This document shows positions 1 through 64,000 of a stretch of DNA of 64,000 nt, piece after piece. The stretch spans positions 992,001 to 1,056,000 of the forward strand of contig NZ_BPIM01000001.1 of NCBI RefSeq assembly GCF_026004115.1, given 5' to 3'. Position numbers and translations under genes: made by a program. This DNA is from Meiothermus sp. GTDB lineage: Bacteria > Deinococcota > Deinococci > Deinococcales > Thermaceae. A model generated the notes under the pieces. The model saw only the letters and a program-made list of their open reading frames with translations. It did not search any database and was not told the DNA's origin. Positions within the stretch are counted from its first letter, which is position 1. The number at the start of each line of letters is the position of its first letter.

Positions 1-117
1 CGCTGAGCTAATCGCCCTTGTTTGCCGCTTACTCACGCAAGCGCATTCAAAAGGGTAACACCGGCCTCTGGACGTGTCAAGCCAAGCCAAAACCGCGCAC
101 TGGGTATGATGGACGCC

Positions 118-870
118 ATGGAACCGGCTTTGCTGGTAAAAATTGGGGGTAGCCTCAAGGAAGCAGGCGAGTTGCTGGATGAAATCGGGGGCTATCCCGG
201 CCCGCTGGTGTTGGTGCATGGCGGCGGCCCCCGCATTGGCGAGTGGCTGAACCGCATGGGCTTCGAGACCCATTTTTACCAGGGGTTGCGAATTACCCCA
301 CCCGAGCAGATGGAAGTGGTGGAGATGGTGCTCACCACCCTGGGTAAACAACTGGCCGAGGGTCTCTCGCGCCGCGGGCGGCCCAGCGTGGCCCTGACAG
401 GGCGCGATGCAGGTCTGCTCGAGGCCCGCCCGCTAGACCCCATACTGGGCCGGGTGGGCGAGGTCACCCGTGTCAACACCCCGGTTCTGGAAAAACTGCT
501 GCAAGCAGGCCTGACCCCCCTGATCGCCCCCATCGGCCTCGATGCCCAGGGCCCCCTCAACATCAATGCCGACACCGCCGCCGGGGCCATCGCCGGGGCG
601 CTACACCTGCCGGCAGTCTTCCTGACCGATGTGGTGGGGGTGCTGCGCGACCCCAAAGACCCCAGCAGCCGCTTCGCCGAACTCAGCGCGTCGCAGGTAC
701 AGGCCCTAATCCTGGACGGCACCATATCCGGCGGCATGATTCCCAAGGTCGAGGCCGCCCTGAATGCCCTCAGCAAAGGCGCTCCCTGGGCCACCATTGC
801 CAGGGGAAGCCCGGGCATCTTGCAAGGGGTGCTGGAAGGCACAGCAGGCACGCGGGTTGCAGGCAGCTGA
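118..870 (+). CDS. argB: acetylglutamate kinase
   Basis: Phosphorylates N-acetyl-L-glutamate with ATP, the second step of arginine synthesis in the cytoplasm. The 250-residue product shows amino acid kinase signatures: KIGGS at residues 8-12, VHGGGP at 33-38, and a NINADTAAGAIA stretch in the second half that fits ArgB better than the LysZ-type kinase of Thermus lysine synthesis. ATG 118 is preferred because a TATGAT hexamer at 105-110 leaves 7 nt before it, which implies a leaderless mRNA; the in-frame ATGs at 106 and 109 fall inside that hexamer. No other arginine gene is nearby. LysZ is the main alternative. Confidence 0.9.
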   Translation: MEPALLVKIGGSLKEAGELLDEIGGYPGPLVLVHGGGPRIGEWLNRMGFETHFYQGLRITPPEQMEVVEMVLTTLGKQLAEGLSRRGRPSVALTGRDAGLLEARPLDPILGRVGEVTRVNTPVLEKLLQAGLTPLIAPIGLDAQGPLNINADTAAGAIAGALHLPAVFLTDVVGVLRDPKDPSSRFAELSASQVQALILDGTISGGMIPKVEAALNALSKGAPWATIARGSPGILQGVLEGTAGTRVAGS

Positions 871-873
871 GAT

Positions 874-903
874 TTGACGTTCTGTAGCATCCGGTGGCAC
901 AAT
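874..903 (+). promoter_or_regulatory. leaderless promoter of the dehydrogenase gene
   Basis: TTGACG (874-879), an 18-nt spacer and CACAAT (898-903), followed by 7 nt and the ATG at 911. Transcription would begin at or next to the start codon. It starts four bases after the argB stop codon. Confidence 0.6.
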
Positions 904-910
904 CGCCCCT

Positions 911-1939
911 ATGCGAGCGGTCTGGATGGAGGCCAGGGGCGGCCCGGAGGTTTTGCGCTTTGGTGAACTGGCCGAGCCGGCAGCAGAGGCCGGGCAGGTT
1001 CGCGTGGCTGTAAAAGCCGTGGCCCTCAACCACCTGGATCTCTGGGTGCGCAAGGGGGTGGCCAGCCCCAAACTGCCGCTTCCGCACATCCTGGGTGCCG
1101 ATGTGGCCGGGGTGGTGGAAGCCGTGGGGGCCGGTGTGGAGGGCCTGACGCCGGGGGATGCGGTGGTGCTGAACCCTGGGGTCTCCTGCGGCCGCTGCGA
1201 GCGCTGCTTAAGCGGGCAGGACAACCTTTGCCCCAAGTACCAAATTCTAGGCGAACACCGCTGGGGCGGCTATGCAGAGCTGGTGAGTGTACCGGCGGCC
1301 AACATCCTGCCCAAACCGGCCAACCTAAGCTGGGTCGAGGCCGCCTCGGTGCCCCTCACCTTCCTGACCGCCTGGCAGATGGTGGTGGACAAGCTCCAGG
1401 TCAGGCCAGGCGAGGACCTGCTGGTGATGGCTGCCGGTTCGGGGGTCTCGGTGGCCGCCATTCAGATTGCCAAGCTATATGGGGCACGGGTCATCGCCAC
1501 CGCCAGCAGCGAGGAGAAGCTGGCCCAGGCCAGGGCGCTGGGTGCGGACGAAACGGTCAGCTACGCTTATCCGGACTGGTTCAAAGAAGTCCGCCGACTC
1601 ACCGGCGGCAAGGGAGCCGACGCGGTGGTGGACCATACCGGGGTGCAGTACTGGGAAGGGGTGATCAAGGCTACCGCCTGGGGTGGGCGCATCTGCTTGG
1701 TGGGGGCTTCCTCGGGGTACGAAGCCACAACCCCCCTCGCTCATGTCTTTTACCGGCAGCTTTCCATTTTTGGCTCCACCATGGGTTCCAAGAGTCGCCT
1801 CTTCCCCATTCTCCGCTGGGTGGCCGAGGGCCGGCTCAAGCCCATCGTGGGGGCCACGCTGCCCCTCGCACAGGCCACCGAGGGACACCGGCTGCTGGAA
1901 GAGCGCCGGGTGTTTGGCAAGGTGGTTTTGGAAGTTTGA
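911..1939 (+). CDS. zinc-type medium-chain dehydrogenase/reductase, quinone oxidoreductase-like
   Basis: A 342-residue NAD(P)H-dependent oxidoreductase of the medium-chain superfamily. The structural zinc loop is complete (Cys93, 96, 99 and 107). The usual catalytic zinc ligands are not: the Cys-His position reads Asn40-His41 and the GHE motif reads GAD (62-64). The enzyme therefore probably works without catalytic zinc, like quinone or enoyl reductases. A Rossmann glycine stretch (AAGSGVS) follows in the middle of the chain. The substrate cannot be read from sequence. It follows argB but has its own promoter. Confidence 0.8.
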   Translation: MRAVWMEARGGPEVLRFGELAEPAAEAGQVRVAVKAVALNHLDLWVRKGVASPKLPLPHILGADVAGVVEAVGAGVEGLTPGDAVVLNPGVSCGRCERCLSGQDNLCPKYQILGEHRWGGYAELVSVPAANILPKPANLSWVEAASVPLTFLTAWQMVVDKLQVRPGEDLLVMAAGSGVSVAAIQIAKLYGARVIATASSEEKLAQARALGADETVSYAYPDWFKEVRRLTGGKGADAVVDHTGVQYWEGVIKATAWGGRICLVGASSGYEATTPLAHVFYRQLSIFGSTMGSKSRLFPILRWVAEGRLKPIVGATLPLAQATEGHRLLEERRVFGKVVLEV

Positions 1940-2079
1940 GGCAGCTTCCTCGAGATCAATCAAGCCCCTGGGAGTACCCTTCAAGCCGGCTGCATAACCT
2001 TGCACTGAGTTTGAATAACGCCTGCTCAAAGGCGCGCCTTCAGCCTCGAGCCCGGCATCTTTACATCGGCTGACCCATC

Positions 2080-2409
2080 TCACAAACACGCAGTTTGGTT
2101 CTTGTGGCTTTGCACGTAGACCAGCGCAGCGCGCACGGCATGGCGTGAAGCTCGCAAAGGCTGGCGGGGGTTGGGGTCGAGCAAATAGACCTCGATACTT
2201 TGCAGCAGCAATGCCTTGAAGAACTCTTCTTTACCGCGCCAGTCCAGTATTTGTTGCACCTCGAGGTTGCCCAAACCCGTTACAGCGCTTGGAAATTGAC
2301 CCGCAATGTCGCATGATGTAAAGAGCAGAGCTAGGGGTGGCCCTGTCTGAATCAGCAACGGTCGCACAAGCGAACCGAGATAGTAGATTGGGCCGTCTAG
2401 ATGTAGCAT
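2080..2409 (-). CDS. hypothetical protein
   Basis: About 110 residues of no family I recognise. The N-terminal half is hydrophobic-rich and the rest is mixed. It is probably real because the codon use is balanced and a TACCCT hexamer (2418-2423, minus strand) lies 8 nt before the ATG at 2409; an ATG two codons upstream (2415) is an alternative but sits almost on the hexamer. It is divergent from the NYN gene, so the two may share a control region of about 55 bp. No function is proposed. Confidence 0.5.
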   Translation of the reverse strand: MLHLDGPIYYLGSLVRPLLIQTGPPLALLFTSCDIAGQFPSAVTGLGNLEVQQILDWRGKEEFFKALLLQSIEVYLLDPNPRQPLRASRHAVRAALVYVQSHKNQTACL

Positions 2410-2464
2410 ACACATCTAGGGTAGCGGATTGCCCCTCCGCAGACAGGAAGCGAGACTAAATAAG

Positions 2465-3037
2465 ATGAAGACGGCTTTGTTTATTGACGGCTCCTACATG
2501 TACGATGCGGCCAAGCGATTGGGGTGGAACATTGACCACCGGAAGGCGATTGGGGTTTTCTCCAAGCCCGAGGACCTTTACAACGCCTTCTATTACGCCC
2601 CCGTCACGGACAGCAACGATGAGCGTCAGCAGAAATTCCTTGACGCGCTGGTGTTCATGGGCTACACCGTGCGCAGCCGGGAAACCCACGGCGACCCCCG
2701 CTTCGAGGCCATGATCGCCACCGACTTGCTCATCACCGCGCCCCGCTGGGAGCGCGCGGTGGTAGCCAGCGGCTCGGGCGACTTAGCCCATACCCTCTCG
2801 GCCCTCAGAGCCCAGGGCAAGGAGATTCACCTGCTGGGGGTGCCCGAACTGACCGACCTCGAGCTGCGCAATCAGAGCGACCGCTACCTGGACTTGCGCG
2901 AGTTGCAGTCCCAGCTCGAGCGCACTGGCGGTGGACGTCGCGCCTATCCCACCATCAGCGAGGAAAGCTTTGTCGGCGAAGAGCAGACCAGTACCGCCCG
3001 GCGACTGATGGACAACCTCGAGGACGAGTTGCAGTAA
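2465..3037 (+). CDS. NYN domain protein (LabA/PIN-like)
   Basis: A 190-residue protein with a PIN-like NYN fold: strand-end Asp8 in LFIDGSY, ATDLLI near the middle, and ASGSGDLA, the usual SGDGDF-type acidic motif. Such proteins are predicted metal-dependent RNases; that activity is inferred from the family. The C-terminal 40 residues are polar and look unstructured. The start is set by MKTALFIDG homology; AGGAAG lies about 14 nt upstream, which is a long spacing. A strong terminator follows the stop codon. Confidence 0.85.
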   Translation: MKTALFIDGSYMYDAAKRLGWNIDHRKAIGVFSKPEDLYNAFYYAPVTDSNDERQQKFLDALVFMGYTVRSRETHGDPRFEAMIATDLLITAPRWERAVVASGSGDLAHTLSALRAQGKEIHLLGVPELTDLELRNQSDRYLDLRELQSQLERTGGGRRAYPTISEESFVGEEQTSTARRLMDNLEDELQ

Positions 3038-3052
3038 AACTGCCTTTGCAAG

Positions 3053-3080
3053 AACCCCTACCCTGCCGGTAGGGGTTTTT
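3053..3080 (+). terminator. rho-independent terminator after the NYN gene
   Basis: A perfect 10-bp stem, AACCCCTACC (3053-3062) with GGTAGGGGTT (3068-3077), a 5-nt loop and a run of T. It sits between two convergent genes. Confidence 0.9.
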
Positions 3081-3367
3081 CACGTCCATTCCTTGATGGG
3101 AACCAGCTCACCCCCCTCTACCACCTTGCGCTTGGGGCGATAGGCGTGGTCGAACCAGATTTCCAGCACGGCCCGGTCGAGATGCTGCGGCGAGACAACA
3201 ATCTTGCGCACGTAGTACCCGCCCTCGTCGGAGGCGGAAATTTCGTTGCCCTTGGTGAGGCGTAGCTCCACAATTTCGCCACTGCGCACGGTACGAACCC
3301 GCACCCGGAAAGCAGTATCACCCTCGCGCTGCACGTGTTCATCCGGTTTGCGAAACAAACCAAACAT
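3080..3367 (-). CDS. conserved hypothetical protein
   Basis: A 95-residue, highly charged protein with no signal peptide or membrane segment and a likely all-beta middle part (RVRVRTVRSGEIVELRLTKG). I do not recognise the family. The ATG at 3367 is supported by TAAGCT (3374-3379, minus strand) 6 nt upstream, the leaderless pattern of this genome. It is convergent with the NYN gene and ends at that gene's terminator. Confidence 0.7.
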   Translation of the reverse strand: MFGLFRKPDEHVQREGDTAFRVRVRTVRSGEIVELRLTKGNEISASDEGGYYVRKIVVSPQHLDRAVLEIWFDHAYRPKRKVVEGGELVPIKEWT

Positions 3368-3418
3368 ATCAATAGCTTATCGCACCATTTCTTTGGTTCT
3401 GCTGAAGGCGTCCAACTC

Positions 3419-3610
3419 ATACCGTCAAAAAGACAGTTTAAAGAATCAAAAGCCCCAGAGACGGTCTTTTTGAATCCTAGAGCACACCCCTCCCTGTCGG
3501 TCGGCGAAAAAAGCGTCTCCCTTCCAAGGGGCTTGCGCCCTCCGCTATGCGGATAACTTTGGCCGGGTTGATTGATTACCGTTCGGTAACGAATCAAACG
3601 AATCTGGTAT
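3419..3610. repeat. dispersed repeat, family 1 copy A (192 bp)
   Basis: Begins ATACCGTCAAAAAGAC and ends GAATCTGGTAT. It shares long segments with 50857-51091 and 60958-61084. A hairpin forms from TCAAAAAGAC and GTCTTTTTGA near the left end. The CCCTCCGCTATGCGGATAAC block found here and in copy B is absent from copy C. It fills almost all of the gap between the flanking minus-strand genes and has no plausible coding frame. Confidence 0.85.
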
Positions 3611-3660
3611 CATACGTGGCTCCCAGCCCACACATTCCCACAGGTAGTTTCGAATGGGCG

Positions 3661-4137
3661 CTAAGTCATTCGCATTATGCGGCCTCCGGTCAGGGCCAGC
3701 AGTTCATTTGGGGAAAGGCCGAAGAGGGCAAAAGGAGTACCGGCAGCGGCATAGATGCGCTCATATTGCAACAGATCGGGGTCAATCAGGGCTTCTAGTT
3801 GCTGGGCGTGGCCCACCGGCGGCACCCCTCCAATGGCAAAGCCAGTCACGCTGCGCACGTAGTCGCCATCGGGCTTGACCAGCTTTTCCCCCAGGTCTGC
3901 TTCGATGCGGTGGGTGTCTACCCGGTTGGCCCCCGAGACCAGCAGTAAATAGGGTTGTCCACTAATGGCCCCCCGAAAAATCAGCGATTTGACAATCTGG
4001 CCCACCGTGCAGCCCACGGCGTTGGCGGCTTCTTGGGCGGTACGGGTGGAGGCGGAGAGCTCCTGCACCCGCAGGTGGCCGAAGCCTTTCTGATGCAAGA
4101 CGTCCTGTACCTTTTGCGCGCTAGGCGAGAGCTTCAT
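3661..4137 (-). CDS. YbaK/EbsC-type aminoacyl-tRNA deacylase
   Basis: A 158-residue member of the YbaK/ProX editing superfamily, which hydrolyses mischarged aminoacyl-tRNA in trans (for example Cys-tRNA-Pro). Visible family features are VGQIVKSLIF with the conserved Lys, LLLVSGANRVD, and TGFAIGGVPPVGH in the substrate pocket. The ATG at 4137 overlaps the stop codon of the upstream peptidase gene as ATGA, so translation is probably coupled. The exact tRNA specificity cannot be read from sequence. Confidence 0.85.
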   Translation of the reverse strand: MKLSPSAQKVQDVLHQKGFGHLRVQELSASTRTAQEAANAVGCTVGQIVKSLIFRGAISGQPYLLLVSGANRVDTHRIEADLGEKLVKPDGDYVRSVTGFAIGGVPPVGHAQQLEALIDPDLLQYERIYAAAGTPFALFGLSPNELLALTGGRIMRMT

Positions 4138-5252
4138 CGGGAGAGTTCGTCCAGAACGCCACACAGCAGGGCGATGCGGGCCGGAATTTGCGGGATGTAG
4201 ACATTCTCGCTAAGCTGGTGGGCCGCCTCGCCGAACAAGCCCAGCCCGTCCAGGGTGGGTACGCCCAGGGCCGCCGTAAAGTTGCCATCTGAGCCGCCCC
4301 CTACCCTTCCAGGGCCTAGCTGCAGCCCTACCTCGGCCCCGATGCGCCGGGCCATCTCGAAGAGCTCGAGCGAAGCCGGGGAAGGCTCCATGGGGGGACG
4401 GTTCAGACCGCCCTCGAGCGAGAGCGACGCCCCCGGCAAAACCGGCTGCAAGGCCTGGAGTGCGCGCTCCACCCGCTCGGCCTCGGCCATGGTCCAGGCC
4501 CGCAGGTCGATGTCTACCCAGGCCGAGGCCGCCACCACGTTGCTGGTCGTCCCGCCCTTGATGACGTTGGGCCCCAGGGTGGTGCCCCTGTCCCAGTCTT
4601 GCAGGGCCACAATTTTGGGAATCTGGTGGGCCAGCTCGACGATGGCGTTGATGCCCTTCTCGGGCTCGACGCCTTGGTGGGCGGGCTTGCCGTGGGCGGT
4701 GAGCCGATACTGACCCACCCCCTTACGGGCTACCTTGAGGTCGCCGTTGCCCATGGGCGCCTCCAGCACCAGCACCAGGTCGTTGCGCCGAGCCCCGGCC
4801 TCGATGGCCGCCCGCGAAGCCTGCGAACCCACCTCCTCGTCGGGGGTGAAGAGAAGCTCGAGGGCCGGCAAACCCAGCCCCAGGGCCTGGTTGGTGCGCA
4901 AGGCCCACAAAAGCTGCACGATGTTGCCTTTCATGTCGTAGACGCCGGGGCCGTAGGCCCGCTCGCCTTCAATCTTCCAGGGCACGGCAAAGACCCCCAC
5001 CGGATGCACCGTGTCGAAGTGGCAGAGCACCAGCACCTTTTTGCCGGAGCCAGGCATCTGTACCCGCAGCATGGGGCCGTTGGCGGTCTCCTCGCGCTCC
5101 AGGGTTCCAAAGGGCTCGAAGTGCCGGGCAATCCAGCGGGCTACCTTGTCCAGGCCGGGGAGGTCGTGGGAGGGGGCCTCGAGGGTGACAATGGCTTCCA
5201 GGTCTTGAAGAATGGCGGGCAGTTGGGATTGCAGGTGTTCCAGAGGCTTCAC
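4134..5252 (-). CDS. M20 family metallopeptidase, glutamate carboxypeptidase-like
   Basis: A cytoplasmic di-zinc hydrolase of 372 residues. Metal and catalytic residues of the family are present: His78-x-Asp80, Asp106 in GVYDMKGN, Glu139-Glu140 in TPDEE, and a final His in GEAAHQLSENVY. The dimerisation (lid) domain is the segment after about residue 180. It resembles carboxypeptidase G2 more than ArgE or DapE, but the substrate is uncertain. The start is GTG 5252, six nt after TAGTAT; the nearby ATG at 5260 runs straight into a stop. It is divergent from argS. Confidence 0.85.
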   Translation of the reverse strand: MKPLEHLQSQLPAILQDLEAIVTLEAPSHDLPGLDKVARWIARHFEPFGTLEREETANGPMLRVQMPGSGKKVLVLCHFDTVHPVGVFAVPWKIEGERAYGPGVYDMKGNIVQLLWALRTNQALGLGLPALELLFTPDEEVGSQASRAAIEAGARRNDLVLVLEAPMGNGDLKVARKGVGQYRLTAHGKPAHQGVEPEKGINAIVELAHQIPKIVALQDWDRGTTLGPNVIKGGTTSNVVAASAWVDIDLRAWTMAEAERVERALQALQPVLPGASLSLEGGLNRPPMEPSPASLELFEMARRIGAEVGLQLGPGRVGGGSDGNFTAALGVPTLDGLGLFGEAAHQLSENVYIPQIPARIALLCGVLDELSR

Positions 5253-5258
5253 AGGCCC

Positions 5259-5303
5259 ATACTAACGCTCCAGGCGGGCAAAGGTGAATCTTTCTGCTAT
5301 CCT
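5259..5303. promoter_or_regulatory. divergent pair of leaderless -10 boxes, M20 peptidase / argS
   Basis: On the minus strand TAGTAT (5259-5264) stands 6 nt before GTG 5252. On the plus strand TATCCT (5298-5303) stands 6 nt before GTG 5310. Only 57 bp separate the two start codons, so the two promoters must overlap in their -35 regions. Confidence 0.6.
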
Positions 5304-5309
5304 ATTGCG

Positions 5310-7151
5310 GTGTTAGCCCATCGCCCTGGTATCAAAGCTCAGCTCAAAGAAACCATCGCTCAGGCCCTGGAGGCCCTGGGTTTGCAGGAATGGCCCGAAA
5401 TAGTTGTGCAGGAAACCCCTCTGGACAAAGAAGGCGACTACGGAACGCCCATTGCCATGAGCCTGGCCCGCACCCTGCGCAAAGCCCCCCCGCAGATCGC
5501 CGCCGACCTGGTGCAGAATATCCAGCTACCTGCCTGGGTCAAGCGCACCTTTGTGGTAGGAGGTTACCTGAACTTTGAGCTAGACCCCGCTTTTTTGGTG
5601 CAGACCGCCACGCTGCCCTTGGCTCCCTTCCCGCGAACCGGGGGCAAGGTGCTCTTGGAGCACACCTCGGTCAACCCCAACAAAGAGCTGCACGTGGGAC
5701 ACCTGCGCAACATCTGCCTGGGCGACTCGCTCTCGCGCATCCTGCGCTTTGCCGGGCGCGAGGTAGAGGTCATGAACTACATCGACGACACCGGACGGCA
5801 GGCCGCCGAGAGCCTCTATGCCCTGCGGTATTTCGGCCTGGACAAGGCCCCCGCCCACGTCAAATACGACCACTGGGTAGGCGAGGCCTACGTGCGGCTA
5901 CACCAGGCCATGGAAAACCCCGACAAAAAAGCGGTTATCGAACAAGGGGTACAGGAGACCCTGCACCGGCTCGAGGCGGGCGAGCTACGGCCTGAGGTAG
6001 ACAAAATCCTGCGCTCGCAGCTCCAGACCATGTACCGCCTGGGGGCCGAGTACGACGCGCTGGTGTGGGAGTCGGACATCGTGCGCGAGGGCTTGCTGGG
6101 ACAGGCCATGAAGGCCCTCGAGGGCTCCCCCTACGTCTCCCGCCCCACCGAGGGCAAGTACGCCGGGGCCCTGGTCATGGACACCAGCGCCTTCATTCCG
6201 GGTTTGGAAGACCCCTACCTGGTGCTCATTCGCTCCAACGGTACCAGCACCTACACCGCCAAGGACATCGCCCTGCAGTTCTGGAAGATGGGCCTGCTGG
6301 AGGGCATCAAGTTTGTGGAGTACGACACCCAGCCCAGCGGCGCCCGGCTCTATAGCACCCACCCCAATGGAACGGTTATGCCCTTTGGCGGGGCCAGCGA
6401 GACCATCAACGTGGTGGATGCCCGCCAGAGCCATGCCCTGCGGGTGGTGCAGGCTTCCCTCGAGGTCGAGGGCCGGCACGACCTGGCCGAAAAGTGCTTT
6501 CACCTGGCCTACGAGACGGTACTGCTCGAGGGCAAGCAGATGTCCGGGCGCAAGGGCATTGTGGTCTCGGTGGATGAGGTGATGGACGAGGCCGTCCGGC
6601 GGGTGCTGAAAGTGATTGCCGAGAAAAACCCCGACCACCCCAGCCCGGAGGAGGCCGCCGAGCAGATCGGGGTGGGCGCGGTGCGGTTTGCCATGCTAAA
6701 AACCGAGGCCAAAAAGCAGATTGACTTCCGCTACGACCAGGCCCTGAGCTTTGAGGGCGATACCGGCCCCTACATCCAGTACGCCTACGCCCGGGCCGGT
6801 TCTATTCTGCGCAAAGCCGATGAGCAGGGGGTTTTGCAGGAAGAAGCCAATTACGCCCAGGCCACCGCCTACGAGGTCATTCTGGCGAAAAACATCCTGC
6901 GCTTCCCCGAGGCCGTGCAGGACGCCGCCCGCAACAAGGCTCCGCATATCCTGGCGCAGTATTTGCTCGAGCTGGCCGCGGCCTGGAGCAGCTTTTACAA
7001 TGCCAAGACCCCAGATGGAAAGTCCGCTACCCCCGTTCTGACCGCACCTCCAGGGCTGCGCGGCATACGCTTGGAGCTGGTCAAAGCCTTGCGTCAAACC
7101 CTCAAACAGGGTTTGGAATTGCTGGGCTTGCAGGCTCCGGAGGTCATGTAG
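5310..7151 (+). CDS. argS: arginyl-tRNA synthetase
   Basis: Charges tRNA-Arg with arginine. Class I signatures: HVGH (128-131, HIGH-type) after the typical EHTSVNPNKELHVGHLRN context, and KQMSGRKG as the KMSKS equivalent. An ArgRS N-terminal domain precedes the Rossmann core and a DALR anticodon-binding domain closes the chain. The 613 residues compare with about 590 in Thermus. GTG 5310 is chosen because it follows TATCCT by 6 nt and gives the usual ArgRS N terminus; the reading frame stays open far upstream, but that part is antisense to the M20 gene. Confidence 0.95.
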   Translation: MLAHRPGIKAQLKETIAQALEALGLQEWPEIVVQETPLDKEGDYGTPIAMSLARTLRKAPPQIAADLVQNIQLPAWVKRTFVVGGYLNFELDPAFLVQTATLPLAPFPRTGGKVLLEHTSVNPNKELHVGHLRNICLGDSLSRILRFAGREVEVMNYIDDTGRQAAESLYALRYFGLDKAPAHVKYDHWVGEAYVRLHQAMENPDKKAVIEQGVQETLHRLEAGELRPEVDKILRSQLQTMYRLGAEYDALVWESDIVREGLLGQAMKALEGSPYVSRPTEGKYAGALVMDTSAFIPGLEDPYLVLIRSNGTSTYTAKDIALQFWKMGLLEGIKFVEYDTQPSGARLYSTHPNGTVMPFGGASETINVVDARQSHALRVVQASLEVEGRHDLAEKCFHLAYETVLLEGKQMSGRKGIVVSVDEVMDEAVRRVLKVIAEKNPDHPSPEEAAEQIGVGAVRFAMLKTEAKKQIDFRYDQALSFEGDTGPYIQYAYARAGSILRKADEQGVLQEEANYAQATAYEVILAKNILRFPEAVQDAARNKAPHILAQYLLELAAAWSSFYNAKTPDGKSATPVLTAPPGLRGIRLELVKALRQTLKQGLELLGLQAPEVM

Positions 7152-7223
7152 ACTCGCAGGATTAAGGTTTCTTGAACGCCCCTAAAGCGCTTTTGGGCTT
7201 ACAAAACCCTGCTGCAAATAAGC

Positions 7224-7246
7224 AAAACCCCACTTTAGGGGGTTTC
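7224..7246 (+). terminator. terminator after argS
   Basis: AAACCCC (7225-7231) pairs with GGGGTTT just downstream across a short ACTTTA-type loop, ending in a short T run. It lies about 75 bp after the argS stop. Confidence 0.65.
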
Positions 7247-7303
7247 TGAGGAACGGCTATTGATTACTCACCATCGGCATATGAGAATGAAAAAGGTTTG
7301 CCG

Positions 7304-8365
7304 ATGAAGCGCACGATTGCCCTCCTGACCCTGTTGGCCCTGACCCCGGCTTTTGCTCAAGCGCCCCGCCTGACCACCCCCGAGGAGGTGGCCCGGGTGG
7401 AGGTGATTCGCCGGGCTTTACCTGCCGTGGTCAAGATTTTTGGCATCCTGCGCGACCCCCAGACCGGCAACGAAGGCCCCACCAACGGCTCGGGCTTTTT
7501 TTATGCACCCAGCCGCATCATCACCAACTACCATGTGGTGCAGGACTTGCGCGACATCAGCGTGGAGCTCTTTGATGGACGCTCCTTCCCGGCCCAGGTG
7601 TTTGCGGTGGACAAAGGCATTGATATCGCCATCCTGACCGTGCAGGGGGTGACGGCTCCGGCCCAGCTTTCCTTCGGCAGTTCACAAAATTTGCCGGTGG
7701 GGATGGGTCTGGTGGTCATCGGCAGCCCCTTTGGACAGCGCAACCTGTCCTCCTACGGCATTCTGGCAGGAACCGGCCCCACCGCTGCGGAGAAAAACGA
7801 CCTCGACCCCGAAGTGGGGGCGGAAATTGGCGATTTGCTTTTCACCGATGCCCGCATCGTGCAGGGCAACTCGGGGGGGCCGGTGCTGGATTTGCAGGGC
7901 CGGGTGGTGGGGGTGGCCAACGCCACGCTGGGCGACCTGAGCGGGGTGGGCGGGGTGGGGGTGGCCATTCCGGGCGACCTGGTGCGGCAAAGTGTGAACG
8001 ACCTCGAGCGCTTTGGGGTGCCCCAGCGGGGCAACCTGGGCGCTACCCTGCTCGACCTGGGCGAGCTCGACCCCATCCTGCTGGGGCGGGTGGGCCTGCT
8101 TTCCACCCGCGGGGCCATGATTGAAAAGGTGCAACCCGGCGGCCCCGCCGCACGGGCCGGCCTGCGCCAGGCCCAGCGCGACCAGCGCGGCAAACTGGTC
8201 AGCCTGGGCGATATCATCCTGGCCGTCAATGGCCGCACCATGCGCAATGCCAGCGAGGTGACCCAGACCATCGCCCGTTTCCGCCCGGGCGACCGGGTCA
8301 ACCTCACCATCTGGCGCAACGGACGGCGGCTGGACGTCAGCCTGACCATGATTGCCAGGCGCTGA
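7304..8365 (+). CDS. HtrA/DegP-like serine protease (S1C) with a PDZ domain
   Basis: A 353-residue exported protease for envelope protein quality control. A Sec signal peptide (MKRTIALLTLLALTPAFAQA) is followed by a trypsin-like domain with the triad His77 (TNYHVV), Asp107 (GIDIAIL) and Ser190 (GNSGGP), then one PDZ domain in the C-terminal third (GAMIEKVQPGGPAARAGL, GDIILAVNG). There is no second PDZ, as in DegS or Thermus HtrA-like proteins. ATG 7304 is preferred over TTG 7298; an AAAAGG lies about 8 nt upstream. Confidence 0.9.
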   Translation: MKRTIALLTLLALTPAFAQAPRLTTPEEVARVEVIRRALPAVVKIFGILRDPQTGNEGPTNGSGFFYAPSRIITNYHVVQDLRDISVELFDGRSFPAQVFAVDKGIDIAILTVQGVTAPAQLSFGSSQNLPVGMGLVVIGSPFGQRNLSSYGILAGTGPTAAEKNDLDPEVGAEIGDLLFTDARIVQGNSGGPVLDLQGRVVGVANATLGDLSGVGGVGVAIPGDLVRQSVNDLERFGVPQRGNLGATLLDLGELDPILLGRVGLLSTRGAMIEKVQPGGPAARAGLRQAQRDQRGKLVSLGDIILAVNGRTMRNASEVTQTIARFRPGDRVNLTIWRNGRRLDVSLTMIARR

Positions 8366-8449
8366 TGCGCCTGCCGAGGGCCGAGGGTTAAGCGCTCGAA
8401 CACAAACGGCCCTTGACACTCGGCCCTCAACCCTGGACGCTATAGCACG

Positions 8450-9106
8450 ATGTATATCGCGATCGAGGGTGTGATTGGGGTGGGCAAAACCACCCTGGCC
8501 CGGCTGCTGGCCGAGCGGCTGGGGGCCGAGAGTTTGCATGAGGTGGTGGAGGAGAACCCTTTTTTGCCCCTGTTCTATCAGGATCCGGTGCGCTACGGCT
8601 TTAAGGTGCAGGTGTTTTTCCTCCTCTCGCGCTACAAGCAACTGCTGCCCCTCTCGCAGCCCAGCCTGTTTGCGCGAGGGGTGGTAGCCGACTACCTGTT
8701 TGACAAGGACGCAATTTTTGCTGCCATGAACTTGAGCGGGGCCGAGTGGGAGCTGTACAACGACCTCTACACCCACCTCTCGCCCAAGCTGCCCACCCCC
8801 GACCTGACCCTCTACCTGCGGGCCCCCCTGCCGGTCATACTGGAGCGCATCCGCCGCCGGGGGCGGGTCTTCGAGAAGCAGATGGAGGCCGAGTACCTGG
8901 CCCGCCTGAGCGAGTTCTACGAGCGCCACTTCGCTACCTACCCCCATCCCTTGTGGGTGCTGGATACCCAGGAGTTCGACTTTGCCGAGCGCGAAGCCGA
9001 CCGGGACTGGGTGGTGCGGCGCGTACAGGAGAGACTGGGCATCTCGGCAGCCAATCCGGGGCATCCCGACCCTGCCGCAAGCCCTGCGGGTCTCGAGCGC
9101 TCTTGA
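8450..9106 (+). CDS. dgk: deoxynucleoside kinase, deoxyguanosine kinase-like
   Basis: Salvages purine deoxynucleosides by 5'-phosphorylation. The P-loop is GVIGVGKTT (7-15). The segment after it reads ADYLFDKDAIF, matching Bacillus subtilis Dgk (ADYHIYKNVIF as recalled) rather than the DRS-type kinases. The lid arginines sit in RIRRRGRVFEK. The 218 residues fit the family, with a Pro/Ala-rich tail of about 15 residues beyond it. It is followed after 56 bp by a second kinase of the other subtype, the same dgk-dck pairing known in Bacillus. The start is fixed by MYIAIEG. Confidence 0.8.
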   Translation: MYIAIEGVIGVGKTTLARLLAERLGAESLHEVVEENPFLPLFYQDPVRYGFKVQVFFLLSRYKQLLPLSQPSLFARGVVADYLFDKDAIFAAMNLSGAEWELYNDLYTHLSPKLPTPDLTLYLRAPLPVILERIRRRGRVFEKQMEAEYLARLSEFYERHFATYPHPLWVLDTQEFDFAEREADRDWVVRRVQERLGISAANPGHPDPAASPAGLERS

Positions 9107-9162
9107 AATTAGTACGCCTGGTTTTTTGGCCCTAGACCCCCGATGCTTGACCCTCAACCCCC

Positions 9163-9783
9163 ATGTATATCGCGATTGCAGGCAACATTGGCTCCGGTAA
9201 GTCTACCCTGACGGGACTGCTGGCTGAGCGCTATGGGCTTTTGCCGGTCTACGAGGCCGTGGACGAGAACCCCTACCTGGCCGACTTCTACGCCCACATG
9301 GGGCGCTGGGCCTTTCAGTCGCAGGTTTTTTTCCTGGCCAAGCGGCTAAAGCAGCACCTCGAGCAGATCAACCCTGCCCAGCATGTGGTGCAGGATCGCA
9401 CCATCTTCGAGGACGCCTTTATCTTCGCCCAGAACCTGTGGCTCGAGGGCCATCTCTCCGAGCGCGACTGGCAGACCTACCTGGCTCTCTACGAAGGCAT
9501 TGCTCCGGCGTTGCGCAAACCCGACCTGCTGATTTATGTGCGCTCCTCGGTCGAAACCCTGCAAGCCCATATTGCCCGCCGGGGACGGGACTATGAGCAA
9601 AGCATCCCCACCCTGTACCTGGCCTCGCTTAACCGCCTCTACGAAGCCTGGGTTGGGGCCTACGACCTCTCGCCGGTGCTAGTGATTTCCAGTGACACCG
9701 TCAACTACGCCGAGGATGAAGAAGCCCGGGAGCTGATGTTTCGGATGCTGGAAGCCTACGGCCTGAGCACCCCGCTGGTTTAG
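9163..9783 (+). CDS. dck: deoxynucleoside kinase, deoxyadenosine/deoxycytidine kinase-like
   Basis: A 206-residue paralogue of the preceding kinase. The P-loop is GNIGSGKST and the substrate-site motif is QDRTIFED, corresponding to QDRSIYED of Bacillus dAK/dCK as recalled. The lid is RRGRDYEQS. With its neighbour it should cover dG on one side and dA/dC on the other, feeding dNTP pools by salvage. The exact sugar-base preference is inferred. No Shine-Dalgarno is visible. The 3' end overlaps the convergent uvrA stop by 4 bp. Confidence 0.8.
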
Positions 9784-12719
9784 TCCGCCGCTACGCCCAC
9801 CTTCTGCCTGATCTCGGGAATCCGGGCCAGGAAAGCCCCGGTGGGGCTGGAAGTGCGGGCTACCTCCTCGGGGGTGCCTTCGGCCACAATCTGGCCCCCC
9901 CGTGCGCCGCCTTCGGGGCCCAGGTCAACTACCCAGTCGGCGGTCTTAACCACATCCATGTTGTGCTCGATCACCACCACGGTATTGCCCCCATCGACCA
10001 GGCGGTGCAGGACGGAGAGCAGCTTGGCGGTGTCCTCGAAATGCAGGCCTGTGGTGGGCTCATCCAGGATGTACAAGGTGCGCCCGGTGGAGCGACGGCC
10101 GAGCTCGGTGGAGAGTTTGATGCGCTGGGCCTCGCCGCCCGAAAGCGTAGGGGATGGTTGGCCCAGCTTCATGTAGCCCAGGCCCACGTCCACCATCAGT
10201 TGCAGTTTGCGGGCAATGGTGGGGATGTTCTCAAAGAAGCCCAGCGCCTCCTCTACGGTCATGTCCAGAACGTCGGCGATGTTTTTCCCGCGGAGCTTCA
10301 CTTCCAGGGTCTCTTTATTGTAGCGCTTACCCTTGCACACCTCGCACTGCACGTAGAGGTCGGGCAGGAACAGCATTTCGATCTTTTTGGTGCCGTCACC
10401 GCTGCAGGCCTCGCAGCGCCCTCCCTTGACGTTGAAACTGAAGCGCCCCGCCTCGTAACCGCGCTTGCGGGCTTCGGGGGTCTTGGAGAAGAGGTCGCGG
10501 ATTTCGTCGAAGATGCCGGTGTAGGTGGCCGGGTTGGAGCGGGGGGTTCGGCCGATGGGCGACTGGTCAATCTCGATGACCTTGTCCAGGTGTTCGATGC
10601 CCTCGAGGCCCTCGAAGCGGCCCGGAATGGCCTTGGCCCGCATCAGGTCTCGAGCCAGCGCGGCATAAAGGATGTCGTGAACGAGGGTAGATTTCCCCGA
10701 CCCCGACGGCCCGGTAATGGCCACAAACTTGCCCAGGGGGATTTTCAGGTTAACGCCTTTCAGGTTGTGCTCGCGGGCCCCCTTCACCACCAGCCACTTG
10801 CCGTTGCCTTTTCGGCGGATCCCGGGCACCGGGATGTGTTTGCTGCCGCGCAGGTAGGCCCCGGTCAGGCTTTCTGGATGCGCCAGGATGTCCTCGAGCC
10901 GCCCTTCGGCCACCACCTCGCCCCCGTGCACCCCGGCCCCCGGCCCCATATCCACAATCCAGTCGGCCTCGCGCATGGTTTCTTCGTCGTGCTCCACCAC
11001 CAGCAGGGTGTTGCCCAGATCGCGCAGCTTTTTGAGGGTGGAAAGCAGACGCTGGTTGTCGCGGGGGTGCAGCCCGATGGAAGGCTCGTCCAGTACATAG
11101 AGCACCCCGGTCAGGCCCGAACCCACCTGGGTAGCCAGTCGAATACGCTGGGCCTCGCCGCCCGAGAGGGTGTTGGCCGCACGGTCGAGGGTCAGGTAGT
11201 CCAGGCCCACATCCTCCAGAAAGCCCAGGCGGCTGTAAATCTCGCGCCAGATGGGGGCCGCCACCTGCATCTGGAACTCGTTCAGGTTGCGGTACTCGAG
11301 GGGCTCGGCCAGGCCCTCGAGGGGGATGCGAAAGGGCTTAAGCTTCTCTCCCACCTCCATCAGGTTGTTGTGGGCCACCGCCTGGAAGAACTGCCTGGCC
11401 TCGCGCACCGGCAGGTTAGAAACTTCGGCAATGTTAAACTGCCCCATCCGCACCGAGAGCACCTCGCGCTTGTAGCGGGTTCCCCCGCAGGCCGGGCAGG
11501 CCTTGAGGGTCATGTAGGCTTCCAGGGCCTCGCGCAGCCCTTCGGACTCGGTCTCGTTGTAGCGGCCCTCGAGCCAGGGAATCACCCCCTCGTAGCTCAC
11601 CATAAAGCGCATGGTCTCGCGCCCGTTGCGCCGGAAGACCACCTCGAAAGGCTCGGGCAGGCCGTACAGCACCGCTCGCTGGGCCTCTGGCGAAAGCTGT
11701 TTGAAGGGGGTCTTCATGTCGAAGCCCAGGTGCTCCGAGAGCGCCCGCAGGCGATCCCACAGGTAGCCCTTACCGTTGTCGCGGCCCTTGCTCCAGGGGA
11801 TGATGGCCCCCTCGGCCAGCGAGAGCTCGGGGTTCACCACCAGCTCGGGGTCGAAGACCTGGTTATAGCCCAGGCCCGAGCAGTCCGGGCAGGCCCCGTA
11901 GGGCGCGTTGAAGGAAAAGATACGGGGCTCCAACTCCTCCAACACGCTCCCGTGCTCCGGGCAGGCAAACTTTTCCGAGAAAAGCTCTTCTTTGCCCGTA
12001 TCGGGGTACAAAACCCGCATCAGCCCCTCACCCCGCAACAGCGCCAGCTCCACCGACTCGGCGATGCGGGCACGTTCCTCTGGCTTCAAGACCACCCGGT
12101 CTACCACCAGGTCAATGTCGTGCTTCTCGTACTTCTCTAGCCGCAACCCCAGGGCTTCTTCCAGGGTATAGATCACCCCGTCCACCCGCACCCGCGCGTA
12201 GCCCTCTTTTTGTAGTTGCTGGAACTCCTTGCGATACTCACCCTTGCGCCCCCGCACCACCGGGGCCATCAGGATGGCTTTGGTTCCCTCGGGCTGGCGG
12301 AAGAGCCGGTCGGTAATCTCCGAGGCCGACTGCCGCTCGATGGGGCGCCCGCAGTGGGGGCAGTAGGCGGTGCCGACACGGGCAAACAGAAGGCGCAGGT
12401 AGTCGTGTACCTCGGTTACGGTGCCCACCGTGGAGCGTGGGTTGTGCGAGGTGGTCTTTTGGTCTATGGAAATAGCCGGGGAAAGCCCCTCAATGCTCTC
12501 CACGTCGGGCTTTTCCATCACTCCCAAAAACTGCCTCGCATACGACGACAAGCTCTCCACGTAGCGGCGCTGCCCTTCGGCGTAAATGGTGTCGAAGGCC
12601 AAAGTGCTCTTGCCCGAGCCCGAGACCCCCGTAATGACGATGAACTGCCCCCGGGGCAGTTCAACGGTAATGTTCTTCAGGTTGTGCTCTTTGGCTCCCC
12701 GGACGATAATCCTGTCCAT
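9780..12719 (-). CDS. uvrA: excinuclease ABC subunit A
   Basis: The damage-recognition ATPase of nucleotide excision repair; it loads UvrB at lesions. The 979 residues carry two ABC ATPase modules: Walker [10 protein letters not shown] near the N terminus and GPSGSGKST in the second half, two ABC signatures ([10 protein letters not shown], once in each half), and the zinc clusters CPEHG/CPDC, CPAC and CEAC...CEVC. It is slightly longer than usual (about 940-950), with short insertions. ATG 12719 is 6 nt from TATAGT, and [16 protein letters not shown] is the canonical N terminus. Confidence 0.97.
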
Positions 12720-12725
12720 CCGAGC

Positions 12726-12754
12726 ACTATAACACCCACCCCTGGGTTATGTAA
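12726..12754 (-). promoter_or_regulatory. uvrA leaderless promoter
   Basis: Read on the minus strand: TTACAT (12749-12754), a 17-nt spacer, TATAGT (12726-12731), then 6 nt and ATG 12719. Both hexamers and the spacing fit a sigma-A promoter with no 5' leader. No LexA-like box is recognised. Confidence 0.7.
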
Positions 12755-12758
12755 ATAA

Positions 12759-12787
12759 CATACACCACATGGCAGATAGGGTGTATG
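12759..12787. repeat. inverted repeat upstream of uvrA
   Basis: CATACACC (12759-12766) and GGTGTATG (12780-12787) are exact inverted arms separated by 13 bp, 4 bp beyond the uvrA -35 box. It could be a repressor or activator site or a hairpin; no T run follows on either strand. Confidence 0.5.
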
Positions 12788-12833
12788 ATAGTGCATTTGT
12801 AGCAAAAAGGCGGGGCTATGAAAGGCTGGCAAA

Positions 12834-13436
12834 CTACTTCACGATAAGGTCGGCCACCCAGACAATCTCGCAGGCCCCGTTGCCGGTGTCATGACGAATG
12901 GTGGAGGTTTTCCAGAAAAAACCATCGGGGCCGCTCACATTGACCAGGTAGCCTTTGATTTTCACCAGATTGCCAGGTTTGACCCGCTCCAGACGCTCAC
13001 GGATGTTGTCGTTGGCCGGAATCAGGTGCATGTTTGCGCTGCTGACCACAATCTCCCCTGGCGGGATGGGCGGCTCCTGGCTCCAGGCATAAAAGTAGAA
13101 GCGATCCGACTGACGGATGTTCAGCTTGCTGATCACCGCGATATCGGACATGCGGCCCCAGCCCAAAGCCAGGTCAACTGGGGAAATGGCGGCAGCCGCG
13201 TCGTAGCGGTAGAGGCGCTTCGAAAGCACGCGGGCCTCGAGCTCGAAATAGGCCACCGGCCTGAACTGGTAACCTGGTTTCTCCAGCCGTACCTCGTTCC
13301 AGGGGTTTAGCGGGGCCTGGTAGGGCGCTTGAGGAGCCAGCACCCCAGGCGGGCGGGCGATGGACCGGGCCTGCACATCCCGAATAAACCAGAAGGTACT
13401 CCCCGCCAGAACAACCAGTAGCCAGACCAGTCGCAC
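12834..13436 (-). CDS. conserved hypothetical membrane-anchored protein
   Basis: A 200-residue protein with one N-terminal hydrophobic segment (residues 3-18, anchor or uncleaved signal) and a soluble extracytoplasmic part. The C-terminal half (SDRFYFYAW, PPGEIVVSSANMHLIPA, then GACEIVWVADL) resembles a widespread uncharacterised bacterial family that I recall without a function. The start is GTG 13436, six nt after TAGACT (13443-13448, minus strand), so it is probably leaderless. It lies downstream of dnaB on the same strand, 36 bp away, but has its own promoter. Confidence 0.7.
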   Translation of the reverse strand: MRLVWLLVVLAGSTFWFIRDVQARSIARPPGVLAPQAPYQAPLNPWNEVRLEKPGYQFRPVAYFELEARVLSKRLYRYDAAAAISPVDLALGWGRMSDIAVISKLNIRQSDRFYFYAWSQEPPIPPGEIVVSSANMHLIPANDNIRERLERVKPGNLVKIKGYLVNVSGPDGFFWKTSTIRHDTGNGACEIVWVADLIVK

Positions 13437-13472
13437 GCTCGCAGTCTAGCCGCAAACAGCCGGTAAGTCCGG

Positions 13473-14828
13473 TCAAATTTCGTCTTTGGCCAGGTCGTTG
13501 AAGCGCACGTGCTGGGCATGAAACTGGAGCTCTACCGTACCGGTGGGGCCGTTGCGCTGCTTACCCACAATAATCTCGGCAATCCCGGCTTTTTCGGAGT
13601 GGGGGTTGTAGTATTCGTCGCGGTAGATGAACATCACCAGGTCGGCGTCTTGCTCGATGGAGCCGCTTTCCCTGAGGTCGGAAAGCATGGGGCGTTTGTT
13701 GGGGCGCGACTCCACCGCCCGGGAGAGCTGCGAGAGGGCAATTACCGGCACGTTGAGCTCGCGGGCCAGTCCTTTGAGCCCCCGGGAAATTTGGGCAATT
13801 TCCTGCTGGCGGTTCTCGCCGCCATTCTTGCTGCCGCCCGGGCCGGACATCAGTTGCAGGTAGTCAATCACAATCAGCCCCAGCTTGTGCTGGGCATGCA
13901 GGCGGCGGGCACGGGCCCGCAGCTCCATCAGGGTCATGTCGGAGGTGTCGTCGATCAGGATAGCGGCCTCGGAGATGCGGCCTGCTACATCTACCAGGCG
14001 GGAAAAATCGCGGTCGGTGAGCTGCCCCTGGCGTAGGCGGTTCATGTCGATGCGGGCCTCGGAGCAAAGCATCCGGGTCACCAGTTGCACCGCCGGCATC
14101 TCGAGCGAGAAGATGGCCACCGCGGCCCCTTCGCCCCGCAGGGCCACGTTTTGCGCGATGGTCAGCGCAAAGCTGGTTTTACCCATGCTGGGCCGCGCCG
14201 CGATGATGTTGAGCGAGCCGCTTGTAAGTCCACCAATCAGACCATCCAGCTCGCGGAAGCCGCTCTTGATACCGTCGACCTGGCCCTTGTTCTCGTACAG
14301 CAGTTGAATGTGCTCGAAGGTCTCGTGCACCAGTTCCTTCATGCTCTGAAACTCGGAGCGGGCCCCCTGGGTAGAGACCTCGAGCACCTTGCGGCCCGCA
14401 GTGTCGAGGATGTCCTCCAGGCTCCCCTCCTCGTCGTAGGCCATCTTCATGGCCTCACCTGCCGCCATAATCAGCTTGCGCAACGTCCACTTCTCGGCCA
14501 CGATGCGCCCGTAGTAGTCGGCATAGGCCGCCGTGGGCGTGTGCTCCGAGAGCCCCACCAGGTACGACAGACCGCCGACATGCTCGAGTTCTCCGCTCTG
14601 GCGAAGCTGCTCGGAGAGCGTCACCAGGTCTACCGGGTCGCGCCGGGCCCGCAGCGCTACCATAGCCTCCCAGATTTTGCGGTGCGCTTCCTTGTAAAAA
14701 GCATCGGCAGCCAGCAGACCCTCGAGGCGATCCAGCACCTCACTATCCAGCAGCACCGAGCCCAGCACACTGGCCTCGGCATCCAGGTTATGCGGGGGTA
14801 CGCGGCCCTCCAAGGGGGTGGTTGCCAT
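13473..14828 (-). CDS. dnaB: replicative DNA helicase DnaB
   Basis: Hexameric 5'-3' helicase of the replication fork. The 451 residues contain the DnaB N-terminal primase-interacting domain (VPPHNLDAEASVLGSVLLD) and a RecA-like C-terminal domain with Walker A ARPSMGKTS (about 211-219), Walker B LIVIDYLQLM and the SRAVE / SDLRESGSIEQDAD motifs. No intein is present. ATG 14828 is chosen because AGGAG lies 7 nt before it; an in-frame upstream start would remove this site. Confidence 0.97.
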   Translation of the reverse strand: MATTPLEGRVPPHNLDAEASVLGSVLLDSEVLDRLEGLLAADAFYKEAHRKIWEAMVALRARRDPVDLVTLSEQLRQSGELEHVGGLSYLVGLSEHTPTAAYADYYGRIVAEKWTLRKLIMAAGEAMKMAYDEEGSLEDILDTAGRKVLEVSTQGARSEFQSMKELVHETFEHIQLLYENKGQVDGIKSGFRELDGLIGGLTSGSLNIIAARPSMGKTSFALTIAQNVALRGEGAAVAIFSLEMPAVQLVTRMLCSEARIDMNRLRQGQLTDRDFSRLVDVAGRISEAAILIDDTSDMTLMELRARARRLHAQHKLGLIVIDYLQLMSGPGGSKNGGENRQQEIAQISRGLKGLARELNVPVIALSQLSRAVESRPNKRPMLSDLRESGSIEQDADLVMFIYRDEYYNPHSEKAGIAEIIVGKQRNGPTGTVELQFHAQHVRFNDLAKDEI

Positions 14829-15099
14829 GAGAATACTCCTATACACCAAACCAATATCAGCAAGTTCTTACTCTATTCAATCCAGGCTGGTTTGGCAAAG
14901 GCCATCCAATCACACCCCCAGGGTCGGTGTATGAACCTTCGCAAACCTCAGCCAGGAGCACTTCAGGCGGTTGGTGCTGCAAAAAAAGCTCGTAGGTAGG
15001 CGACCTAGCTGGGTATTATGCCCCCACCTAGCCTTCCCCGTTGGGGGAGGAAGGTATGGTTTTACTCTATGCACCAGCCCTGCCACACCCCTCCTGTGC
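14829..15099. other. intergenic region between dnaB and tRNA-Asn
   Basis: This stretch holds no coding frame I would support. The left part is the 5' side of dnaB. A GC-rich hairpin of the CCTTCCCC...GGGGGAGGAAGG type lies at 15032-15054; similar C-run/G-run hairpins occur at about 17355-17376 and 51140-51168, so it may be a degenerate dispersed hairpin. Confidence 0.5.
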
Positions 15100-15128
15100 T
15101 TGCCAACTATACCAAGCTCTGCTATATT
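15100..15128 (+). promoter_or_regulatory. tRNA-Asn promoter
   Basis: TTGCCA (15100-15105), a 17-nt spacer and TATATT (15123-15128), ending 23 nt before the mature tRNA 5' end. Confidence 0.7.
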
Positions 15129-15151
15129 TTTAGCTGCTATCGGTGAGTCGT

Positions 15152-15227
15152 TCCGCGATAGCTCAGCTGGTAGAGCGTTCGACTGTTAATCGAATGGTCG
15201 CAGGTTCGAGCCCTGCTCGCGGAGCCA
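15152..15227 (+). tRNA. tRNA-Asn (anticodon GTT)
   Basis: A complete cloverleaf. The acceptor stem is TCCGCGA (15152-15158) with TCGCGGA (15217-15223), the D arm contains GCTCAGCTGGTAGAGC, and the anticodon arm TTCGA/TCGAA presents GTT at 15185-15187. The T arm is GCAGG-TTCGAGC-CCTGC. Discriminator G is followed by an encoded CCA (15225-15227). It has its own promoter and terminator. Confidence 0.97.
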
Positions 15228-15229
15228 GC

Positions 15230-15255
15230 AAACCCGGGGAAACCCGGGTTTTTTT
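15230..15255 (+). terminator. terminator of tRNA-Asn
   Basis: A 9-bp stem AAACCCGGG (15230-15238) with CCCGGGTTT (15243-15251) closed by a GAAA tetraloop and followed by T residues. Confidence 0.92.
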
Positions 15256-15256
15256 G

Positions 15257-16000
15257 TTATAAACGCCCGGCCTCGATGATGCTGGCCAAAAACTGCTGGG
15301 TGCGCTCGCGCTGCGGGTCAGAAAAAATCTGCTGGGGTGGCCCTTCTTCATGCACCACCCCCTCGTACATGAAGCAGACCTTGCTGGCCACTTCCCTGGC
15401 GAAGCCCATCTCATGCGTGGCCAAAACCATGGTCATGCCCTCCCGGGCCAGTTCACGCAATAGGTTCAGCACCTCAGAGACCAACTCGGGGTCGAGGGCC
15501 GAGGTAATCTCGTCCAGCAAGAGCAGCATGGGCTCCATGGCCAGCGCCCGCACAATGGCCACGCGCTGTTGCTGCCCACCCGACAGCTGGTCGGGGTAGG
15601 CCTGGGCTTTGTGCGCCAGACCAATTCGTTTGAGCAAGGTCATGGCTTTGGCCTGGGCTTCGGCCTGGGGCATCCGCAGCACCTGGGTGGGGGCCAGGGT
15701 GATGTTTTGCAGTACGCTCATGTGGGGAAACAGGTTGAAGCTCTGAAACACAATGCCCACATCGCGCCTGAGCGCGTTTAGGTCTACCCCCGGCCCGGTG
15801 ATGCGGTCGCCGTGAAGCCGAATCTCGCCTCCCTGGATTTCCTCGAGGCCATTAATGCAGCGCAGCAAGGTGGACTTACCGCAGCCCGAGGGCCCAATCA
15901 AACAGACCACCTGATGCTCCTCTACACTCAAGTTAAGGCCCCGCAACACCTCGTTGGAACCAAAGCGCTTGACCACGTTCTTAACTTCTAAAAAGCTCAT
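15257..16000 (-). CDS. polar amino acid ABC transporter, ATP-binding protein
   Basis: A 247-residue ATPase of the GlnQ/HisP type that drives import of polar amino acids. Walker A GPSGCGKST (36-44), Q loop FQSFNLFPHMSVLQN, signature LSGGQQQRVAI, Walker B LLLLDEITSALD and the switch His in LATHEMGFA are intact. ATG 16000 begins MSFLEVKNVVKRFG; the longer open frame upstream is antisense-like and includes the permease region. It is the last gene of an operon with permease and binding protein. It converges on the tRNA-Asn terminator. Confidence 0.93.
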   Translation of the reverse strand: MSFLEVKNVVKRFGSNEVLRGLNLSVEEHQVVCLIGPSGCGKSTLLRCINGLEEIQGGEIRLHGDRITGPGVDLNALRRDVGIVFQSFNLFPHMSVLQNITLAPTQVLRMPQAEAQAKAMTLLKRIGLAHKAQAYPDQLSGGQQQRVAIVRALAMEPMLLLLDEITSALDPELVSEVLNLLRELAREGMTMVLATHEMGFAREVASKVCFMYEGVVHEEGPPQQIFSDPQRERTQQFLASIIEAGRL

Positions 16001-16077
16001 ACCGGGCCTCCCGGGCCGAAAGCTGAACAAGGGTCGGTAGGCAATGGTTGGCAGTCCGAGCGCATCATCGCTTCCCC

Positions 16078-17184
16078 CTACCCCTGCCGAAAGCGGGCCC
16101 GGTCGCGCTCCACCAGCCGATCGACCAGGCGGGTCTGGGGGATGGTGATGAGGATAAAAAGAAGGGCCACGGTGGTCACAGCAGACAGGTTGAAGTCGTT
16201 GGAGGCAATGATGCGGGCCTGGTTGAAAGCATCGATCACCCCCACCACATTCACCAGTGCGGTGTCTTTTTGCATACCGATGAAGTTGTTGAGCAAGGGC
16301 GGGATGATGCGCCGCACCGCCTGGGGCACCACCACAAAGCGCAGGGTCTGGCCGTAGGAGAGACCCAGGCTGCGGGCCGCGGCCCACTGGCTGGGGTGGA
16401 TGCTTTCCAAACCAGCCCGGTAGACCTCGGCCATATAGGCCCCGTAGGTCAGGGTCAGGGCCAGCACCGCTAGGGCCTCTAAGGGCAGGCTGCGGAAAAA
16501 GCCAATACCGGTGAGAGGCAGGCCAAAGCCAATCAAGTAAATCACGATGATGGAGGGCAGACTCAGGAAAGCATCGGTATAAAAGGTAGCAATAAAGCGA
16601 ATGGGCTGGGCGGGTTTGCCGGGCAGCAGCTTGGCAATGGCCACCACCAGGCCCCAAATCAGGGAAAAAAACCCGGCAAACAAGAAAATAACCACATTGA
16701 CCCAGAAAGCCTGCAAGATAAGGCCAAAAGAATTGGCGATGAGCTCGAGCTGAAAAAAAGTGCGCCCGACTGCGACATTGTTGGCAATAAAAAACAGTAC
16801 AAACAGTAAAAACAGCACCAGCGCCCCCGCGTAGCCCAGGGTAAACCAGGCCCAGGTATGGGCTTCCGCGCTGTGAACCCTGGCTGCAATCAGGTTTTCA
16901 CTCTGCAAGGCCCGCCGGGCTGCTTGCGACTGCCCCAGGCTGCGGCTGGCTGGGAGCAAAAGACCCAGAGGCACCAGCGCCACCAATACCAGCAAGGCAT
17001 CGGCCCATAGCGCCTGAAACTGGTTGGCGGTCATGGTCTGTTTGACCCCCCACATGACCATCCCCGTAGCCAGCATCAGCAAAATAGCCAGCCCCAGCGC
17101 TGCCAGCGCAAAACCAAAGCCATCCCTGGGCAGGGTGGGATTACGCCGCCGCGATTCTTTGCTGTTTGAATCTGGCTCCATCAT
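16078..17184 (-). CDS. polar amino acid ABC transporter, permease
   Basis: An inner membrane permease of 368 residues, longer than the usual 220-250 because of an N-terminal extension with extra membrane segments (residues about 25-47, 62-82, 112-135) before the HisM/GlnP core. The core carries the amino-acid-importer EAA-like loop EVYRAGLESIHPSQWAAARSLG followed by VVVPQAVRRIIPPLLNN. Only one permease gene is present, so it probably acts as a homodimer. TAGAAT lies 9 nt before the first of two adjacent ATGs, so the leader is very short. A 77-bp gap separates it from the ATPase gene. Confidence 0.9.
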   Translation of the reverse strand: MMEPDSNSKESRRRNPTLPRDGFGFALAALGLAILLMLATGMVMWGVKQTMTANQFQALWADALLVLVALVPLGLLLPASRSLGQSQAARRALQSENLIAARVHSAEAHTWAWFTLGYAGALVLFLLFVLFFIANNVAVGRTFFQLELIANSFGLILQAFWVNVVIFLFAGFFSLIWGLVVAIAKLLPGKPAQPIRFIATFYTDAFLSLPSIIVIYLIGFGLPLTGIGFFRSLPLEALAVLALTLTYGAYMAEVYRAGLESIHPSQWAAARSLGLSYGQTLRFVVVPQAVRRIIPPLLNNFIGMQKDTALVNVVGVIDAFNQARIIASNDFNLSAVTTVALLFILITIPQTRLVDRLVERDRARFRQG

Positions 17185-17322
17185 GGATAAACGATTCTAC
17201 CGAAAAAAGCCGGGGGTGCATCCCCACACCCCAGCGCGAACCAATGGTTCAGCATCCAGTTACCGCAAGTCTCAAGTCGCAGCCTCAGGGCTGTAGACCA
17301 TGAGCTATTGACTCCTAACTAA

Positions 17323-17437
17323 TGCAGCGTCGTATGGATCCCCATACACTGCCTACCCTCCCCTAGCAGGGGAGGGCAAGGGTGGGGTTGCCATAGAAGG
17401 GCAAATCCCCAGGTACAGCCATCTCTACGACGCTGTA
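17323..17437. repeat. inverted-repeat-bounded element between binding protein and permease genes
   Basis: TGCAGCGTCGTA (17323-17334) and TACGACGCTGTA (17426-17437) are 12-bp inverted ends with one mismatch. The right end abuts the stop codon of the binding protein gene. An inner hairpin CCCTCCCC...GGGGAGGG lies at about 17355-17376. It could act like a REP element, stabilising the upstream message; that role is inferred. Confidence 0.6.
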
Positions 17438-18277
17438 CTAAGGCCGCCAGACCGGCACGGTGGTAGGGTCAATGCCCCATTCCTTGGCAAGATATGTCTG
17501 GGAAAGCTTTTTGAGGGTGCCGTCTTTTTCCAGCGCTTCCAAGATCCTGTCAATCTGAGCCCGGTTGGCGTTGCCCTTGGCAAAAAGGGCTCCGTAGTTC
17601 TCGCCGGTCTGGAACTGGCCTACCACTGCCAACGCCCCGCCCGACTTGCCTGCCTCGGACAGCACAATCGAGGTGTCAATGATGAAGGCGTCTATCTGCC
17701 CCGCCCGCAGCGCTGTGAAACCTGCCGCCACATCGGGGAAGACCCGGGTCAGGTTTTGGGGGTGCTTGAGGGTATCGCTCAGGAACTTAGCCGCCGTCGT
17801 AGCCTGCTGCACCCCTAAGCGGGCCGTTTTGAGGCTGGCCGGGCCGCTAAACTTAGCCTTGTCGGCAGACCGCACCAAGACCCCGATATCCGAGGAGAAG
17901 TAGGGCCGGGAGAAGTCTACTACCCGCTTGCGAGCCTCGGTTATGGTGATCTGCGAGAGCGCAAAGTCGAAGTTGCGGGTCTGACCGGCAATCAGAGCAT
18001 CCCAGGCCACATTCTGCACCACCACTTTATCCAGCCCGGCGCGGTGGGCAATGTTGGCTGCCAGGCAGTACTCGAAGCCGTCCTTGATGGTGGCGGGGCT
18101 GTCGCCATTCCAGAAACCGGGCCCCGGCAGGTTGGTCTGCACGGTGAGCTGACCTGCAACGACAGGACGGATGGGAAACTGCCCTTTCTGGCCGGTAACT
18201 TCGCAGTTACCAATTTTGGTCTGGGCCAGGCCCAGCGAAGCGAGGGTTACTAGACCTGCTATCCATAGTCGTTTCAC
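17438..18277 (-). CDS. polar amino acid ABC transporter, substrate-binding protein
   Basis: A 279-residue periplasmic-type solute-binding protein (SBP_bac_3). A Sec signal peptide (MKRLWIAGLVTLASLGLAQ) precedes the ligand domains; family landmarks are DGFEYCLAANIA, NVAWDALIAG, FALSQITITEARKRVVDFSRPY and ARLGVQQATTA. The ligand is probably a charged or polar amino acid but cannot be named. The start is GTG 18277 with GGGAGG about 8 nt upstream. It is the first gene of the operon and is separated from the permease gene by 253 bp with a hairpin element. Confidence 0.9.
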   Translation of the reverse strand: MKRLWIAGLVTLASLGLAQTKIGNCEVTGQKGQFPIRPVVAGQLTVQTNLPGPGFWNGDSPATIKDGFEYCLAANIAHRAGLDKVVVQNVAWDALIAGQTRNFDFALSQITITEARKRVVDFSRPYFSSDIGVLVRSADKAKFSGPASLKTARLGVQQATTAAKFLSDTLKHPQNLTRVFPDVAAGFTALRAGQIDAFIIDTSIVLSEAGKSGGALAVVGQFQTGENYGALFAKGNANRAQIDRILEALEKDGTLKKLSQTYLAKEWGIDPTTVPVWRP

Positions 18278-18477
18278 TTCAAACCTCCCCGGTGCAATGG
18301 AGCTATTTACTGCTAAAGAACTTCGTGCTCAACATTACAAAACCCAGATGAGCGTGTCAATGACCTGATGAGAGCTGGTCTTGATGATGGGCAGTAAATG
18401 CCAATACCTGGCGACGATAGGCGGCGAATTCTGGGCTTTGTGCAGCCTTTGCTTACAGAGTTTCCCGCGGTATCGGC

Positions 18478-18483
18478 TACAAT
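18478..18483 (+). promoter_or_regulatory. -10 box of lepA
   Basis: TACAAT 9 nt before GTG 18493, giving a leader of about 2 nt. No good -35 at 17 nt; TTACAG lies 19 nt upstream. Confidence 0.45.
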
Positions 18484-18492
18484 GTATAGGCT

Positions 18493-20292
18493 GTGCAGGA
18501 GCGGATTAGAAATTTCTCCATCATTGCGCACGTAGACCACGGCAAGTCTACGCTGGCGGATCGGATTCTCCAGATGACCAAAGCGGTCTCGGACCGGGAG
18601 ATGCGCGAGCAGTTTCTGGACTCGCTCGAGCTCGAGCGCGAACGCGGTATCACCATCAAGGCCAGCGCGGTGCGGCTTTTTTACCAGAGCCAAGCCGGCG
18701 AAACCTACACCTTCAACCTGATCGATACCCCCGGCCACGTGGACTTTGGCTACGAGGTAAGCCGAGCGCTGGCCGCCGTGGAAGGGGTGCTGTTGGTGGT
18801 GGACGCCTCCCAGGGCGTGGAGGCCCAGACCATCGCCAACTTCTACCTGGCTATGGAGCACGAGCACACCATCATCCCGGTGATCAACAAGATTGACCTG
18901 CCGGGGGCGCAGCCGCTGGAGGTGGCCCTCGAGGTAGAAGAAGTGCTGGGCATCCCCGCCGACGACTGTGTATTTGCCTCCGGCAAAACCGGCCAGGGGG
19001 TAGACGAGATTCTGGAGGCCATCGTGGCCCGCATCCCGGCCCCTGCGGGAGCGCCCCAGAACCCCACCCAGGCCCTCATCTTCGATTCCATCTACGATGC
19101 CTACCAGGGGGTCATCCCCTATGTGCGGGTGATGGACGGCCGCATCAAGCCAGGCGACACCATCCGCATCTGGTCTACCGGCAAGGAATTCGAGGTGGAC
19201 AAGGTGGGGGTCTTCCGCCCAGGGGCCCTGGAACCCGTGGCGCAGCTGGGCCCCGGCGAGGTGGGCTGGATTACCGCCTCCATCCGCGAGATTGGCGACG
19301 CCCAGGTTGGCGACACCATCACCTCGGCCCAGAGCCCCTGCCAGGCTCCCTATCCGGGCTTCCAGCCGGCCAAGCCGGTGGTCTTTGCCGGCCTCTACCC
19401 CACCGACACCCAGGATTACAACCGGCTGCGCGAGGCCCTGGAAAAGCTCAAGCTCAACGACGCGGCGCTCTCCTTTGAGCCGGAGACCTCCGAGGCCCTG
19501 GGCTTTGGCTTCCGCTGTGGCTTTTTGGGCCTGTTGCACGCCGAGATTGTGCAAGAAAGGCTCGAGCGCGAGTTCAACCTCGACCTCATCTCCACTGCCC
19601 CCAGCGTGATTTACCGGGTCAAGCTCTCGGACGGCTCCGAGATCGAGATTCACAACCCCTCCGAGCTGCCCAGCCCGGACAAAGTCGAGGCCATCTACGA
19701 GCCTTACGTCAAACTTACGGTCTATACCCCCGAAGAGTACGTGGGCTCCATCATGCAGCTTTTGCAAGAAAAGCGCGGCAAAATGGTCAACATGCACTAC
19801 ATCGGCAAGCGGGTGGAGCTGGTTTACCAGGTGCCGTTTGGAGAAATCCTCTACGACTTTCACGACCGACTGAAGTCCATCAGCCGGGGCTATGCCTCCA
19901 TGGATTATGAGCAGATCGGCTACCAGGAAGGCGAGCTGGTCAAGGTCTCCATTTTGGTCAACGAAGAACCCGTAGATGCGCTGGCCTTCATCGCCCACAA
20001 GGACAAAGCCTATGGCATTGGGCGCGAGATTGTGGACAAGCTGGGGGAGGTGATTCCCCGCCAGCAGTTTGCGGTGCCCATCCAGGCAGCCATCGGGGGC
20101 AAGATTATCGCCCGGGCCACCGTCAAGGCCCTGCGCAAAGACGTACTGGCCAAGTGCTACGGCGGCGACATCACCCGCAAGAAAAAGCTTTTGGAAAAGC
20201 AAAAAGAGGGCAAGAAGCGCATGAAGGCCATCGGCAAGGTAGACGTACCGCAGGAGGCCTTCCTGGCGGTGCTGTCGGCTGGGCGCGACTAG
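18493..20292 (+). CDS. lepA: elongation factor 4 (back-translocating GTPase)
   Basis: A ribosome-bound GTPase of 599 residues, the normal LepA length. G1 is AHVDHGKST (12-20), the [12 protein letters not shown] switch and NKID G4 motif follow, then EF-G-like domains and the LepA-specific C-terminal domain ([21 protein letters not shown]). GTG 18493 gives the canonical [14 protein letters not shown] terminus and follows a TACAAT box by 9 nt. The 3' end overlaps the convergent pilin gene by 4 bp. Confidence 0.97.
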
Positions 20293-21110
20293 TTGAGGGT
20301 TATATCGGTCAAGCGCTTGGGCAGGTTGCGGGGAGCCGCCTCGAAGCGCAGCGGATTGGCCGGTACACGGGAGTCTCGCCCACCCTGGCGGATTTCACCC
20401 TGGAGCGAAAAACGTACCCTCACCGCGCTGTGTTCCGGCCGAAGGGATACAGCAGGGGCGGCGGGACAAGGAGCCAGCGTGGCCAGGCCCGCCTCGTCGA
20501 AGCCCAGGCAGTCGCTGTAAGTCACCACAAAACCGCCCGGCTGCACATAGTCGGCCAGCAGATTGCCGGTGCTGTCTGAAATGTCGGTGGGAATGGTAGC
20601 CGGTAGCCCGTTGGGCAAGCGGTTGCTCCCCACCACCAGGTTGCGCTCGTAGATGTACAGCAACCACTTGTCGTTGTTGGCGGGGTCGGAGCCGGGGTTC
20701 TCGGCCCCGCTGGCCCGGCTCACCACCCAGCCCCGGTTAACGGGGTAGATCATTACAAACTTTACTACCTCTACCCCGCTCTCCAACCGGGGGGGCTGAA
20801 GCAGGGCAATGGCCGGGTCTTGGCCAATGCGCCAGGTGTTGTTGTTGGTATTGGGGTTTCGCACTGTATAGCCGCCCGCGCCTCCAATGGTGAGGGTCAC
20901 GCCCGGAGGATAGATAAAAGCTGCCGTAGACAGATAATCGCTCACCAGGTTGCCCGCGTTGCGCAGGTCTTCGGTGAGGAGCTGGGAGTTTTGTACAAAG
21001 CGCAGGCTGTCGCTGCTGCTGCGCAGCCCGGCGGCAATCAGGGCCAGGATGGCTACGCCAATGACAGCAGCGATCAGCATTTCAATGAGGGTAATACCTG
21101 TTCTACGCAT
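20289..21110 (-). CDS. PilW-like minor type IV pilin (operon 1)
   Basis: A 273-residue prepilin. The processing site is [12 protein letters not shown] with Glu at +5, followed by a hydrophobic helix of about 20 residues that packs in the pilus core. The globular part is Asn/Gly-rich, with a late cysteine pair (about 20 residues apart), as in PilW/PilA3-type minor pilins. ATG 21110 is chosen because it starts at the processing motif. It is the last gene of a four-gene operon (ComZ-like, FimT-like, PilV-like, PilW-like) and has a direct counterpart at 24981-25763. It probably helps prime pilus assembly at the tip. Confidence 0.85.
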
Positions 21111-21117
21111 AGAACCT

Positions 21118-21492
21118 TTACAAGGGAGGCAGGGCCACCTCGGTGGCAAAGCGGTAGGGGCGGTTTTGCGGGCCGGTGAACTGAAGGGTGATCCGACGCA
21201 GCACCACCTGGGTTCCAATGGTCTGGATATTTTCAACGTTTACGGTGGGGTTGCTAAAGCCACCGGGGGGCGTTACCGAAGGAGGCACGGCCGCATTGAA
21301 GGTGGTACGAGTTGACCAACTGGCCCGCAGGTTATCAAAGTAGCTCCGGGCAAAGGCCTGGGCCTGGGTATCGATCTGGGCGTTGCGGGTAAGGGTGAAG
21401 CTCGAGCCAAAATAGGTCAGGATCAGAATGGTCAGGGAGAGGATGGCCAGCGCCACCATCACCTCCACAAAGGAGAATCCGCTACGGCGCAC
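21118..21492 (-). CDS. PilV-like minor type IV pilin (operon 1)
   Basis: A 124-residue prepilin with processing site RRSG|FSFVEVM (Glu at +5) and the usual N-terminal helix. The start is GTG 21492, which lies inside the end of the preceding pilin gene (11-bp overlap), so translation is probably coupled. The longer in-frame upstream ATG would add a leader atypical for prepilins. It corresponds to PilA2 of Thermus thermophilus in position and size, an assignment from context only. Confidence 0.8.
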   Translation of the reverse strand: MRRSGFSFVEVMVALAILSLTILILTYFGSSFTLTRNAQIDTQAQAFARSYFDNLRASWSTRTTFNAAVPPSVTPPGGFSNPTVNVENIQTIGTQVVLRRITLQFTGPQNRPYRFATEVALPPL

Positions 21493-21937
21493 GAACCACC
21501 ACCTTTCCCGTGCTGCCCACAATGTGCACATTGAGTATCCGGTTGCCAGGCCCTTGCAGGACGTAGGTTCTGTTCGCTACATCTACAATGCCGTATGGCG
21601 CCAGAAAGGTTACTCGACCCTCACCCGCTGGTACGCTCTGGAAGGTTACGCCCTGGGGAAGGGTCTTTTGTGGGAGCTGAGGGAGGCTGCTGCTGGGCCC
21701 GACCCCGTAGGTGCTGCTGTTAGCGTCCGCCTGAAAGGAAAAGTTGACCGACTGCCGCCGGGCTTGCTGGCGAATGTTGAGGAGCTCGGTCGCCACCTGG
21801 GTAGCTGCTTCGCGGATGGCCAGGCTCTCTTGGTAGGAGCGCAGCGAAACAAAGCCCACCCCCAGCAGGATGCCGAGCACCGCCAGCACGATCAGAAACT
21901 CCACCAGGCTGACGCCCTTTGGGGAAAGTCTTTTCAT
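21482..21937 (-). CDS. FimT/GspH-like minor type IV pilin (operon 1)
   Basis: A 151-residue prepilin with processing site PKG|VSLVEFL (Glu at +5) and the GspH/FimT pattern of a C-terminal strand ending in VHIVGSTGKVVV. Its ATG overlaps the stop codon of the ComZ-like gene as ATGA. Counterpart of 26215-26640. It likely joins the priming complex of the pilus. Confidence 0.85.
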   Translation of the reverse strand: MKRLSPKGVSLVEFLIVLAVLGILLGVGFVSLRSYQESLAIREAATQVATELLNIRQQARRQSVNFSFQADANSSTYGVGPSSSLPQLPQKTLPQGVTFQSVPAGEGRVTFLAPYGIVDVANRTYVLQGPGNRILNVHIVGSTGKVVVRAP

Positions 21938-24054
21938 TGCCCCACCACTTCCCAGATACCCCGATTAAGTTGAGCCTGCTGCCCTGTCGCGATACGTGGA
22001 CGCAAACGATTGTCGTGGTAGATGGTCAGGCCCGAGATGCCGCCTCCAGGGCCCGGTACAAAGATGCCGGTGTCGGCTGCGACCAGCCCGCCCCGCAGAT
22101 CCCAGCGCCCATTCAGCTTGGAGTATTTGCGCTGCGAAAGGCCAAAAATAGCGTTGGCCGAGTAGAGCAGCCCATCGGTGCGCAGGGGGCCGGTACCTCG
22201 AGCATTTATGGAGTCGGCCCAAAGGTTCTTAAGAATGGCGTTGTTGAAGGTGGCCGAGGTTACCTCGTAGCGGGCTGCCCTCGAGAGGATGCTGCTGGCC
22301 TCCGCGGGGGTTAGGGTGACGGTGTTCAGTACAGTGTCGCCTCGGCAGAAGGAAACCTGGGCCCCGCTACGGATGGTGCTGTAGTTGGCGTAGTTCTGGG
22401 GGTCGTGGCTGCAACCGGTAGAGAAGTAAATCTGGTTTTCACCAAAGGTGTAGAGGCGGGGGCGGTAGCTGCTGTCGCGCAGGTAGCGCTGGAGCTCGCG
22501 GCGGTTGAAGTTGGCGATCTCGGTCAGGGCCAGGTTGGGTCGCTGACTGGGGCCTTGGGAACGGATCTGGGAACAGGCTGGGTTGGTGGTGTCGGCCCGG
22601 CAAAAGGTCATGGTTTGTTGGTTGCGGCTGGGGCTGAGCATATCCACGTTGTCGCGGGTGGGGTCGTTGAGCCAGGTGTCAATGGTCATGTAATCGCCCA
22701 CCACAGCATTCCCACCCGCAATCAGGTTGAGTTGGGGCAGGCGGCTGGGGGTGCTGTAATCGCAGGCCGCCAGGGTGCTTTCGGTGCCGCAGTCGTAGGT
22801 CAGGTCGCCCATCACGTAGACGTTGCCACGGGCCAGGATGGTGCCGTTGCCGCGCACACGGCCCCGAATCACCACATCCCCATTGATAAAAACCGTGCCG
22901 CTCAGGGTAATGGGTGTCACGGAGCCATCCAGAATCACGTTGTTGGGGCTCTGGCCCAGGTTGGCCGAGGTCTGGGTCAGCACCGAACCCCCGCCGGGCC
23001 AGGTAATGCTGCCGCTGGGGTTGATGGTCATGGCCGCCGTGATGGAGCCCGCGCTGTAGCTCTCGTTGGTTCCGGCCAGGCTCGAGCTCACCTCAGCATT
23101 CCACTCGGCATCGTCAATCAGGCGGTTGTTGTTGGTGTCGGCAATGGGCAGGGGAAAACCATCCGGCAGCTCGCCATCCGGGGCCCGGTTGCCAAAAGCC
23201 GCCAGGTTGTTGCTGTCTGGATAGTTGTAGTAGAGGTTTTGCGGGGTGGTGCAGTTGCTGGGGGTTGAGCAGTCGGCGGGGGTGACGCTGACCAGGGCCG
23301 TCGAGCGGATGCGGGTATCGCCGGGGTTCATGGTGGTGCGGTAGCGGTTGGAGGGGCCGATGTTGCCGCTGTACTGCTGGCTGACCGTACCCCGGGCTAC
23401 CAGCGAGCCATGCACCACCCCAGCTTCTTCGTTGTCGCGCATGATCAGGCTTTCCAGCACGCCCACCTTGGCCCGCCGCCACCAAGTGCTGGGGTCGGCG
23501 GTGGGGTTGCCCCTTAGTGCGTCCATGCTTTTTACATCCAGGTGGCAGAAAATGCACTCGGCATTGTTGGTCAGAAGGGCGTAATCGAAGGGGAAAAAGG
23601 CCCGATTTATCCGCAAGACTTGCCTTAGGCGCCGGGTGGTGCCATCGGCCAGGGTGCCGGTGGAGATGAGGGTGAGCACGATGGCATCGGGGTCGGTGCT
23701 GGTATCGTCCTGGCGCGAGACCCGTACCACAAAGCTCGAGCCATCCCCCAGGCTTTGCGGGTCGCCAAACAGGCTGGCAATGGTGGTGCCGTTGGTCAGG
23801 CCTATGCGGTTGAGCTCGGCTGCGTAGGCACTTACGCTGGGAGAGGCGGCAGCGGCCAGCACCTCGTGCCACAACCGGGCCACGGCCCGCTCGAGGCCTG
23901 CCTCGGCGGCGAACTGGGCCTGCGAGGTGCGCAGGGCGTCCTGGGCGTTGCGGCGGTTGTTGAGCGAGGTGAGCGAAGCCACGCTTACCAGAATGATAAC
24001 GATGAACATGAATACCAGCGTTGAAACCAGCGTAATTCCCTTGGTATTTGGCAT
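21934..24054 (-). CDS. giant ComZ/PilX-like pilin with CxxCH and EF-hand-like loop (operon 1)
   Basis: A 706-residue prepilin-like protein. The processing site is NTKG|ITLVSTL, but Glu at +5 is replaced by Ser, as in GspK-type tip pilins. After the N-terminal helix there is a pilin-like part, a CIFCH motif (167-171), an EF-hand-like loop at 306-317 (Asp306, Asn308, Asn310, Ile313, Glu317), and a beta-solenoid-like stretch at about 376-422 with repeated GDVVI/RGNVYV units. Paired cysteines follow. The layout matches the known T. thermophilus ComZ design, a beta-solenoid inserted in a pilin fold that binds DNA at the pilus tip. GGAGG stands 7 nt before ATG 24054. The competence role is inferred. 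Confidence 0.8.
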   Translation of the reverse strand: MPNTKGITLVSTLVFMFIVIILVSVASLTSLNNRRNAQDALRTSQAQFAAEAGLERAVARLWHEVLAAAASPSVSAYAAELNRIGLTNGTTIASLFGDPQSLGDGSSFVVRVSRQDDTSTDPDAIVLTLISTGTLADGTTRRLRQVLRINRAFFPFDYALLTNNAECIFCHLDVKSMDALRGNPTADPSTWWRRAKVGVLESLIMRDNEEAGVVHGSLVARGTVSQQYSGNIGPSNRYRTTMNPGDTRIRSTALVSVTPADCSTPSNCTTPQNLYYNYPDSNNLAAFGNRAPDGELPDGFPLPIADTNNNRLIDDAEWNAEVSSSLAGTNESYSAGSITAAMTINPSGSITWPGGGSVLTQTSANLGQSPNNVILDGSVTPITLSGTVFINGDVVIRGRVRGNGTILARGNVYVMGDLTYDCGTESTLAACDYSTPSRLPQLNLIAGGNAVVGDYMTIDTWLNDPTRDNVDMLSPSRNQQTMTFCRADTTNPACSQIRSQGPSQRPNLALTEIANFNRRELQRYLRDSSYRPRLYTFGENQIYFSTGCSHDPQNYANYSTIRSGAQVSFCRGDTVLNTVTLTPAEASSILSRAARYEVTSATFNNAILKNLWADSINARGTGPLRTDGLLYSANAIFGLSQRKYSKLNGRWDLRGGLVAADTGIFVPGPGGGISGLTIYHDNRLRPRIATGQQAQLNRGIWEVVGQ

Positions 24055-24075
24055 GAAACGCCTCCAGACCTCCCA

Positions 24076-24081
24076 AACTTA
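24076..24081 (-). promoter_or_regulatory. -10 box of minor-pilin operon 1
   Basis: TAAGTT on the minus strand, followed by a leader of about 20 nt carrying GGAGG. The palindrome at 24115-24130 would be centred near -54, a position typical of activator sites. Confidence 0.4.
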
Positions 24082-24114
24082 CTTGAATGATTTGTAATCG
24101 CCTTCAATTGTAAC

Positions 24115-24130
24115 ACCCCCAAATGGGGGT
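24115..24130. promoter_or_regulatory. palindromic operator upstream of pilin operon 1
   Basis: ACCCCCA-AA-TGGGGGT, perfect 7-bp arms, centred 68 bp from the ComZ-like start codon. The same palindrome recurs at 29279-29294 and 30576-30591. It is not followed by a T run, which argues against a terminator of the regulator gene next to it. Confidence 0.65.
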
Positions 24131-24174
24131 ATTTAATCTATACCACTTTTGTCTGTCCAGGAGGAAACCACCCT

Positions 24175-24759
24175 CTAAATGCTTAGCAACCCCAGGCTGC
24201 GGGCCCGCTCGAGGGCCTCCACGCGGTTGCGGGCCTCGAGTTTCTCGTAGAGCCGTACCAGGTGATCCTTGACGGTCTCGGGCGAGATGTGCAGGTTGCG
24301 GGCAATTTCTTTGGTGGAAAGCCCCTGGGCCATCCACTGTAATACTTCCTGCTCGCGGGCAGTCAGTTTGGGAAGTTCCGGTGCCCGCAGGCGGGGCTCT
24401 TGCCCCTGGCTGAGCCTACGTAGACGTTCGGCCAGAGCCTCAGGCGGAAGCTCTTTCGACCAGTAGGCGTCGGCACCAGCATAGGCCGCCTGCTGGATCA
24501 AAACCGGTTCGTTGAAGGTAGTCAGGAGGGTAATCAGGCCCCGGTAGCGCTGCTCGCGCAGCAAACGTGTGGCGGTGATTCCGTCCATTTGCGGCATTCG
24601 CACATCCAGCACCACCCCATCCGGCAGCAGTTGCAAGCACAGGTTCAGGGCTTCCTGTCCGTCGCCGGCCTCCCCCACCACCTCGAAGCCCTCGCGCTCG
24701 AGGGCCGCCCGCAGGCCCACGCGAAAAAGGGGGTGGTCGTCGGCAATGAGGAGTCTCAT
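24175..24759 (-). CDS. NarL/LuxR-type response regulator
   Basis: A 194-residue two-component regulator. The receiver domain has the acidic pocket ADDHP (6-10), phosphoacceptor Asp52 in LDVRMPQMDG and the conserved Lys in WSKELP. A LuxR-type helix-turn-helix follows (LTAREQEVLQWMAQGLSTKEIARNLHISPETVKDHL). ATG 24759 starts directly at MRLLIADDHP; a TTG four codons upstream is possible. It sits between two minor-pilin operons on the same strand; a histidine kinase lies beyond the second operon. It is the natural candidate for binding the shared palindromes. Confidence 0.93.
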   Translation of the reverse strand: MRLLIADDHPLFRVGLRAALEREGFEVVGEAGDGQEALNLCLQLLPDGVVLDVRMPQMDGITATRLLREQRYRGLITLLTTFNEPVLIQQAAYAGADAYWSKELPPEALAERLRRLSQGQEPRLRAPELPKLTAREQEVLQWMAQGLSTKEIARNLHISPETVKDHLVRLYEKLEARNRVEALERARSLGLLSI

Positions 24760-24980
24760 AGCATCTCTCAAGCCATAAAGCCTTCAAGCCAATTCTAAGG
24801 CCACCCGTAAACTACCAGATGTTCTTTTTTGGCGGTTTGGTTGGACTTGATCTTCACAAGTCAGGGGTATTATCGCGCTCTTCAAAGACGTAGCACGCCA
24901 TCCATCGCGGTCGCCACAAATACTTGGTGAAGCAAACCCCGCTGTAGCGAGTATTTGCAGAAACCACCCTCACGTGGCAA
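24760..24980. other. intergenic region upstream of the response regulator
   Basis: 221 bp without a credible gene. CAAATACT (24917-24924) and AGTATTTG (24950-24957) form an 8-bp inverted repeat downstream of pilin operon 2. The CCCCCA palindrome seen at the neighbouring promoters is absent here. Confidence 0.4.
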
Positions 24981-25763
24981 TCAGTTGCCAGGAGGAACAG
25001 CCCTTGGTATGCCCCTGGCAAGAATATCGGTCTGCCGGGTAGCCCGCAGGCCATTGGCATAGGCAACAGCCACTTCAATCCGTACCGATCCAATCAGAGC
25101 GTTGGCGCTGTTCAGGTTCACGCTGATTGTGTTGGTCGGGATCGCCAGAACTCGATCTATTTCACTGGCTATGCCAGCAAACGATAGGAGGCTCAGATTG
25201 GTTCCATCGTCGGTTACCGAATCGGCCACCACCCCTCTGGATTTGAATCCTGCAGAAGTCCAGTTGTTGGCTACGCTGGTTGGATTGGTGTTCGCATTCC
25301 AGGTCAGGCCTCTGGCCTGGTATTCCACCAGCACCCATCCGCTGTTACCCGGCGTATTACCCAGATCGGCGATGTAAGGATCTCGAGGCTCGAGGCGGTA
25401 CAAAAAGCCACAGTACTGGTTCGTGGTCAGGGGGCAGTAAGCCGTTCTGGGGGGCACCAGAACTGCCAAGGCATCGTCTCCAGTGACCACTGCCGTATTG
25501 GTCACGCCTGTTTGTACCGTGATGGTGGCGTTGTTGGGGAAGATATAACCGGCTTGCGATATCACATCGCTCATACGTAGGGTAGCCTGACGAACATCCT
25601 CATTGACCCGTCCTGCCAGTACCTGGCGGGTGGTAATATCCTGGTTTTGGAAGATCAGTCGGCTCGACAGGCTCAAGACCAGGCCCAGCACCGCCATGGC
25701 AACCAGCAGCTCTACTAAAGTTATGCCCCTGGAGCTCAGGTGATTGGTGTATCCTGTGTTCAT
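24981..25763 (-). CDS. PilW-like minor type IV pilin (operon 2)
   Basis: A 260-residue prepilin with processing site SSRG|ITLVELL (Glu at +5), hydrophobic helix and a long Asn/Thr-rich globular part with a Cys pair (YCPLTTNQYC). ATG 25763 follows GGGGGAG with a 5-nt spacing; the TTG immediately before it is less likely. It is the last gene of the five-gene operon 2 and paralogous in position to 20289-21110, although the sequences have diverged strongly. Confidence 0.85.
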   Translation of the reverse strand: MNTGYTNHLSSRGITLVELLVAMAVLGLVLSLSSRLIFQNQDITTRQVLAGRVNEDVRQATLRMSDVISQAGYIFPNNATITVQTGVTNTAVVTGDDALAVLVPPRTAYCPLTTNQYCGFLYRLEPRDPYIADLGNTPGNSGWVLVEYQARGLTWNANTNPTSVANNWTSAGFKSRGVVADSVTDDGTNLSLLSFAGIASEIDRVLAIPTNTISVNLNSANALIGSVRIEVAVAYANGLRATRQTDILARGIPRAVPPGN

Positions 25764-25774
25764 CAAAGCTCCCC

Positions 25775-26215
25775 CTAGCGAAGCCCGGTGGACTGCGGAT
25801 TGCCGATATCGGTTACAAGGCGAGCGCGAAGGTTGGAGCCCTGCCGCACCTCCACCTCAATGCGTCGCAGGGGTGGCTGACCCGTACCGGTAAAAGCCGT
25901 GCCATCGGGGTTGATGACCTGAGCAGCGTTGATGGTAGCGGTCAGACCCACCGATGCGAGCTTGCTGGCCAGGGCCGACAGATCGGGCGGGGTGGAGCCT
26001 GCGGTGTAGTTGGCTGGTACGCTCCAGTGGGTGCGGTAGCGCTCTGTCACGCTTTGTACGTACTCGGAAGCAAAGGCGTTGATACGGCTCTGGCGACTGA
26101 TCTGCAGGCTCGAGCCGATATTGGCTGCCACCACCCCCAGCACAATGGTTAAAACCGCCAGCGCAACCAGTACCTCCACCAGGGTGAAGCCTGACATGTT
26201 GCGGTTGGACTTCAT
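25775..26215 (-). CDS. PilV-like minor type IV pilin (operon 2)
   Basis: A 146-residue prepilin with processing site NMSG|FTLVEVL. Its ATG overlaps the preceding stop codon as ATGA, so synthesis is probably coupled to the FimT-like pilin. The globular domain is short and beta-rich (PPLRRIEVEVRQG). Counterpart of 21118-21492. Confidence 0.83.
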   Translation of the reverse strand: MKSNRNMSGFTLVEVLVALAVLTIVLGVVAANIGSSLQISRQSRINAFASEYVQSVTERYRTHWSVPANYTAGSTPPDLSALASKLASVGLTATINAAQVINPDGTAFTGTGQPPLRRIEVEVRQGSNLRARLVTDIGNPQSTGLR

Positions 26216-26640
26216 CAGGGAATCACCACCTTTCCAGTAGGTAATAGCACGACCTCCCGAGCGGGCCTCGAGCCAATCTGCAAACCCAAGCGGTACTGAT
26301 TGAGGGGAAAACCTCGACCCGCATACTGAATCGTTGAACCAGAAGGCGTAAGCGATACGATCTGTACAGCGTTGGGAACTACCATGCTACCCACCGGGCC
26401 CTCCGAGTTGGCCCACTCGAGCCGGCTGTTTGGGCCCGTGGTGATGGTAACGGTGTAGCCGCGGCTTTCCGTGAGTGCGCGGTTGCCCACCGAACGCAAG
26501 GCTTCGGCTACCTCTTGTAGGGCCTGGTTGAGGCGGCTACTTTGAATATAAGCGTTAAGGTTAGCCACCGCCAGTCCGCCCAGAATAGCCATTACGGCCA
26601 GCACGATGAGCATCTCGAGCAAGGTAAATCCCCGTCTCAT
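26215..26640 (-). CDS. FimT/GspH-like minor type IV pilin (operon 2)
   Basis: A 141-residue prepilin with processing site MRRG|FTLLEML and a C-terminal REVVLLPTGKVVI strand like that of its operon 1 homologue. It overlaps the upstream gene by 4 bp (26637-26640) and the downstream gene by one base, giving a tightly coupled operon. Confidence 0.85.
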   Translation of the reverse strand: MRRGFTLLEMLIVLAVMAILGGLAVANLNAYIQSSRLNQALQEVAEALRSVGNRALTESRGYTVTITTGPNSRLEWANSEGPVGSMVVPNAVQIVSLTPSGSTIQYAGRGFPLNQYRLGLQIGSRPAREVVLLPTGKVVIP

Positions 26641-26972
26641 GAACCACCCCGTTTGTAGTTCATTTGAAGCTGTAGCTGCTGGGGCAACTGGTTAATTTCA
26701 AATGGGTACACCTCACGCTTGCTGCCGTCCTGGAAGTTCAGCACCCATCTGCCGTTTTGCTGGGTAATGAAGTTCACCATCTCGGGTCGGATTTCCTCCA
26801 GCGCCAGGCTGCTCATGGGCCTGGCAGCGCCCGGTTGGGCTGGAGAAGCTTCCTGAATGGTCACGACAGCGGGTTTCGGGGTAGGTGCGGTGGCCTGGTT
26901 CCTTGGCCACAGCATCCAGACCAGATAGACCCCTACGGCCAGGGCCAGTGCGAAAATAATTCTGAGCACCAT
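26637..26972 (-). CDS. small membrane-anchored protein of pilin operon 2
   Basis: A 111-residue protein with one N-terminal membrane segment (MVLRIIFALALAVGVYLVWML), a Pro/Ala-rich linker and a small extracytoplasmic domain (about residues 55-111). It lacks a prepilin cleavage motif. There is no counterpart in operon 1. Position between the ComZ-like and FimT-like genes suggests an assembly or alignment role, perhaps like a short PilP or PilO part; this is a guess. ATG 26972 is 4 bp after the preceding stop codon. Confidence 0.7.
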   Translation of the reverse strand: MVLRIIFALALAVGVYLVWMLWPRNQATAPTPKPAVVTIQEASPAQPGAARPMSSLALEEIRPEMVNFITQQNGRWVLNFQDGSKREVYPFEINQLPQQLQLQMNYKRGGS

Positions 26973-26976
26973 GGTC

Positions 26977-29220
26977 TCACCGCACCCTTTCGTTGGGGTC
27001 GGCAGAGAGCCGCCAGGAAACCGTCTGTCCGGGGTTGCCCACCACCAGGTTGAAGCCATAGCCCCCGTTGCGCAAACGGTGGTCGTAGTTGACCGTAAGA
27101 GCGCAGTCCTCTGTATCGGCTACAAAGTAGGTCTGCCCTGCGCTATTGCACTGCCGGTTCGTGTCGGTTGGGCTGGATAAGAAGTTATAACGGCTGCTCT
27201 TCCACCAGCCTTTAAAGCGCCCAGGCGCCAGAATGCCCAGTTCCTTGGCAATCAATCCCCCATTCATGGCTACGCCCAGCATGCTGGTTTTGCCCGCAAT
27301 GCGAAAGTTGCTGTACAAGAAAGCATCCACACGGGTGACCTGGGTTTCATAGGAAAGCGCCTGGTCGCGCACCACCCGCAAGGTACGCCCACCCTGTATG
27401 TGGATGTAACCTACTACATTGCCTGCGTTATCGCGCAAGTCCTGCCCTCCGTTACTAGGAGGAATTGAAGAAGGGCAACCATTGCTGCCAGCAGAAAGAT
27501 TGGCCAGCCGACACGCAATTGCCCTAGCCTGATTGGAGGGGATGCGGGCGTTGACAAGCTCGGTCTCGATGGTGTTGCGAAAACTAACTTTAGCCGATGT
27601 GCTGCCGGGAGGCATGCCAAAGTCCCAGCGCCAGGTGTTATAGGCCAGGTTGCTCGATCCCAACAGGGTATTTTTATAAAAGTCGTCCGAAATCCACCCG
27701 GTAAAGTTGCCGCTTGGGTCTATAGAGCCAGGTCTAAAGCTATAGGAATAGGCATCCTGAGCCGGATTGGATTGGTTGGCCGCACGGGTGATCACGCGGC
27801 TGGCAGAGATTTCGGTGCCTTCCACGTTGTAATAACGGCCATCTTTGAGCACCAGCTCGTCACCCGTCTGCGTATCGTAATAACGATTGCCACCGTAAAA
27901 ACCAAACTGAGCCCGGTAGAAGTCCGCAGATTGGCGCAGGTCCACGGGCAACAAATTCCCACTAGCGTTGCGCTCGGTGTAGTCACCTACAATGGTGTTA
28001 CCCCGCGCGGCCAGCCTTAGTTCATCCCGCCCATTGGCAATGTTGAGCCGGGCGCATTGATCCGGGTCGGTCACCCCCGTACAGACCCCTTGCCCTGGCT
28101 TGGAGGGGGGGTTCTGGTAGGTCACGTTGCCCGCGATGTACAAGTTGCGTCCGGCATAGATTGCGCCGCGTCCACGAACCACCCCCTTGATGACCACATC
28201 CCCGCTCACATACACATCTTTGTCCAGCACAATAGGGTTCTCGGGGGTGCCAATGAGTACCAGGTTGCCTTCGTGGGTTCGGCTAATTCCGCCCACCATC
28301 GCCGAGACCTGGGTCACCGGATTGAGCACCTGGCCAGAGCTCAGCGCTACAATGGTGCCACCTCTAAGACTACCGTTCGCACTGGCCATTGCTACCGAGC
28401 GCTTGATGGGGGGAAAATCGGGGATGCCGTCCCCGTCGGTATCTTGGGGTAGGGCCGAGTTGGTAGAGTTGGCTTCCACATTCCCGGTCACCAATGAGCC
28501 GTTGATCTTGTAGGCATTCAGTGTGCCGGTTCCGTTGGCCGAGTAGTTACCGCGCGTCAGAGCTCCTTCACCGTTCCGAGGGGTGTCGTCGTTGGTAATG
28601 GTGCGCGCAGCGTAGAGGTTACCCCGGATCACCGAGCCCCCCTCATGACCGCCCGAGCCCTGTCCACTTACACCCTCGGTACCCCAACCGGGCCGGTGGT
28701 GAAACAAAGCCCCCACATCCCCATTGACCCGCAGGTGGCAGTACATGCAGTTGGTGGTCTCGGAAAGCATGGCCAGCTTAAAGACATCGTTTTGTCCAAA
28801 GCTGATCCGCCGGACTACCGTCTGACTTTCGTTGCCTCGGCTGGCGGTAGAGGCCACCTCAATCCAGCCGTACTCCGCGCCCACGCCCGAAGTACCCAGT
28901 ACCCGCCAGCGTCCGGTTATTCCATTGCCCAGGTCTACGGTGGCAGTGGGGGGGTTTGCGTTGACCTGGTCTAAATAGGCCGGCACACTGATGCCCCGGC
29001 TGCGGTAATCGAGCACCAGTTGCAACCGGGCGCGTTCCGAGAGGCCATCGGCGGATTGGGCCAGCTCGTCGCGGACGCTTACTGTTCGACCATTTCGTAG
29101 CTCGCTGAGCACGCTGGCGCTGAGGGTGGTAAAAATCGCGATCACGATCACCACCGCTACCAGCACAGTAACAAGCGCGATTCCTTTCCTAGCGAAGGGG
29201 TTGGTTTGTCCAGACTTCAT
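26977..29220 (-). CDS. giant ComZ/PilX-like pilin with CxxCH and DxDxDG calcium loop (operon 2)
   Basis: A 747-residue homologue of the protein at 21934-24054. The processing site is ARKG|IALVTVL with Thr in place of Glu at +5. CMYCH lies at 158-162, a thrombospondin-type calcium loop DTDGDGIPD at 260-268, and a beta-solenoid-like part at about 325-370 (VYVSGDVVIKG, GRNLYIAGNV). The order and spacing of these elements repeat those of the operon 1 protein although overall identity looks low. A His/Gly-rich stretch follows the CxxCH (about 174-193). GAGG precedes ATG 29220. Probable pilus-tip component; DNA binding is inferred from Thermus ComZ. Confidence 0.8.
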   Translation of the reverse strand: MKSGQTNPFARKGIALVTVLVAVVIVIAIFTTLSASVLSELRNGRTVSVRDELAQSADGLSERARLQLVLDYRSRGISVPAYLDQVNANPPTATVDLGNGITGRWRVLGTSGVGAEYGWIEVASTASRGNESQTVVRRISFGQNDVFKLAMLSETTNCMYCHLRVNGDVGALFHHRPGWGTEGVSGQGSGGHEGGSVIRGNLYAARTITNDDTPRNGEGALTRGNYSANGTGTLNAYKINGSLVTGNVEANSTNSALPQDTDGDGIPDFPPIKRSVAMASANGSLRGGTIVALSSGQVLNPVTQVSAMVGGISRTHEGNLVLIGTPENPIVLDKDVYVSGDVVIKGVVRGRGAIYAGRNLYIAGNVTYQNPPSKPGQGVCTGVTDPDQCARLNIANGRDELRLAARGNTIVGDYTERNASGNLLPVDLRQSADFYRAQFGFYGGNRYYDTQTGDELVLKDGRYYNVEGTEISASRVITRAANQSNPAQDAYSYSFRPGSIDPSGNFTGWISDDFYKNTLLGSSNLAYNTWRWDFGMPPGSTSAKVSFRNTIETELVNARIPSNQARAIACRLANLSAGSNGCPSSIPPSNGGQDLRDNAGNVVGYIHIQGGRTLRVVRDQALSYETQVTRVDAFLYSNFRIAGKTSMLGVAMNGGLIAKELGILAPGRFKGWWKSSRYNFLSSPTDTNRQCNSAGQTYFVADTEDCALTVNYDHRLRNGGYGFNLVVGNPGQTVSWRLSADPNERVR

Positions 29221-29241
29221 GGCGACACCTCGTCAACTTTC

Positions 29242-29247
29242 CTTATA
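29242..29247 (-). promoter_or_regulatory. -10 box of minor-pilin operon 2
   Basis: TATAAG on the minus strand, about 42 bp from the centre of the palindrome at 29279-29294, matching the 44 bp seen in operon 1. Confidence 0.45.
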
Positions 29248-29278
29248 ACCAGTGTGGGCAGGATTGGCCTTTCGCTAC

Positions 29279-29294
29279 ACCCCCAGATGGGGGC
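29279..29294. promoter_or_regulatory. palindromic operator upstream of pilin operon 2
   Basis: ACCCCCA-GA-TGGGGGC, the same palindrome as upstream of operon 1, centred 66 bp from the start codon (68 bp in operon 1). Confidence 0.65.
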
Positions 29295-29305
29295 TTCGGT
29301 GTTAC

Positions 29306-29330
29306 GTTAATGTGTTGTTAATGTATTAAC
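29306..29330. promoter_or_regulatory. GTTAAT direct and inverted repeats upstream of pilin operon 2
   Basis: GTTAATGT occurs at 29306-29313 and 29317-29324, an 11-bp period (one helical turn). The second copy continues into the palindrome GTTAAT-GT-ATTAAC (29317-29330). It looks like a tandem protein-binding site about 100 bp upstream of the operon; no such repeat was seen upstream of operon 1. Confidence 0.45.
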
Positions 29331-29473
29331 CCAAAGGTTATTTTGTGGGCAATTACCCATCCTAGAGCGCGTTTCTGCATGTTTTCAAAGACCCCCTCGT
29401 CTATGGCCAAAAATCACAAGCCATATCCCGATAAGAGCAAATGTTTGCAGACAAAAAGGTTCCTTGCCTGGAT

Positions 29474-30463
29474 TCACAGTAACTGAATGCGCAGCCTTGT
29501 TCCCTGGCCCCCTAAAGCCAGGTTTTCCAAGCGCCCCCCATGCACCTCGGCCACCCGCCGGGCCACATACAGCCCCAACCCCGCGCTGCCCGCCCGCACC
29601 CCCCGCAGGCGCTGGCTGCGGAAGGGCTGGGATAAGGCCTCCAAGCTATCGGGCAGGCCGGGTCCATCGTCTTCGACCTCGAGCCAGCCATCCCCCGCCC
29701 TGAGTACCACCCGGCTACGGGCATGGCGCAGGGCATTCTCGGTCAGGTTGGCCACAGCCCGCTCGAGCAAGAGCCGCTCGGCGCGGGCCTGCCCGGCTCC
29801 TTCAATCTCCAGTCGCAGACCGCGCTTTTGGGCCTGCTGGGCATAGCGCAGGCGAAAGTCTTCCAGAATCGAGCGCAGATTGAGGTTTTCCGGCTGGATC
29901 CGCTGGGCCTCGAGGCGGCTGGCAGTGAGCAGATTTTCCACCAACAAATAGCTGCGGTTCAGTTCGTCTTGCAAGCTGCGCAGCATTTCTTTGCGTTTTT
30001 CCGGCCCAATTTTGTCGGCCTCTTCCAGGTATTCCAGCGCCCTAAGGCTGGCCAGCAGGGGGGTCTTGAGGTCGTGGGTCAGGGCAGCGTAGGTGGCCTC
30101 GCGGGCTTCTAGCAACTCCCGCAGGTGATCCAGCACTTCCTCGAAGCCCTCGCGCAATTGGGCAATCTCGGCCGGGGGGCGCTGCTTGGGTGAGGGCAGC
30201 GAGAGATCGGCCAGGGTGCGGCCCGCCCCGCGCAGGTAGTACAGGCTGCGGGTTAGCTCGTCCATGGGGCGCAAAAGGGTATTGGCCAGGACATAGCCCA
30301 CCCCCGCTGCAATCAGGGCCAGCACCAGCATCCAGGCCAGCAAAAAAAGCGAGGTCTCGAGGGGCTCCCCGCGGGCCGAGACCCAAAAGGTCAGCACAAT
30401 CACCAGGTTAGGAACAAAGGCCAGTAAACCAATCACCCAGGCCAGTTGATGCTTGAGCGGCAT
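29474..30463 (-). CDS. sensor histidine kinase
   Basis: A 329-residue membrane kinase: two membrane segments (about 10-29 and 39-61) with a very short loop between them, a HAMP-like linker, the HisKA motif THDLKTPLLAS with phospho-acceptor His130, then the N box NLTENALRHA, G1 DDGPGLPD and G2 GSAGLGLYVAR. With so little outside the membrane it may sense a membrane or pilus state. HisKA kinases usually partner OmpR-type regulators, yet the nearest regulator (24175-24759) is NarL-type. TAGACT (30470-30475, minus strand) is 6 nt from the ATG, so it is probably leaderless. Confidence 0.92.
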   Translation of the reverse strand: MPLKHQLAWVIGLLAFVPNLVIVLTFWVSARGEPLETSLFLLAWMLVLALIAAGVGYVLANTLLRPMDELTRSLYYLRGAGRTLADLSLPSPKQRPPAEIAQLREGFEEVLDHLRELLEAREATYAALTHDLKTPLLASLRALEYLEEADKIGPEKRKEMLRSLQDELNRSYLLVENLLTASRLEAQRIQPENLNLRSILEDFRLRYAQQAQKRGLRLEIEGAGQARAERLLLERAVANLTENALRHARSRVVLRAGDGWLEVEDDGPGLPDSLEALSQPFRSQRLRGVRAGSAGLGLYVARRVAEVHGGRLENLALGGQGTRLRIQLL

Positions 30464-30575
30464 AGCTTCAGTCTACCTATCGCTAGAGGAGTAGGAGCGG
30501 GCGAAGTTGGCCAGCACCACCCCCACCTGGTTTTCCAGAATTTGCCTTAGCTCGAGTAAAATTAACAAACTTCCC

Positions 30576-30591
30576 CCCCCCATTTGGGGGT
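30576..30591. promoter_or_regulatory. palindromic operator between histidine kinase and trmI
   Basis: CCCCCA-TT-TGGGGG core, the third copy of the palindrome found at the two pilin operons. It lies about 120 bp upstream of the kinase start and about 85 bp upstream of the divergent trmI start, so either or both could be targets. Confidence 0.55.
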
Positions 30592-30631
30592 ACGGCTGCG
30601 CTTAGGAAACGGCTAGGCCTAGCCAGCCAGT

Positions 30632-30662
30632 TTGACAAAACCACCCACCCCCCCGCTAGGCT
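30632..30662 (+). promoter_or_regulatory. trmI promoter
   Basis: TTGACA (30632-30637), a 19-nt spacer and TAGGCT (30657-30662), 7 nt before ATG 30670. The spacer is longer than ideal. A 14-bp palindrome GGCTAGGCCTAGCC lies just upstream at 30611-30624. Confidence 0.45.
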
Positions 30663-30669
30663 AGGCTCC

Positions 30670-31443
30670 ATGACCTACGGCGACTGGGCCCTGCTGCAAG
30701 ACCGACGGGGCCGCTCCTACCTGTTCCGCTTGCAAGAAGGGGGCAGCTTCAACTACCACCGGGGCTCTCTAAGCCACCAGGCCATCGTGCAAGCGGGCCC
30801 CGGCACCCGGATCGCCACCCCCCAGGGTGAGCCGTTCACCATCCACCGCCCCACCCTGGAAGACTACGTGCTGCACATGCCCCGCGAGGCCACCCCCACC
30901 TACCCCAAGGACGCTGCCACCATCTGCTTTTTGCTCGACCTGGCCCCCGGTATGCAGGTGCTGGAGGCAGGTTCGGGCTCCGGCGGCCTCACCCTCTACC
31001 TGGCCAGGGCTGTGGGCCCCACCGGCCAGGTGTGGAGCTACGAAACCCGCCCCAAACACCAGGCTCGAGCCCGCCGCAATCTGAGCGCGTTTGAAGACTG
31101 GGGCAACGTGATCTGGCTCGAGGCCGACCTCTCCCAGGCCGAGCTACCCCCCAACGCCTTCGACGGCGTGGCGCTGGATCTGATGGAACCCTGGACGGTG
31201 CTGGCGGCTGTGACCCCGGCCCTCAAGCCCGACCGCTTCCTGGCCTGCTACCTGCCCAACCTCACCCAGGTGGTCGCGCTTCTGGAGTACCTAAACGCCC
31301 ATCGCCTGCCCTACCTGCACGAGCGCACCCTGGAAGTGCTGCACCGCGAGTGGGACGTGCGCCCCCCCATCGCCCACCCCAAGTTTCAGCAGGTGGGGCA
31401 TACGGCGTTTCTGGTACAGCTAAGAAGAATTGGAAAGGTATAA
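30670..31443 (+). CDS. trmI: tRNA (adenine-N1)-methyltransferase, m1A58
   Basis: Methylates A58 in the T loop of tRNAs, a modification important for growth at high temperature in Thermus. The 257 residues have the TrmI layout: a small beta-rich N-terminal domain (GGSFNYHRGSLSH), then a Rossmann SAM domain with LEAGSGSGGLTLYLA and the acidic DLMEPW motif that replaces DLPEPW. PTYPKDAATI before the SAM loop is also typical. The start is fixed by the leaderless -10 box 7 nt upstream. An integron-like cassette begins about 50 bp after its stop codon. Confidence 0.93.
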   Translation: MTYGDWALLQDRRGRSYLFRLQEGGSFNYHRGSLSHQAIVQAGPGTRIATPQGEPFTIHRPTLEDYVLHMPREATPTYPKDAATICFLLDLAPGMQVLEAGSGSGGLTLYLARAVGPTGQVWSYETRPKHQARARRNLSAFEDWGNVIWLEADLSQAELPPNAFDGVALDLMEPWTVLAAVTPALKPDRFLACYLPNLTQVVALLEYLNAHRLPYLHERTLEVLHREWDVRPPIAHPKFQQVGHTAFLVQLRRIGKV

Positions 31444-31491
31444 TGGTTGGGTTCAGTTGCGACACACAGTGCTCTCCGCCGCAACCAGTTG

Positions 31492-32219
31492 TTAGCTGCC
31501 CTTACATCACCTACTCAGCTTCCGAAACACACCGTCAGATACGAGTTTGCTCACTACCTTGCTCGATGCAGAGCTGATGAGGCCATCCCATCCAGCCAAG
31601 GCGTTTCCCTCCGACGCAGCAGTCGCGTACCAGACGGCCTTGTCATCGGAGGTCGACCAAAGAACTGCTTCGAAGTTCGCCCAGGGCGTTCTGATATTGT
31701 AGCCACCGTAGGTCTGGGTGGTACTTGAACCGATGACGGTGTTCCCGATGACGGTCGCACTCCCTGTGGTGTATGATCTCTGAGGAATGTACGTTGACGA
31801 TGTTCCGCTCCCAGTCGGCTGAAACGTTAGAACGGCATCGATCTGAAGCTCGCTCAAGCGCTCCGCGATCTGCTCAACGGTGTACTTCTGACCAGGGAAG
31901 AAGACTGTGATGGATCTCAGGCAAGTCACTCCGGTAGCGGCAGCAAGCTCTGCGCAAAGCTTGTTTTCCGCAAGCTGTCGGTACTCCAAGTTCTGAAAGC
32001 TGCTGTGAACGAGCAACTTGCTGAAATTGCGTTGGACAGCCTCACGATTGACCTGCGAGGTTATACGAGTGGTCGTGCATCCCACCAGAATCACGGCAAG
32101 CACGACGGCCGCAACTGCGCACCACACTTTGTTTTGGCTCTTCATCCGATGTACCTCCTTCGTGCAACCAACGTTTGACTTAAGCGGACCGCCGTAGGCG
32201 GGTCCGCTTGAAGGAGGGG
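31492..32219. mobile_element. integron-like gene cassette
   Basis: About 728 bp bounded on the left by GTTAGCT (31491-31497) and on the right by an attC-like site ending GTTAGGC (32219-32225); integron recombination cuts after the G of such GTT motifs. A single ORF in reverse orientation fills the interval almost end to end, with 15 bp at its 3' side and the attC-like site just beyond its ribosome-binding site. No integrase gene is in the window. The left site lacks a convincing 5' half, so the cassette may have inserted at a secondary site. Confidence 0.65.
31507..32145 (-). CDS. cassette-borne lipoprotein of unknown function
   Basis: A 212-residue predicted lipoprotein with lipobox LVGC (lipidated Cys23) after a clean hydrophobic signal segment. 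The mature part is Ser/Thr/Gly-rich with the look of a small envelope lipoprotein (KLLVHSSFQNLEYRQLAENKL, DAVLTFQPTGSGTSS, YIPQRSYTTGSATVIGNT); a distant relation to CsgG/TolB-N-like lipoproteins is possible but weak. Base composition and codon use are visibly less GC-rich than in neighbouring genes. AAGGAGGT, a near-perfect Shine-Dalgarno rarely seen elsewhere in this window, stands 8 nt before ATG 32145. All this fits horizontal acquisition. Confidence 0.8.
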   Translation of the reverse strand: MKSQNKVWCAVAAVVLAVILVGCTTTRITSQVNREAVQRNFSKLLVHSSFQNLEYRQLAENKLCAELAAATGVTCLRSITVFFPGQKYTVEQIAERLSELQIDAVLTFQPTGSGTSSTYIPQRSYTTGSATVIGNTVIGSSTTQTYGGYNIRTPWANFEAVLWSTSDDKAVWYATAASEGNALAGWDGLISSASSKVVSKLVSDGVFRKLSR

Positions 32220-32225
32220 TTAGGC
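32166..32225 (+). repeat. attC-like recombination site
   Basis: AAGCGGACC (32182-32190) pairs with GGTCCGCTT (32201-32209), extended inside by GCC/GGC around a GTA loop. Outside, CTT (32179-32181) pairs with AAG (32211-32213), leaving an extrahelical G at 32210. The outer ends carry AAC (32170-32172) and GTTAGGC (32219-32225), the latter a full GTTRRRY core. About 60 bp in all, with extrahelical bases as in real attC sites. The 5' core (AACCAAC) matches RYYYAAC only in its AAC part. Confidence 0.7.
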
Positions 32226-32828
32226 GCCACCGTTGGGATGCCGATGAATGAGTTGCAGGTATGCCCAATAACACTTTGCTGAGAGGAGTTATACCGAAGT
32301 GGCGAATGCTGATAAACCCTCGAGGTTTTTTATTCACCCAAAACCTCCGCCTTTCTAAACTCGGTTCGCGAGGCAACCCAGGTTCGCAGTTTAGCCCGGA
32401 GCACCAAGCAGGCATACATCTAAATATATATAACCGATTTTACCCGGTCACACGGTAAAATAAACATTCAAATGGCTTGGGCTAGAAGAGGTGAGGGCCT
32501 GCCTTACCAATATGGCAGTAAATCGGAGCGTATCGGCATCAACGCGGAATATGGCCCTGTTAGCCTTGCTTTTTGTGTACAAGGTGGTTCTTGAGAACCC
32601 CCTACCCAAGAACATCCAGACCAAACTAGCCCATACCCGTGGGGTTCACCATCTGGTTCTGTTGCTGCCATACGGAATTGAAATGCGCTTGATGTTGGCT
32701 TGCACAGGCTGGGTCGCTTAATTCTCCAGCGGAATTGGAGCAAGGCCTCCATGCAGCGCAAATAAAAGCCTGAAGTTTGTCTTCGGGGATCTTCGCCAAA
32801 CCCCTATACTTGGCCGTGGAAGGGCCGG
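32226..32828. other. 603-bp region without a supported gene
   Basis: Between the attC-like site and rqcH. It starts with a short frame of 14 codons (from about 32238), possibly the remnant of another cassette. A small hairpin AAACC/GGTTT followed by T residues lies at 32314-32332. An AT-rich stretch (32420-32470) contains TAAATATATATAACC. Short frames on both strands at 32490-32760 overlap each other and show no family feature. A -10-like TATACT at 32805-32810 probably serves rqcH. Confidence 0.5.
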
Positions 32829-34349
32829 ATGGAAGGTTTGCTGATTCATGCGGTGGTGCGCGAGCTGGCGGGGCAGTTGCCTCTGCGCAGCCTGGGCTGG
32901 GCTTTCCCGGACGAGGGGACAGCAGCGCTTTTGTTGGAGGGGGTGGGCAACCTGGTGCTGCGCTACCGCCCGCCTAATCCGATTTTCACAGTGGAGCCGG
33001 GTCGTCTGGAAGGCGAGGCCCGAACTCCTTTTCAGCGGCTGCTGGCTGCGCGCTGCAAGGGGCGGCTTTTGGCCTTAGAGCAGATCAAGCTCGACCGGGT
33101 GGTGGTGTTGGCGTTCGAGGGGGAAAAGGGCTTTGTGGAGGTGGCCCCAGCCCGGCTGGTCTTCGAGCTGACCGGGCGCAATGCCAACCTGATACTCTGC
33201 GACCTCGAGGGGCAGATTCTAGGCATTGACCGCCCGGTTACGTCCGCCATCAACCGCTTCCGGGAGCTGCGGCCCGGTCTGCCCTACACCCCGCCCCCGC
33301 CCTACCAGAAGCTCGACCCACGCACCCTGCAGCAGGAGGAACTTGCTCCTTTTGTGGGCCGAACCCTGGCCGAGCTGGCCCGGAAGCTGGATGGCGTAGG
33401 CAAGGAGCTGAGCGCCGAACTTGCGCGCCGCGCGCAGATGATCCCCCAAACCCCACTTGCCGCCGAACATCTGCCGCTTATCCACAGGGTTATCCACAGC
33501 CTGGTGGAGCAGCCCGGTGGGCAGGCCCACCTGTCTGAAGATCTGCGACAGGCCTGGGAGGAAGAAGAGACCGAGGCCCTGCGCAAGCCGTTGCGCGAGG
33601 CCCTCCAGCGGCAGATCAAAACCCTGCAAGCCCGCTTACAGGACTACCAGCGGGCCATAGAGCGGCTCGAGGAAGCCCAGCGTTTGCGCCAGTGGGGCGA
33701 CCTGCTGATGGCCTACGGCCATACCCTACCGCCGGGGCCTGTGGCGCGCCTTCCGGACTTCTTTGGTAAGACCGTCGAAATTCCGCTGGAAAAGGGGCTC
33801 TCCCCCATTCAGAACGCTGTCAGGTATTACGAGCGGGCTAAGCGCCTGGAGGGAAGCGCCGAAAAAGCCCTGGCGCTGATACCCGCTACCGAGGCCCAGA
33901 TTGCCGACCTCGAGGCCGCCCTAAGGCAGCTCGAGCATCTGTCCCGCACAGAGCTACTGGAGCAAAACCGCAAGATTCGGATCAAAGGCCCCCAGGTAGG
34001 GCTACGTTTCAGAAGCCCCGGCGGCTTCGAGGTCTGGGTGGGCCGAAACAGCAAGGAAAACGACTTCCTGACCCGCATGGCTCATTCCGAAGACCTGTGG
34101 TTTCACGCCCAGGGCCTCCCCGGCTCGCATGTCATCCTGCGCACCCAGGGGCAGCCCGCCGCCCTGCCCGACCTGCTTTATGCCGCCCAGCTCGCGGCTT
34201 ATCACTCCAAGGCCAGGGGCGAGACAAACGTACCGGTGGACTACACCCCCAAAAAACACGTCTGGCGGCCACGCAAGGCGGCCCCGGGGCAGGTGCTCTA
34301 TACCCAGGGCAAGACCCTGTTTGTGGATGCAGCGCTGCCAGAAGGATAA
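32829..34349 (+). CDS. rqcH: NFACT family protein, RqcH-like ribosome quality control factor
   Basis: A 506-residue protein of the fibronectin-binding/NFACT family. In bacteria RqcH binds obstructed large ribosomal subunits with peptidyl-tRNA and directs C-terminal alanine tailing. The N-terminal NFACT-N domain contains LIHAVVRELAGQL and ELTGRNANLILCD; a long coiled coil covers about 255-300 and 330-370; the C-terminal NFACT-R domain contains ENDFLTRMAHSEDLWFHAQG, PGSHVILRT and the CCxxH-like end of the domain. It is slightly shorter than the Bacillus protein (about 570). The start has TATACT 18 nt upstream. Confidence 0.85.
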   Translation: MEGLLIHAVVRELAGQLPLRSLGWAFPDEGTAALLLEGVGNLVLRYRPPNPIFTVEPGRLEGEARTPFQRLLAARCKGRLLALEQIKLDRVVVLAFEGEKGFVEVAPARLVFELTGRNANLILCDLEGQILGIDRPVTSAINRFRELRPGLPYTPPPPYQKLDPRTLQQEELAPFVGRTLAELARKLDGVGKELSAELARRAQMIPQTPLAAEHLPLIHRVIHSLVEQPGGQAHLSEDLRQAWEEEETEALRKPLREALQRQIKTLQARLQDYQRAIERLEEAQRLRQWGDLLMAYGHTLPPGPVARLPDFFGKTVEIPLEKGLSPIQNAVRYYERAKRLEGSAEKALALIPATEAQIADLEAALRQLEHLSRTELLEQNRKIRIKGPQVGLRFRSPGGFEVWVGRNSKENDFLTRMAHSEDLWFHAQGLPGSHVILRTQGQPAALPDLLYAAQLAAYHSKARGETNVPVDYTPKKHVWRPRKAAPGQVLYTQGKTLFVDAALPEG

Positions 34350-34354
34350 GCGCT

Positions 34355-35560
34355 TCAGGGCGAAGCGGAGGGCTCTTCATCGGCACGCACACGCAACCAG
34401 CGGGCCGCCAGGGGCAGGGTAGTACCCTGCACCAGCACCGAGAAGAGCACCACGAAAAAGGTTACGTTGAAGATTTTCTGGGCGGCCTCCACCCCGGCCA
34501 GCAAGGGAAAGGTGGCCAGCACAATAGGAATGGCTCCACGCAGGCCCACCCAGGCAATAAAGGCCTTCTCGTTCCGGGTGAAGCGGGGCGTGGGTAGGCT
34601 GAGCCAAACCGCCACCGGACGGGCTACCAGCATCAGGAACAAGGCCAGCAGAATTGCACTTGGGGCCACCGAGGGCAGTTGGGAAGGAAACACCAGCAGG
34701 CCCAAGGTCAGGAACATACCAATCTCCATCAGCCAGCTGTTGCCTTCATGGAAACTGAGGAGAGCAGTTTTGCGAGGAAAATCGCTGTTGCCCACCACCA
34801 CCCCGGCCACATACGCGGCCAGGAAGCCGCTCCCGCCGAGTACCGCCGTTAGCGAGAAGACCAATAGCATCAGGGTGATGGAAAGAACTGCATACAGCCC
34901 ATCGAAGCTAAGCCGCAGGTAACGCAGCAGCCAGACCGAGGCCCGCCCCAGCCCGTACCCCAGCAGCAGGCCCAGCAGCATCTGCTGGACGAACAGGGGC
35001 AGAATCTGCCAGCCGCTTATTCCGGGCTGGGTCAGGAGCAGGGTCAGGCCCGCCGTCAGGAAAACCGCCATGGGGTCGTTGGTGCCCGACTCGAACTCGA
35101 GCAAAGGTCGCAGCGGCTTGCGCAGACGCACCGCCCGTTCGCGCAAAACGCTGAACACCGCGCTGGCATCGGTGCTGGAAACAATGGCCCCCAGCAAGAG
35201 GGCCTCGAGCCAGCGCAGCTCGAGCACCCAGTAGGCAAAAGCCCCGGTGGCCAGCATGGTAATAAGCACACCCAAAGAAGCCAGCGAAAGCCCCGGCCCC
35301 AGAATGGGTCGCACCGTGCCCCAGCGGGTAAAAAGCCCCCCGGAGTACAAAATAAAAACCAGCGCCACCGTACCCACAAACTGGGCCAGGGCGTAGTTGT
35401 CAAACCAGATACCCCCCGGCCCGTCGCTGCCGGCCAGCATTCCAATAGCCAGAAACAACAAGAGCCCCGGCACCCCCAGCCGCCCACCCAGCTTGGTGGC
35501 CAGCACGCTCAGGAGCAGCAAAACGCTCACAACCAGCAGGATGAGTTCGGCCTTTGGCAA
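34355..35560 (-). CDS. CPA1/NhaP2-type cation:proton antiporter
   Basis: A 401-residue inner membrane antiporter with about 12-13 hydrophobic segments exchanging Na+ or K+ for H+. The family core GAIVSSTDASAVFSVL with FESGTNDPMAVF (the paired Asp motif) and AWVGLRGAIPIVLATFPLL identify the NhaP2/YcgO branch. The C-terminal RCK and CorC domains found in longer NhaP2 proteins are absent, so cytosolic regulation would differ. The start is TTG 35560 with GGAGG 5 nt upstream. It converges on rqcH with a 5-bp gap. Confidence 0.88.
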   Translation of the reverse strand: MPKAELILLVVSVLLLLSVLATKLGGRLGVPGLLLFLAIGMLAGSDGPGGIWFDNYALAQFVGTVALVFILYSGGLFTRWGTVRPILGPGLSLASLGVLITMLATGAFAYWVLELRWLEALLLGAIVSSTDASAVFSVLRERAVRLRKPLRPLLEFESGTNDPMAVFLTAGLTLLLTQPGISGWQILPLFVQQMLLGLLLGYGLGRASVWLLRYLRLSFDGLYAVLSITLMLLVFSLTAVLGGSGFLAAYVAGVVVGNSDFPRKTALLSFHEGNSWLMEIGMFLTLGLLVFPSQLPSVAPSAILLALFLMLVARPVAVWLSLPTPRFTRNEKAFIAWVGLRGAIPIVLATFPLLAGVEAAQKIFNVTFFVVLFSVLVQGTTLPLAARWLRVRADEEPSASP

Positions 35561-35668
35561 CTACACCTCCTTGACCCGGCTGCTCTATTGGGCAGACAGC
35601 GCATTTTCTGGTGCTCAGGGGGCACCCTGGGGTTCAGTATGCCGCCAAAATCAGCGCCAAGCAGCGGC

Positions 35669-36445
35669 TCAGTTCTCAATTCGGGTGTGCAGATCGCCAA
35701 TGCCTTCGATGGCCACTTCCACCTGGTCGCCGCGCTTGAGCTCGCCTACCCCTTCGGGCGTACCGGTCAGTACCACATCGCCAGGCTCTAAGGTCATGAA
35801 GCTGCTGATGTAAGAGAGGATTTTAGCCACCGGGAAGATCATCAGGCTGGTGTGGGCCTCCTGGCGCAGCTCCCCGTTCACATAGGTGCGCAGGGTGGTG
35901 TTCTGGGGGTCAAGCGAGGTAACCAGCCAGGGCCCCAGGGGACAAAACCTGTCGGCGGACTTGGCCCGCACCCACTGCAGGTCGGTTTTTTGTTTGTCGC
36001 GGGCGGTTACGTCCAGAGCGCAGGTGTAGCCCAGCACGTGCTCGAGGGCCTCGTCCTCGGGCACATTCTTCATGCGGCTCTCGATCACCACCGCCAGCTC
36101 CCCTTCGTAGTGCAGCAGGTTGGTGAAGCTGGGGTAGGGCACCACATCGCCGGAGCGGTCGGGGCGGGCCGGATTGGCCGGGTGGGCCAGGGTATTGGGC
36201 CCCTTGAGGAACAGCCCCGGCTCTTTGGGAAGTTCGCCGCCAAAATCGTGGCCCATTTCGCGGATGTGGTCGAGGTAGTTGCGCCCTACGCACACAATCT
36301 TGCTGGGCGTGGCCGGGGCCAGCAGGGTGACCCCGCCCAGGTCAAAGTGACGGCCCGTGGGGTTGCCCGCCGGGCCGTCGGTTTCGTGGATCGTCTCGCC
36401 TTCCAGAACCCCCCATTGACCAGCGCCAAAACGTACAATCTTCAT
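35669..36445 (-). CDS. fumarylacetoacetate hydrolase family protein
   Basis: A 258-residue metal-dependent enzyme of the FAH superfamily, which includes hydrolases, decarboxylases and isomerases of acylpyruvate-like compounds. Landmarks are [17 protein letters not shown], the metal-binding [11 protein letters not shown] segment, [12 protein letters not shown] and [13 protein letters not shown]. The short N-terminal domain and length resemble acylpyruvases or 2-hydroxyhepta-2,4-diene-1,7-dioate isomerases, but no pathway genes are adjacent, so the substrate is open. TATACT lies 9 nt before ATG 36445. Confidence 0.88.
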
Positions 36446-36609
36446 AGTGGCTCAAGTATACCGTTGTGCATCTCCCCTGCCTTGGGACGTTTGGCTTACC
36501 TGGTTGCCTGCTCAACCGACACTCAAGACGCGCGGGCCGGGGGTGCTAAAGTCTACTTGGGCCGCCTCGAGTTCGGCTTTGTCGAGATAAGAATAGGAAA
36601 GGAGTGTAC

Positions 36610-37461
36610 ATGAACGCACTTTTGCTCTGGATTTTGGGCATTCTGGGGGTGCTGATATTAGTCTGGGGGCTCACCCGCCTGCAGCGCGGTGGACTGGCCT
36701 GGACGGGCTTCGGTCTGGTACTGGGCTTGTTTGGCCTGGGCGGGGCCTGGCTGCACCATCAGTACGGCGTCTCGGTCTTCTGGGGGCTGGGCGTGCTGGG
36801 GGTGCTGCTGCTGGTCTGGGCGCTACTCAACCTGAGGAGCCGGCTGGCCGGCTGGATCACAGCCCTGGCCGTTTTGCTGGCGCTTACCGGCTTTGGCAGC
36901 ATTGCACTCTTGAGCAGCAGCAGCCCCAACCTGCTGACCTCCGGTGCCATTCCCGATCCGCTCAACAATTTCCGCACCAACCCGGCCATACCACCTACTG
37001 CAACCCCCACCACGCCCGAACCCGCCCCAGCAGCCCCCGCGCCCGCAGAGCCCGCCCCGGCCCCTACCAGCCCCGAGCCTGCCCCCACCCCACCGGAGCC
37101 AAGCCTGCCGCAATCCACTCCCGAACCCTCGCCCGCGCCAACGCCCACCACACCGTCGCCCGCACCAACGCCCACCGAGACCACCCCACCCCCGCCTGCC
37201 CAGCCTGTGACCTCGGGCAGCGTGCGCGAGGTTGAGCCAAGCTGTCCTTGCCTCCTGAACGTGAGTGTCAATGCAGCGAACCCCACCGTTCGCATCCTGC
37301 AAGGCAGCACCGAGATTGCCAGCAGCAAGCTGGGGCGCTCGAGCTTCTTGCTCGAGGCAGGCGACTACACCCTGCAGGTCGAGGCCCCCGGCTACCGTAC
37401 CTTCAGCGCCCTGATTAACGTGCCGCGCAACAAAAACCTGGAAGTGGAGCTGGTGCAGTAG
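36610..37461 (+). CDS. membrane protein with proline-rich spacer and PEGA-like domain
   Basis: A 283-residue protein of three parts: four hydrophobic segments in the first 105 residues; a Pro/Ala/Thr/Glu-rich spacer at about 118-195 made of irregular TPEPAPAAP-type repeats; and a beta-rich C-terminal domain at about 210-283 with LEAGDYTLQVEAPGYRTFSA, typical of PEGA domains that contact the cell surface or peptidoglycan. A CPC motif precedes the last domain. No enzyme motif is seen. ATG 36610 is supported by AGGAG 5 nt upstream; an in-frame GTG at 36604 is less likely. Confidence 0.75.
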   Translation: MNALLLWILGILGVLILVWGLTRLQRGGLAWTGFGLVLGLFGLGGAWLHHQYGVSVFWGLGVLGVLLLVWALLNLRSRLAGWITALAVLLALTGFGSIALLSSSSPNLLTSGAIPDPLNNFRTNPAIPPTATPTTPEPAPAAPAPAEPAPAPTSPEPAPTPPEPSLPQSTPEPSPAPTPTTPSPAPTPTETTPPPPAQPVTSGSVREVEPSCPCLLNVSVNAANPTVRILQGSTEIASSKLGRSSFLLEAGDYTLQVEAPGYRTFSALINVPRNKNLEVELVQ

Positions 37462-37588
37462 GGCTCAAGGTTCGAAGCCGAAGGCCATGGCCCCTCGTGA
37501 CGGGCAGAACGGGCTGCGTTTTGCTTTCATTGGCAAGCTCAGATGGGCCCCCAGGGCATTCAGCATTTAGTTTTCGGCTCATTTTTCC

Positions 37589-37617
37589 TTGCAGATTACA
37601 CTACACCCCGGTATGGT
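37589..37617 (+). promoter_or_regulatory. promoter of the large P-loop protein gene
   Basis: TTGCAG (37589-37594), a 17-nt spacer and TATGGT (37612-37617), 9 nt before GTG 37627. Confidence 0.65.
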
Positions 37618-37626
37618 GTAGGTATT

Positions 37627-40389
37627 GTGGGAGAAGTGAGTACACTCTGGCAAAGCTACCTGGAGACCCTGCGCCCACACCTCTCCGGGCGCGACCACCG
37701 GGGCAAAAAGGGGAGCTTGCGCTGGCTCGAGGCTGCCGTGGCCGAGCGCGGTGGACGGGCCGGAACAGTTCGCAACATTTTGTACAAAGACCTGGGCAGC
37801 CCGGAAGAAAAGCTCCGCCTGTTCGAGGTGATCGGCGATTTGTACACCGAGTCGGGCCTGCAAGCGCCCTCGCTGCCCTCGGAGCTGGCCCTGGAGTCGG
37901 CCCGGCGGGCCTTAGGGCGCGACAAGCGCCGGCTATTCCGGCGTTTTGTGCGGGCGCTGGAGCAGGGCGACAAGCCCCAGATGGTGGTGGTCGGGGGGCC
38001 CGCTACCGGCAAGGGCGTGCTGCTGGCGGCGGTGGAGCGGGCGGTGCCCAACTGTCTGATGGTGAACCTGGGGGGGGAGCTGGCCCAGCATCTGCACCCC
38101 CTGGCCGAGAAGCTACATATCGAGCTCGAGGGCATCTTCTCCCAGCTCTCCCCTACCCAGCCCTACGCGCTGCAGGCCGCCCTGCAAGACGAGCTGCGCA
38201 ACGAGATCGCCAAGGCGCTCAACGCTCACGGCAAACCCCTGCTCCTGCGGGCAGAAAAAGAGGGCCAGATTGGGGGGCTTAGCCTGCGCGACGCCCAGGG
38301 CAACCCGGTAGGGCTGGCGGCCTGGGTCGAACCCCTGCTGCGCCGTCTGACCATCCCCTTTTTGGCTGGTCTTTCCGAACCGCCACCCAACCTGGCCTGG
38401 AGCCCGCTCTCGGCCCCCAGCCGGGCCGAGGCCCGCCGCTACGTGAAAGACCGCCTGCCCGACCTGCCCCCCGAGCGGGTGGAGGCCCTGGTGAACCAGG
38501 CCGGGCGCAACTTTGCCGAGCTTTCCCGGCTGGTGCTGCTGGAAGCCGCCCAGACCCACGGGAGCACCCCGAACCTGGCCCAGGACACCACCCTGCGCCC
38601 CATCCTGCATGCGCTGGCTATACTTTCCCCCGAGGCCGACCCGGGGGTTCCGGTAGCTCTGCTGGAAAAAGCCCTGAACAAAGGCCTCGAGCACCTCTCG
38701 CAGGCTGAACGGGCCCTGCTGGCCCCCATGGGCGAGAGCAAGGTACGCCCAGCCCTGCGCACCCTGCTGCCCACCGTACCCGAAAAAGAAGCCCGCAAAC
38801 TGCACACCCTGGCCCTGGATTTTTTCAAGAACGACCTGTTCCGACAGCTTCACCACGCCCGGGGGGCTCAGCGGCTCGACAGGTTGCTGGAGCTGCTTTC
38901 GCAAGACCCCAGCCGGCTTTCGCTCCTGCCCACCCTCTGGGCCGAGTCGCAGCACTGGCCTGGCCCCGAACGCGAAAAACTGGCCATGGCAGTGGTGCGC
39001 TACCGCGCCGTACTGGGCCAGTACGCCCACCCCGAGGCCCTGGAGGCCCTCGATTTACTTTTTCGCTCCGCTGACCCCGCCACGCAGTCCTGGGCCCGGG
39101 TCAAGGCCGCCGAAGCCCGGGTGGACGCGGGGGATTTCCCCGCTGCGCTGGAACTGTTGCCCCCACCCGAAACACTCTCGGGCGACGTGGGGGCCGAGGG
39201 GCTTCTGGTCTGGGCGGCGGTGGAGCGCTGGCAGGGCGATTACGCCCAGGCCGAAGCCTATGTGCAGCAAGCCCTCTCGTTGCCCATCCAGCCTTTTCTG
39301 GCCGACCGGGTGCGGCTATGGCAGGGCTTGGTGGCCAAGGACGCTGGCCGCTTCGAGGAAGCCCTGAAAGCCCTGCGGCAGGTCTCGCACGATCCGCTGC
39401 TGGTGGGGCGGGCCCGCTACCAGTCGGGCGACCTGCTTTTGCGTACCGGCCGGGTCTTCGAGGCCGAGGCCCAGATGCGGCAGGGCCTGGAAGCCCTCGA
39501 GTCCTCGGGCGCACCGCCCGAAGAGGTAGCCCGGGTACGGGCCCGGTTCGGCACCGCCCTGCGGCGCATTGGCAACTTCGAGGAGGCCGAGAAATACCTT
39601 TACCAGTCCATCCGCGAAGCCTCCGACGGGTTTATCCGCGCTCGAGCCATGAGCGAGGCCAGCGTATTGGAGCTCGTACGGGGTCGTCCCCTGGAGGCCC
39701 TGAACCTGCTGGCCGAGGCCGAGGCCTATCTGCGCGAGGTACGCGAACGCCCCGAGGAGGCCCACTACCGCCACCGCCGTACCCTCTACCGCATTGCCGT
39801 GGCCTACTGGGTGCGGGCCTGCGGCCTGCCCTATCTGCCCCCCTATGTGGGCGGGCAAAAAGCACCTGACGCCGAGCGGATTTTGCGAGAGCTGCGCGAA
39901 GAACTCCTTAGCAAAAAGCTTCCCGGCGACCGTTATATTGCCCTGGCGATTGACGTGGCCCTCAAGCTTTCCTTGCTCATGCCGCCCGACCAGGCCGAGG
40001 CCATGATGCAGGGATGTTTGCAGCAAAGCGACCCTTACTTCCAGGCCCAGGCCCGCTTGGGCTATGCCGAGACCCTCGCAAGGCAGGAGAAGTGGGCCGA
40101 GGCCCTGGCGCAGGTGGTGCAGATTGGCGATTTGCAAGACCCCGGGGTGCAGAGCTGGAAACTGGGTCTGGAAACCCAGGCCTTGCTGGGGCTCGGCCAG
40201 GAGGAAGCCGCCTGGAAGAAGCTGCAAAGCTGCATCGGTCTGCCAGCCCCCTACCGCGCCCAGCTGGGCCGGGTGCTGGGGAAAATCTGGCCCGCCCAGG
40301 CGCTGCGCCAGCGGCTCAAAACCCAGTCACCGCTCGCCCTAGACGACTGTTTGGCCCTGCACCTGAGCCAAAAGGCTCCCGCTCAGTGA
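37627..40389 (+). CDS. large P-loop (STAND-like) protein with helical TPR-type repeats
   Basis: A 920-residue soluble protein. An N-terminal helical domain of about 110 residues is followed by a nucleotide-binding module with Walker A GGPATGKG (123-130). The rest is almost entirely amphipathic helix pairs with TPR-like periodicity (ARVDAGDFPAALELL, WQGDYAQAEAYVQQAL, RIGNFEEAEKYLYQSI). This layout resembles STAND ATPases or MalT-like scaffolds, but no C-terminal DNA-binding domain is visible. It may be a protein-interaction platform or regulator. The start is GTG 37627, set by the strong promoter; a second GTG nine bases later is possible. The 3' end overlaps the convergent hydrolase by 7 bp. 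Confidence 0.75.
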   Translation: MGEVSTLWQSYLETLRPHLSGRDHRGKKGSLRWLEAAVAERGGRAGTVRNILYKDLGSPEEKLRLFEVIGDLYTESGLQAPSLPSELALESARRALGRDKRRLFRRFVRALEQGDKPQMVVVGGPATGKGVLLAAVERAVPNCLMVNLGGELAQHLHPLAEKLHIELEGIFSQLSPTQPYALQAALQDELRNEIAKALNAHGKPLLLRAEKEGQIGGLSLRDAQGNPVGLAAWVEPLLRRLTIPFLAGLSEPPPNLAWSPLSAPSRAEARRYVKDRLPDLPPERVEALVNQAGRNFAELSRLVLLEAAQTHGSTPNLAQDTTLRPILHALAILSPEADPGVPVALLEKALNKGLEHLSQAERALLAPMGESKVRPALRTLLPTVPEKEARKLHTLALDFFKNDLFRQLHHARGAQRLDRLLELLSQDPSRLSLLPTLWAESQHWPGPEREKLAMAVVRYRAVLGQYAHPEALEALDLLFRSADPATQSWARVKAAEARVDAGDFPAALELLPPPETLSGDVGAEGLLVWAAVERWQGDYAQAEAYVQQALSLPIQPFLADRVRLWQGLVAKDAGRFEEALKALRQVSHDPLLVGRARYQSGDLLLRTGRVFEAEAQMRQGLEALESSGAPPEEVARVRARFGTALRRIGNFEEAEKYLYQSIREASDGFIRARAMSEASVLELVRGRPLEALNLLAEAEAYLREVRERPEEAHYRHRRTLYRIAVAYWVRACGLPYLPPYVGGQKAPDAERILRELREELLSKKLPGDRYIALAIDVALKLSLLMPPDQAEAMMQGCLQQSDPYFQAQARLGYAETLARQEKWAEALAQVVQIGDLQDPGVQSWKLGLETQALLGLGQEEAAWKKLQSCIGLPAPYRAQLGRVLGKIWPAQALRQRLKTQSPLALDDCLALHLSQKAPAQ

Positions 40390-41099
40390 TCAATTTCCCT
40401 CAAGAAGCCCAGCAAAGCCGTATTAAAAGCTTTGGGGTTCTCCAGGTTGGCCAGATGGCCCGCCTGGGGAATGATGAGTATCCGGCTATCGGGAATTTGT
40501 GCTGCCATCTGCCGTGCGTCCGCAGGAGGGGTCAGGGTGTCCTCTTCGCCCACCAGTATCAGCGCTGGGGTGGCAATATCTGGCAGCAACGGTACCGAGT
40601 CTGGGCGCTCAGCCAGCCCTTTGAGGCTGGCAATGGTCTTGTCTGGATCGACAGCCAGCAAGGTCTGGCGAACCTGCTCCACCAAAGCTGGGTTCCGGGT
40701 GCGCGTAGTCCCGCCAAGGTGACCCGGCAACAACGCTTCGGGCAGAAAACCCGTTCCCTCCTGTCGAATCCGCAAGGCCATCTGGGCCCGAGCCGCTTTT
40801 TGTTCGGGGGTATCGGGGGTGGCGCGGGTGTCGGCCAGCACCAGGCCCGCAAAGCGTTCAGGCTCGAGGTTCCACAGTCTGAAAATCACATACCCACCCA
40901 TGGAAAGCCCCACAAACACCGCCTTCTCCCAGCCACGCGCGTCCATCTTGACCAGCACGTGGGCCGCCGCACTTTCCAGATTCTCGTAGCCCAAAATATC
41001 CGGCACCAGCACGGGGTGCCTCTGGACGAGCAAAAGCTGCTCCTCCCACATGGCCGGGCCGTAAGGAAAGGCATGAAGAAAGATCACCGGAACAGACAT
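40383..41099 (-). CDS. alpha/beta hydrolase
   Basis: A 238-residue alpha/beta-fold hydrolase. The oxyanion region is FLHAFPYGPAMW, the nucleophile elbow GLSMGG carries the catalytic Ser, and the late motifs GEEDTLTPP (acid) and AGHLANLENP (His) complete the triad. It resembles 3-oxoadipate enol-lactonase-like or general esterase members; the substrate cannot be told. ATG 41099 is preferred over an upstream start because TATGCT stands 6 nt before it. Confidence 0.85.
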   Translation of the reverse strand: MSVPVIFLHAFPYGPAMWEEQLLLVQRHPVLVPDILGYENLESAAAHVLVKMDARGWEKAVFVGLSMGGYVIFRLWNLEPERFAGLVLADTRATPDTPEQKAARAQMALRIRQEGTGFLPEALLPGHLGGTTRTRNPALVEQVRQTLLAVDPDKTIASLKGLAERPDSVPLLPDIATPALILVGEEDTLTPPADARQMAAQIPDSRILIIPQAGHLANLENPKAFNTALLGFLREIDH

Positions 41100-41199
41100 G
41101 CCCCAAGCATAGCCGAAAGCCAAATGCTTCCACTACCAGGTGGCCCCGGCATCCAAACTGCGATACATCCAGACACCAGGCCCTTGACCGCGCTACCTG

Positions 41200-41292
41200 T
41201 CGCGTTTCCCATATTTACGCTACACGCGATGCAGCGTAAATTACCCCACACCCCATAGCTTCCAAAGGATGCTGTGTGGGGTATTCGTGGGA
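41200..41292. repeat. double-hairpin repeat, copy A (93 bp)
   Basis: Nearly identical (about 95 % by eye) to 53214-53305 in the opposite orientation. It contains two hairpins: TTTACGCT...AGCGTAAA and ACCCCACA...TGTGGGGT. It lies between two minus-strand genes and is non-coding. It could be an RNA element or a REP-like sequence. Confidence 0.85.
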
Positions 41293-41353
41293 GGCCGCTC
41301 TGGCAGACAAACTTGAGGCATCGGACAAGCTCAATTGAGCACAACCTGGAAGC

Positions 41354-42637
41354 TCACTGTACGAAACCTGGGGGTCGGGCTTCCTTGGATAAACCCTTCA
41401 GAGCCGCCTGGTACAGCTTTTCAATATCGGTTTCGCCGGTTTCCAGTTGCCAGTCGTAGGCAGCCTGAAGCATCCGGCTAAAGTCCTTTCCGGGCTTGTG
41501 GCCCCGCTCGATCAGGTGCCGCCCCAACAAAACCGGCCTCACCGGCACCGGCTGGGGCTCAAAAAACTTCCAGGACTCTGACGACCGACGCTCGCCTCCA
41601 TCGGCCTCGTACAGGGCCCTCAGGGCGGGCAAGTGCGGCCCGGCCTGGGCCTGAAACTTGCGAATGGCCGCCGGGGTGGGCCTGGTAAAGACCGGCACCA
41701 TGTGCAAAGCCGTGGTGACCACCAACTCCTCTCGCAGGTCGTTGGGCAGGCGCAGGTCGCGGGCGATACGAGGAATCAGGTCGGCCCCTACCCGCTCGTG
41801 CCCGTGAAAGCTGTACCAGCCTTCGGGCTTCCAGCGGGCGGTGTCTTTCTTGCCGATGTCGTGCAACAGGGCGTGCCAGCGGTAGCGTGGCGGGGCCCGG
41901 TCAAGTACCTGAAGCACATGCGTGAGTACGTCCCCTTCAGGGTGCCAGCGGGGGTTTTGCAGGAGCAGGTGGGTGTCCTCAAACTCGGGGATCAGGCGCT
42001 GCAGGATTTCCAGGTCGTACAAGTAGCGCACGAAGCGGCTGGGCGTGCCATTCTGAAAGGCCTTATCGAACTCGGCGGTTACACGTTCGATGGCCACATG
42101 CGAGAGCACCTCCGGGGCCGCTGACCGCGCCGCTTCCAGGGTCTTTGGCTCGATTTCGAAGCCGTAGCGCGCCACAAAGCGGCCAGCCCGAATCACCCGC
42201 AGGTAGTCCTCGCGAAAGCGCTGGGCCGGGTCGCCCACCGCCCGCAGCACCCCCGCCTCGATGTCCTGCTGACCGCCGTAGGGGTCGATCACGCGCCCCT
42301 GGGCGTTCAAGGCAATGGCCCCGATGGTGAAGTCGCGCCGAGCCAGATCCTCTTCGATGCTCTGACCCCACTGGACCCTGGCCTTGCGCCCAAAGGTCTC
42401 TACGTCGCGCCGAAAAGTGGTGACCTCGTAAGGATGGCGGTCAATCAGCACCGTGACGGTGCCGTGCTCGATGCCGGTGGGAATGGCCTCGAGGCCATGG
42501 GCTCGGGCCAGGCGCATAACTTCCTCGGGCGGGGCCGGGGTGGCAAAGTCCAGGTCTTCGGGGGTCAGGCCCAGCAGAATATCGCGCACCGCCCCACCCA
42601 CCAGGTACAGGTCGGGTAGGAAGGATAGTTTTTGCAT
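41354..42637 (-). CDS. CCA-type tRNA nucleotidyltransferase with HD domain
   Basis: A 427-residue class II nucleotidyltransferase that adds C and/or A residues to tRNA 3' ends. GGAVRD (14-19) and the catalytic DLD (28-30) are followed by RRDFTIGA and EDYLRVIRAGRF, then an HD domain (HALLHDIGKKD) and a C-terminal part. In Deinococcota the CC-adding and A-adding activities are known to be split between two enzymes, so this may be only one of them. ATG 42637 is chosen since TACCGT lies 6 nt before it; starting further up would add residues outside the family N terminus. Confidence 0.88.
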   Translation of the reverse strand: MQKLSFLPDLYLVGGAVRDILLGLTPEDLDFATPAPPEEVMRLARAHGLEAIPTGIEHGTVTVLIDRHPYEVTTFRRDVETFGRKARVQWGQSIEEDLARRDFTIGAIALNAQGRVIDPYGGQQDIEAGVLRAVGDPAQRFREDYLRVIRAGRFVARYGFEIEPKTLEAARSAAPEVLSHVAIERVTAEFDKAFQNGTPSRFVRYLYDLEILQRLIPEFEDTHLLLQNPRWHPEGDVLTHVLQVLDRAPPRYRWHALLHDIGKKDTARWKPEGWYSFHGHERVGADLIPRIARDLRLPNDLREELVVTTALHMVPVFTRPTPAAIRKFQAQAGPHLPALRALYEADGGERRSSESWKFFEPQPVPVRPVLLGRHLIERGHKPGKDFSRMLQAAYDWQLETGETDIEKLYQAALKGLSKEARPPGFVQ

Positions 42638-42709
42638 GACAGCACGGTAGTCCATAGCCAGCGCCAAACCTTGAAGGTGACAGCTGCGGGGCTTATTGCC
42701 AGGGCGGTT

Positions 42710-43480
42710 TTACACTTCTAGACCCCGCAAACCCTCCACAGAAAGCCCCCTGATTCCGCCCAGCACAAAGCACTCCTCCTCGAGCAGACCCGGCCAGTCT
42801 TGTAGCACTTGAGCGAAATTTTCCTCCGGTCCGGCCTGCGAGGCATGAGCCAGCACCGCGGCCCGGATGGTCGCAGCATAGGGTCGCACATCCACGCGCA
42901 GTGCCACCGAGCAGGCCGAAACCCCGTAGCGCCCAGGGTCAAACTTGGTTCTGGCTACCTGTTCCGTGAGGCGCACAGGGAACAGGAGGTACTTTGGGGG
43001 GTCGGACATCACGTTGCCCGCCCGCCAGAACGCCCCCACAGTAGCCCGGTGCAGGTGAATGTGGTCTGCGTGCCCGTAGTAGCCCTGCGGGTCAAAGCCA
43101 ATCATCACCTGAGGGCGGATCTGGGCTATGTGTGCGAGTAAAACGTCCTCCACCTGCTGCAAGTCCTGGTGCATGAAGCCCTGGGGATTGGCCCGGGCCA
43201 CCTCGAGCGGATAGCCGGAGTCCTGATAGTCCAGAAAAATAGGCTTTTGCAGGCCCAGGATGGCGCAGGCGGCCTCGAGCTCCTTTTGGCGCAGCCTGCC
43301 CAGCGCCGGCCCTTTTGGATAAAGCGATGTATCAATGGCCGGATGCCGAATGCGGCCCTGCTCCCCCCGGGTCGCGCAGATCAGGAAAACTTCGTGGCCC
43401 AGGGAAGCGTATTTGGTCAAGGTACCGGCACAAAAAAACGATTCGTCGTCGGGGTGGGCAAAGATAGCGAGTAGACGCAT
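42710..43480 (-). CDS. PIG-L/LmbE-type zinc deacetylase
   Basis: A 256-residue zinc-dependent de-N-acetylase. AHPDDE (8-13) and HADHIHLH carry the zinc ligands and catalytic Asp. The family includes BshB, MshB and GlcNAc-PI deacetylases; in Deinococcota bacillithiol synthesis makes BshB a reasonable candidate, but several paralogues are usual. A promoter reading CTGACC, 17 nt, TACACT stands upstream on the minus strand with 8 nt to the ATG. Confidence 0.85.
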   Translation of the reverse strand: MRLLAIFAHPDDESFFCAGTLTKYASLGHEVFLICATRGEQGRIRHPAIDTSLYPKGPALGRLRQKELEAACAILGLQKPIFLDYQDSGYPLEVARANPQGFMHQDLQQVEDVLLAHIAQIRPQVMIGFDPQGYYGHADHIHLHRATVGAFWRAGNVMSDPPKYLLFPVRLTEQVARTKFDPGRYGVSACSVALRVDVRPYAATIRAAVLAHASQAGPEENFAQVLQDWPGLLEEECFVLGGIRGLSVEGLRGLEV

Positions 43481-43556
43481 CGCTTCTCAGTGTACCGCTC
43501 TTCACCCAGGAGGTCAGCGCATTTTTTTCGAACGCCCTAGCCTTTGCTTTTTCGAT

Positions 43557-45449
43557 TTACACCCTCACCTTGCGCAGCTCGAGCACCCCCCGCACCGGAT
43601 GCTTGCGGTCTATTTCCTGAATCAGGCGCAGCATGTACACCACCGCTGCTGAGTCCCAGGCTTGCGGCCTGCAGGAAGCCGGATATGGCACTGGGGGCTC
43701 CCCCTCCTGCCTTGGATAGCCCCCCACCAGCTCCGGCAAGCGCCAGTCGTGCTGGGTCATGGCCAGGCGGAACAGGTTCTCGGCGGCCTGCAGGGCCTCC
43801 TCGTAGAAGCCATAGCGCACCAGTCCGCCGATGAACAGGGCGGTATCGTGCGGCCAGACCGAGCCGTTGTGGTACGAGAGGGGATTGTAGCGCACCTCAT
43901 CCGTGCCCAGGGTGCGCAGACCCCAACCGCTGTAAAGCGCCTCGGAAAACAGGGTCTCGACCAGTTGGGGCGCGACCTCATCCGGCACGATGCCGCTCCA
44001 AAGCAGATGTCCGGGGTTAGAGGTCAGAATGGCCATGGGCTTTTTTGCGCCATCCAGACCGGCTGCATAGGTTTTGCGTTCCGGCAGCCAGAACTTCTGG
44101 TGAAAACGGGTTTTGAGGGCTTGGGCCCTGGCGCCCCATGCTTTGGCCTGATCAACCTGGCCCAGCGCCCGATAAAACTCGGCTGCACCCTGATAGGCCA
44201 TATAGGCATAACCCTGCACCTCACAGACCGCAATAGCTCCCTGGGCCAACGAGCCATCCTGGTGGCTTTGCGAGTCGTGCGAATCCTTCCAGGACTGCAC
44301 CACATGGCCCCGGTTGGTGTTGGGAGCGTACTCCAAGAAGCCGTCCTGGTCGGGGTCTGCGTAGTCGGTCATCCAGGTGAGGGCTGCTTCCCAGTTGGGT
44401 TGTAGCTGGCGTACAAAAGCCATGTCGCCGGTATCTTTCCAATGCTGGTGCAGCAAGATCAAAAATAGCGGGGTGGCGTCCACGGTGCCGTAGTAACGCG
44501 TAAAGGGCACTTTTCCGGTGCGCGAGAGTTCGCCCAGGCGCATCTCGTGGATAATCTTGCCGGGGGTCTCGTCCAGAAAGGCATTGACCTCGGTGCCCTG
44601 GTATTTGGCCAGGTAGGCTAGCACCCCCCGGGTCACATCGCTGGCCCAGGGCTGCATCATGTAGGCCGTAAGCAGCGAGTCGCGGCCAAAGGGACAGACA
44701 TACCAGGGGATGCCTGCCGCTGGGAAAAGCCCCTCGGGCAAAGAAAAAAGCAGGGCCCGCAGGTCGGTAATGGCCTGCTCCAAGACCCGCTGGCTGCGCC
44801 CGCTTTCCATATAGAGCGGGAAGCGCTTCTTCCAGTCCTCATAGTCGGGCAGCGGCGGGGTGTGGGGCTCGAAGGGGCTCTCGAAGCGGCCCTCCAGGCG
44901 CAAGCTTACTTTTTGCTTGGGGGCGAGTTCAAACCTCCACTGGAAGGTCTTGCCGTCAGTGGGGGTGGCTTCACTGGATAAATCCGGGGCCGATGGTGGG
45001 GCAGGCAAGGGATCAAAAGAGAGATGGGTCGCGACCCGCAGGCCATCCTCGGCGGTATATTCGAAGCCGCCAATCTTGCGCGAAACCTTGTGCCAACCCT
45101 TGGCCTCGAAGAGGTCGGCAAAGTCGGCAGCGGCCTCGAGGGCTATCTCCACGGTCTGGGCCTTCAGCGAGGTGTTTTCCAGCTCGAGCCGCTCGCTAAA
45201 GCCACCCCGCACCATATGCAGCTCGCGCCTCATACCTACTAGCTGGTCGGGCCCCACCATCAGGCTCCAGTGCTGCACCAGGCGATCCGGGCGCGGCGTC
45301 TCGGAAACCAGCAGGCCAAAGCCGGGCATGTTCCACAGGTAACGAGAGAGGTAGCGGGTGTCGTGGCGATAGAAACCTCGTTCGTCCTTATCGGCCATCC
45401 CCTGATCAGACAAAACAGCGTAAGTATCGTCTTCTTTGAGCGGCAACAT
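43557..45449 (-). CDS. amylo-alpha-1,6-glucosidase / glycogen-debranching-type glycoside hydrolase
   Basis: A 630-residue protein with a beta-sandwich N-terminal domain of the GDE_N type (residues about 10-200, EDDTYAVLSDQGMADKDERGFYRHDTRYLSRY) and an (alpha/alpha)6 barrel catalytic domain. Barrel landmarks are CPFGRDSLLTAYMM, TRYYGTVDATPLF, VVQSWKDSHDS and SYHNGSVWPHDTALF. It would trim alpha-glucosidic branches or oligosaccharides in the cytoplasm, since no signal peptide is seen. It follows the sugar permease genes on the same strand after 132 bp, has TCGAGG before its ATG, and probably processes the imported sugar. Exact linkage specificity is inferred. Confidence 0.85.
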   Translation of the reverse strand: MLPLKEDDTYAVLSDQGMADKDERGFYRHDTRYLSRYLWNMPGFGLLVSETPRPDRLVQHWSLMVGPDQLVGMRRELHMVRGGFSERLELENTSLKAQTVEIALEAAADFADLFEAKGWHKVSRKIGGFEYTAEDGLRVATHLSFDPLPAPPSAPDLSSEATPTDGKTFQWRFELAPKQKVSLRLEGRFESPFEPHTPPLPDYEDWKKRFPLYMESGRSQRVLEQAITDLRALLFSLPEGLFPAAGIPWYVCPFGRDSLLTAYMMQPWASDVTRGVLAYLAKYQGTEVNAFLDETPGKIIHEMRLGELSRTGKVPFTRYYGTVDATPLFLILLHQHWKDTGDMAFVRQLQPNWEAALTWMTDYADPDQDGFLEYAPNTNRGHVVQSWKDSHDSQSHQDGSLAQGAIAVCEVQGYAYMAYQGAAEFYRALGQVDQAKAWGARAQALKTRFHQKFWLPERKTYAAGLDGAKKPMAILTSNPGHLLWSGIVPDEVAPQLVETLFSEALYSGWGLRTLGTDEVRYNPLSYHNGSVWPHDTALFIGGLVRYGFYEEALQAAENLFRLAMTQHDWRLPELVGGYPRQEGEPPVPYPASCRPQAWDSAAVVYMLRLIQEIDRKHPVRGVLELRKVRV

Positions 45450-45581
45450 GTAGAACCTCGATATGGCCGGAGGCTAAAAGCGCAGGCGAAATCGGTTGTT
45501 GGGAAGCTATATGCATCATATCCTGCTCTGGTCGATCATCCAACTCAGCTTTTGGCCTTTCGGCTTTGAGCGTTCAGCCGA

Positions 45582-46949
45582 CTAGCCTTTCAAAGCGCTG
45601 GTCGAAACCCCCTCCACAAAGTAGCGCTGAAACACCACAAAAAGAATGATAATGGGAATCATGGAGAGAAAGGCACTGGCCAACATCAGGCCCCAGTCGC
45701 CCGCCACCCCGTAAGCGCTGCGAAAGAAGGAAAGGCCCAGGGGCAGGGTGTAATTGGTCTGCTGACCCGACAGCACCACCGCCGCCTTGAAGAACTCGTT
45801 CCACATGCCCTGGAAGGTCAGGATGGTAAGGGCCCCCAGCGCGGGCGTGGCCATGGGGATGATGATGCGAAAAAAAGTGGTGATGGGGCTGGCCCCGTCA
45901 ATCAGGGCCGCTTCCTCAATTTCGCGGGGAATGGACTCGAAAAACTGCTTCATGATGAAGACGGCCCCCGCCCCCACCGCACTCCAGACCACCATGCCCC
46001 ACAAGCTGCCCAAGAGACCCAGGTCGCGCAGCACCAGGTAGTTGGAGATGAAAATGGCCTGGGCCGGCACGGTCATGGTAAAGACCACGAAAGCAAACAG
46101 GTAGTTCTTGCCGGGGAAGTACATCCGGGCCAGGGCGTAGCCGGCCAACGAGGCAAAAAGCAGGGTCGTCAGTACCACCGCCAGCGAGACCAGAAAAGTA
46201 TTCAGCGTCCAGCGCAAAAAGAAGCTGGCCCCGGTGTTGGGGTCGCGGGCCTCGTTAAAAACCCGCACATAGTTGCGGAAGGTATACCCCAGAAAGCCAG
46301 GCGCTGCACTGTCCCAGCTGGCCACCCGCCCCCGGCGCTCGAGGCGGTTGGGATCCAAGGTTGCCGAGTGATACATCTGCCCCCTGGGTGCTTCGATGTC
46401 CAGGGGCAGACGGGCCGCTTTAGGGCCTTGACCCTCGTAGGTGATGGTAAAGCTGTAGGTGACGATCTGGCCCGGCTGGCCCCCCACCAGCGCCGAACGG
46501 CGGCCTATCTCCTGCACCTCCGAGACCTTGGCATACTGCGCCGCCTGCACTTCATCGAAAACGGCCCCCAGGCCCGCCCCCGCCCGCCGGGTCGGAACCG
46601 TCACTATTGGGGTTTGGGGCGCCTGGCCTTCTTCCACAAAATAGCTGACCTGAAAGGGAATCTTGGCCCCTGGTGCGAATCCCCCCGTCCAGGGGTTTCC
46701 TGCACCCAACTGCCCTAGCCGCCAGGCCGCTGCCCAGTTTTTGGGCTGGGTCTGGGCAAAGGAGTAACGGTAAGGCCACTCGAGGGGATTGTCCTTCAAA
46801 CTACCCAGGTAGGCCACATAAAATGGCCCAATAAAGAAAACCGCCAGGGCCAGCATGGCCCCATAAATCCAGGCGGCCCTGGCCCAGCGCTGCCTGGCCA
46901 GGTGACGCTCATCCAGCTTGCGCACGGGTTTTATTACTTGCGCCGCCAT
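45582..46949 (-). CDS. sugar ABC transporter permease, MalG-like, with a large extracytoplasmic insertion
   Basis: A 455-residue permease, about 160 longer than typical MalG. The first membrane helix (about 28-48) is followed by a soluble segment of roughly 165 residues (about 55-215) rich in beta-type sequence (VSYFVEEGQAPQTPIVTVPTR, VTYSFTITYEGQGPK). Five more helices come next, with the EAA loop EEAALIDGASPITTFFRIIIPM. The insertion should face outside, where it could help receive substrate from the binding protein. The gene starts 8 bp after the MalF-like gene stop. Confidence 0.9.
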   Translation of the reverse strand: MAAQVIKPVRKLDERHLARQRWARAAWIYGAMLALAVFFIGPFYVAYLGSLKDNPLEWPYRYSFAQTQPKNWAAAWRLGQLGAGNPWTGGFAPGAKIPFQVSYFVEEGQAPQTPIVTVPTRRAGAGLGAVFDEVQAAQYAKVSEVQEIGRRSALVGGQPGQIVTYSFTITYEGQGPKAARLPLDIEAPRGQMYHSATLDPNRLERRGRVASWDSAAPGFLGYTFRNYVRVFNEARDPNTGASFFLRWTLNTFLVSLAVVLTTLLFASLAGYALARMYFPGKNYLFAFVVFTMTVPAQAIFISNYLVLRDLGLLGSLWGMVVWSAVGAGAVFIMKQFFESIPREIEEAALIDGASPITTFFRIIIPMATPALGALTILTFQGMWNEFFKAAVVLSGQQTNYTLPLGLSFFRSAYGVAGDWGLMLASAFLSMIPIIILFVVFQRYFVEGVSTSALKG

Positions 46950-46957
46950 AGCTCCTC

Positions 46958-48049
46958 CTAGTGGGCCTTCTCCGAAATGCCCAGGGCCCGCTGCAGCAGC
47001 ACAATCGCAAAGGTCAAAGCCGCCAGAATGATGGCTGCTGCCGAGGCCAGCCCTACCCTACCCTCTCCACTGAACACGTTGTTGTAGACGTAGTAGGCCA
47101 GCACAATTATGGAATCCAGCGGAGCCGCATCGCCCATCAGGGCCACCTGGTCGAACATCTGCAAGGTGCCAATAAGCGAGAGCGTAATCACCAGAAAGGT
47201 TACCGGGCGCAGCATGGGCACGGTCACGTTAAAAAACTGCTGCAGGGGTGAGGCCCCATCAATTGCCGCCGCTTCGTAGATGCTTTTGGGAATGTCCTGC
47301 AAACCCGCCAAAAAGATGAGCATCAGGGTGGGAATAGTGGTGAAGGTGTTGAGCATAATAATGCTCCACAGCGGGATGGGAACCCCCAGGAAGCGGTCGG
47401 AGTTGGTCAACCAGGTAAACTCGGGCGGCTGGGCTTCCCGTGGCACCACCACCCCCAGGGCTACCAGGAGCCAGGTTAGCACCAACCCCACCGCCAGCGA
47501 GATGGTCGCTAGGGCCGGGTCAGTGGGGGCCACAGGCAGACCGCGCATGCGTTCCCAGCCCACCTGTAGGGCCTGAGCCAGTACAAAGACAGCAAGAAAG
47601 GTCAGGAGCACCGGGGCCAGCGAACCAATCCAGCCAACAAAGGTGTTCAGAAAACCGGTTTTCTGAAAGAACCAGATCGCAATCACGGTTACGGCTGCCG
47701 AAGAAAGCACGCTGGGGATGTAGTAAACGGTACGGAAAAAGGTGATCCCCCGCAGGCGCTGATTTAGGATGGCCGCCATGCTCAAAGCCAGAAAGGTCTG
47801 GAGGATGGTCACGATCAGCATAAAGCTGATGGAGTGGGTTATTGCCGCAATAAAGCGTGGATCTTGAAACAACTGGACAAAATTTGCAAAACCAACGATC
47901 TGATAGGACTGCCCAATCAGGGTCTTGTCGGTAAAGCTAAAGCCCAGGGTGCGCACAAAAGCAAATACAAAGAAAACGCCCAAGTGAACCAGGAAAGGAG
48001 CCAGGAACAAGAGGGCATAGAGCGCTTCAGTTCGTTGCGATCTAAGCAT
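46958..48049 (-). CDS. sugar ABC transporter permease, MalF-like
   Basis: A 363-residue inner membrane permease with about eight hydrophobic segments and the EAA loop YEAAAIDGASPLQQFFNVTVPML. Between helices there is an internal insertion (about 175-235) that includes an extra hydrophobic segment and an extracytoplasmic loop, as in MalF-type subunits. GGGGGA precedes ATG 48049. It pairs with the MalG-like permease. The ATPase (MalK/MsiK type) is not encoded in the window, so a shared ATPase elsewhere is assumed. Confidence 0.92.
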   Translation of the reverse strand: MLRSQRTEALYALLFLAPFLVHLGVFFVFAFVRTLGFSFTDKTLIGQSYQIVGFANFVQLFQDPRFIAAITHSISFMLIVTILQTFLALSMAAILNQRLRGITFFRTVYYIPSVLSSAAVTVIAIWFFQKTGFLNTFVGWIGSLAPVLLTFLAVFVLAQALQVGWERMRGLPVAPTDPALATISLAVGLVLTWLLVALGVVVPREAQPPEFTWLTNSDRFLGVPIPLWSIIMLNTFTTIPTLMLIFLAGLQDIPKSIYEAAAIDGASPLQQFFNVTVPMLRPVTFLVITLSLIGTLQMFDQVALMGDAAPLDSIIVLAYYVYNNVFSGEGRVGLASAAAIILAALTFAIVLLQRALGISEKAH

Positions 48050-48104
48050 GTATCCCCCTTTCAGTAGTAAGCCCGCGATAGGAATGTCGGCCCAAACCAG
48101 ACCA

Positions 48105-48227
48105 CTAGTGCACCGGTAACTTGTTTTGTGGTGCGTTTTGAAGCACGTTGATTACCCAACATTGCGATGTGGGGCTCATTCGAAGAGACAGTGGTGCATG
48201 CCGAGTTCCTGGTTACCAGACCACTAG
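48105..48227. repeat. MITE-like element, CTAG family copy A
   Basis: Flanked by CTAG at 48105-48108 and 48224-48227, a probable 4-bp target duplication. Terminal inverted repeats TGCACCGGTAAC and GTTACCAGACCA enclose about 115 bp matching 53808-53917. No coding capacity. It sits between the binding protein and MalF-like genes. Confidence 0.75.
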
Positions 48228-48310
48228 TTACGATGCTTGGCACTGGCACGGCCTTATTACTGGCACAGCCTGCATATCCCATTTCTACGCTGCGGAGTGG
48301 TTGACATGGA

Positions 48311-48344
48311 TCTGAGCGCCAAAGAACCGATCTCAGCGCTCAGA
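48311..48344 (-). terminator. stem-loop after the binding protein gene
   Basis: A perfect 9-bp stem TCTGAGCGC (48311-48319) / GCGCTCAGA (48336-48344), 19 bp past the stop codon. No T run follows, so it may be a processing or stabilising hairpin as between E. coli malE and malF rather than a full terminator. Confidence 0.6.
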
Positions 48345-48362
48345 CCCACATCTTGGTTCGAT

Positions 48363-49598
48363 TTATCGCACCAAGCGGTTGAGCTCGGCCTGGGCATCGG
48401 CCAGGGCCTGGTCAACCGACTTCTTGCCGGTGATCACCGCCAGCAAGGCTTCGTTGATGGGCCGCATCCACTCGCCACCGTCTAGTGCACCAAACTTGAA
48501 GGGTAGCACCGCTCCACCCACGCTGGTCGACCCCTGGAAGACCACCCGGTTCAGCTCGTTTTCCTTACCGGGGCGCTGGAAGATGGGGCTGTTGGCCAGA
48601 GCGCTGCGGCTGGGCAGGGCCAGGCCACGGGAGAGAATCCAGTTCTGGGCCTCGGGGCTGGTAAGCGCCCGTAGTACCTTGGCGGCGGCCTCCTTGTTGC
48701 GTGAGGCGGCGTTCATGCTCCAGGAAACGGTGAAGATGAAGTTGCCCCGCTGCTTGGTTACCGGGTCGAGAGGAATGAGCGTGGTACCGTAGCGCATGTT
48801 GGGCGCCTTGTCGCGCAGGAAGCCCCCAATCCAGGCTCCCTCGATAGCTACCGCGGCCCGCTCGGCGCCAAAGCAGCCGCCGGTCCAACCCTCGCCCAGA
48901 TCCTGGGCATATTTACCGGCTCCATCTTTTACCAGGCTGGTATACCACTCAAAGGCCCGGCGGAAGTTGGCATCCAGTACGGTACGCCCCTGGGCATTGA
49001 AGGGCCGCCAGCCGGTCGCATAGGCGAAGGCGCCGAAGCGGGCGTGGTCGGCCACCACGCAAAGCCCTGCCACATCCTTGACTGTAGCTTGCACCCGCTT
49101 GAGTTTGTCCTTGAAGGTGTCCCAGGTGTCGGTCTGGTTGGGGTAGGGTACCTTGGCCTCGTCAAAGAGGTCGCGGTTATACTGCACCGCCAGGGTGTTG
49201 AAGTCCTTGGGCAAACCATAGACATTACCCTTGAGGGTGAAGGCGTTCAGGAGGTTGCGGTTGAAGACCCCTAGCTCTTGTGGCGAGAAGTATTTATTCA
49301 AAGGCTCCACCCGGCCCGAAGCAAACAGCGGCTCCGACCAGAAGATATCCACGTAAAACAAGTCTGCGGCAGTACCCGCCGAGAGCGCGTTCAAGAGCGC
49401 TGCGCGATAATCGCCTTCTACCCCCTGGTATTCGGCGCGGATGTTGTCCTTTTGGAGCGCCGGATTAACCACTTCCCGAACCAGGCTGCTGATAATGGCT
49501 GTATCGTTGCCACCAAAGCCTTGCAACCGTACCACCGTTTGCGCCGAGGCCACGCCCAACGCGGCTAAAGCCAGACCTGCTACCCACCATCGCTTCAT
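48363..49598 (-). CDS. sugar ABC transporter substrate-binding protein, maltodextrin-type
   Basis: A 411-residue solute-binding protein (SBP_bac_1) with a Sec signal peptide (MKRWWVAGLALAALGVASAQ). Typical segments are LNALSAGTAADLFYVDIFWSEPLFASG, NVYGLPKDFNTLAVQYNRDLF, AAVAIEGAWIGGFL and AAKVLRALTSPEAQNWIL. The neighbouring alpha-glucosidase makes maltodextrins or related alpha-glucosides the likely ligand. A strong GAGGAGG lies before ATG 49598. It follows lacI on the same strand after 100 bp with a hairpin between them. Confidence 0.92.
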   Translation of the reverse strand: MKRWWVAGLALAALGVASAQTVVRLQGFGGNDTAIISSLVREVVNPALQKDNIRAEYQGVEGDYRAALLNALSAGTAADLFYVDIFWSEPLFASGRVEPLNKYFSPQELGVFNRNLLNAFTLKGNVYGLPKDFNTLAVQYNRDLFDEAKVPYPNQTDTWDTFKDKLKRVQATVKDVAGLCVVADHARFGAFAYATGWRPFNAQGRTVLDANFRRAFEWYTSLVKDGAGKYAQDLGEGWTGGCFGAERAAVAIEGAWIGGFLRDKAPNMRYGTTLIPLDPVTKQRGNFIFTVSWSMNAASRNKEAAAKVLRALTSPEAQNWILSRGLALPSRSALANSPIFQRPGKENELNRVVFQGSTSVGGAVLPFKFGALDGGEWMRPINEALLAVITGKKSVDQALADAQAELNRLVR

Positions 49599-49698
49599 AA
49601 TTTCCTCCTCAAGTTAGTGTGCAAAGTACTCGAGCCCCCAAAAAGCCAGAACGCCAATGTGATGTTTCCCTTTCGAGGGGCCTGAGGCCAAGCGGCAC

Positions 49699-50682
49699 TC
49701 AGGCGGTTTTCACCTCCCGCAGGCTGGTGGTGCCCCGAAGCACCATTTGCACCGGCACCCGCATCCCATGCGGGGTACCTCCGGCCAGCGATTCTTTGAG
49801 CAACCGAACCGCAGCCCTGGCAACCTGCCCGATATCCTGGCGCACCGTAGTGATGGCGGTGCCTATCTCCGGCAGGTCGTCGAACCCCACCAGCGAAACG
49901 TCTTGAGGAATTCGCAGACCCAGATCTTCCAGGGCTGCCGCAGCACCCATGGCCATCTCGTCGGAGGCGGCAAACAAGCCCGTAAAGCGCAGCCCTTGCT
50001 CCCAGGCTTTACGCAGAACCCGGTAAGCCGTAAGAGTAGAGAAGTCGCCATCCAGCACGAGATGCGGTTGAAAGGGAATGTTATAGGCTTCCAGCGCCTT
50101 GCGGTAGCCCAGCAATCGCTCGCGCCCCACCTGCTGCTGGGGCTGACCGGTGAGGTGGGCAATCTCCCGGTGGCCGAGCTCGAGCAGGTGCCTGGTAGCA
50201 GCATAAGCCCCTCCTTCGTCGTCTGGGGCTACCCAGTAAGCGCCGGGATAGACCCCAATCAGCACGTGGGGGGTTTGGGCGTTTTGTAAGGCTTCCAGGC
50301 GTGGGTCGTGATCGTGCGCCCCCAGAAGAATATAACCTCTGGCGGGCTTCAGGGGCAGTCCGGCTGCATCGGTAGGGGTCTCCTCCAGACGCATCCCCTC
50401 GCGCCAAAGAGCCTCTGTCAGGTGTTCAAACAGCAAGACGAAATAGGGAATATAGCGCCGCACGCCTGGAGCCAATAAAATCCCCACCGTATCGCTGCGT
50501 CCGGTCAGTTCGCGGGCGGCCTGCATGGGCACATACCCCAGCCGCTCCATCACCTCGAGTACCCGCTCACGGGTTTGTGGGTGTACCCCAGCGCGCTGGT
50601 TCAGAACCCGGCTCACCGTCCCGGTTGAAACCCCTGCCAGGCGGGCGACATCTCCAATGGTGGGCATCCGGCGATTGTCCAT
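49699..50682 (-). CDS. LacI family transcriptional regulator
   Basis: A 327-residue repressor: N-terminal helix-turn-helix PTIGDVARLAGVSTGTVSRVLN (about 7-28), hinge helix PMQAARELTGRS, then a periplasmic-binding-type sensor domain with GYILLGAHDHD, GLFAASDEMAMGAA and SLVGFDDLPEIG. It likely controls the downstream uptake and glucosidase genes in response to the sugar. Its own promoter region contains a LacI-type operator just after the predicted transcription start, so it is probably autoregulated. AAAGG precedes ATG 50682. Confidence 0.95.
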   Translation of the reverse strand: MDNRRMPTIGDVARLAGVSTGTVSRVLNQRAGVHPQTRERVLEVMERLGYVPMQAARELTGRSDTVGILLAPGVRRYIPYFVLLFEHLTEALWREGMRLEETPTDAAGLPLKPARGYILLGAHDHDPRLEALQNAQTPHVLIGVYPGAYWVAPDDEGGAYAATRHLLELGHREIAHLTGQPQQQVGRERLLGYRKALEAYNIPFQPHLVLDGDFSTLTAYRVLRKAWEQGLRFTGLFAASDEMAMGAAAALEDLGLRIPQDVSLVGFDDLPEIGTAITTVRQDIGQVARAAVRLLKESLAGGTPHGMRVPVQMVLRGTTSLREVKTA

Positions 50683-50691
50683 AAGACCTTT

Positions 50692-50748
50692 TGTAAGCGT
50701 TTACAGTTTTTGTTTGATAAATATACAAACCTTTCCAAGAATTGTCAA
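50692..50748 (-). promoter_or_regulatory. lacI promoter with overlapping LacI-type operator
   Basis: Read on the minus strand: TTGACA (50743-50748), a 17-nt spacer and TATATT (50720-50725). The operator TGTAAGCGTTTACA (50692-50705, one mismatch in 7-bp arms, CG centre) would lie at about +9 to +22, suited to repression. Confidence 0.8.
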
Positions 50749-50832
50749 CCTCCATATATATTGTTCTCTAAGAAAGAATTCACAATCACTCAGGCTGTTT
50801 GCCAACTTTTTTCAACTAGTTGCGGGCCAAGG

Positions 50833-50846
50833 TGTAATCGATTACA
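50833..50846. promoter_or_regulatory. second LacI-type operator
   Basis: TGTAATCGATTACA, a perfect 14-bp palindrome with the CG centre typical of LacI-family sites, about 141 bp from the first operator. A TATAAT on the minus strand (50854-50859) stands directly upstream. It could be a second repressed promoter or an auxiliary site for looping. Confidence 0.65.
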
Positions 50847-50856
50847 ACACAGTATT

Positions 50857-51091
50857 ATACCGGATTCAAAAAGATAATCATCCAAACTAAAGACCCCCAG
50901 AGGCTATCTTTTTGAATCCTAGAGCACCCCCCTCCCGAACGGTCGGCGAAGAAAGCGTCTCCCTTCCAAAGGGGCTTACGCCCTCCGCTACGCGGATAAC
51001 TTCCAGGGGGCGGTATCGCCCTCCGCTACGCGGATAACTTCGGCCCTGCTAGTTCGCCGCCATACGGCGCCGAACTAACCGAATCTGGTAT
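50857..51091. repeat. dispersed repeat, family 1 copy B (235 bp)
   Basis: Starts ATACCGGATTC and ends GAATCTGGTAT. It matches copy A over most of its length and has an internal duplication of CCCTCCGCTACGCGGATAAC. The right end forms a stem from GTTCGCCGCC...GGCGCCGAAC-like arms. A neighbouring hairpin-rich stretch (51140-51189, including GGCAAC/GTTGCC) fills the rest of the gap before the next gene. Confidence 0.85.
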
Positions 51092-51261
51092 TGGCTCACC
51101 ACATAAGGCAACCGTAAAGTCAGAAAACCACAAGGCAAACTCCCCTCTCCCTTGATGGGAGGGGGAGCTTAAGGCAACTTTGCGGTTGCCCCAGCTCGCC
51201 ACACCCTCCCACACCTTCAGATGCACAACCCCTCTCAACCACTGCTAAGATAGGCCTCAGC

Positions 51262-52326
51262 ATGAAAGGATTGATTCTCGCTGCCGGACGCGGCACCAGG
51301 CTACGTCCCCTTACCCATACCCGGCCCAAACCGGTCATTCGGCTGGGTGGTAAACCCATCATTTACTACGCCGTGGAAAACCTCTTCGAAGCAGGCATTA
51401 CCGAGGTGGGGGTGGTGGTCTCACCGGATACCCAGGAAGACATTCGGCAAGCCCTCAAAGATTTCCCAGGCGTTCACCTTACCTACATCGTGCAAGAACA
51501 CGCCCTGGGTATTGCCCATGCGGTGGGCACCGCCAAGGAATGGTTGGGCCAGAGCCCCTTTGTGCTCTATCTGGGCGACAACCTATTCCAGCAGGGAATC
51601 AAGCCTTTTGTCGAGGCCTTCAAACCCGGTGTGGGGGCGGTAATTGCCCTGGTGCGGGTGCCCGATCCCCGGCAGTTTGGGGTGGCGGTGTTGGAGCAGG
51701 GGCGGATTGTCAAGCTGCTCGAGAAACCCAAAGACCCGCCTTCCAATCTGGCCGTAGCGGGGGTGTACGTATTTAGTCCGACCATCATGGAGATTATCGC
51801 CAACCTCAAGCCCAGCGCCCGTGGCGAGTATGAAATCACCGACGCCATCCAGGCCCTGATGGATCAGGGTCATACCGTACTGGGACAAGAAATTGCCGGC
51901 TGGTGGAAAGACACCGGGCGCCCCGCCGACCTGCTTGATGCCAACCGGCTCTTGCTGGTGGAGCAAAAAAGCCCCACCCCGGTTGTGGAGGGGCACGTAC
52001 ACGACAGCCAGATCACCGGACGGGTGGTGATCGAGAAAGGAGCGGTGGTCAAGAACAGCACCGTGTTGGGCCCGGTGCACATCGCCCAGAATGCCATGAT
52101 TGAGGGGGCCTATATTGGCCCGTTCACCTCGGTGGGGCCAAATGCCATCGTGCGGCAAGCCGAGGTGGAGTTTTCCATTTTGGAAGATGGCGCGGTAGTA
52201 GAAGACGTGCCTTTGCGGCTTCACGAGTGCATTTTGGGGGTGGGCGCCAGGGTAACCAGGCGCAACGGCCTGCCCAAGGCCCACAAGCTGGTGCTGGGCG
52301 ATTTGAGCAGCCTCGAGCTGGCCTGA
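51262..52326 (+). CDS. glucose-1-phosphate thymidylyltransferase, long form
   Basis: A 354-residue nucleotidyltransferase that makes dTDP-glucose from glucose-1-phosphate, feeding dTDP-sugar and surface glycan synthesis. The signature LAAGRGTRLRPLTHTRPKP binds the nucleotide; GDNLF and ARGEYEITDAIQ are family motifs. After about residue 240 come left-handed beta-helix hexapeptide repeats (VIEKGAVVKNSTVLGPVHI), as in RfbA/StrD-type long forms of Deinococcota and Archaea. No rml neighbours are present. TAAGAT lies 10 nt before the ATG. Confidence 0.85.
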   Translation: MKGLILAAGRGTRLRPLTHTRPKPVIRLGGKPIIYYAVENLFEAGITEVGVVVSPDTQEDIRQALKDFPGVHLTYIVQEHALGIAHAVGTAKEWLGQSPFVLYLGDNLFQQGIKPFVEAFKPGVGAVIALVRVPDPRQFGVAVLEQGRIVKLLEKPKDPPSNLAVAGVYVFSPTIMEIIANLKPSARGEYEITDAIQALMDQGHTVLGQEIAGWWKDTGRPADLLDANRLLLVEQKSPTPVVEGHVHDSQITGRVVIEKGAVVKNSTVLGPVHIAQNAMIEGAYIGPFTSVGPNAIVRQAEVEFSILEDGAVVEDVPLRLHECILGVGARVTRRNGLPKAHKLVLGDLSSLELA

Positions 52327-52382
52327 GGCGGTTTGCATAATCCTTTGATAGAGCCGGGGTATACTCCGGTTGGAGGTAAATT

Positions 52383-53075
52383 ATGTGGCCGTTTGGAAAG
52401 TCATTGTCTGCTCGAGTTCAGGACGCCATCAACCAGTGGCCCCCACTCCAGGGGCTGGGGCTCAACATTCAAGAACAAGGAGGCAATATTCGTATCACCG
52501 GGGCGGTTCCCCGTCAGCCCCACCTGTCCCTTCTGCAAGCCACAGTTGAGGGGGTTAAGGGGGTCAAATCGGTGGACTTGAGCGGTGTTATCGTGGCGCA
52601 GCAAGAGGTCTCCGAGGCCGCCATTGCCGCCGAAGAGGAAGCCATCCGCAAAGCCACCGAGGCCAGCAAGCTGGCCAAAAAAGTGCTGGCCACCCTGGAA
52701 GCCAACGGTGAACTCAAGGATGACCCCATCGCGGTGTTGCAAAAGGGCACTGGGGTTGTGCTTAAGGGTGCGGTGGACAGCCAGCACGAGTACAACTTGG
52801 CGGTTCAACTAGCCAAGCAAGCCGGCGCCACCGAGGTTGACGCTAGCGAACTGCAAATTGTGGAAGGTGCTAAGGCCAGGTTCGCCGCCGAGCAGGGCGG
52901 GGTCAACATCCCCGACGAATGGTACACCGTGCAACCCGGTGATACCCTCTCGGGCATTGCACTGAAGTTTTATGGCGATGCCTCCCGCGAGAGCTACATG
53001 AAGATTGCCAAGGCCAACAACATCGCCAACCCCGACCTGATCCGGGTGGGCCAGAAGCTACAAATCCCGCGCTAG
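52383..53075 (+). CDS. BON-LysM protein (YgaU/Kbp-like)
   Basis: A 230-residue protein with no signal peptide. Two BON-like segments (about 8-68 and 95-165, the second with VLKGAVDSQHEYNLAVQLAKQ) are separated by an Ala/Glu-rich helix, followed by a C-terminal LysM domain (about 178-230, YTVQPGDTLSGIALKFYGD). The order resembles E. coli YgaU/Kbp, a cytosolic K+-binding protein with one BON and one LysM; the extra BON is unusual. Function by analogy is uncertain. GGAGGT stands 5 nt before ATG 52383 and TATACT further up. Confidence 0.82.
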   Translation: MWPFGKSLSARVQDAINQWPPLQGLGLNIQEQGGNIRITGAVPRQPHLSLLQATVEGVKGVKSVDLSGVIVAQQEVSEAAIAAEEEAIRKATEASKLAKKVLATLEANGELKDDPIAVLQKGTGVVLKGAVDSQHEYNLAVQLAKQAGATEVDASELQIVEGAKARFAAEQGGVNIPDEWYTVQPGDTLSGIALKFYGDASRESYMKIAKANNIANPDLIRVGQKLQIPR

Positions 53076-53213
53076 AGCGCTCTTCACATATTTCGAGCTA
53101 TCCGACTTTAAGAAAGATTTGTCCTGTACAGAACAGTTGCCGCCCGGATGGGCGGCAACGTCTGTGAAGGGCGCGATAAGGCCTACGTACGCCAAGCCCC
53201 CGCCTGGAGCGCT

Positions 53214-53305
53214 TCCCACGAATACCCCACACAGCATCCTTTGGAAGCTATGCGTGTGCGGTAATTTACGCTGCATCGCGTGTAGCGTAAATGTGGAAAA
53301 CGCGA
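53214..53305. repeat. double-hairpin repeat, copy B (92 bp)
   Basis: Inverted copy of 41200-41292 with a few changes, mostly in paired positions of one hairpin loop region. It lies between two convergent genes. TTTT follows its right side (53312-53318). Confidence 0.85.
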
Positions 53306-53332
53306 TGGGGGCTTTTTTCGTTCCCCCGTGGC

Positions 53333-53716
53333 TTAGCGCCCTTCCCGATAGCGCCGCAGGTTCTGCATATCCTCTTGTACAAGGTCGTCCCGCCAGGCCA
53401 GCGACTCCAGATGGTGGCGCAACTCATGCAGCAGGGTCTCCCAGATTTCACCCTCCCAGTCAAACGCGGGGTCTGCGGCAGCCAGCGCTGCAAAAGAGCC
53501 ATAAAACAGGGCAATATGCCGGCCTATGCCTGCATGGCCTCCCAGCACCGAGGGATAGCCGGGATCGTAGTATTCACCCAGGCGCAACAGGTCGGGCTCG
53601 TCGGGATCGGGCTTGAGGTGCTCCAGCACATGAAGGCCGTGCAGGCCACGCTTATACTCGGCGGGTATTTCCTCCCACAGTCGCTCGGCGGTCTCGACAA
53701 AGGTCTCGTAGGTCAT
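53333..53716 (-). CDS. small zincin-like metallopeptidase
   Basis: A 127-residue protein with HELRH (His97, Glu98, His101) in a helix near the C terminus, matching the minimal zincin family seen in many bacteria (Zincin_1/DUF1025 as recalled). No signal peptide. Substrate unknown. ATG 53716 begins MTYETFVETAERLW, the usual family N terminus; a longer upstream frame is possible but unlikely. CAGACT stands 7 nt upstream. Confidence 0.82.
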   Translation of the reverse strand: MTYETFVETAERLWEEIPAEYKRGLHGLHVLEHLKPDPDEPDLLRLGEYYDPGYPSVLGGHAGIGRHIALFYGSFAALAAADPAFDWEGEIWETLLHELRHHLESLAWRDDLVQEDMQNLRRYREGR

Positions 53717-53803
53717 TGGGCCCAGTCTGGCACAGATAAGCGAAGGCAACCGTGAGGCGGATAAGGGTGATGAGCCTCGAGCCAACCTGCTGTTCGCACC
53801 TTG

Positions 53804-53921
53804 CTAGCACGCAGGTAACTTGCGGTATGTGCTGAAGCACGTTGACTGCCCAAAAATGCGATGTGCGACTCATTGAGAGGGACTGCTGTGTATTCCGAAT
53901 TCCTGGTTACCAGAGCGCTAG
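53804..53921. repeat. MITE-like element, CTAG family copy B
   Basis: CTAG at 53804-53807 and 53918-53921 flank inverted ends CACGCAGGTAAC and GTTACCAGAGCG. The interior aligns with 48109-48223 (shared AAGCACGTTGA, TGCGATGTG, TTCCTGGTTACCAGA). The right end lies 16 bp before a -10 box. Confidence 0.75.
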
Positions 53922-53948
53922 ATATCTGTGGCGCTCTAAAATACGCAT

Positions 53949-54122
53949 ATGGAATCCCTCAAACTGGTAGGCACGCTGTTGTTGGTGCTAAGCGCGGCTG
54001 AGATAGCGCTATGGCGGGTGCTGGCCCCACGCAACCCAAACCTGAACAGGGTTTTTCCCATCCTGATATCCAGCGCCGTAGCGAGCGCAGTACTGGGGCT
54101 GGTTTTGTTTGTGGTGGGCTAG
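53949..54122 (+). CDS. small two-helix membrane protein
   Basis: A 57-residue protein with two predicted membrane helices (about 5-22 and 38-56) separated by a basic, Asn/Pro-rich turn (RVLAPRNPNLNR). TAAAAT (53937-53942) lies exactly 6 nt before the ATG, the leaderless arrangement common in this window, which supports expression. It is not recognised as any known family. It ends just before the pheST leader promoter. Small size makes the call tentative. Confidence 0.6.
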   Translation: MESLKLVGTLLLVLSAAEIALWRVLAPRNPNLNRVFPILISSAVASAVLGLVLFVVG

Positions 54123-54128
54123 CAGTGA

Positions 54129-54158
54129 TTGACCCAGCTTTCACCCGGATGGTACGCT
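54129..54158 (+). promoter_or_regulatory. pheST promoter
   Basis: TTGACC (54129-54134), an 18-nt spacer and TACGCT (54153-54158), 11 nt before the leader peptide ATG. Confidence 0.6.
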
Positions 54159-54169
54159 AAGCCACAAGT

Positions 54170-54196
54170 ATGGCCAGGAGGTGGTTTTTTAGGTAG
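54170..54196 (+). CDS. putative pheST leader peptide
   Basis: A nine-codon frame encoding MARRWFFR and a stop, with consecutive TTT TTT phenylalanine codons. It lies at the very 5' end of the pheST transcript, upstream of a terminator-like hairpin. Ribosome stalling at the Phe codons would report charged tRNA-Phe supply, as with pheM of E. coli pheST. No comparative evidence was available. Confidence 0.55.
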   Translation: MARRWFFR

Positions 54197-54202
54197 GCCT
54201 GC

Positions 54203-54253
54203 GGGAGATGCAACACTCTCTCGTGGGCGGCCTGTGTGCCGCCCATCGCTTTT
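54203..54253 (+). promoter_or_regulatory. attenuator hairpins before pheS
   Basis: A terminator-like stem TGGGCGGC (54224-54231) / GCCGCCCA (54238-54245) is followed by TCGCTTTT. An upstream stem CGGGAGA with TCTCTCG (one G-U pair) lies between it and the leader peptide. Which structures compete was not computed. Confidence 0.5.
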
Positions 54254-54259
54254 AGGTAG

Positions 54260-55387
<1,128 letters not shown>

Positions 55388-55523
55388 CCATCGCTCCTAC
55401 CTGATAGCTGTCGTGGCCCAGGGCCAAAGATCTGCAACATGAGACCTGAAACATATAGCATTTCGCAAGAATCCAGGCCGACAGAACCGAATGTAAGCCG
55501 CCTTTGCCAAAAACGAGGTTTCC

Positions 55524-57878
55524 ATGAAAATTGTGCGTAGCTGGCTCAAAGAATTTCTGCCCGACGCGCCCGGTAGCGAGCGCCTGGAAGAGCTTTTGGC
55601 CGGGCTGGGCCTCGAGACCGAATCCATCAGCCAACTGACACCTCCCCACCGTAAAGTGGTGTTTGCGCGCGTGCTGGAGGTGCAAAAGCTTGAGGGCAAA
55701 GAAGTCCGTAGGCTCGTGCTGGACATCGGACAGGAGGTGCAGGTGGTCTCGGGTGCGCCCAACGCCAAAGCCGGAATGGCGGTGGCGCTGGCGCTGCCCG
55801 GGGCGGTGCTGCCCGACGGAACCGAGCTGGGGGCGCGTAAAATTGCGGGCCTCGAGTCTTACGGCATGGCCCTATCGGCCAAGGAGCTGGGGGTGGGCGA
55901 GTATGCGGGGGGCTTGCTGGAGTTCGCCCCCGATGCTTTACCCCCTGGAACCCCTCTGGCCGAGGTCTGGGGCCCCGACGAGGTCATCGAGGTCGAGATT
56001 ACCCCCAACCGCCCGGACTGGCTCTCGGTATACGGGGTGGCCCGCGACCTGGCCGCTTTGGGTCTGACCCTGGTGCGGCCCAGCCCTAAGCCCCAGACCA
56101 CCCCTTTGGCCCTACCCTTTGGGGTCTGGATTGAAGATACCGAGGGCTGCGACCGCTTCACCCTGTCTTATGCCCGGGGGGTCAAGGTGGGCCCCAGCCC
56201 GCTAGAGGTGCAGCGCCGCCTCTACGCCGCCGGGATGCGCCCCATCTCCAACGTGGTGGACGCCACCAACTACACCATGCTCGAGCTGGGCAACCCCATG
56301 CACGCCTACGACGCCGCTTTCATCCGGGAAGGGCTGGTGGTGCGCCGGGCGCGCCCGGGCGAAAAGCTGATCACGCTGGATGGGGTGGAGCGCATCCTGG
56401 ACGAGCGCGACCTGCTCATCACCGTCAAGGAAGGCCAGGAGACCCGCCCCGCCGGACTGGCCGGGGTAATGGGGGGCCTCGAGGACGAAATCCGCGATAC
56501 CACCACTGCGGTGGCCCTCGAGGTGGCCCACTTCCACCCCGTGCGGGTGCGCCGCACCGCCAGGCGCCAGGGCCTCAAGACCGAGGCCTCCTACCGCTTC
56601 GAGCGCGGGGTAGACCCCGACGGGCCGCCTCTGGCCGCCGAGCGCTTCATGGAGCTTCTGCAAGCCTGGGGGGGCGAGGGGGTCGAGGTCGCCCACGAAC
56701 GCCTGGACCTCAACCACACCCGGCCCCCAAAGCCCATCGCTTTTCGCCCCAGCTATGCCTGCAAGCTCGTAGGGATGGACTACCCCCAGGCCACCCAGCG
56801 CCAGGTGCTCCAGCGTCTGGGCTGCACCGTGCAGCCCACCGCCCAGGAGGAGGTCTGGGAGGTCATACCGCCCAGCCACCGGGTAGACCTCACCATCGAG
56901 GAAGATCTGGTGGAAGAGGTGGCCCGCATCGTGGGCTACGACCAGATTCCTATCACCCTGCCCAGCTTCTTCCCCCACCCCGACAACCTGGGCGTAGACG
57001 CCCCTTACGAAGCCACCCTTCGGCTCAAGCAGGTGATGGCCGGGCTGGGTTTCCAGGAAGTGTTGAACTACGCCTGGTCGTCGCCGCAGGAGTGCGAGCT
57101 AATGCGGGCACCGGCCCCCACGGTCTTTATGCACAACCCCCAGACCCCAGACCGCACCGCCCTGCGCACGGCCCTTTACCCCGGCCTGCTCAAAAACCTG
57201 CAAACCGCGCTGGCCCAGGCCGAAGAGGGCCCCTTCCTGCTCTTCGAGGTGGGCAACGTGTTCAACCAGACCGAAACCCCCCACATCGCAGCCCTGCTGT
57301 GCGGCGACCCGGTGCCGGGGCTATGGCAGAAGGGCCTGCAAAGCAGTTTCTTTGCTCTCAAGGGGCTCCTCGAGACCGCCGCGCGCAACCTGGGCAGTCT
57401 GGTGCGGGTCGAACAGGAGACTGTGCCCCACCTGCACCCAGGCATCAGCGGGGCGGTCTACTGGAACGAGCAGAAGGTGGGGCATATCGGCGCCCTGCAC
57501 CCGGCCATTGCCGCTGCCCTGGAACTACCCGAATTGTTCCTATTCGAGCTCACCCTTCCGTTGAGCAAAGGCTCGAGCACCTTTACCGATCTTGCCAAGT
57601 ACCCCGCTTCCATGCGCGATCTGGCGGTGGTGGTGCCGGAATCTACCCCCTTTGCCGAAGTTCAGGGTCTGATTCGCGCCAGCGCGGGCGCGCACCTGGA
57701 AAAGCTCGAGATTTTCGATGTTTACAAAGGCAAACCGCTCGAGGAGGGCCAGAAGAGCCTGGCTTTCCACCTGACCTTCCGCCACGAGGGGCGCACCCTG
57801 ACCGACCTCGAGACCGACAGCTTCATGCAAGCCATTATTGCTGCTTTGGAGCAACATGGTTTTTCCATCCGCCGTTAG
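55524..57878 (+). CDS. pheT: phenylalanyl-tRNA synthetase beta subunit
   Basis: A 784-residue beta subunit: EMAP/OB-type tRNA-binding domain (about 40-150, VVSGAPNAKAGMAVALALPGAVLP), B3/B4 editing domain (TNYTMLELGNPMHAYDA), B5 domain, a catalytic-like core and a C-terminal ferredoxin-like anticodon-binding domain (AKYPASMRDLAVVVP...). It contributes editing of Tyr-tRNA-Phe and tRNA binding. CGAGG stands 5 nt before ATG 55524. The gap of 136 bp from pheS has no clear terminator, so co-transcription is likely. Confidence 0.97.
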   Translation: MKIVRSWLKEFLPDAPGSERLEELLAGLGLETESISQLTPPHRKVVFARVLEVQKLEGKEVRRLVLDIGQEVQVVSGAPNAKAGMAVALALPGAVLPDGTELGARKIAGLESYGMALSAKELGVGEYAGGLLEFAPDALPPGTPLAEVWGPDEVIEVEITPNRPDWLSVYGVARDLAALGLTLVRPSPKPQTTPLALPFGVWIEDTEGCDRFTLSYARGVKVGPSPLEVQRRLYAAGMRPISNVVDATNYTMLELGNPMHAYDAAFIREGLVVRRARPGEKLITLDGVERILDERDLLITVKEGQETRPAGLAGVMGGLEDEIRDTTTAVALEVAHFHPVRVRRTARRQGLKTEASYRFERGVDPDGPPLAAERFMELLQAWGGEGVEVAHERLDLNHTRPPKPIAFRPSYACKLVGMDYPQATQRQVLQRLGCTVQPTAQEEVWEVIPPSHRVDLTIEEDLVEEVARIVGYDQIPITLPSFFPHPDNLGVDAPYEATLRLKQVMAGLGFQEVLNYAWSSPQECELMRAPAPTVFMHNPQTPDRTALRTALYPGLLKNLQTALAQAEEGPFLLFEVGNVFNQTETPHIAALLCGDPVPGLWQKGLQSSFFALKGLLETAARNLGSLVRVEQETVPHLHPGISGAVYWNEQKVGHIGALHPAIAAALELPELFLFELTLPLSKGSSTFTDLAKYPASMRDLAVVVPESTPFAEVQGLIRASAGAHLEKLEIFDVYKGKPLEEGQKSLAFHLTFRHEGRTLTDLETDSFMQAIIAALEQHGFSIRR

Positions 57879-58017
57879 CCGCTGTTGCTGCTATTTGCAG
57901 TCTACCTTTACAGACCTCTAGTTGCTCGCGGCAGACTTTGATATAAGCCTGGGCTGAGGTCAGAGCTGGGTCAAAACAGCACTTGAAAATGCAGCGGCAT
58001 GGGTATACTTCAGTTTG

Positions 58018-58503
58018 ATGCTAAGCTGGCTCGATCTAATGGCTCTTCTTGTGCTGGCGGCAGCCGTGGCCATGGGCATTCGTCAGGGTGCCCACTTTGC
58101 CCTGGCCGCCATATCGGCGCTGGTGCTGTATGTATTGCTGGCCCCACTGGTAGCGCCTTTGGTTCCCAGCTTTGTTCTGCCCTTGCTGGCCCTGGTGCTG
58201 GGTCTGGGGATGGCCTACATAGCCCAGCTCATTCCCCTAACCTTCCTGACCCCTACCCTCGAGGGCATCATCGGCGGTGCGGGGGGTCTATTGTGGGGCC
58301 TGTTCCTGGCTATTACCATCTGGGTGAGCTTCCCCAGCGAGTTTGTGGCCTCTACCGGCGCTTTGCGCTACCCCTCCGAGCAGATTCCCAGCGGGGTCAA
58401 GGATGGCATCGTGAGTAGCCCGTTTGCCCGCCCCTTGTTCGACTGGGCGGCCGGAAACCCGATTCTCAGAGCAGCCCTGCTCCCCTTCATCCATCATCCC
58501 TGA
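58018..58503 (+). CDS. CvpA-like integral membrane protein
   Basis: A 161-residue protein with four or five hydrophobic segments in the first 110 residues and a soluble tail. The N terminus (WLDLMALLVLAAAVAMGIRQG) resembles CvpA/colicin V production proteins, which are small inner membrane proteins of unclear biochemical role. Similarity is weak beyond that. TATACT lies 8 nt before ATG 58018; a TTG immediately before is an alternative start. Confidence 0.6.
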   Translation: MLSWLDLMALLVLAAAVAMGIRQGAHFALAAISALVLYVLLAPLVAPLVPSFVLPLLALVLGLGMAYIAQLIPLTFLTPTLEGIIGGAGGLLWGLFLAITIWVSFPSEFVASTGALRYPSEQIPSGVKDGIVSSPFARPLFDWAAGNPILRAALLPFIHHP

Positions 58504-58509
58504 ACGCGG

Positions 58510-59139
58510 CTATTTACGCCCAAAATCGGCGGGGTTTTCGCCCCAGCTCTCGGTCTGCCATTTGAGAATCGGGGTGCAGTAGGTATTGGAGCGCAACCAG
58601 TCCTCGGCCCAGGCGATGCGCTCGAACAAGACCGCGTTTTGCGGGGTGCGTTTTAGGTGGGTGCGGGCTTTTTTGGCCTTTACCCAGGCGATGGCATTCA
58701 CCGAGTCCGAGTAAATAGGCCAGGGGTAACCCTTTTCCTTACATAGCATCAGGGCCTCCACAATGGCCAAAAACTCGCCCACATTGTTGGTACCCTGGGC
58801 GAAAGGCCCCCGGTAAAAAATTTCCTTCCCCGTGGCAGTATCCACACAGCGGTACTCGAGCAGCCCCGGATTGCCGCTGCAGGCCGCATCCACACAGTAG
58901 CTGGGGGTGATCGGTGGAGGTAGCTCCAATAGCCTGCCCTGATTGGCTTTCCGACCTTTGTAGTGGTCGTATTCTCCAGCAAAAGCCCGCCGAGCCTCGT
59001 CCAGACTGTCAAAAGCCTTGAACTGGGCCCCTGCAAAACCCCTAACCTGCGCCTCGGCTTCGGGCCAAAAAGAGAAAATTCCGGTTTTGCGGCCTTTCCA
59101 GACCACGTAATACTTGCTTTTGCTCTTCCCTTGGGCCAT
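58510..59139 (-). CDS. rnhA: ribonuclease H1 with hybrid-binding domain
   Basis: A 209-residue enzyme degrading RNA in RNA-DNA hybrids. An N-terminal hybrid-binding domain (YYVVWKGRKTGIFSFWPEAEAQVRGF) is joined to an RNase H domain in which the acidic residues appear in CVDAACSGNPG, NNVGEFLAIVEAL, YSDSVNAIAWV and ENPADFGRK. This HBD-RNase H layout is typical of type 1 enzymes of Bacteroidetes and Thermotoga-like bacteria. TACACT lies 9 nt before the ATG. It is convergent with the CvpA-like gene, which ends 7 bp away. Confidence 0.9.
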   Translation of the reverse strand: MAQGKSKSKYYVVWKGRKTGIFSFWPEAEAQVRGFAGAQFKAFDSLDEARRAFAGEYDHYKGRKANQGRLLELPPPITPSYCVDAACSGNPGLLEYRCVDTATGKEIFYRGPFAQGTNNVGEFLAIVEALMLCKEKGYPWPIYSDSVNAIAWVKAKKARTHLKRTPQNAVLFERIAWAEDWLRSNTYCTPILKWQTESWGENPADFGRK

Positions 59140-59198
59140 GCCTCAGGGAGTGTACCGCAAAAGACCCCCTCGAGGTTCCTCGGCCCCCCAACCGAGCC

Positions 59199-59756
59199 CT
59201 ACCCGGCCACCGAGTTCTTTTTGAGCCGCTCAAAGTACTGCTTGCGAAACTTGGCTACCTTGGGGCCGACCACAAACGCACAGTAGGGCTGGTAGGGGTT
59301 ACGCTTGAAGTATTCCTGGTGATAGTCCTCAGCGGGATAGAACTTGTCGAAAGCCACCAGCTCGGTCACGAGGGGATTCTCCCAAACTCCGGCTTTGGTA
59401 AAAGCCTGCATCACCTCCTCGGCCACCTCTTTTTGCGTAGGCGAGTGGTAGAAAATGACCGAACGGTACTGAGGTCCCACATCGTTGCCCTGGCGGTTTG
59501 GGGTGGTGGGGTCGTGAATGGTGAAGAAGATTTCCAGAATTTCCCGGTACGAAATCTGGCTGGGGTCAAAGGTCACCTGTACTACCTCGGCGTGGCCGGT
59601 CTGCTGGCTGCACACCTGTTCGTAGGTGGGGTTGGGCACGTGCCCCCCGGAATAGCCCGAGACCACATCCACTACGCCCTTTAGTTCATCATAGACTGCT
59701 TCCAAACACCAAAAACATCCGCCTCCCAGGGTAGCGACTTCCAGGTTTTGACCCAT
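59199..59756 (-). CDS. msrA: peptide methionine-S-sulfoxide reductase A
   Basis: Repairs methionine-S-sulfoxide in proteins. The 185 residues carry GCFWCLEAVYDELKG with catalytic Cys14, the Glu/Tyr pair region GYSGGHVPNPTYEQVCSQQTGHAEVVQV, and FTIHDPTTPNRQGNDVGPQYRS. Cys17 and one more Cys near residue 49 could be resolving residues. It lies between pfkA and rnhA on the same strand; separate expression is likely. There is no msrB neighbour. Confidence 0.96.
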   Translation of the reverse strand: MGQNLEVATLGGGCFWCLEAVYDELKGVVDVVSGYSGGHVPNPTYEQVCSQQTGHAEVVQVTFDPSQISYREILEIFFTIHDPTTPNRQGNDVGPQYRSVIFYHSPTQKEVAEEVMQAFTKAGVWENPLVTELVAFDKFYPAEDYHQEYFKRNPYQPYCAFVVGPKVAKFRKQYFERLKKNSVAG

Positions 59757-59808
59757 ACCCTACTATTCTTGACGGAACTTTAGAAGTGCGATGTAATACG
59801 GCTAACTG

Positions 59809-60777
59809 TCACAAAGCCAGTACCCTGGCAAGTTCATATTTCTTGTGGTTGATGTCCTTGCGCTTCTCGATGGCTTCCTTGAAGGGGGTGAGGCGAATTT
59901 CGTCGTTCACCTCGCCAATGGCCACCCCACTGGCTCCACTCAGGAGGGCCTCCACGCAGGCGGCACCTAAACGACTGGCCAGCACCCGGTCTTTGGCAGT
60001 CGGGCTGCCCCCGCGCTGGATATGGCCCAGAACCGTGACCCGGCCCTCAAAGCCCGAGTACTGGCGCACATCCCGGGCGAGTTGCTCGGCCCCGCCCTCG
60101 TAGCCCCCTTCAGCCACCACCACAATGGAGGAGCGCTTGCCCTTTTCCGCCGACTTGTTAATTACCTCGGCGCAGGCCTGGGCGTCGGTGGGTATTTCGG
60201 GAATCACCACTACCTCCGCCCCTCCGGCAATCCCCACCTCGAGCGCAATAAAGCCCGCATGGCGGCCCATGACCTCGATGAAAAAGACCCTCGAGTGACT
60301 GGCAGCAGTATCGCGGATGCGATCGATAGCGTCCAGAGCAGTGTTCACCGCCGTATCGAAACCGATGGTGTAGTCGGTGCCGTAGAGGTCGTTGTCTATG
60401 GTCCCCGGTGCGCCCACCACCGGAATGTGATGCTCCGCCTGGAGTTTGGCCGCCCCGGCATAGGTTCCGTTACCACCAATGGCAATCACCCCATCGATTC
60501 CAGCTTTTTTCAGATTTTCCGCAGCCTTGGACCGACCTTCGGGGGTCATAAATTCCTTGCTGCGGGCCGTGAGCAAAATGGTACCCCCCCGTTGCAGGGT
60601 ATTGGCCACATCCCGCGGCCCCATCGGTACAAAATCGCCCTCGATCATGCCCTGGTAGCCACTGCGGATGCCGATCACTTCCAGGCCGTGGGCCACACCA
60701 GAGCGCACCACCGCGCGAATAGCCGCATTCATGCCGGGTGCATCGCCTCCACTGGTAAAAACCGCAATTCGTTTCAT
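59809..60777 (-). CDS. pfkA: ATP-dependent 6-phosphofructokinase
   Basis: The committing step of glycolysis (fructose 6-phosphate to fructose 1,6-bisphosphate). The 322 residues have SGGDAPGMN (9-17), IGGNGTY, PGTIDNDLYGTD (catalytic Asp region), VMGRHAGFIAL and GHIQRGGSPTAKDR. The Gly in GGNGTY with allosteric Arg/Lys residues indicates the ATP-dependent, regulated class rather than a PPi-dependent one. ATG 60777 begins MKRIAVFTSGG; TGGAG lies upstream. Next to msrA. Confidence 0.96.
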   Translation of the reverse strand: MKRIAVFTSGGDAPGMNAAIRAVVRSGVAHGLEVIGIRSGYQGMIEGDFVPMGPRDVANTLQRGGTILLTARSKEFMTPEGRSKAAENLKKAGIDGVIAIGGNGTYAGAAKLQAEHHIPVVGAPGTIDNDLYGTDYTIGFDTAVNTALDAIDRIRDTAASHSRVFFIEVMGRHAGFIALEVGIAGGAEVVVIPEIPTDAQACAEVINKSAEKGKRSSIVVVAEGGYEGGAEQLARDVRQYSGFEGRVTVLGHIQRGGSPTAKDRVLASRLGAACVEALLSGASGVAIGEVNDEIRLTPFKEAIEKRKDINHKKYELARVLAL

Positions 60778-60957
60778 CAAAGCAAACTCCACAAGCAGAA
60801 GTTGTTCTACTCGAGCCCAAGGGCCGCCAGCCAAAAGCTGCCTGTTAGTTTACTCAGAAAGGTCTGGTTTGTGTCATCAAGGGGCCCAAAGCCCAGGGCT
60901 CAGGGCCGAATGCACGCCGGCTTCAAACATTTCTCACATGGAGCATCAAGGCCTTTG

Positions 60958-61084
60958 ATACCAGATTCGGTTAGTTCGTCGCCGAATGGTGACGAACTAA
61001 CCCGACTGAAGGGAGTGCTATAGGAATCAAAAAGACAACCTATGGGGTTTTTGGTTTTGTAAACTGTCTTTTTGAATCCGGTAT
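60958..61084. repeat. dispersed repeat, family 1 copy C (127 bp)
   Basis: Inverted relative to copies A and B: starts ATACCAGATTC and ends GAATCCGGTAT. It contains the AATCAAAAAGAC...GTCTTTTTGAATC hairpin and a GGTTAGTTCGTC...GACGAACTAACC stem. It lies between rsmI and pfkA, right next to the rsmI stop codon. Confidence 0.85.
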
Positions 61085-61086
61085 GA

Positions 61087-61905
61087 CTAGCTATTCAATG
61101 GCTTTTTCGTGGCCGCTTGCTTGTGGGCCAGTTCATAGGCCTGGTTGCGGGGAACCCCCGCCTCAACCAGGGCTTTGACCAGTTCCTTACCTTTGAGTCC
61201 CTGTCCCTTGAGCTGTATCAGCAAATCTTCGGCTTTGGGATTTGAGTCCTCGGCCTTTGGCGTCTTTGGCCCCAACACCAGCACAAACTCGCCCCGTGGC
61301 TCTTTGAAATGCCCCTGCGCATCGCCCAGGCGGCCCCGCCAAATTTCCTCGTGCAGCTTGGAAATTTCGCGGACAACGGCCAACGGGTGTTCGGGGCCGT
61401 ATATCTGGAGCAGGTCTTGCAGGGTTTCCTGCAAGCGATGGGGGGCCTCGTAGAGTATCACCGTACGGCCCCAAACCTGTTCCAGCCGCGCCTTACGCAC
61501 CGAACGCTTTTGGGGCAGGAACCCCTCGAAAACAAAGCGGGCGGCTGGCAGGCCCGAGGCCACCAGGGCCGGAATCAGGGCTGTGGGGCCGGGCAATACC
61601 TCCACCTGCCAGCCTTCCTTCAGCGCCAGGGCCACCAGCTCGGCGCCAGGGTCGGAGATGCCTGGTGTGCCAGCATCGGTCACGTAGGCGACCCGCTCGT
61701 AGCCTTCCAGCAGCCGTTTGGCGTTGCCCACGGTGTGCTGGTCGAGCCGCACCATCGGTTTGGAGATACCCAGGTGCTTGAGCAAAATGCCGGTGCGCCT
61801 GGTGTCCTCGCAGGCAACTACCTCGGCTTCCTTGAGAACCCGAATGGCCCGCAAGGTAATGTCCTCGAGGTTGCCAATGGGCGTGGGAACCAAAATCAGG
61901 CGCAT
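61087..61905 (-). CDS. rsmI: 16S rRNA (cytidine-2'-O)-methyltransferase
   Basis: Methylates the 2'-O of C1402 of 16S rRNA. The 272 residues belong to the tetrapyrrole-methylase-fold family: LVPTPIGNLEDITLRA at the N terminus, ACEDTRRTGILLKHLGI, YVTDAGTPGISDPG and LPGPTALIPALVASGLP. The C-terminal 30 residues form a small helical RsmI-type tail. ATG 61905 overlaps the amine oxidase stop codon (TGATG), so the two genes are translationally coupled. Confidence 0.95.
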   Translation of the reverse strand: MRLILVPTPIGNLEDITLRAIRVLKEAEVVACEDTRRTGILLKHLGISKPMVRLDQHTVGNAKRLLEGYERVAYVTDAGTPGISDPGAELVALALKEGWQVEVLPGPTALIPALVASGLPAARFVFEGFLPQKRSVRKARLEQVWGRTVILYEAPHRLQETLQDLLQIYGPEHPLAVVREISKLHEEIWRGRLGDAQGHFKEPRGEFVLVLGPKTPKAEDSNPKAEDLLIQLKGQGLKGKELVKALVEAGVPRNQAYELAHKQAATKKPLNS

Positions 61906-63242
61906 CAACCCAGTGTAACCGCTACTTCCTGTGCCGCCCGCTGCCCCGAGTGAATGGCCCCCTCCACATACCCCGTCCAGACGGTTGCGGTCTCGGTTCC
62001 GGCCCAGTGAATAAGACCCACCGGCTCGCGCAGGGCCGCGCCGTAGCGGGTCATCACCTGGGGTGGCATGTAGCCCTCGTAGCAGCCCCGGCTCCAGGGC
62101 TCTTTTGTCCAGTCGTGGTCGGCATAATCCAGGGGGTGCGCGGCTTCGGGCCCAAAGAAGCGAACCATACACCGCACGAACTCGGCCCGGCGCTCCTCGG
62201 GCGTTTTTGCACTCCACACCCTGGCCATAGCCCCATCTATAAAACCCACCAAAATACCCAAACTGCCGTCCGGCGGGCTCAGATCAAACACCGGGCTCAC
62301 CACCGCGCTATCGCTGAAGGCTTCGCCGGAAAGCCCCTGCGCTCGCCAGAACGGCTTGGCATAGGCGGCAAAGCACTTGATGACCGAACCCATCGGCATC
62401 GAAACCTGCAGTTGCCGGCGTCGGTCTGGTAGGGGCGGGCTGAAGGCAATTTCGGCGGCCAGCACGGGGGGCACCGCCACAATCACCCGCCGGGCTTGCC
62501 AGCGTCCGCTCTGGGCATGAACCGTGACCGAATCGGTTTCCTGCACGATGGATTGAACCGGGCTGGAAAGCACCAGGCTTTCCCCCAGGCTCTCCCCCAG
62601 TTTTTGCGCCAGCCCGTGCATGCCACCCTCGAGGCGGTCTTGCTGGGCTCCGTTCTTGACCTCGGCCAGGCTCTCCAGCGAGCCTGCGGCCCGTATGTAG
62701 GCCAGAAAATATAAAAGCGAGACCTCCTGGGGTTCGGCGCACAAAATAGCCCGGGTAGCCACATCAAACAACCGCCGGGCCGCCTCCGACGAGACCCCAG
62801 CCTGCCAGTCCGCCACGGTCTGGGCATCCCAGGTAGCAGCCACCGGGGCTTGCCAGGGGGCCTCCTGCGGTAGTTTCCGGGCCATTTGATTGAGCTGGGC
62901 AATGGCTTTTCCCGTCTGCCAGGCCGCCCGCAGGCCAACAGGCGGTACCAGACCCCGGTAGGTTTTGCGTTGCCTCCCTATTTCCAGCACCCGTCGCCCA
63001 GTCGCGTACTGGGGAATCCGGCCCACCCCGAACTCGGCGGCCAGTGTGTCCAGTGCAGTTTGGTGGGCGCCCCGCCAGGTGCCGCCGAAGTCCACGCGCA
63101 GCCCGCCCACCTGTCCACCCAAGACCCGGCCCCCCACCCGGTCACGGGCCTCGAGCACCACCACTCGGTAGCCCCGGCGCAGCAGTTCCCGGGCCGCCAC
63201 CATCCCGGCAAACCCAGCCCCAACCACCAGCACATCGGTCAT
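61905..63242 (-). CDS. flavin-containing amine oxidase family protein
   Basis: A 445-residue FAD enzyme of the monoamine oxidase superfamily. The dinucleotide-binding motif VVGAGFAGMVAARELLRRG and EARDRVGGR open the chain; the C-terminal GMHGLAQKLGESL and IHWAGTETATVWTGYVEGAI are the second FAD contacts. The substrate is unknown. TACCCT lies 6 nt before ATG 63242, so it is probably leaderless; the upstream in-frame extension is antisense to the divergent protease gene. Its pairing with rsmI has no obvious functional reason. Confidence 0.9.
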   Translation of the reverse strand: MTDVLVVGAGFAGMVAARELLRRGYRVVVLEARDRVGGRVLGGQVGGLRVDFGGTWRGAHQTALDTLAAEFGVGRIPQYATGRRVLEIGRQRKTYRGLVPPVGLRAAWQTGKAIAQLNQMARKLPQEAPWQAPVAATWDAQTVADWQAGVSSEAARRLFDVATRAILCAEPQEVSLLYFLAYIRAAGSLESLAEVKNGAQQDRLEGGMHGLAQKLGESLGESLVLSSPVQSIVQETDSVTVHAQSGRWQARRVIVAVPPVLAAEIAFSPPLPDRRRQLQVSMPMGSVIKCFAAYAKPFWRAQGLSGEAFSDSAVVSPVFDLSPPDGSLGILVGFIDGAMARVWSAKTPEERRAEFVRCMVRFFGPEAAHPLDYADHDWTKEPWSRGCYEGYMPPQVMTRYGAALREPVGLIHWAGTETATVWTGYVEGAIHSGQRAAQEVAVTLG

Positions 63243-63346
63243 GGTTCCAGGGTAGAAGATCGGGCCACTCCCCACGTGAGAGCGAGACAACCCAAAGGCC
63301 AGATACCGATGCAAAACCATCTCACGCAGACCTTTTGGCGCGGGTG

Positions 63347-63352
63347 TAGTAT
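63347..63352 (+). promoter_or_regulatory. -10 box of the M50 protease gene
   Basis: TAGTAT followed by 7 nt and ATG 63360, another leaderless arrangement. Confidence 0.5.
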
Positions 63353-63359
63353 GGGCGGG

Positions 63360-64000
63360 ATGTTTTCCCGACCCATCCGGCTTCCCTTCCGGCTTTTGGG
63401 CATCCCGGTCTCGCTCGACCTGAGCTTTCTGATCGTGCTGCCGCTGTTTGCCTTCCTGATTGGCAGCCAGCTTCCGGTCTATTTGCGGCTGCTGCAAATC
63501 AGCGCACCGCCCGAATTGTTGCAAGGCCCCACCCCCTACCTGCTGGGCCTGCTGGCGGCACTGGGGCTCTTTCTCAGCGTGCTCATCCACGAACTCGGCC
63601 ATGCCCTCACTGCCCGGGCCTACGGGGTACAGACCCGCGAGATTACCCTGTGGCTTCTGGGCGGGGTAGCCCAGCTCGAGCAAATCCCCCGCGCCCGTGG
63701 CGCCGAGGCCGTTATTGCCATCGCCGGCCCCATTGTGAGCGTGTTGCTCTCGGGGTTGTTTGGCCTGCTGCGTGGGTTTGTACCCTCGAGCGCCGCCGAA
63801 GGGCAGTTTCTGCTGGGGTACCTGGGCATCATCAACCTGAGCCTGGCTTTGTTCAACCTGCTTCCAGCCCTGCCGCTCGACGGCGGGCGCATCCTGCGCA
63901 GCCTGCTGGCGCTATACCAACCCTATCTCGTAGCCACCCGCACCGCCGTGGCTACCAGCAAAGTCCTGGCCTTTGGGCTGGGTCTGCTGGGCTTGCTGGT
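63360..64000 (+). CDS. site-2 protease family (M50) protein, truncated by the window edge
   Basis: The first 213 residues are visible. A membrane segment follows the N terminus, then VLIHELGHALTARAYGV with the zinc motif HELGH (His77, Glu78, His81), an IAGPIVSVLLSG loop and NLLPALPLDGGRILRSL with the third metal ligand Asp. This is the core of the intramembrane zinc protease family (Rip1/SpoIVFB-like). Further domains cannot be seen. Divergent from the amine oxidase gene with overlapping promoter regions. Confidence 0.9.
   Translation, partial: MFSRPIRLPFRLLGIPVSLDLSFLIVLPLFAFLIGSQLPVYLRLLQISAPPELLQGPTPYLLGLLAALGLFLSVLIHELGHALTARAYGVQTREITLWLLGGVAQLEQIPRARGAEAVIAIAGPIVSVLLSGLFGLLRGFVPSSAAEGQFLLGYLGIINLSLALFNLLPALPLDGGRILRSLLALYQPYLVATRTAVATSKVLAFGLGLLGLL

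Follow-up and report, generated by a model that had tools for sequence, protein, structure and literature searches.

Two giant minor pilins and their operons

The window analysed here, a stretch of 64,000 nucleotides from the genome of a Meiothermus species, contains two genes for giant minor pilins, called A and B in the following, each of which heads its own minor-pilin operon with the order K-H-I-J (Table 1). In A, a short leader with the sequence MPNTKG is followed by the pilin domain and then by a beta-solenoid, while B starts with a leader that has ARKG at its end and continues with the same two domains. Both proteins have a prepilin-like leader, an N-terminal helix and a cleavage site without Glu5 (G-ITLV in A and G-IALV in B), and K-type minor pilins usually do not have this residue. 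The matches to known families, PilX_N in the case of A and GspK in the case of B, are weak, and both score below the curated cut-offs. On the basis of these features, A and B are probably tip-type (GspK/ComZ-like) K minor pilins, and their location at the pilus tip may be assumed by analogy with ComZ.

Table 1. Features of the two minor-pilin operons, with positions given in the numbering of the window.
Feature	Position	Strand	Basis
K-type minor pilin A, 706 aa	21934..24054	(-)	ORF; weak PilX_N and MinC_C/FapA solenoid matches; full-length homologues
K-type minor pilin B, 747 aa	26977..29220	(-)	ORF; weak GspK match; homologues
CIFCH motif of A, residues 167-171	23542..23556	(-)	Translation; C, C, H invariant in alignment
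CMYCH motif of B, residues 158-162	28735..28749	(-)	Translation; C, C, H invariant in alignment
Cys422-Cys431 of A, probable structural disulfide	22762..22791	(-)	Kept in the CxxCH-less relative L120
Cys380-Cys389 of B, counterpart of Cys422-Cys431 of A	28054..28083	(-)	Alignment
H-type minor pilin, A operon	21482..21937	(-)	N_methyl and GspH-like matches; operon order
I-type (PilV-like) minor pilin, A operon	21118..21531	(-)	Family matches; operon order
J-type minor pilin, A operon	20289..21236	(-)	Family matches; operon order; true start probably inside ORF
H-type minor pilin, B operon	26215..26640	(-)	GspH-like match; operon order
I-type (PilV-like) minor pilin, B operon	25775..26215	(-)	Family match; operon order
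J-type minor pilin, B operon	24981..25766	(-)	Family matches; operon order

As claimed in a preliminary description of this DNA, each of the two pilins carries a CxxCH motif, and the letters from 23556 to 23542 and from 28749 to 28735, read on the minus strand, indeed give CIFCH and CMYCH, respectively. It should be pointed out that the minus strand encodes both genes, and that a plus-strand reading of the same coordinates gives no motif. The two motifs were also said to stand in matching contexts, and this is confirmed here (FDYALLTNNAECIFCHLDV in A and FKLAMLSETTNCMYCHLRV in B). The two sites correspond to each other, both being located at the passage from the pilin domain to the beta-solenoid. 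A and B are only about 25–30% identical, and their homology extends past the pilin domain, with a solenoid core that is 38% identical (E 2.2e-9).

With 8–10 Cys and 5–7 His residues per protein, the composition would lead one to expect about 0.001 CxxCH motifs in each of them, and shuffled sequences with such a motif were obtained in 16 and 11 cases per 20,000 shuffles of A and B, respectively. No other ORF of at least 100 aa in the window has a CxxCH, and none was seen in the other pilins of the A- and B-type loci. The cysteines of A and B outside the motif are all found in close pairs.

Relation to ComZ and other minor pilins

GspK- and PilX-type minor pilins are similar to A and B in their place in the minor-pilin set, in the missing Glu5, in the N-terminal helix and in the weak family matches. 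However, the scores fall short of the curated cut-offs, and the large domain of A and B is a solenoid. We know of no CxxCH in GspK or PilX.

The preliminary description had labelled the two proteins as ComZ- and DUF4900-like, and neither label could be substantiated. Searches with A, with B and with a joint A/B profile find no PDB ComZ, and DUF4900 is absent from the Pfam matches listed up to E = 1. That A and B are ComZ orthologues can be ruled out, since ComZ is a separate paralogue gene without the motif. A Thermus protein that matches PDB 6QVI (locus L122) was used as a query, and ComZ orthologues were in this way found in 9 of the 18 Meiothermus genomes, most of them 39–42% identical and full length. 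None of the orthologues checked has a CxxCH, and the same search found no ComZ orthologue in the genome of the window. Another Thermus K pilin (locus L078) was considered as ComZ and rejected, as it has no match to the PDB ComZ. The function for which ComZ is required could usefully be examined in a species that has two such solenoid tip pilins but lacks ComZ.

The ComZ of Thermus thermophilus (PDB 6QVI; PMC6561018), for which a tip location has been argued in the same study, resembles A and B in being a large minor pilin whose pilin domain is followed by a beta-solenoid, in belonging to the same kind of minor-pilin set, and in that the chain exits the pilin domain at an equivalent place. It differs from them in that its orthologues lack the CxxCH, in that the profile aligns over the N-terminal 64 positions only, and in the order of the genes, the ComZ operon being H-I-J-K and the A and B operons K-H-I-J. 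The stretch of ComZ that is equivalent to the motif region is WNYAIFSGRGAANKHLNGG. Judging from this correspondence, the motif of A and B would be located at the exit of the ComZ chain from its pilin domain, that is, at the same hinge. The motif is absent from all other large K pilins examined, which, in addition to ComZ, comprise a 629-aa type, a 701-aa type and others.

Conservation and concerted loss of the motif

Motif-bearing homologous loci were found in Deinococcota at 41 distinct places, and they are spread over 17 of the 18 Meiothermus genomes, both of the two sister-genus genomes searched, three further Deinococcales families and one Deinococcus plasmid. In the plasmid homologue (NZ_CP092194.1; L145:3062-5224) the motif is kept as CVMCH. 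No relatives of A or B were found on viral contigs, and a scan of genome contigs with one single-sequence query gave Meiothermus matches only. In the pilin-domain tree the backbone is unresolved, and neither a single clade of A and B nor a single origin of the CxxCH is supported.

In an alignment of 27 diverse members, all of them motif-bearing, the C, C and H of the motif are kept without exception. Only 22 columns of this alignment are invariant, and these three residues make up three of them. The question raised in the preliminary description, whether the two Cys and the His co-vary, can be answered in the affirmative: the three residues are kept together and lost together, and the His is conserved with the Cys.

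The loss concerns the sole full-domain exception, an A-type paralogue in genome G081 that we call L120. It has NGVFSNS where its nearest relative has NCIFCHT, so that C, C and H have become G, S and N and none of the three residues is left. Both the ORF of L120 and its H-I-J operon are intact, the protein is nested among motif-bearing A proteins with a support of 100/98, and CcmE is present in its genome. The site is thus dispensable in at least one relative. L120 has changed 6 of the 22 invariant columns, and the probability that all three motif columns would be included under random changes is 0.013, as computed post hoc.

The other cysteines behave differently from those of the motif. L120 retains the pairs 262/268 and 422/431, and elsewhere in the family the other Cys tend toward pairwise loss (262/268, 485/494 and 548/570). 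Because they are lost in pairs, their behaviour is that expected of disulfides. The motif behaves as one three-residue site, which is evidence against a plain disulfide.

Probable heme attachment and alternative explanations

The attachment of heme c put forward in the preliminary description would call for cytochrome c maturation genes, and these are present. The genome has a System I Ccm operon, in which Pfam identifies CcmB, C, E, F and H; an ABC ATPase takes the place of CcmA, and a thioredoxin of the CcmG type and a TPR-cytochrome fusion are encoded as well. Of 61 relatives, 60 have CcmE. The distribution of the motif cannot be accounted for by Ccm alone, because Thermus has Ccm without these pilins. 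As to the fusion, it is encoded by the gene after ccmH (L128:12280-13290; G000:C1, about 2.160 Mb), and in it TPR repeats (CcmH/CycH-like) are joined to a cytochrome c domain; to our knowledge, such a fusion is not found in other Ccm operons.

System I has been reported to attach heme to CxxCH motifs engineered into the shell protein of a bacterial microcompartment, with success at 4 of 5 sites (PMC6962350), and CcsBA, the bacterial synthase of the other system, requires just two thiols and a His (PMC8112865). An exported and strictly kept CxxCH in a System I cell is therefore likelier to carry heme than zinc. As far as can be judged from sequence, the motif in A and B is best explained by covalent heme c, a reading that we consider probable. 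With nearly the same confidence, the two proteins may be regarded as tip-type minor pilins in which a single covalent heme c would sit at the junction of the domains. The heme c site of the preliminary description hence stands as the best reading, given the conserved His and the ccm genes, whereas a second axial ligand is not conserved.

A and B belong to no known cytochrome family. There is no cytochrome-domain match in Pfam for either the whole proteins or the motif segments, and a cytochrome origin of the motif segment was ruled out for lack of any family match. In the AlphaFold models of A and B, which are based on shallow alignments, the mean pLDDT is 39.7 and 34.8, respectively, and about 22 at the motif, and the geometry is not readable.

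The alternative that survives best is a metal site. Here the three motif residues would coordinate Zn2+ or a different metal, the fourth ligand being water or a conserved Asp, and would fasten the beginning of the solenoid to the pilin domain. The observed behaviour of the C-C-H triple would be equally expected for such a site, which is also consistent with the lack of both a conserved second axial heme ligand and a cytochrome domain match. However, the three residues are not accompanied by a conserved fourth Cys or His, and a System I cell is expected to put heme on an exported CxxCH (PMC6962350). We regard the metal site as unlikely.

Another option considered was that the two Cys form a disulfide, either plain or redox-switching, and that the His matters for a different reason. 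This would be in keeping with the nature of A and B as presumably exported, disulfide-rich proteins in which all other Cys are in close pairs, but the His shows the same invariance as the two Cys and was lost along with them in L120, while no His is linked to the gain and loss of other Cys pairs. It follows the metal site in our ranking and is likewise improbable. Finally, the A proteins inside Meiothermus are 61–96% identical, such that conservation there alone is little informative, but chance or shared ancestry without function can practically be dismissed, being contradicted already by the conservation among proteins as divergent as A and B in a family that spans four Deinococcales families and a Deinococcus plasmid, by the few invariant columns of which C, C and H are part, and by the occurrence of the motif in under 0.1% of the shuffles.

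Possible role of the putative heme

With covalent heme c as the preferred reading, the following sequence of events can be envisaged. The periplasmic part of A and B would be exported unfolded by Sec, and System I Ccm would then attach heme to the two Cys of the motif, the His of which would become the proximal iron ligand. The proteins would fold around the heme and, together with H, I and J, enter the nascent pilus, presumably at its tip. There, the heme would either lock the domain junction or bind a small ligand, rather than conduct electrons.

A conserved second axial ligand is usual for electron-transfer cytochromes, although not universal. In the 27-member alignment of A/B-type K pilins, there is no other invariant His or Met. 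A distal ligand from a partner pilin was also considered and rejected, as H, I and J of the same operons have no conserved His or Met. The I pilins (25775-26215 and 21118-21531 in the window) have one Trp that is invariant in 23 CxxCH operons, but it is also present in some K-H-I-J operons without CxxCH and can thus be ruled out as a motif-linked ligand. The putative heme is probably five-coordinate, or its sixth position is occupied by water or by some ligand that is weak or variable. A weak candidate for a heme-pocket residue is Tyr631 of A: all 27 motif-bearing members have this Tyr, and L120 has a His in its place.

The redox-active tip that the preliminary description had suggested finds no support in the sense of electron conduction, since there is neither a conserved second ligand nor a CxxCH in the other pilins. 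Long-range conduction is unlikely because each tip protein has a single heme motif and no such motif was seen in the other pilins of these loci, and a structural or a sensing/ligand-binding role is the likelier one. A more specific proposal, which we make only tentatively and which may well not hold in full, is that of a tip pilin with a non-cytochrome fold and a covalent heme c, the sixth position of which would be open or weakly held, that acts in ligand or redox sensing as part of a four-gene cassette swapped between species.

Two known systems are relevant for comparison. TfcP of Myxococcus xanthus (PMC8833165) is a CxxCH heme protein that comes from a minor-pilin cluster and is needed for pili, and it was judged unlikely to serve electron transport. 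It is, however, a separate periplasmic protein outside the pilus that contains a cytochrome c domain and shows His/Cys ligation, whereas A and B are pilins that bear the motif themselves, and no second ligand is conserved in them. The sCache_heme sensors (DUF3365; PMC12889525, preprint) share with A and B a CxxCH that is strictly conserved in a non-cytochrome fold, and they also have heme-less relatives. In that case the strictly kept motif led to a demonstrated heme c, while in A and B the heme is predicted, and sCache_heme is a sensor domain with an unrelated fold. Apart from TfcP, no heme motif in a pilin was found in the open-licence literature.

If heme is attached, A and B would be heme-bearing tip pilins with a non-cytochrome fold, for which there is no precedent in the open literature searched, and pilins would join the substrates of the Ccm machinery. 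L120 would then be a natural heme-less control, and redox or small-ligand sensing by pilus tips would become directly testable. If the site instead holds zinc, a C-C-H strictly kept at the domain junction of a tip pilin would still mark a functional spot that is absent from ComZ.

Genomic surroundings

The K-H-I-J order of the A and B operons is repeated in most CxxCH loci of sufficient length. In the window, a small membrane-anchored protein (26637-27059, minus strand) is encoded between B and its H pilin; it overlaps the 3' end of B, and its family match is a weak one to the YidC N-terminus only. The B operon is flanked by a histidine kinase gene (29474-30463) and a response-regulator gene (24175-24771), both on the minus strand, and in the relative G015 a similar kinase gene lies between ComZ and B (L082:2284-3279). 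A two-component system linked to the pilin locus is possible.

Also in G015, the B gene is split across two contig ends (L038 and L062; C67 and C156), with an in-frame TAG near the break, which is probably an effect of the assembly. The homologue on the Deinococcus plasmid is annotated as a polymer-forming cytoskeletal protein, probably owing to the solenoid, and is a tip-type pilin. In G002, which is a close relative, ComZ is found directly upstream of B (G002:C178:1832-3478; L083, L142). A comparison of loci L146, L147, L148, L149, L151, L079, L083 and L082 shows that several Meiothermus genomes have a swappable minor-pilin cassette, with either the 629-aa or the 701-aa K pilin, between the ComZ operon and the A operon, and that in other Meiothermus genomes a B-type CxxCH cassette adjoins ComZ.
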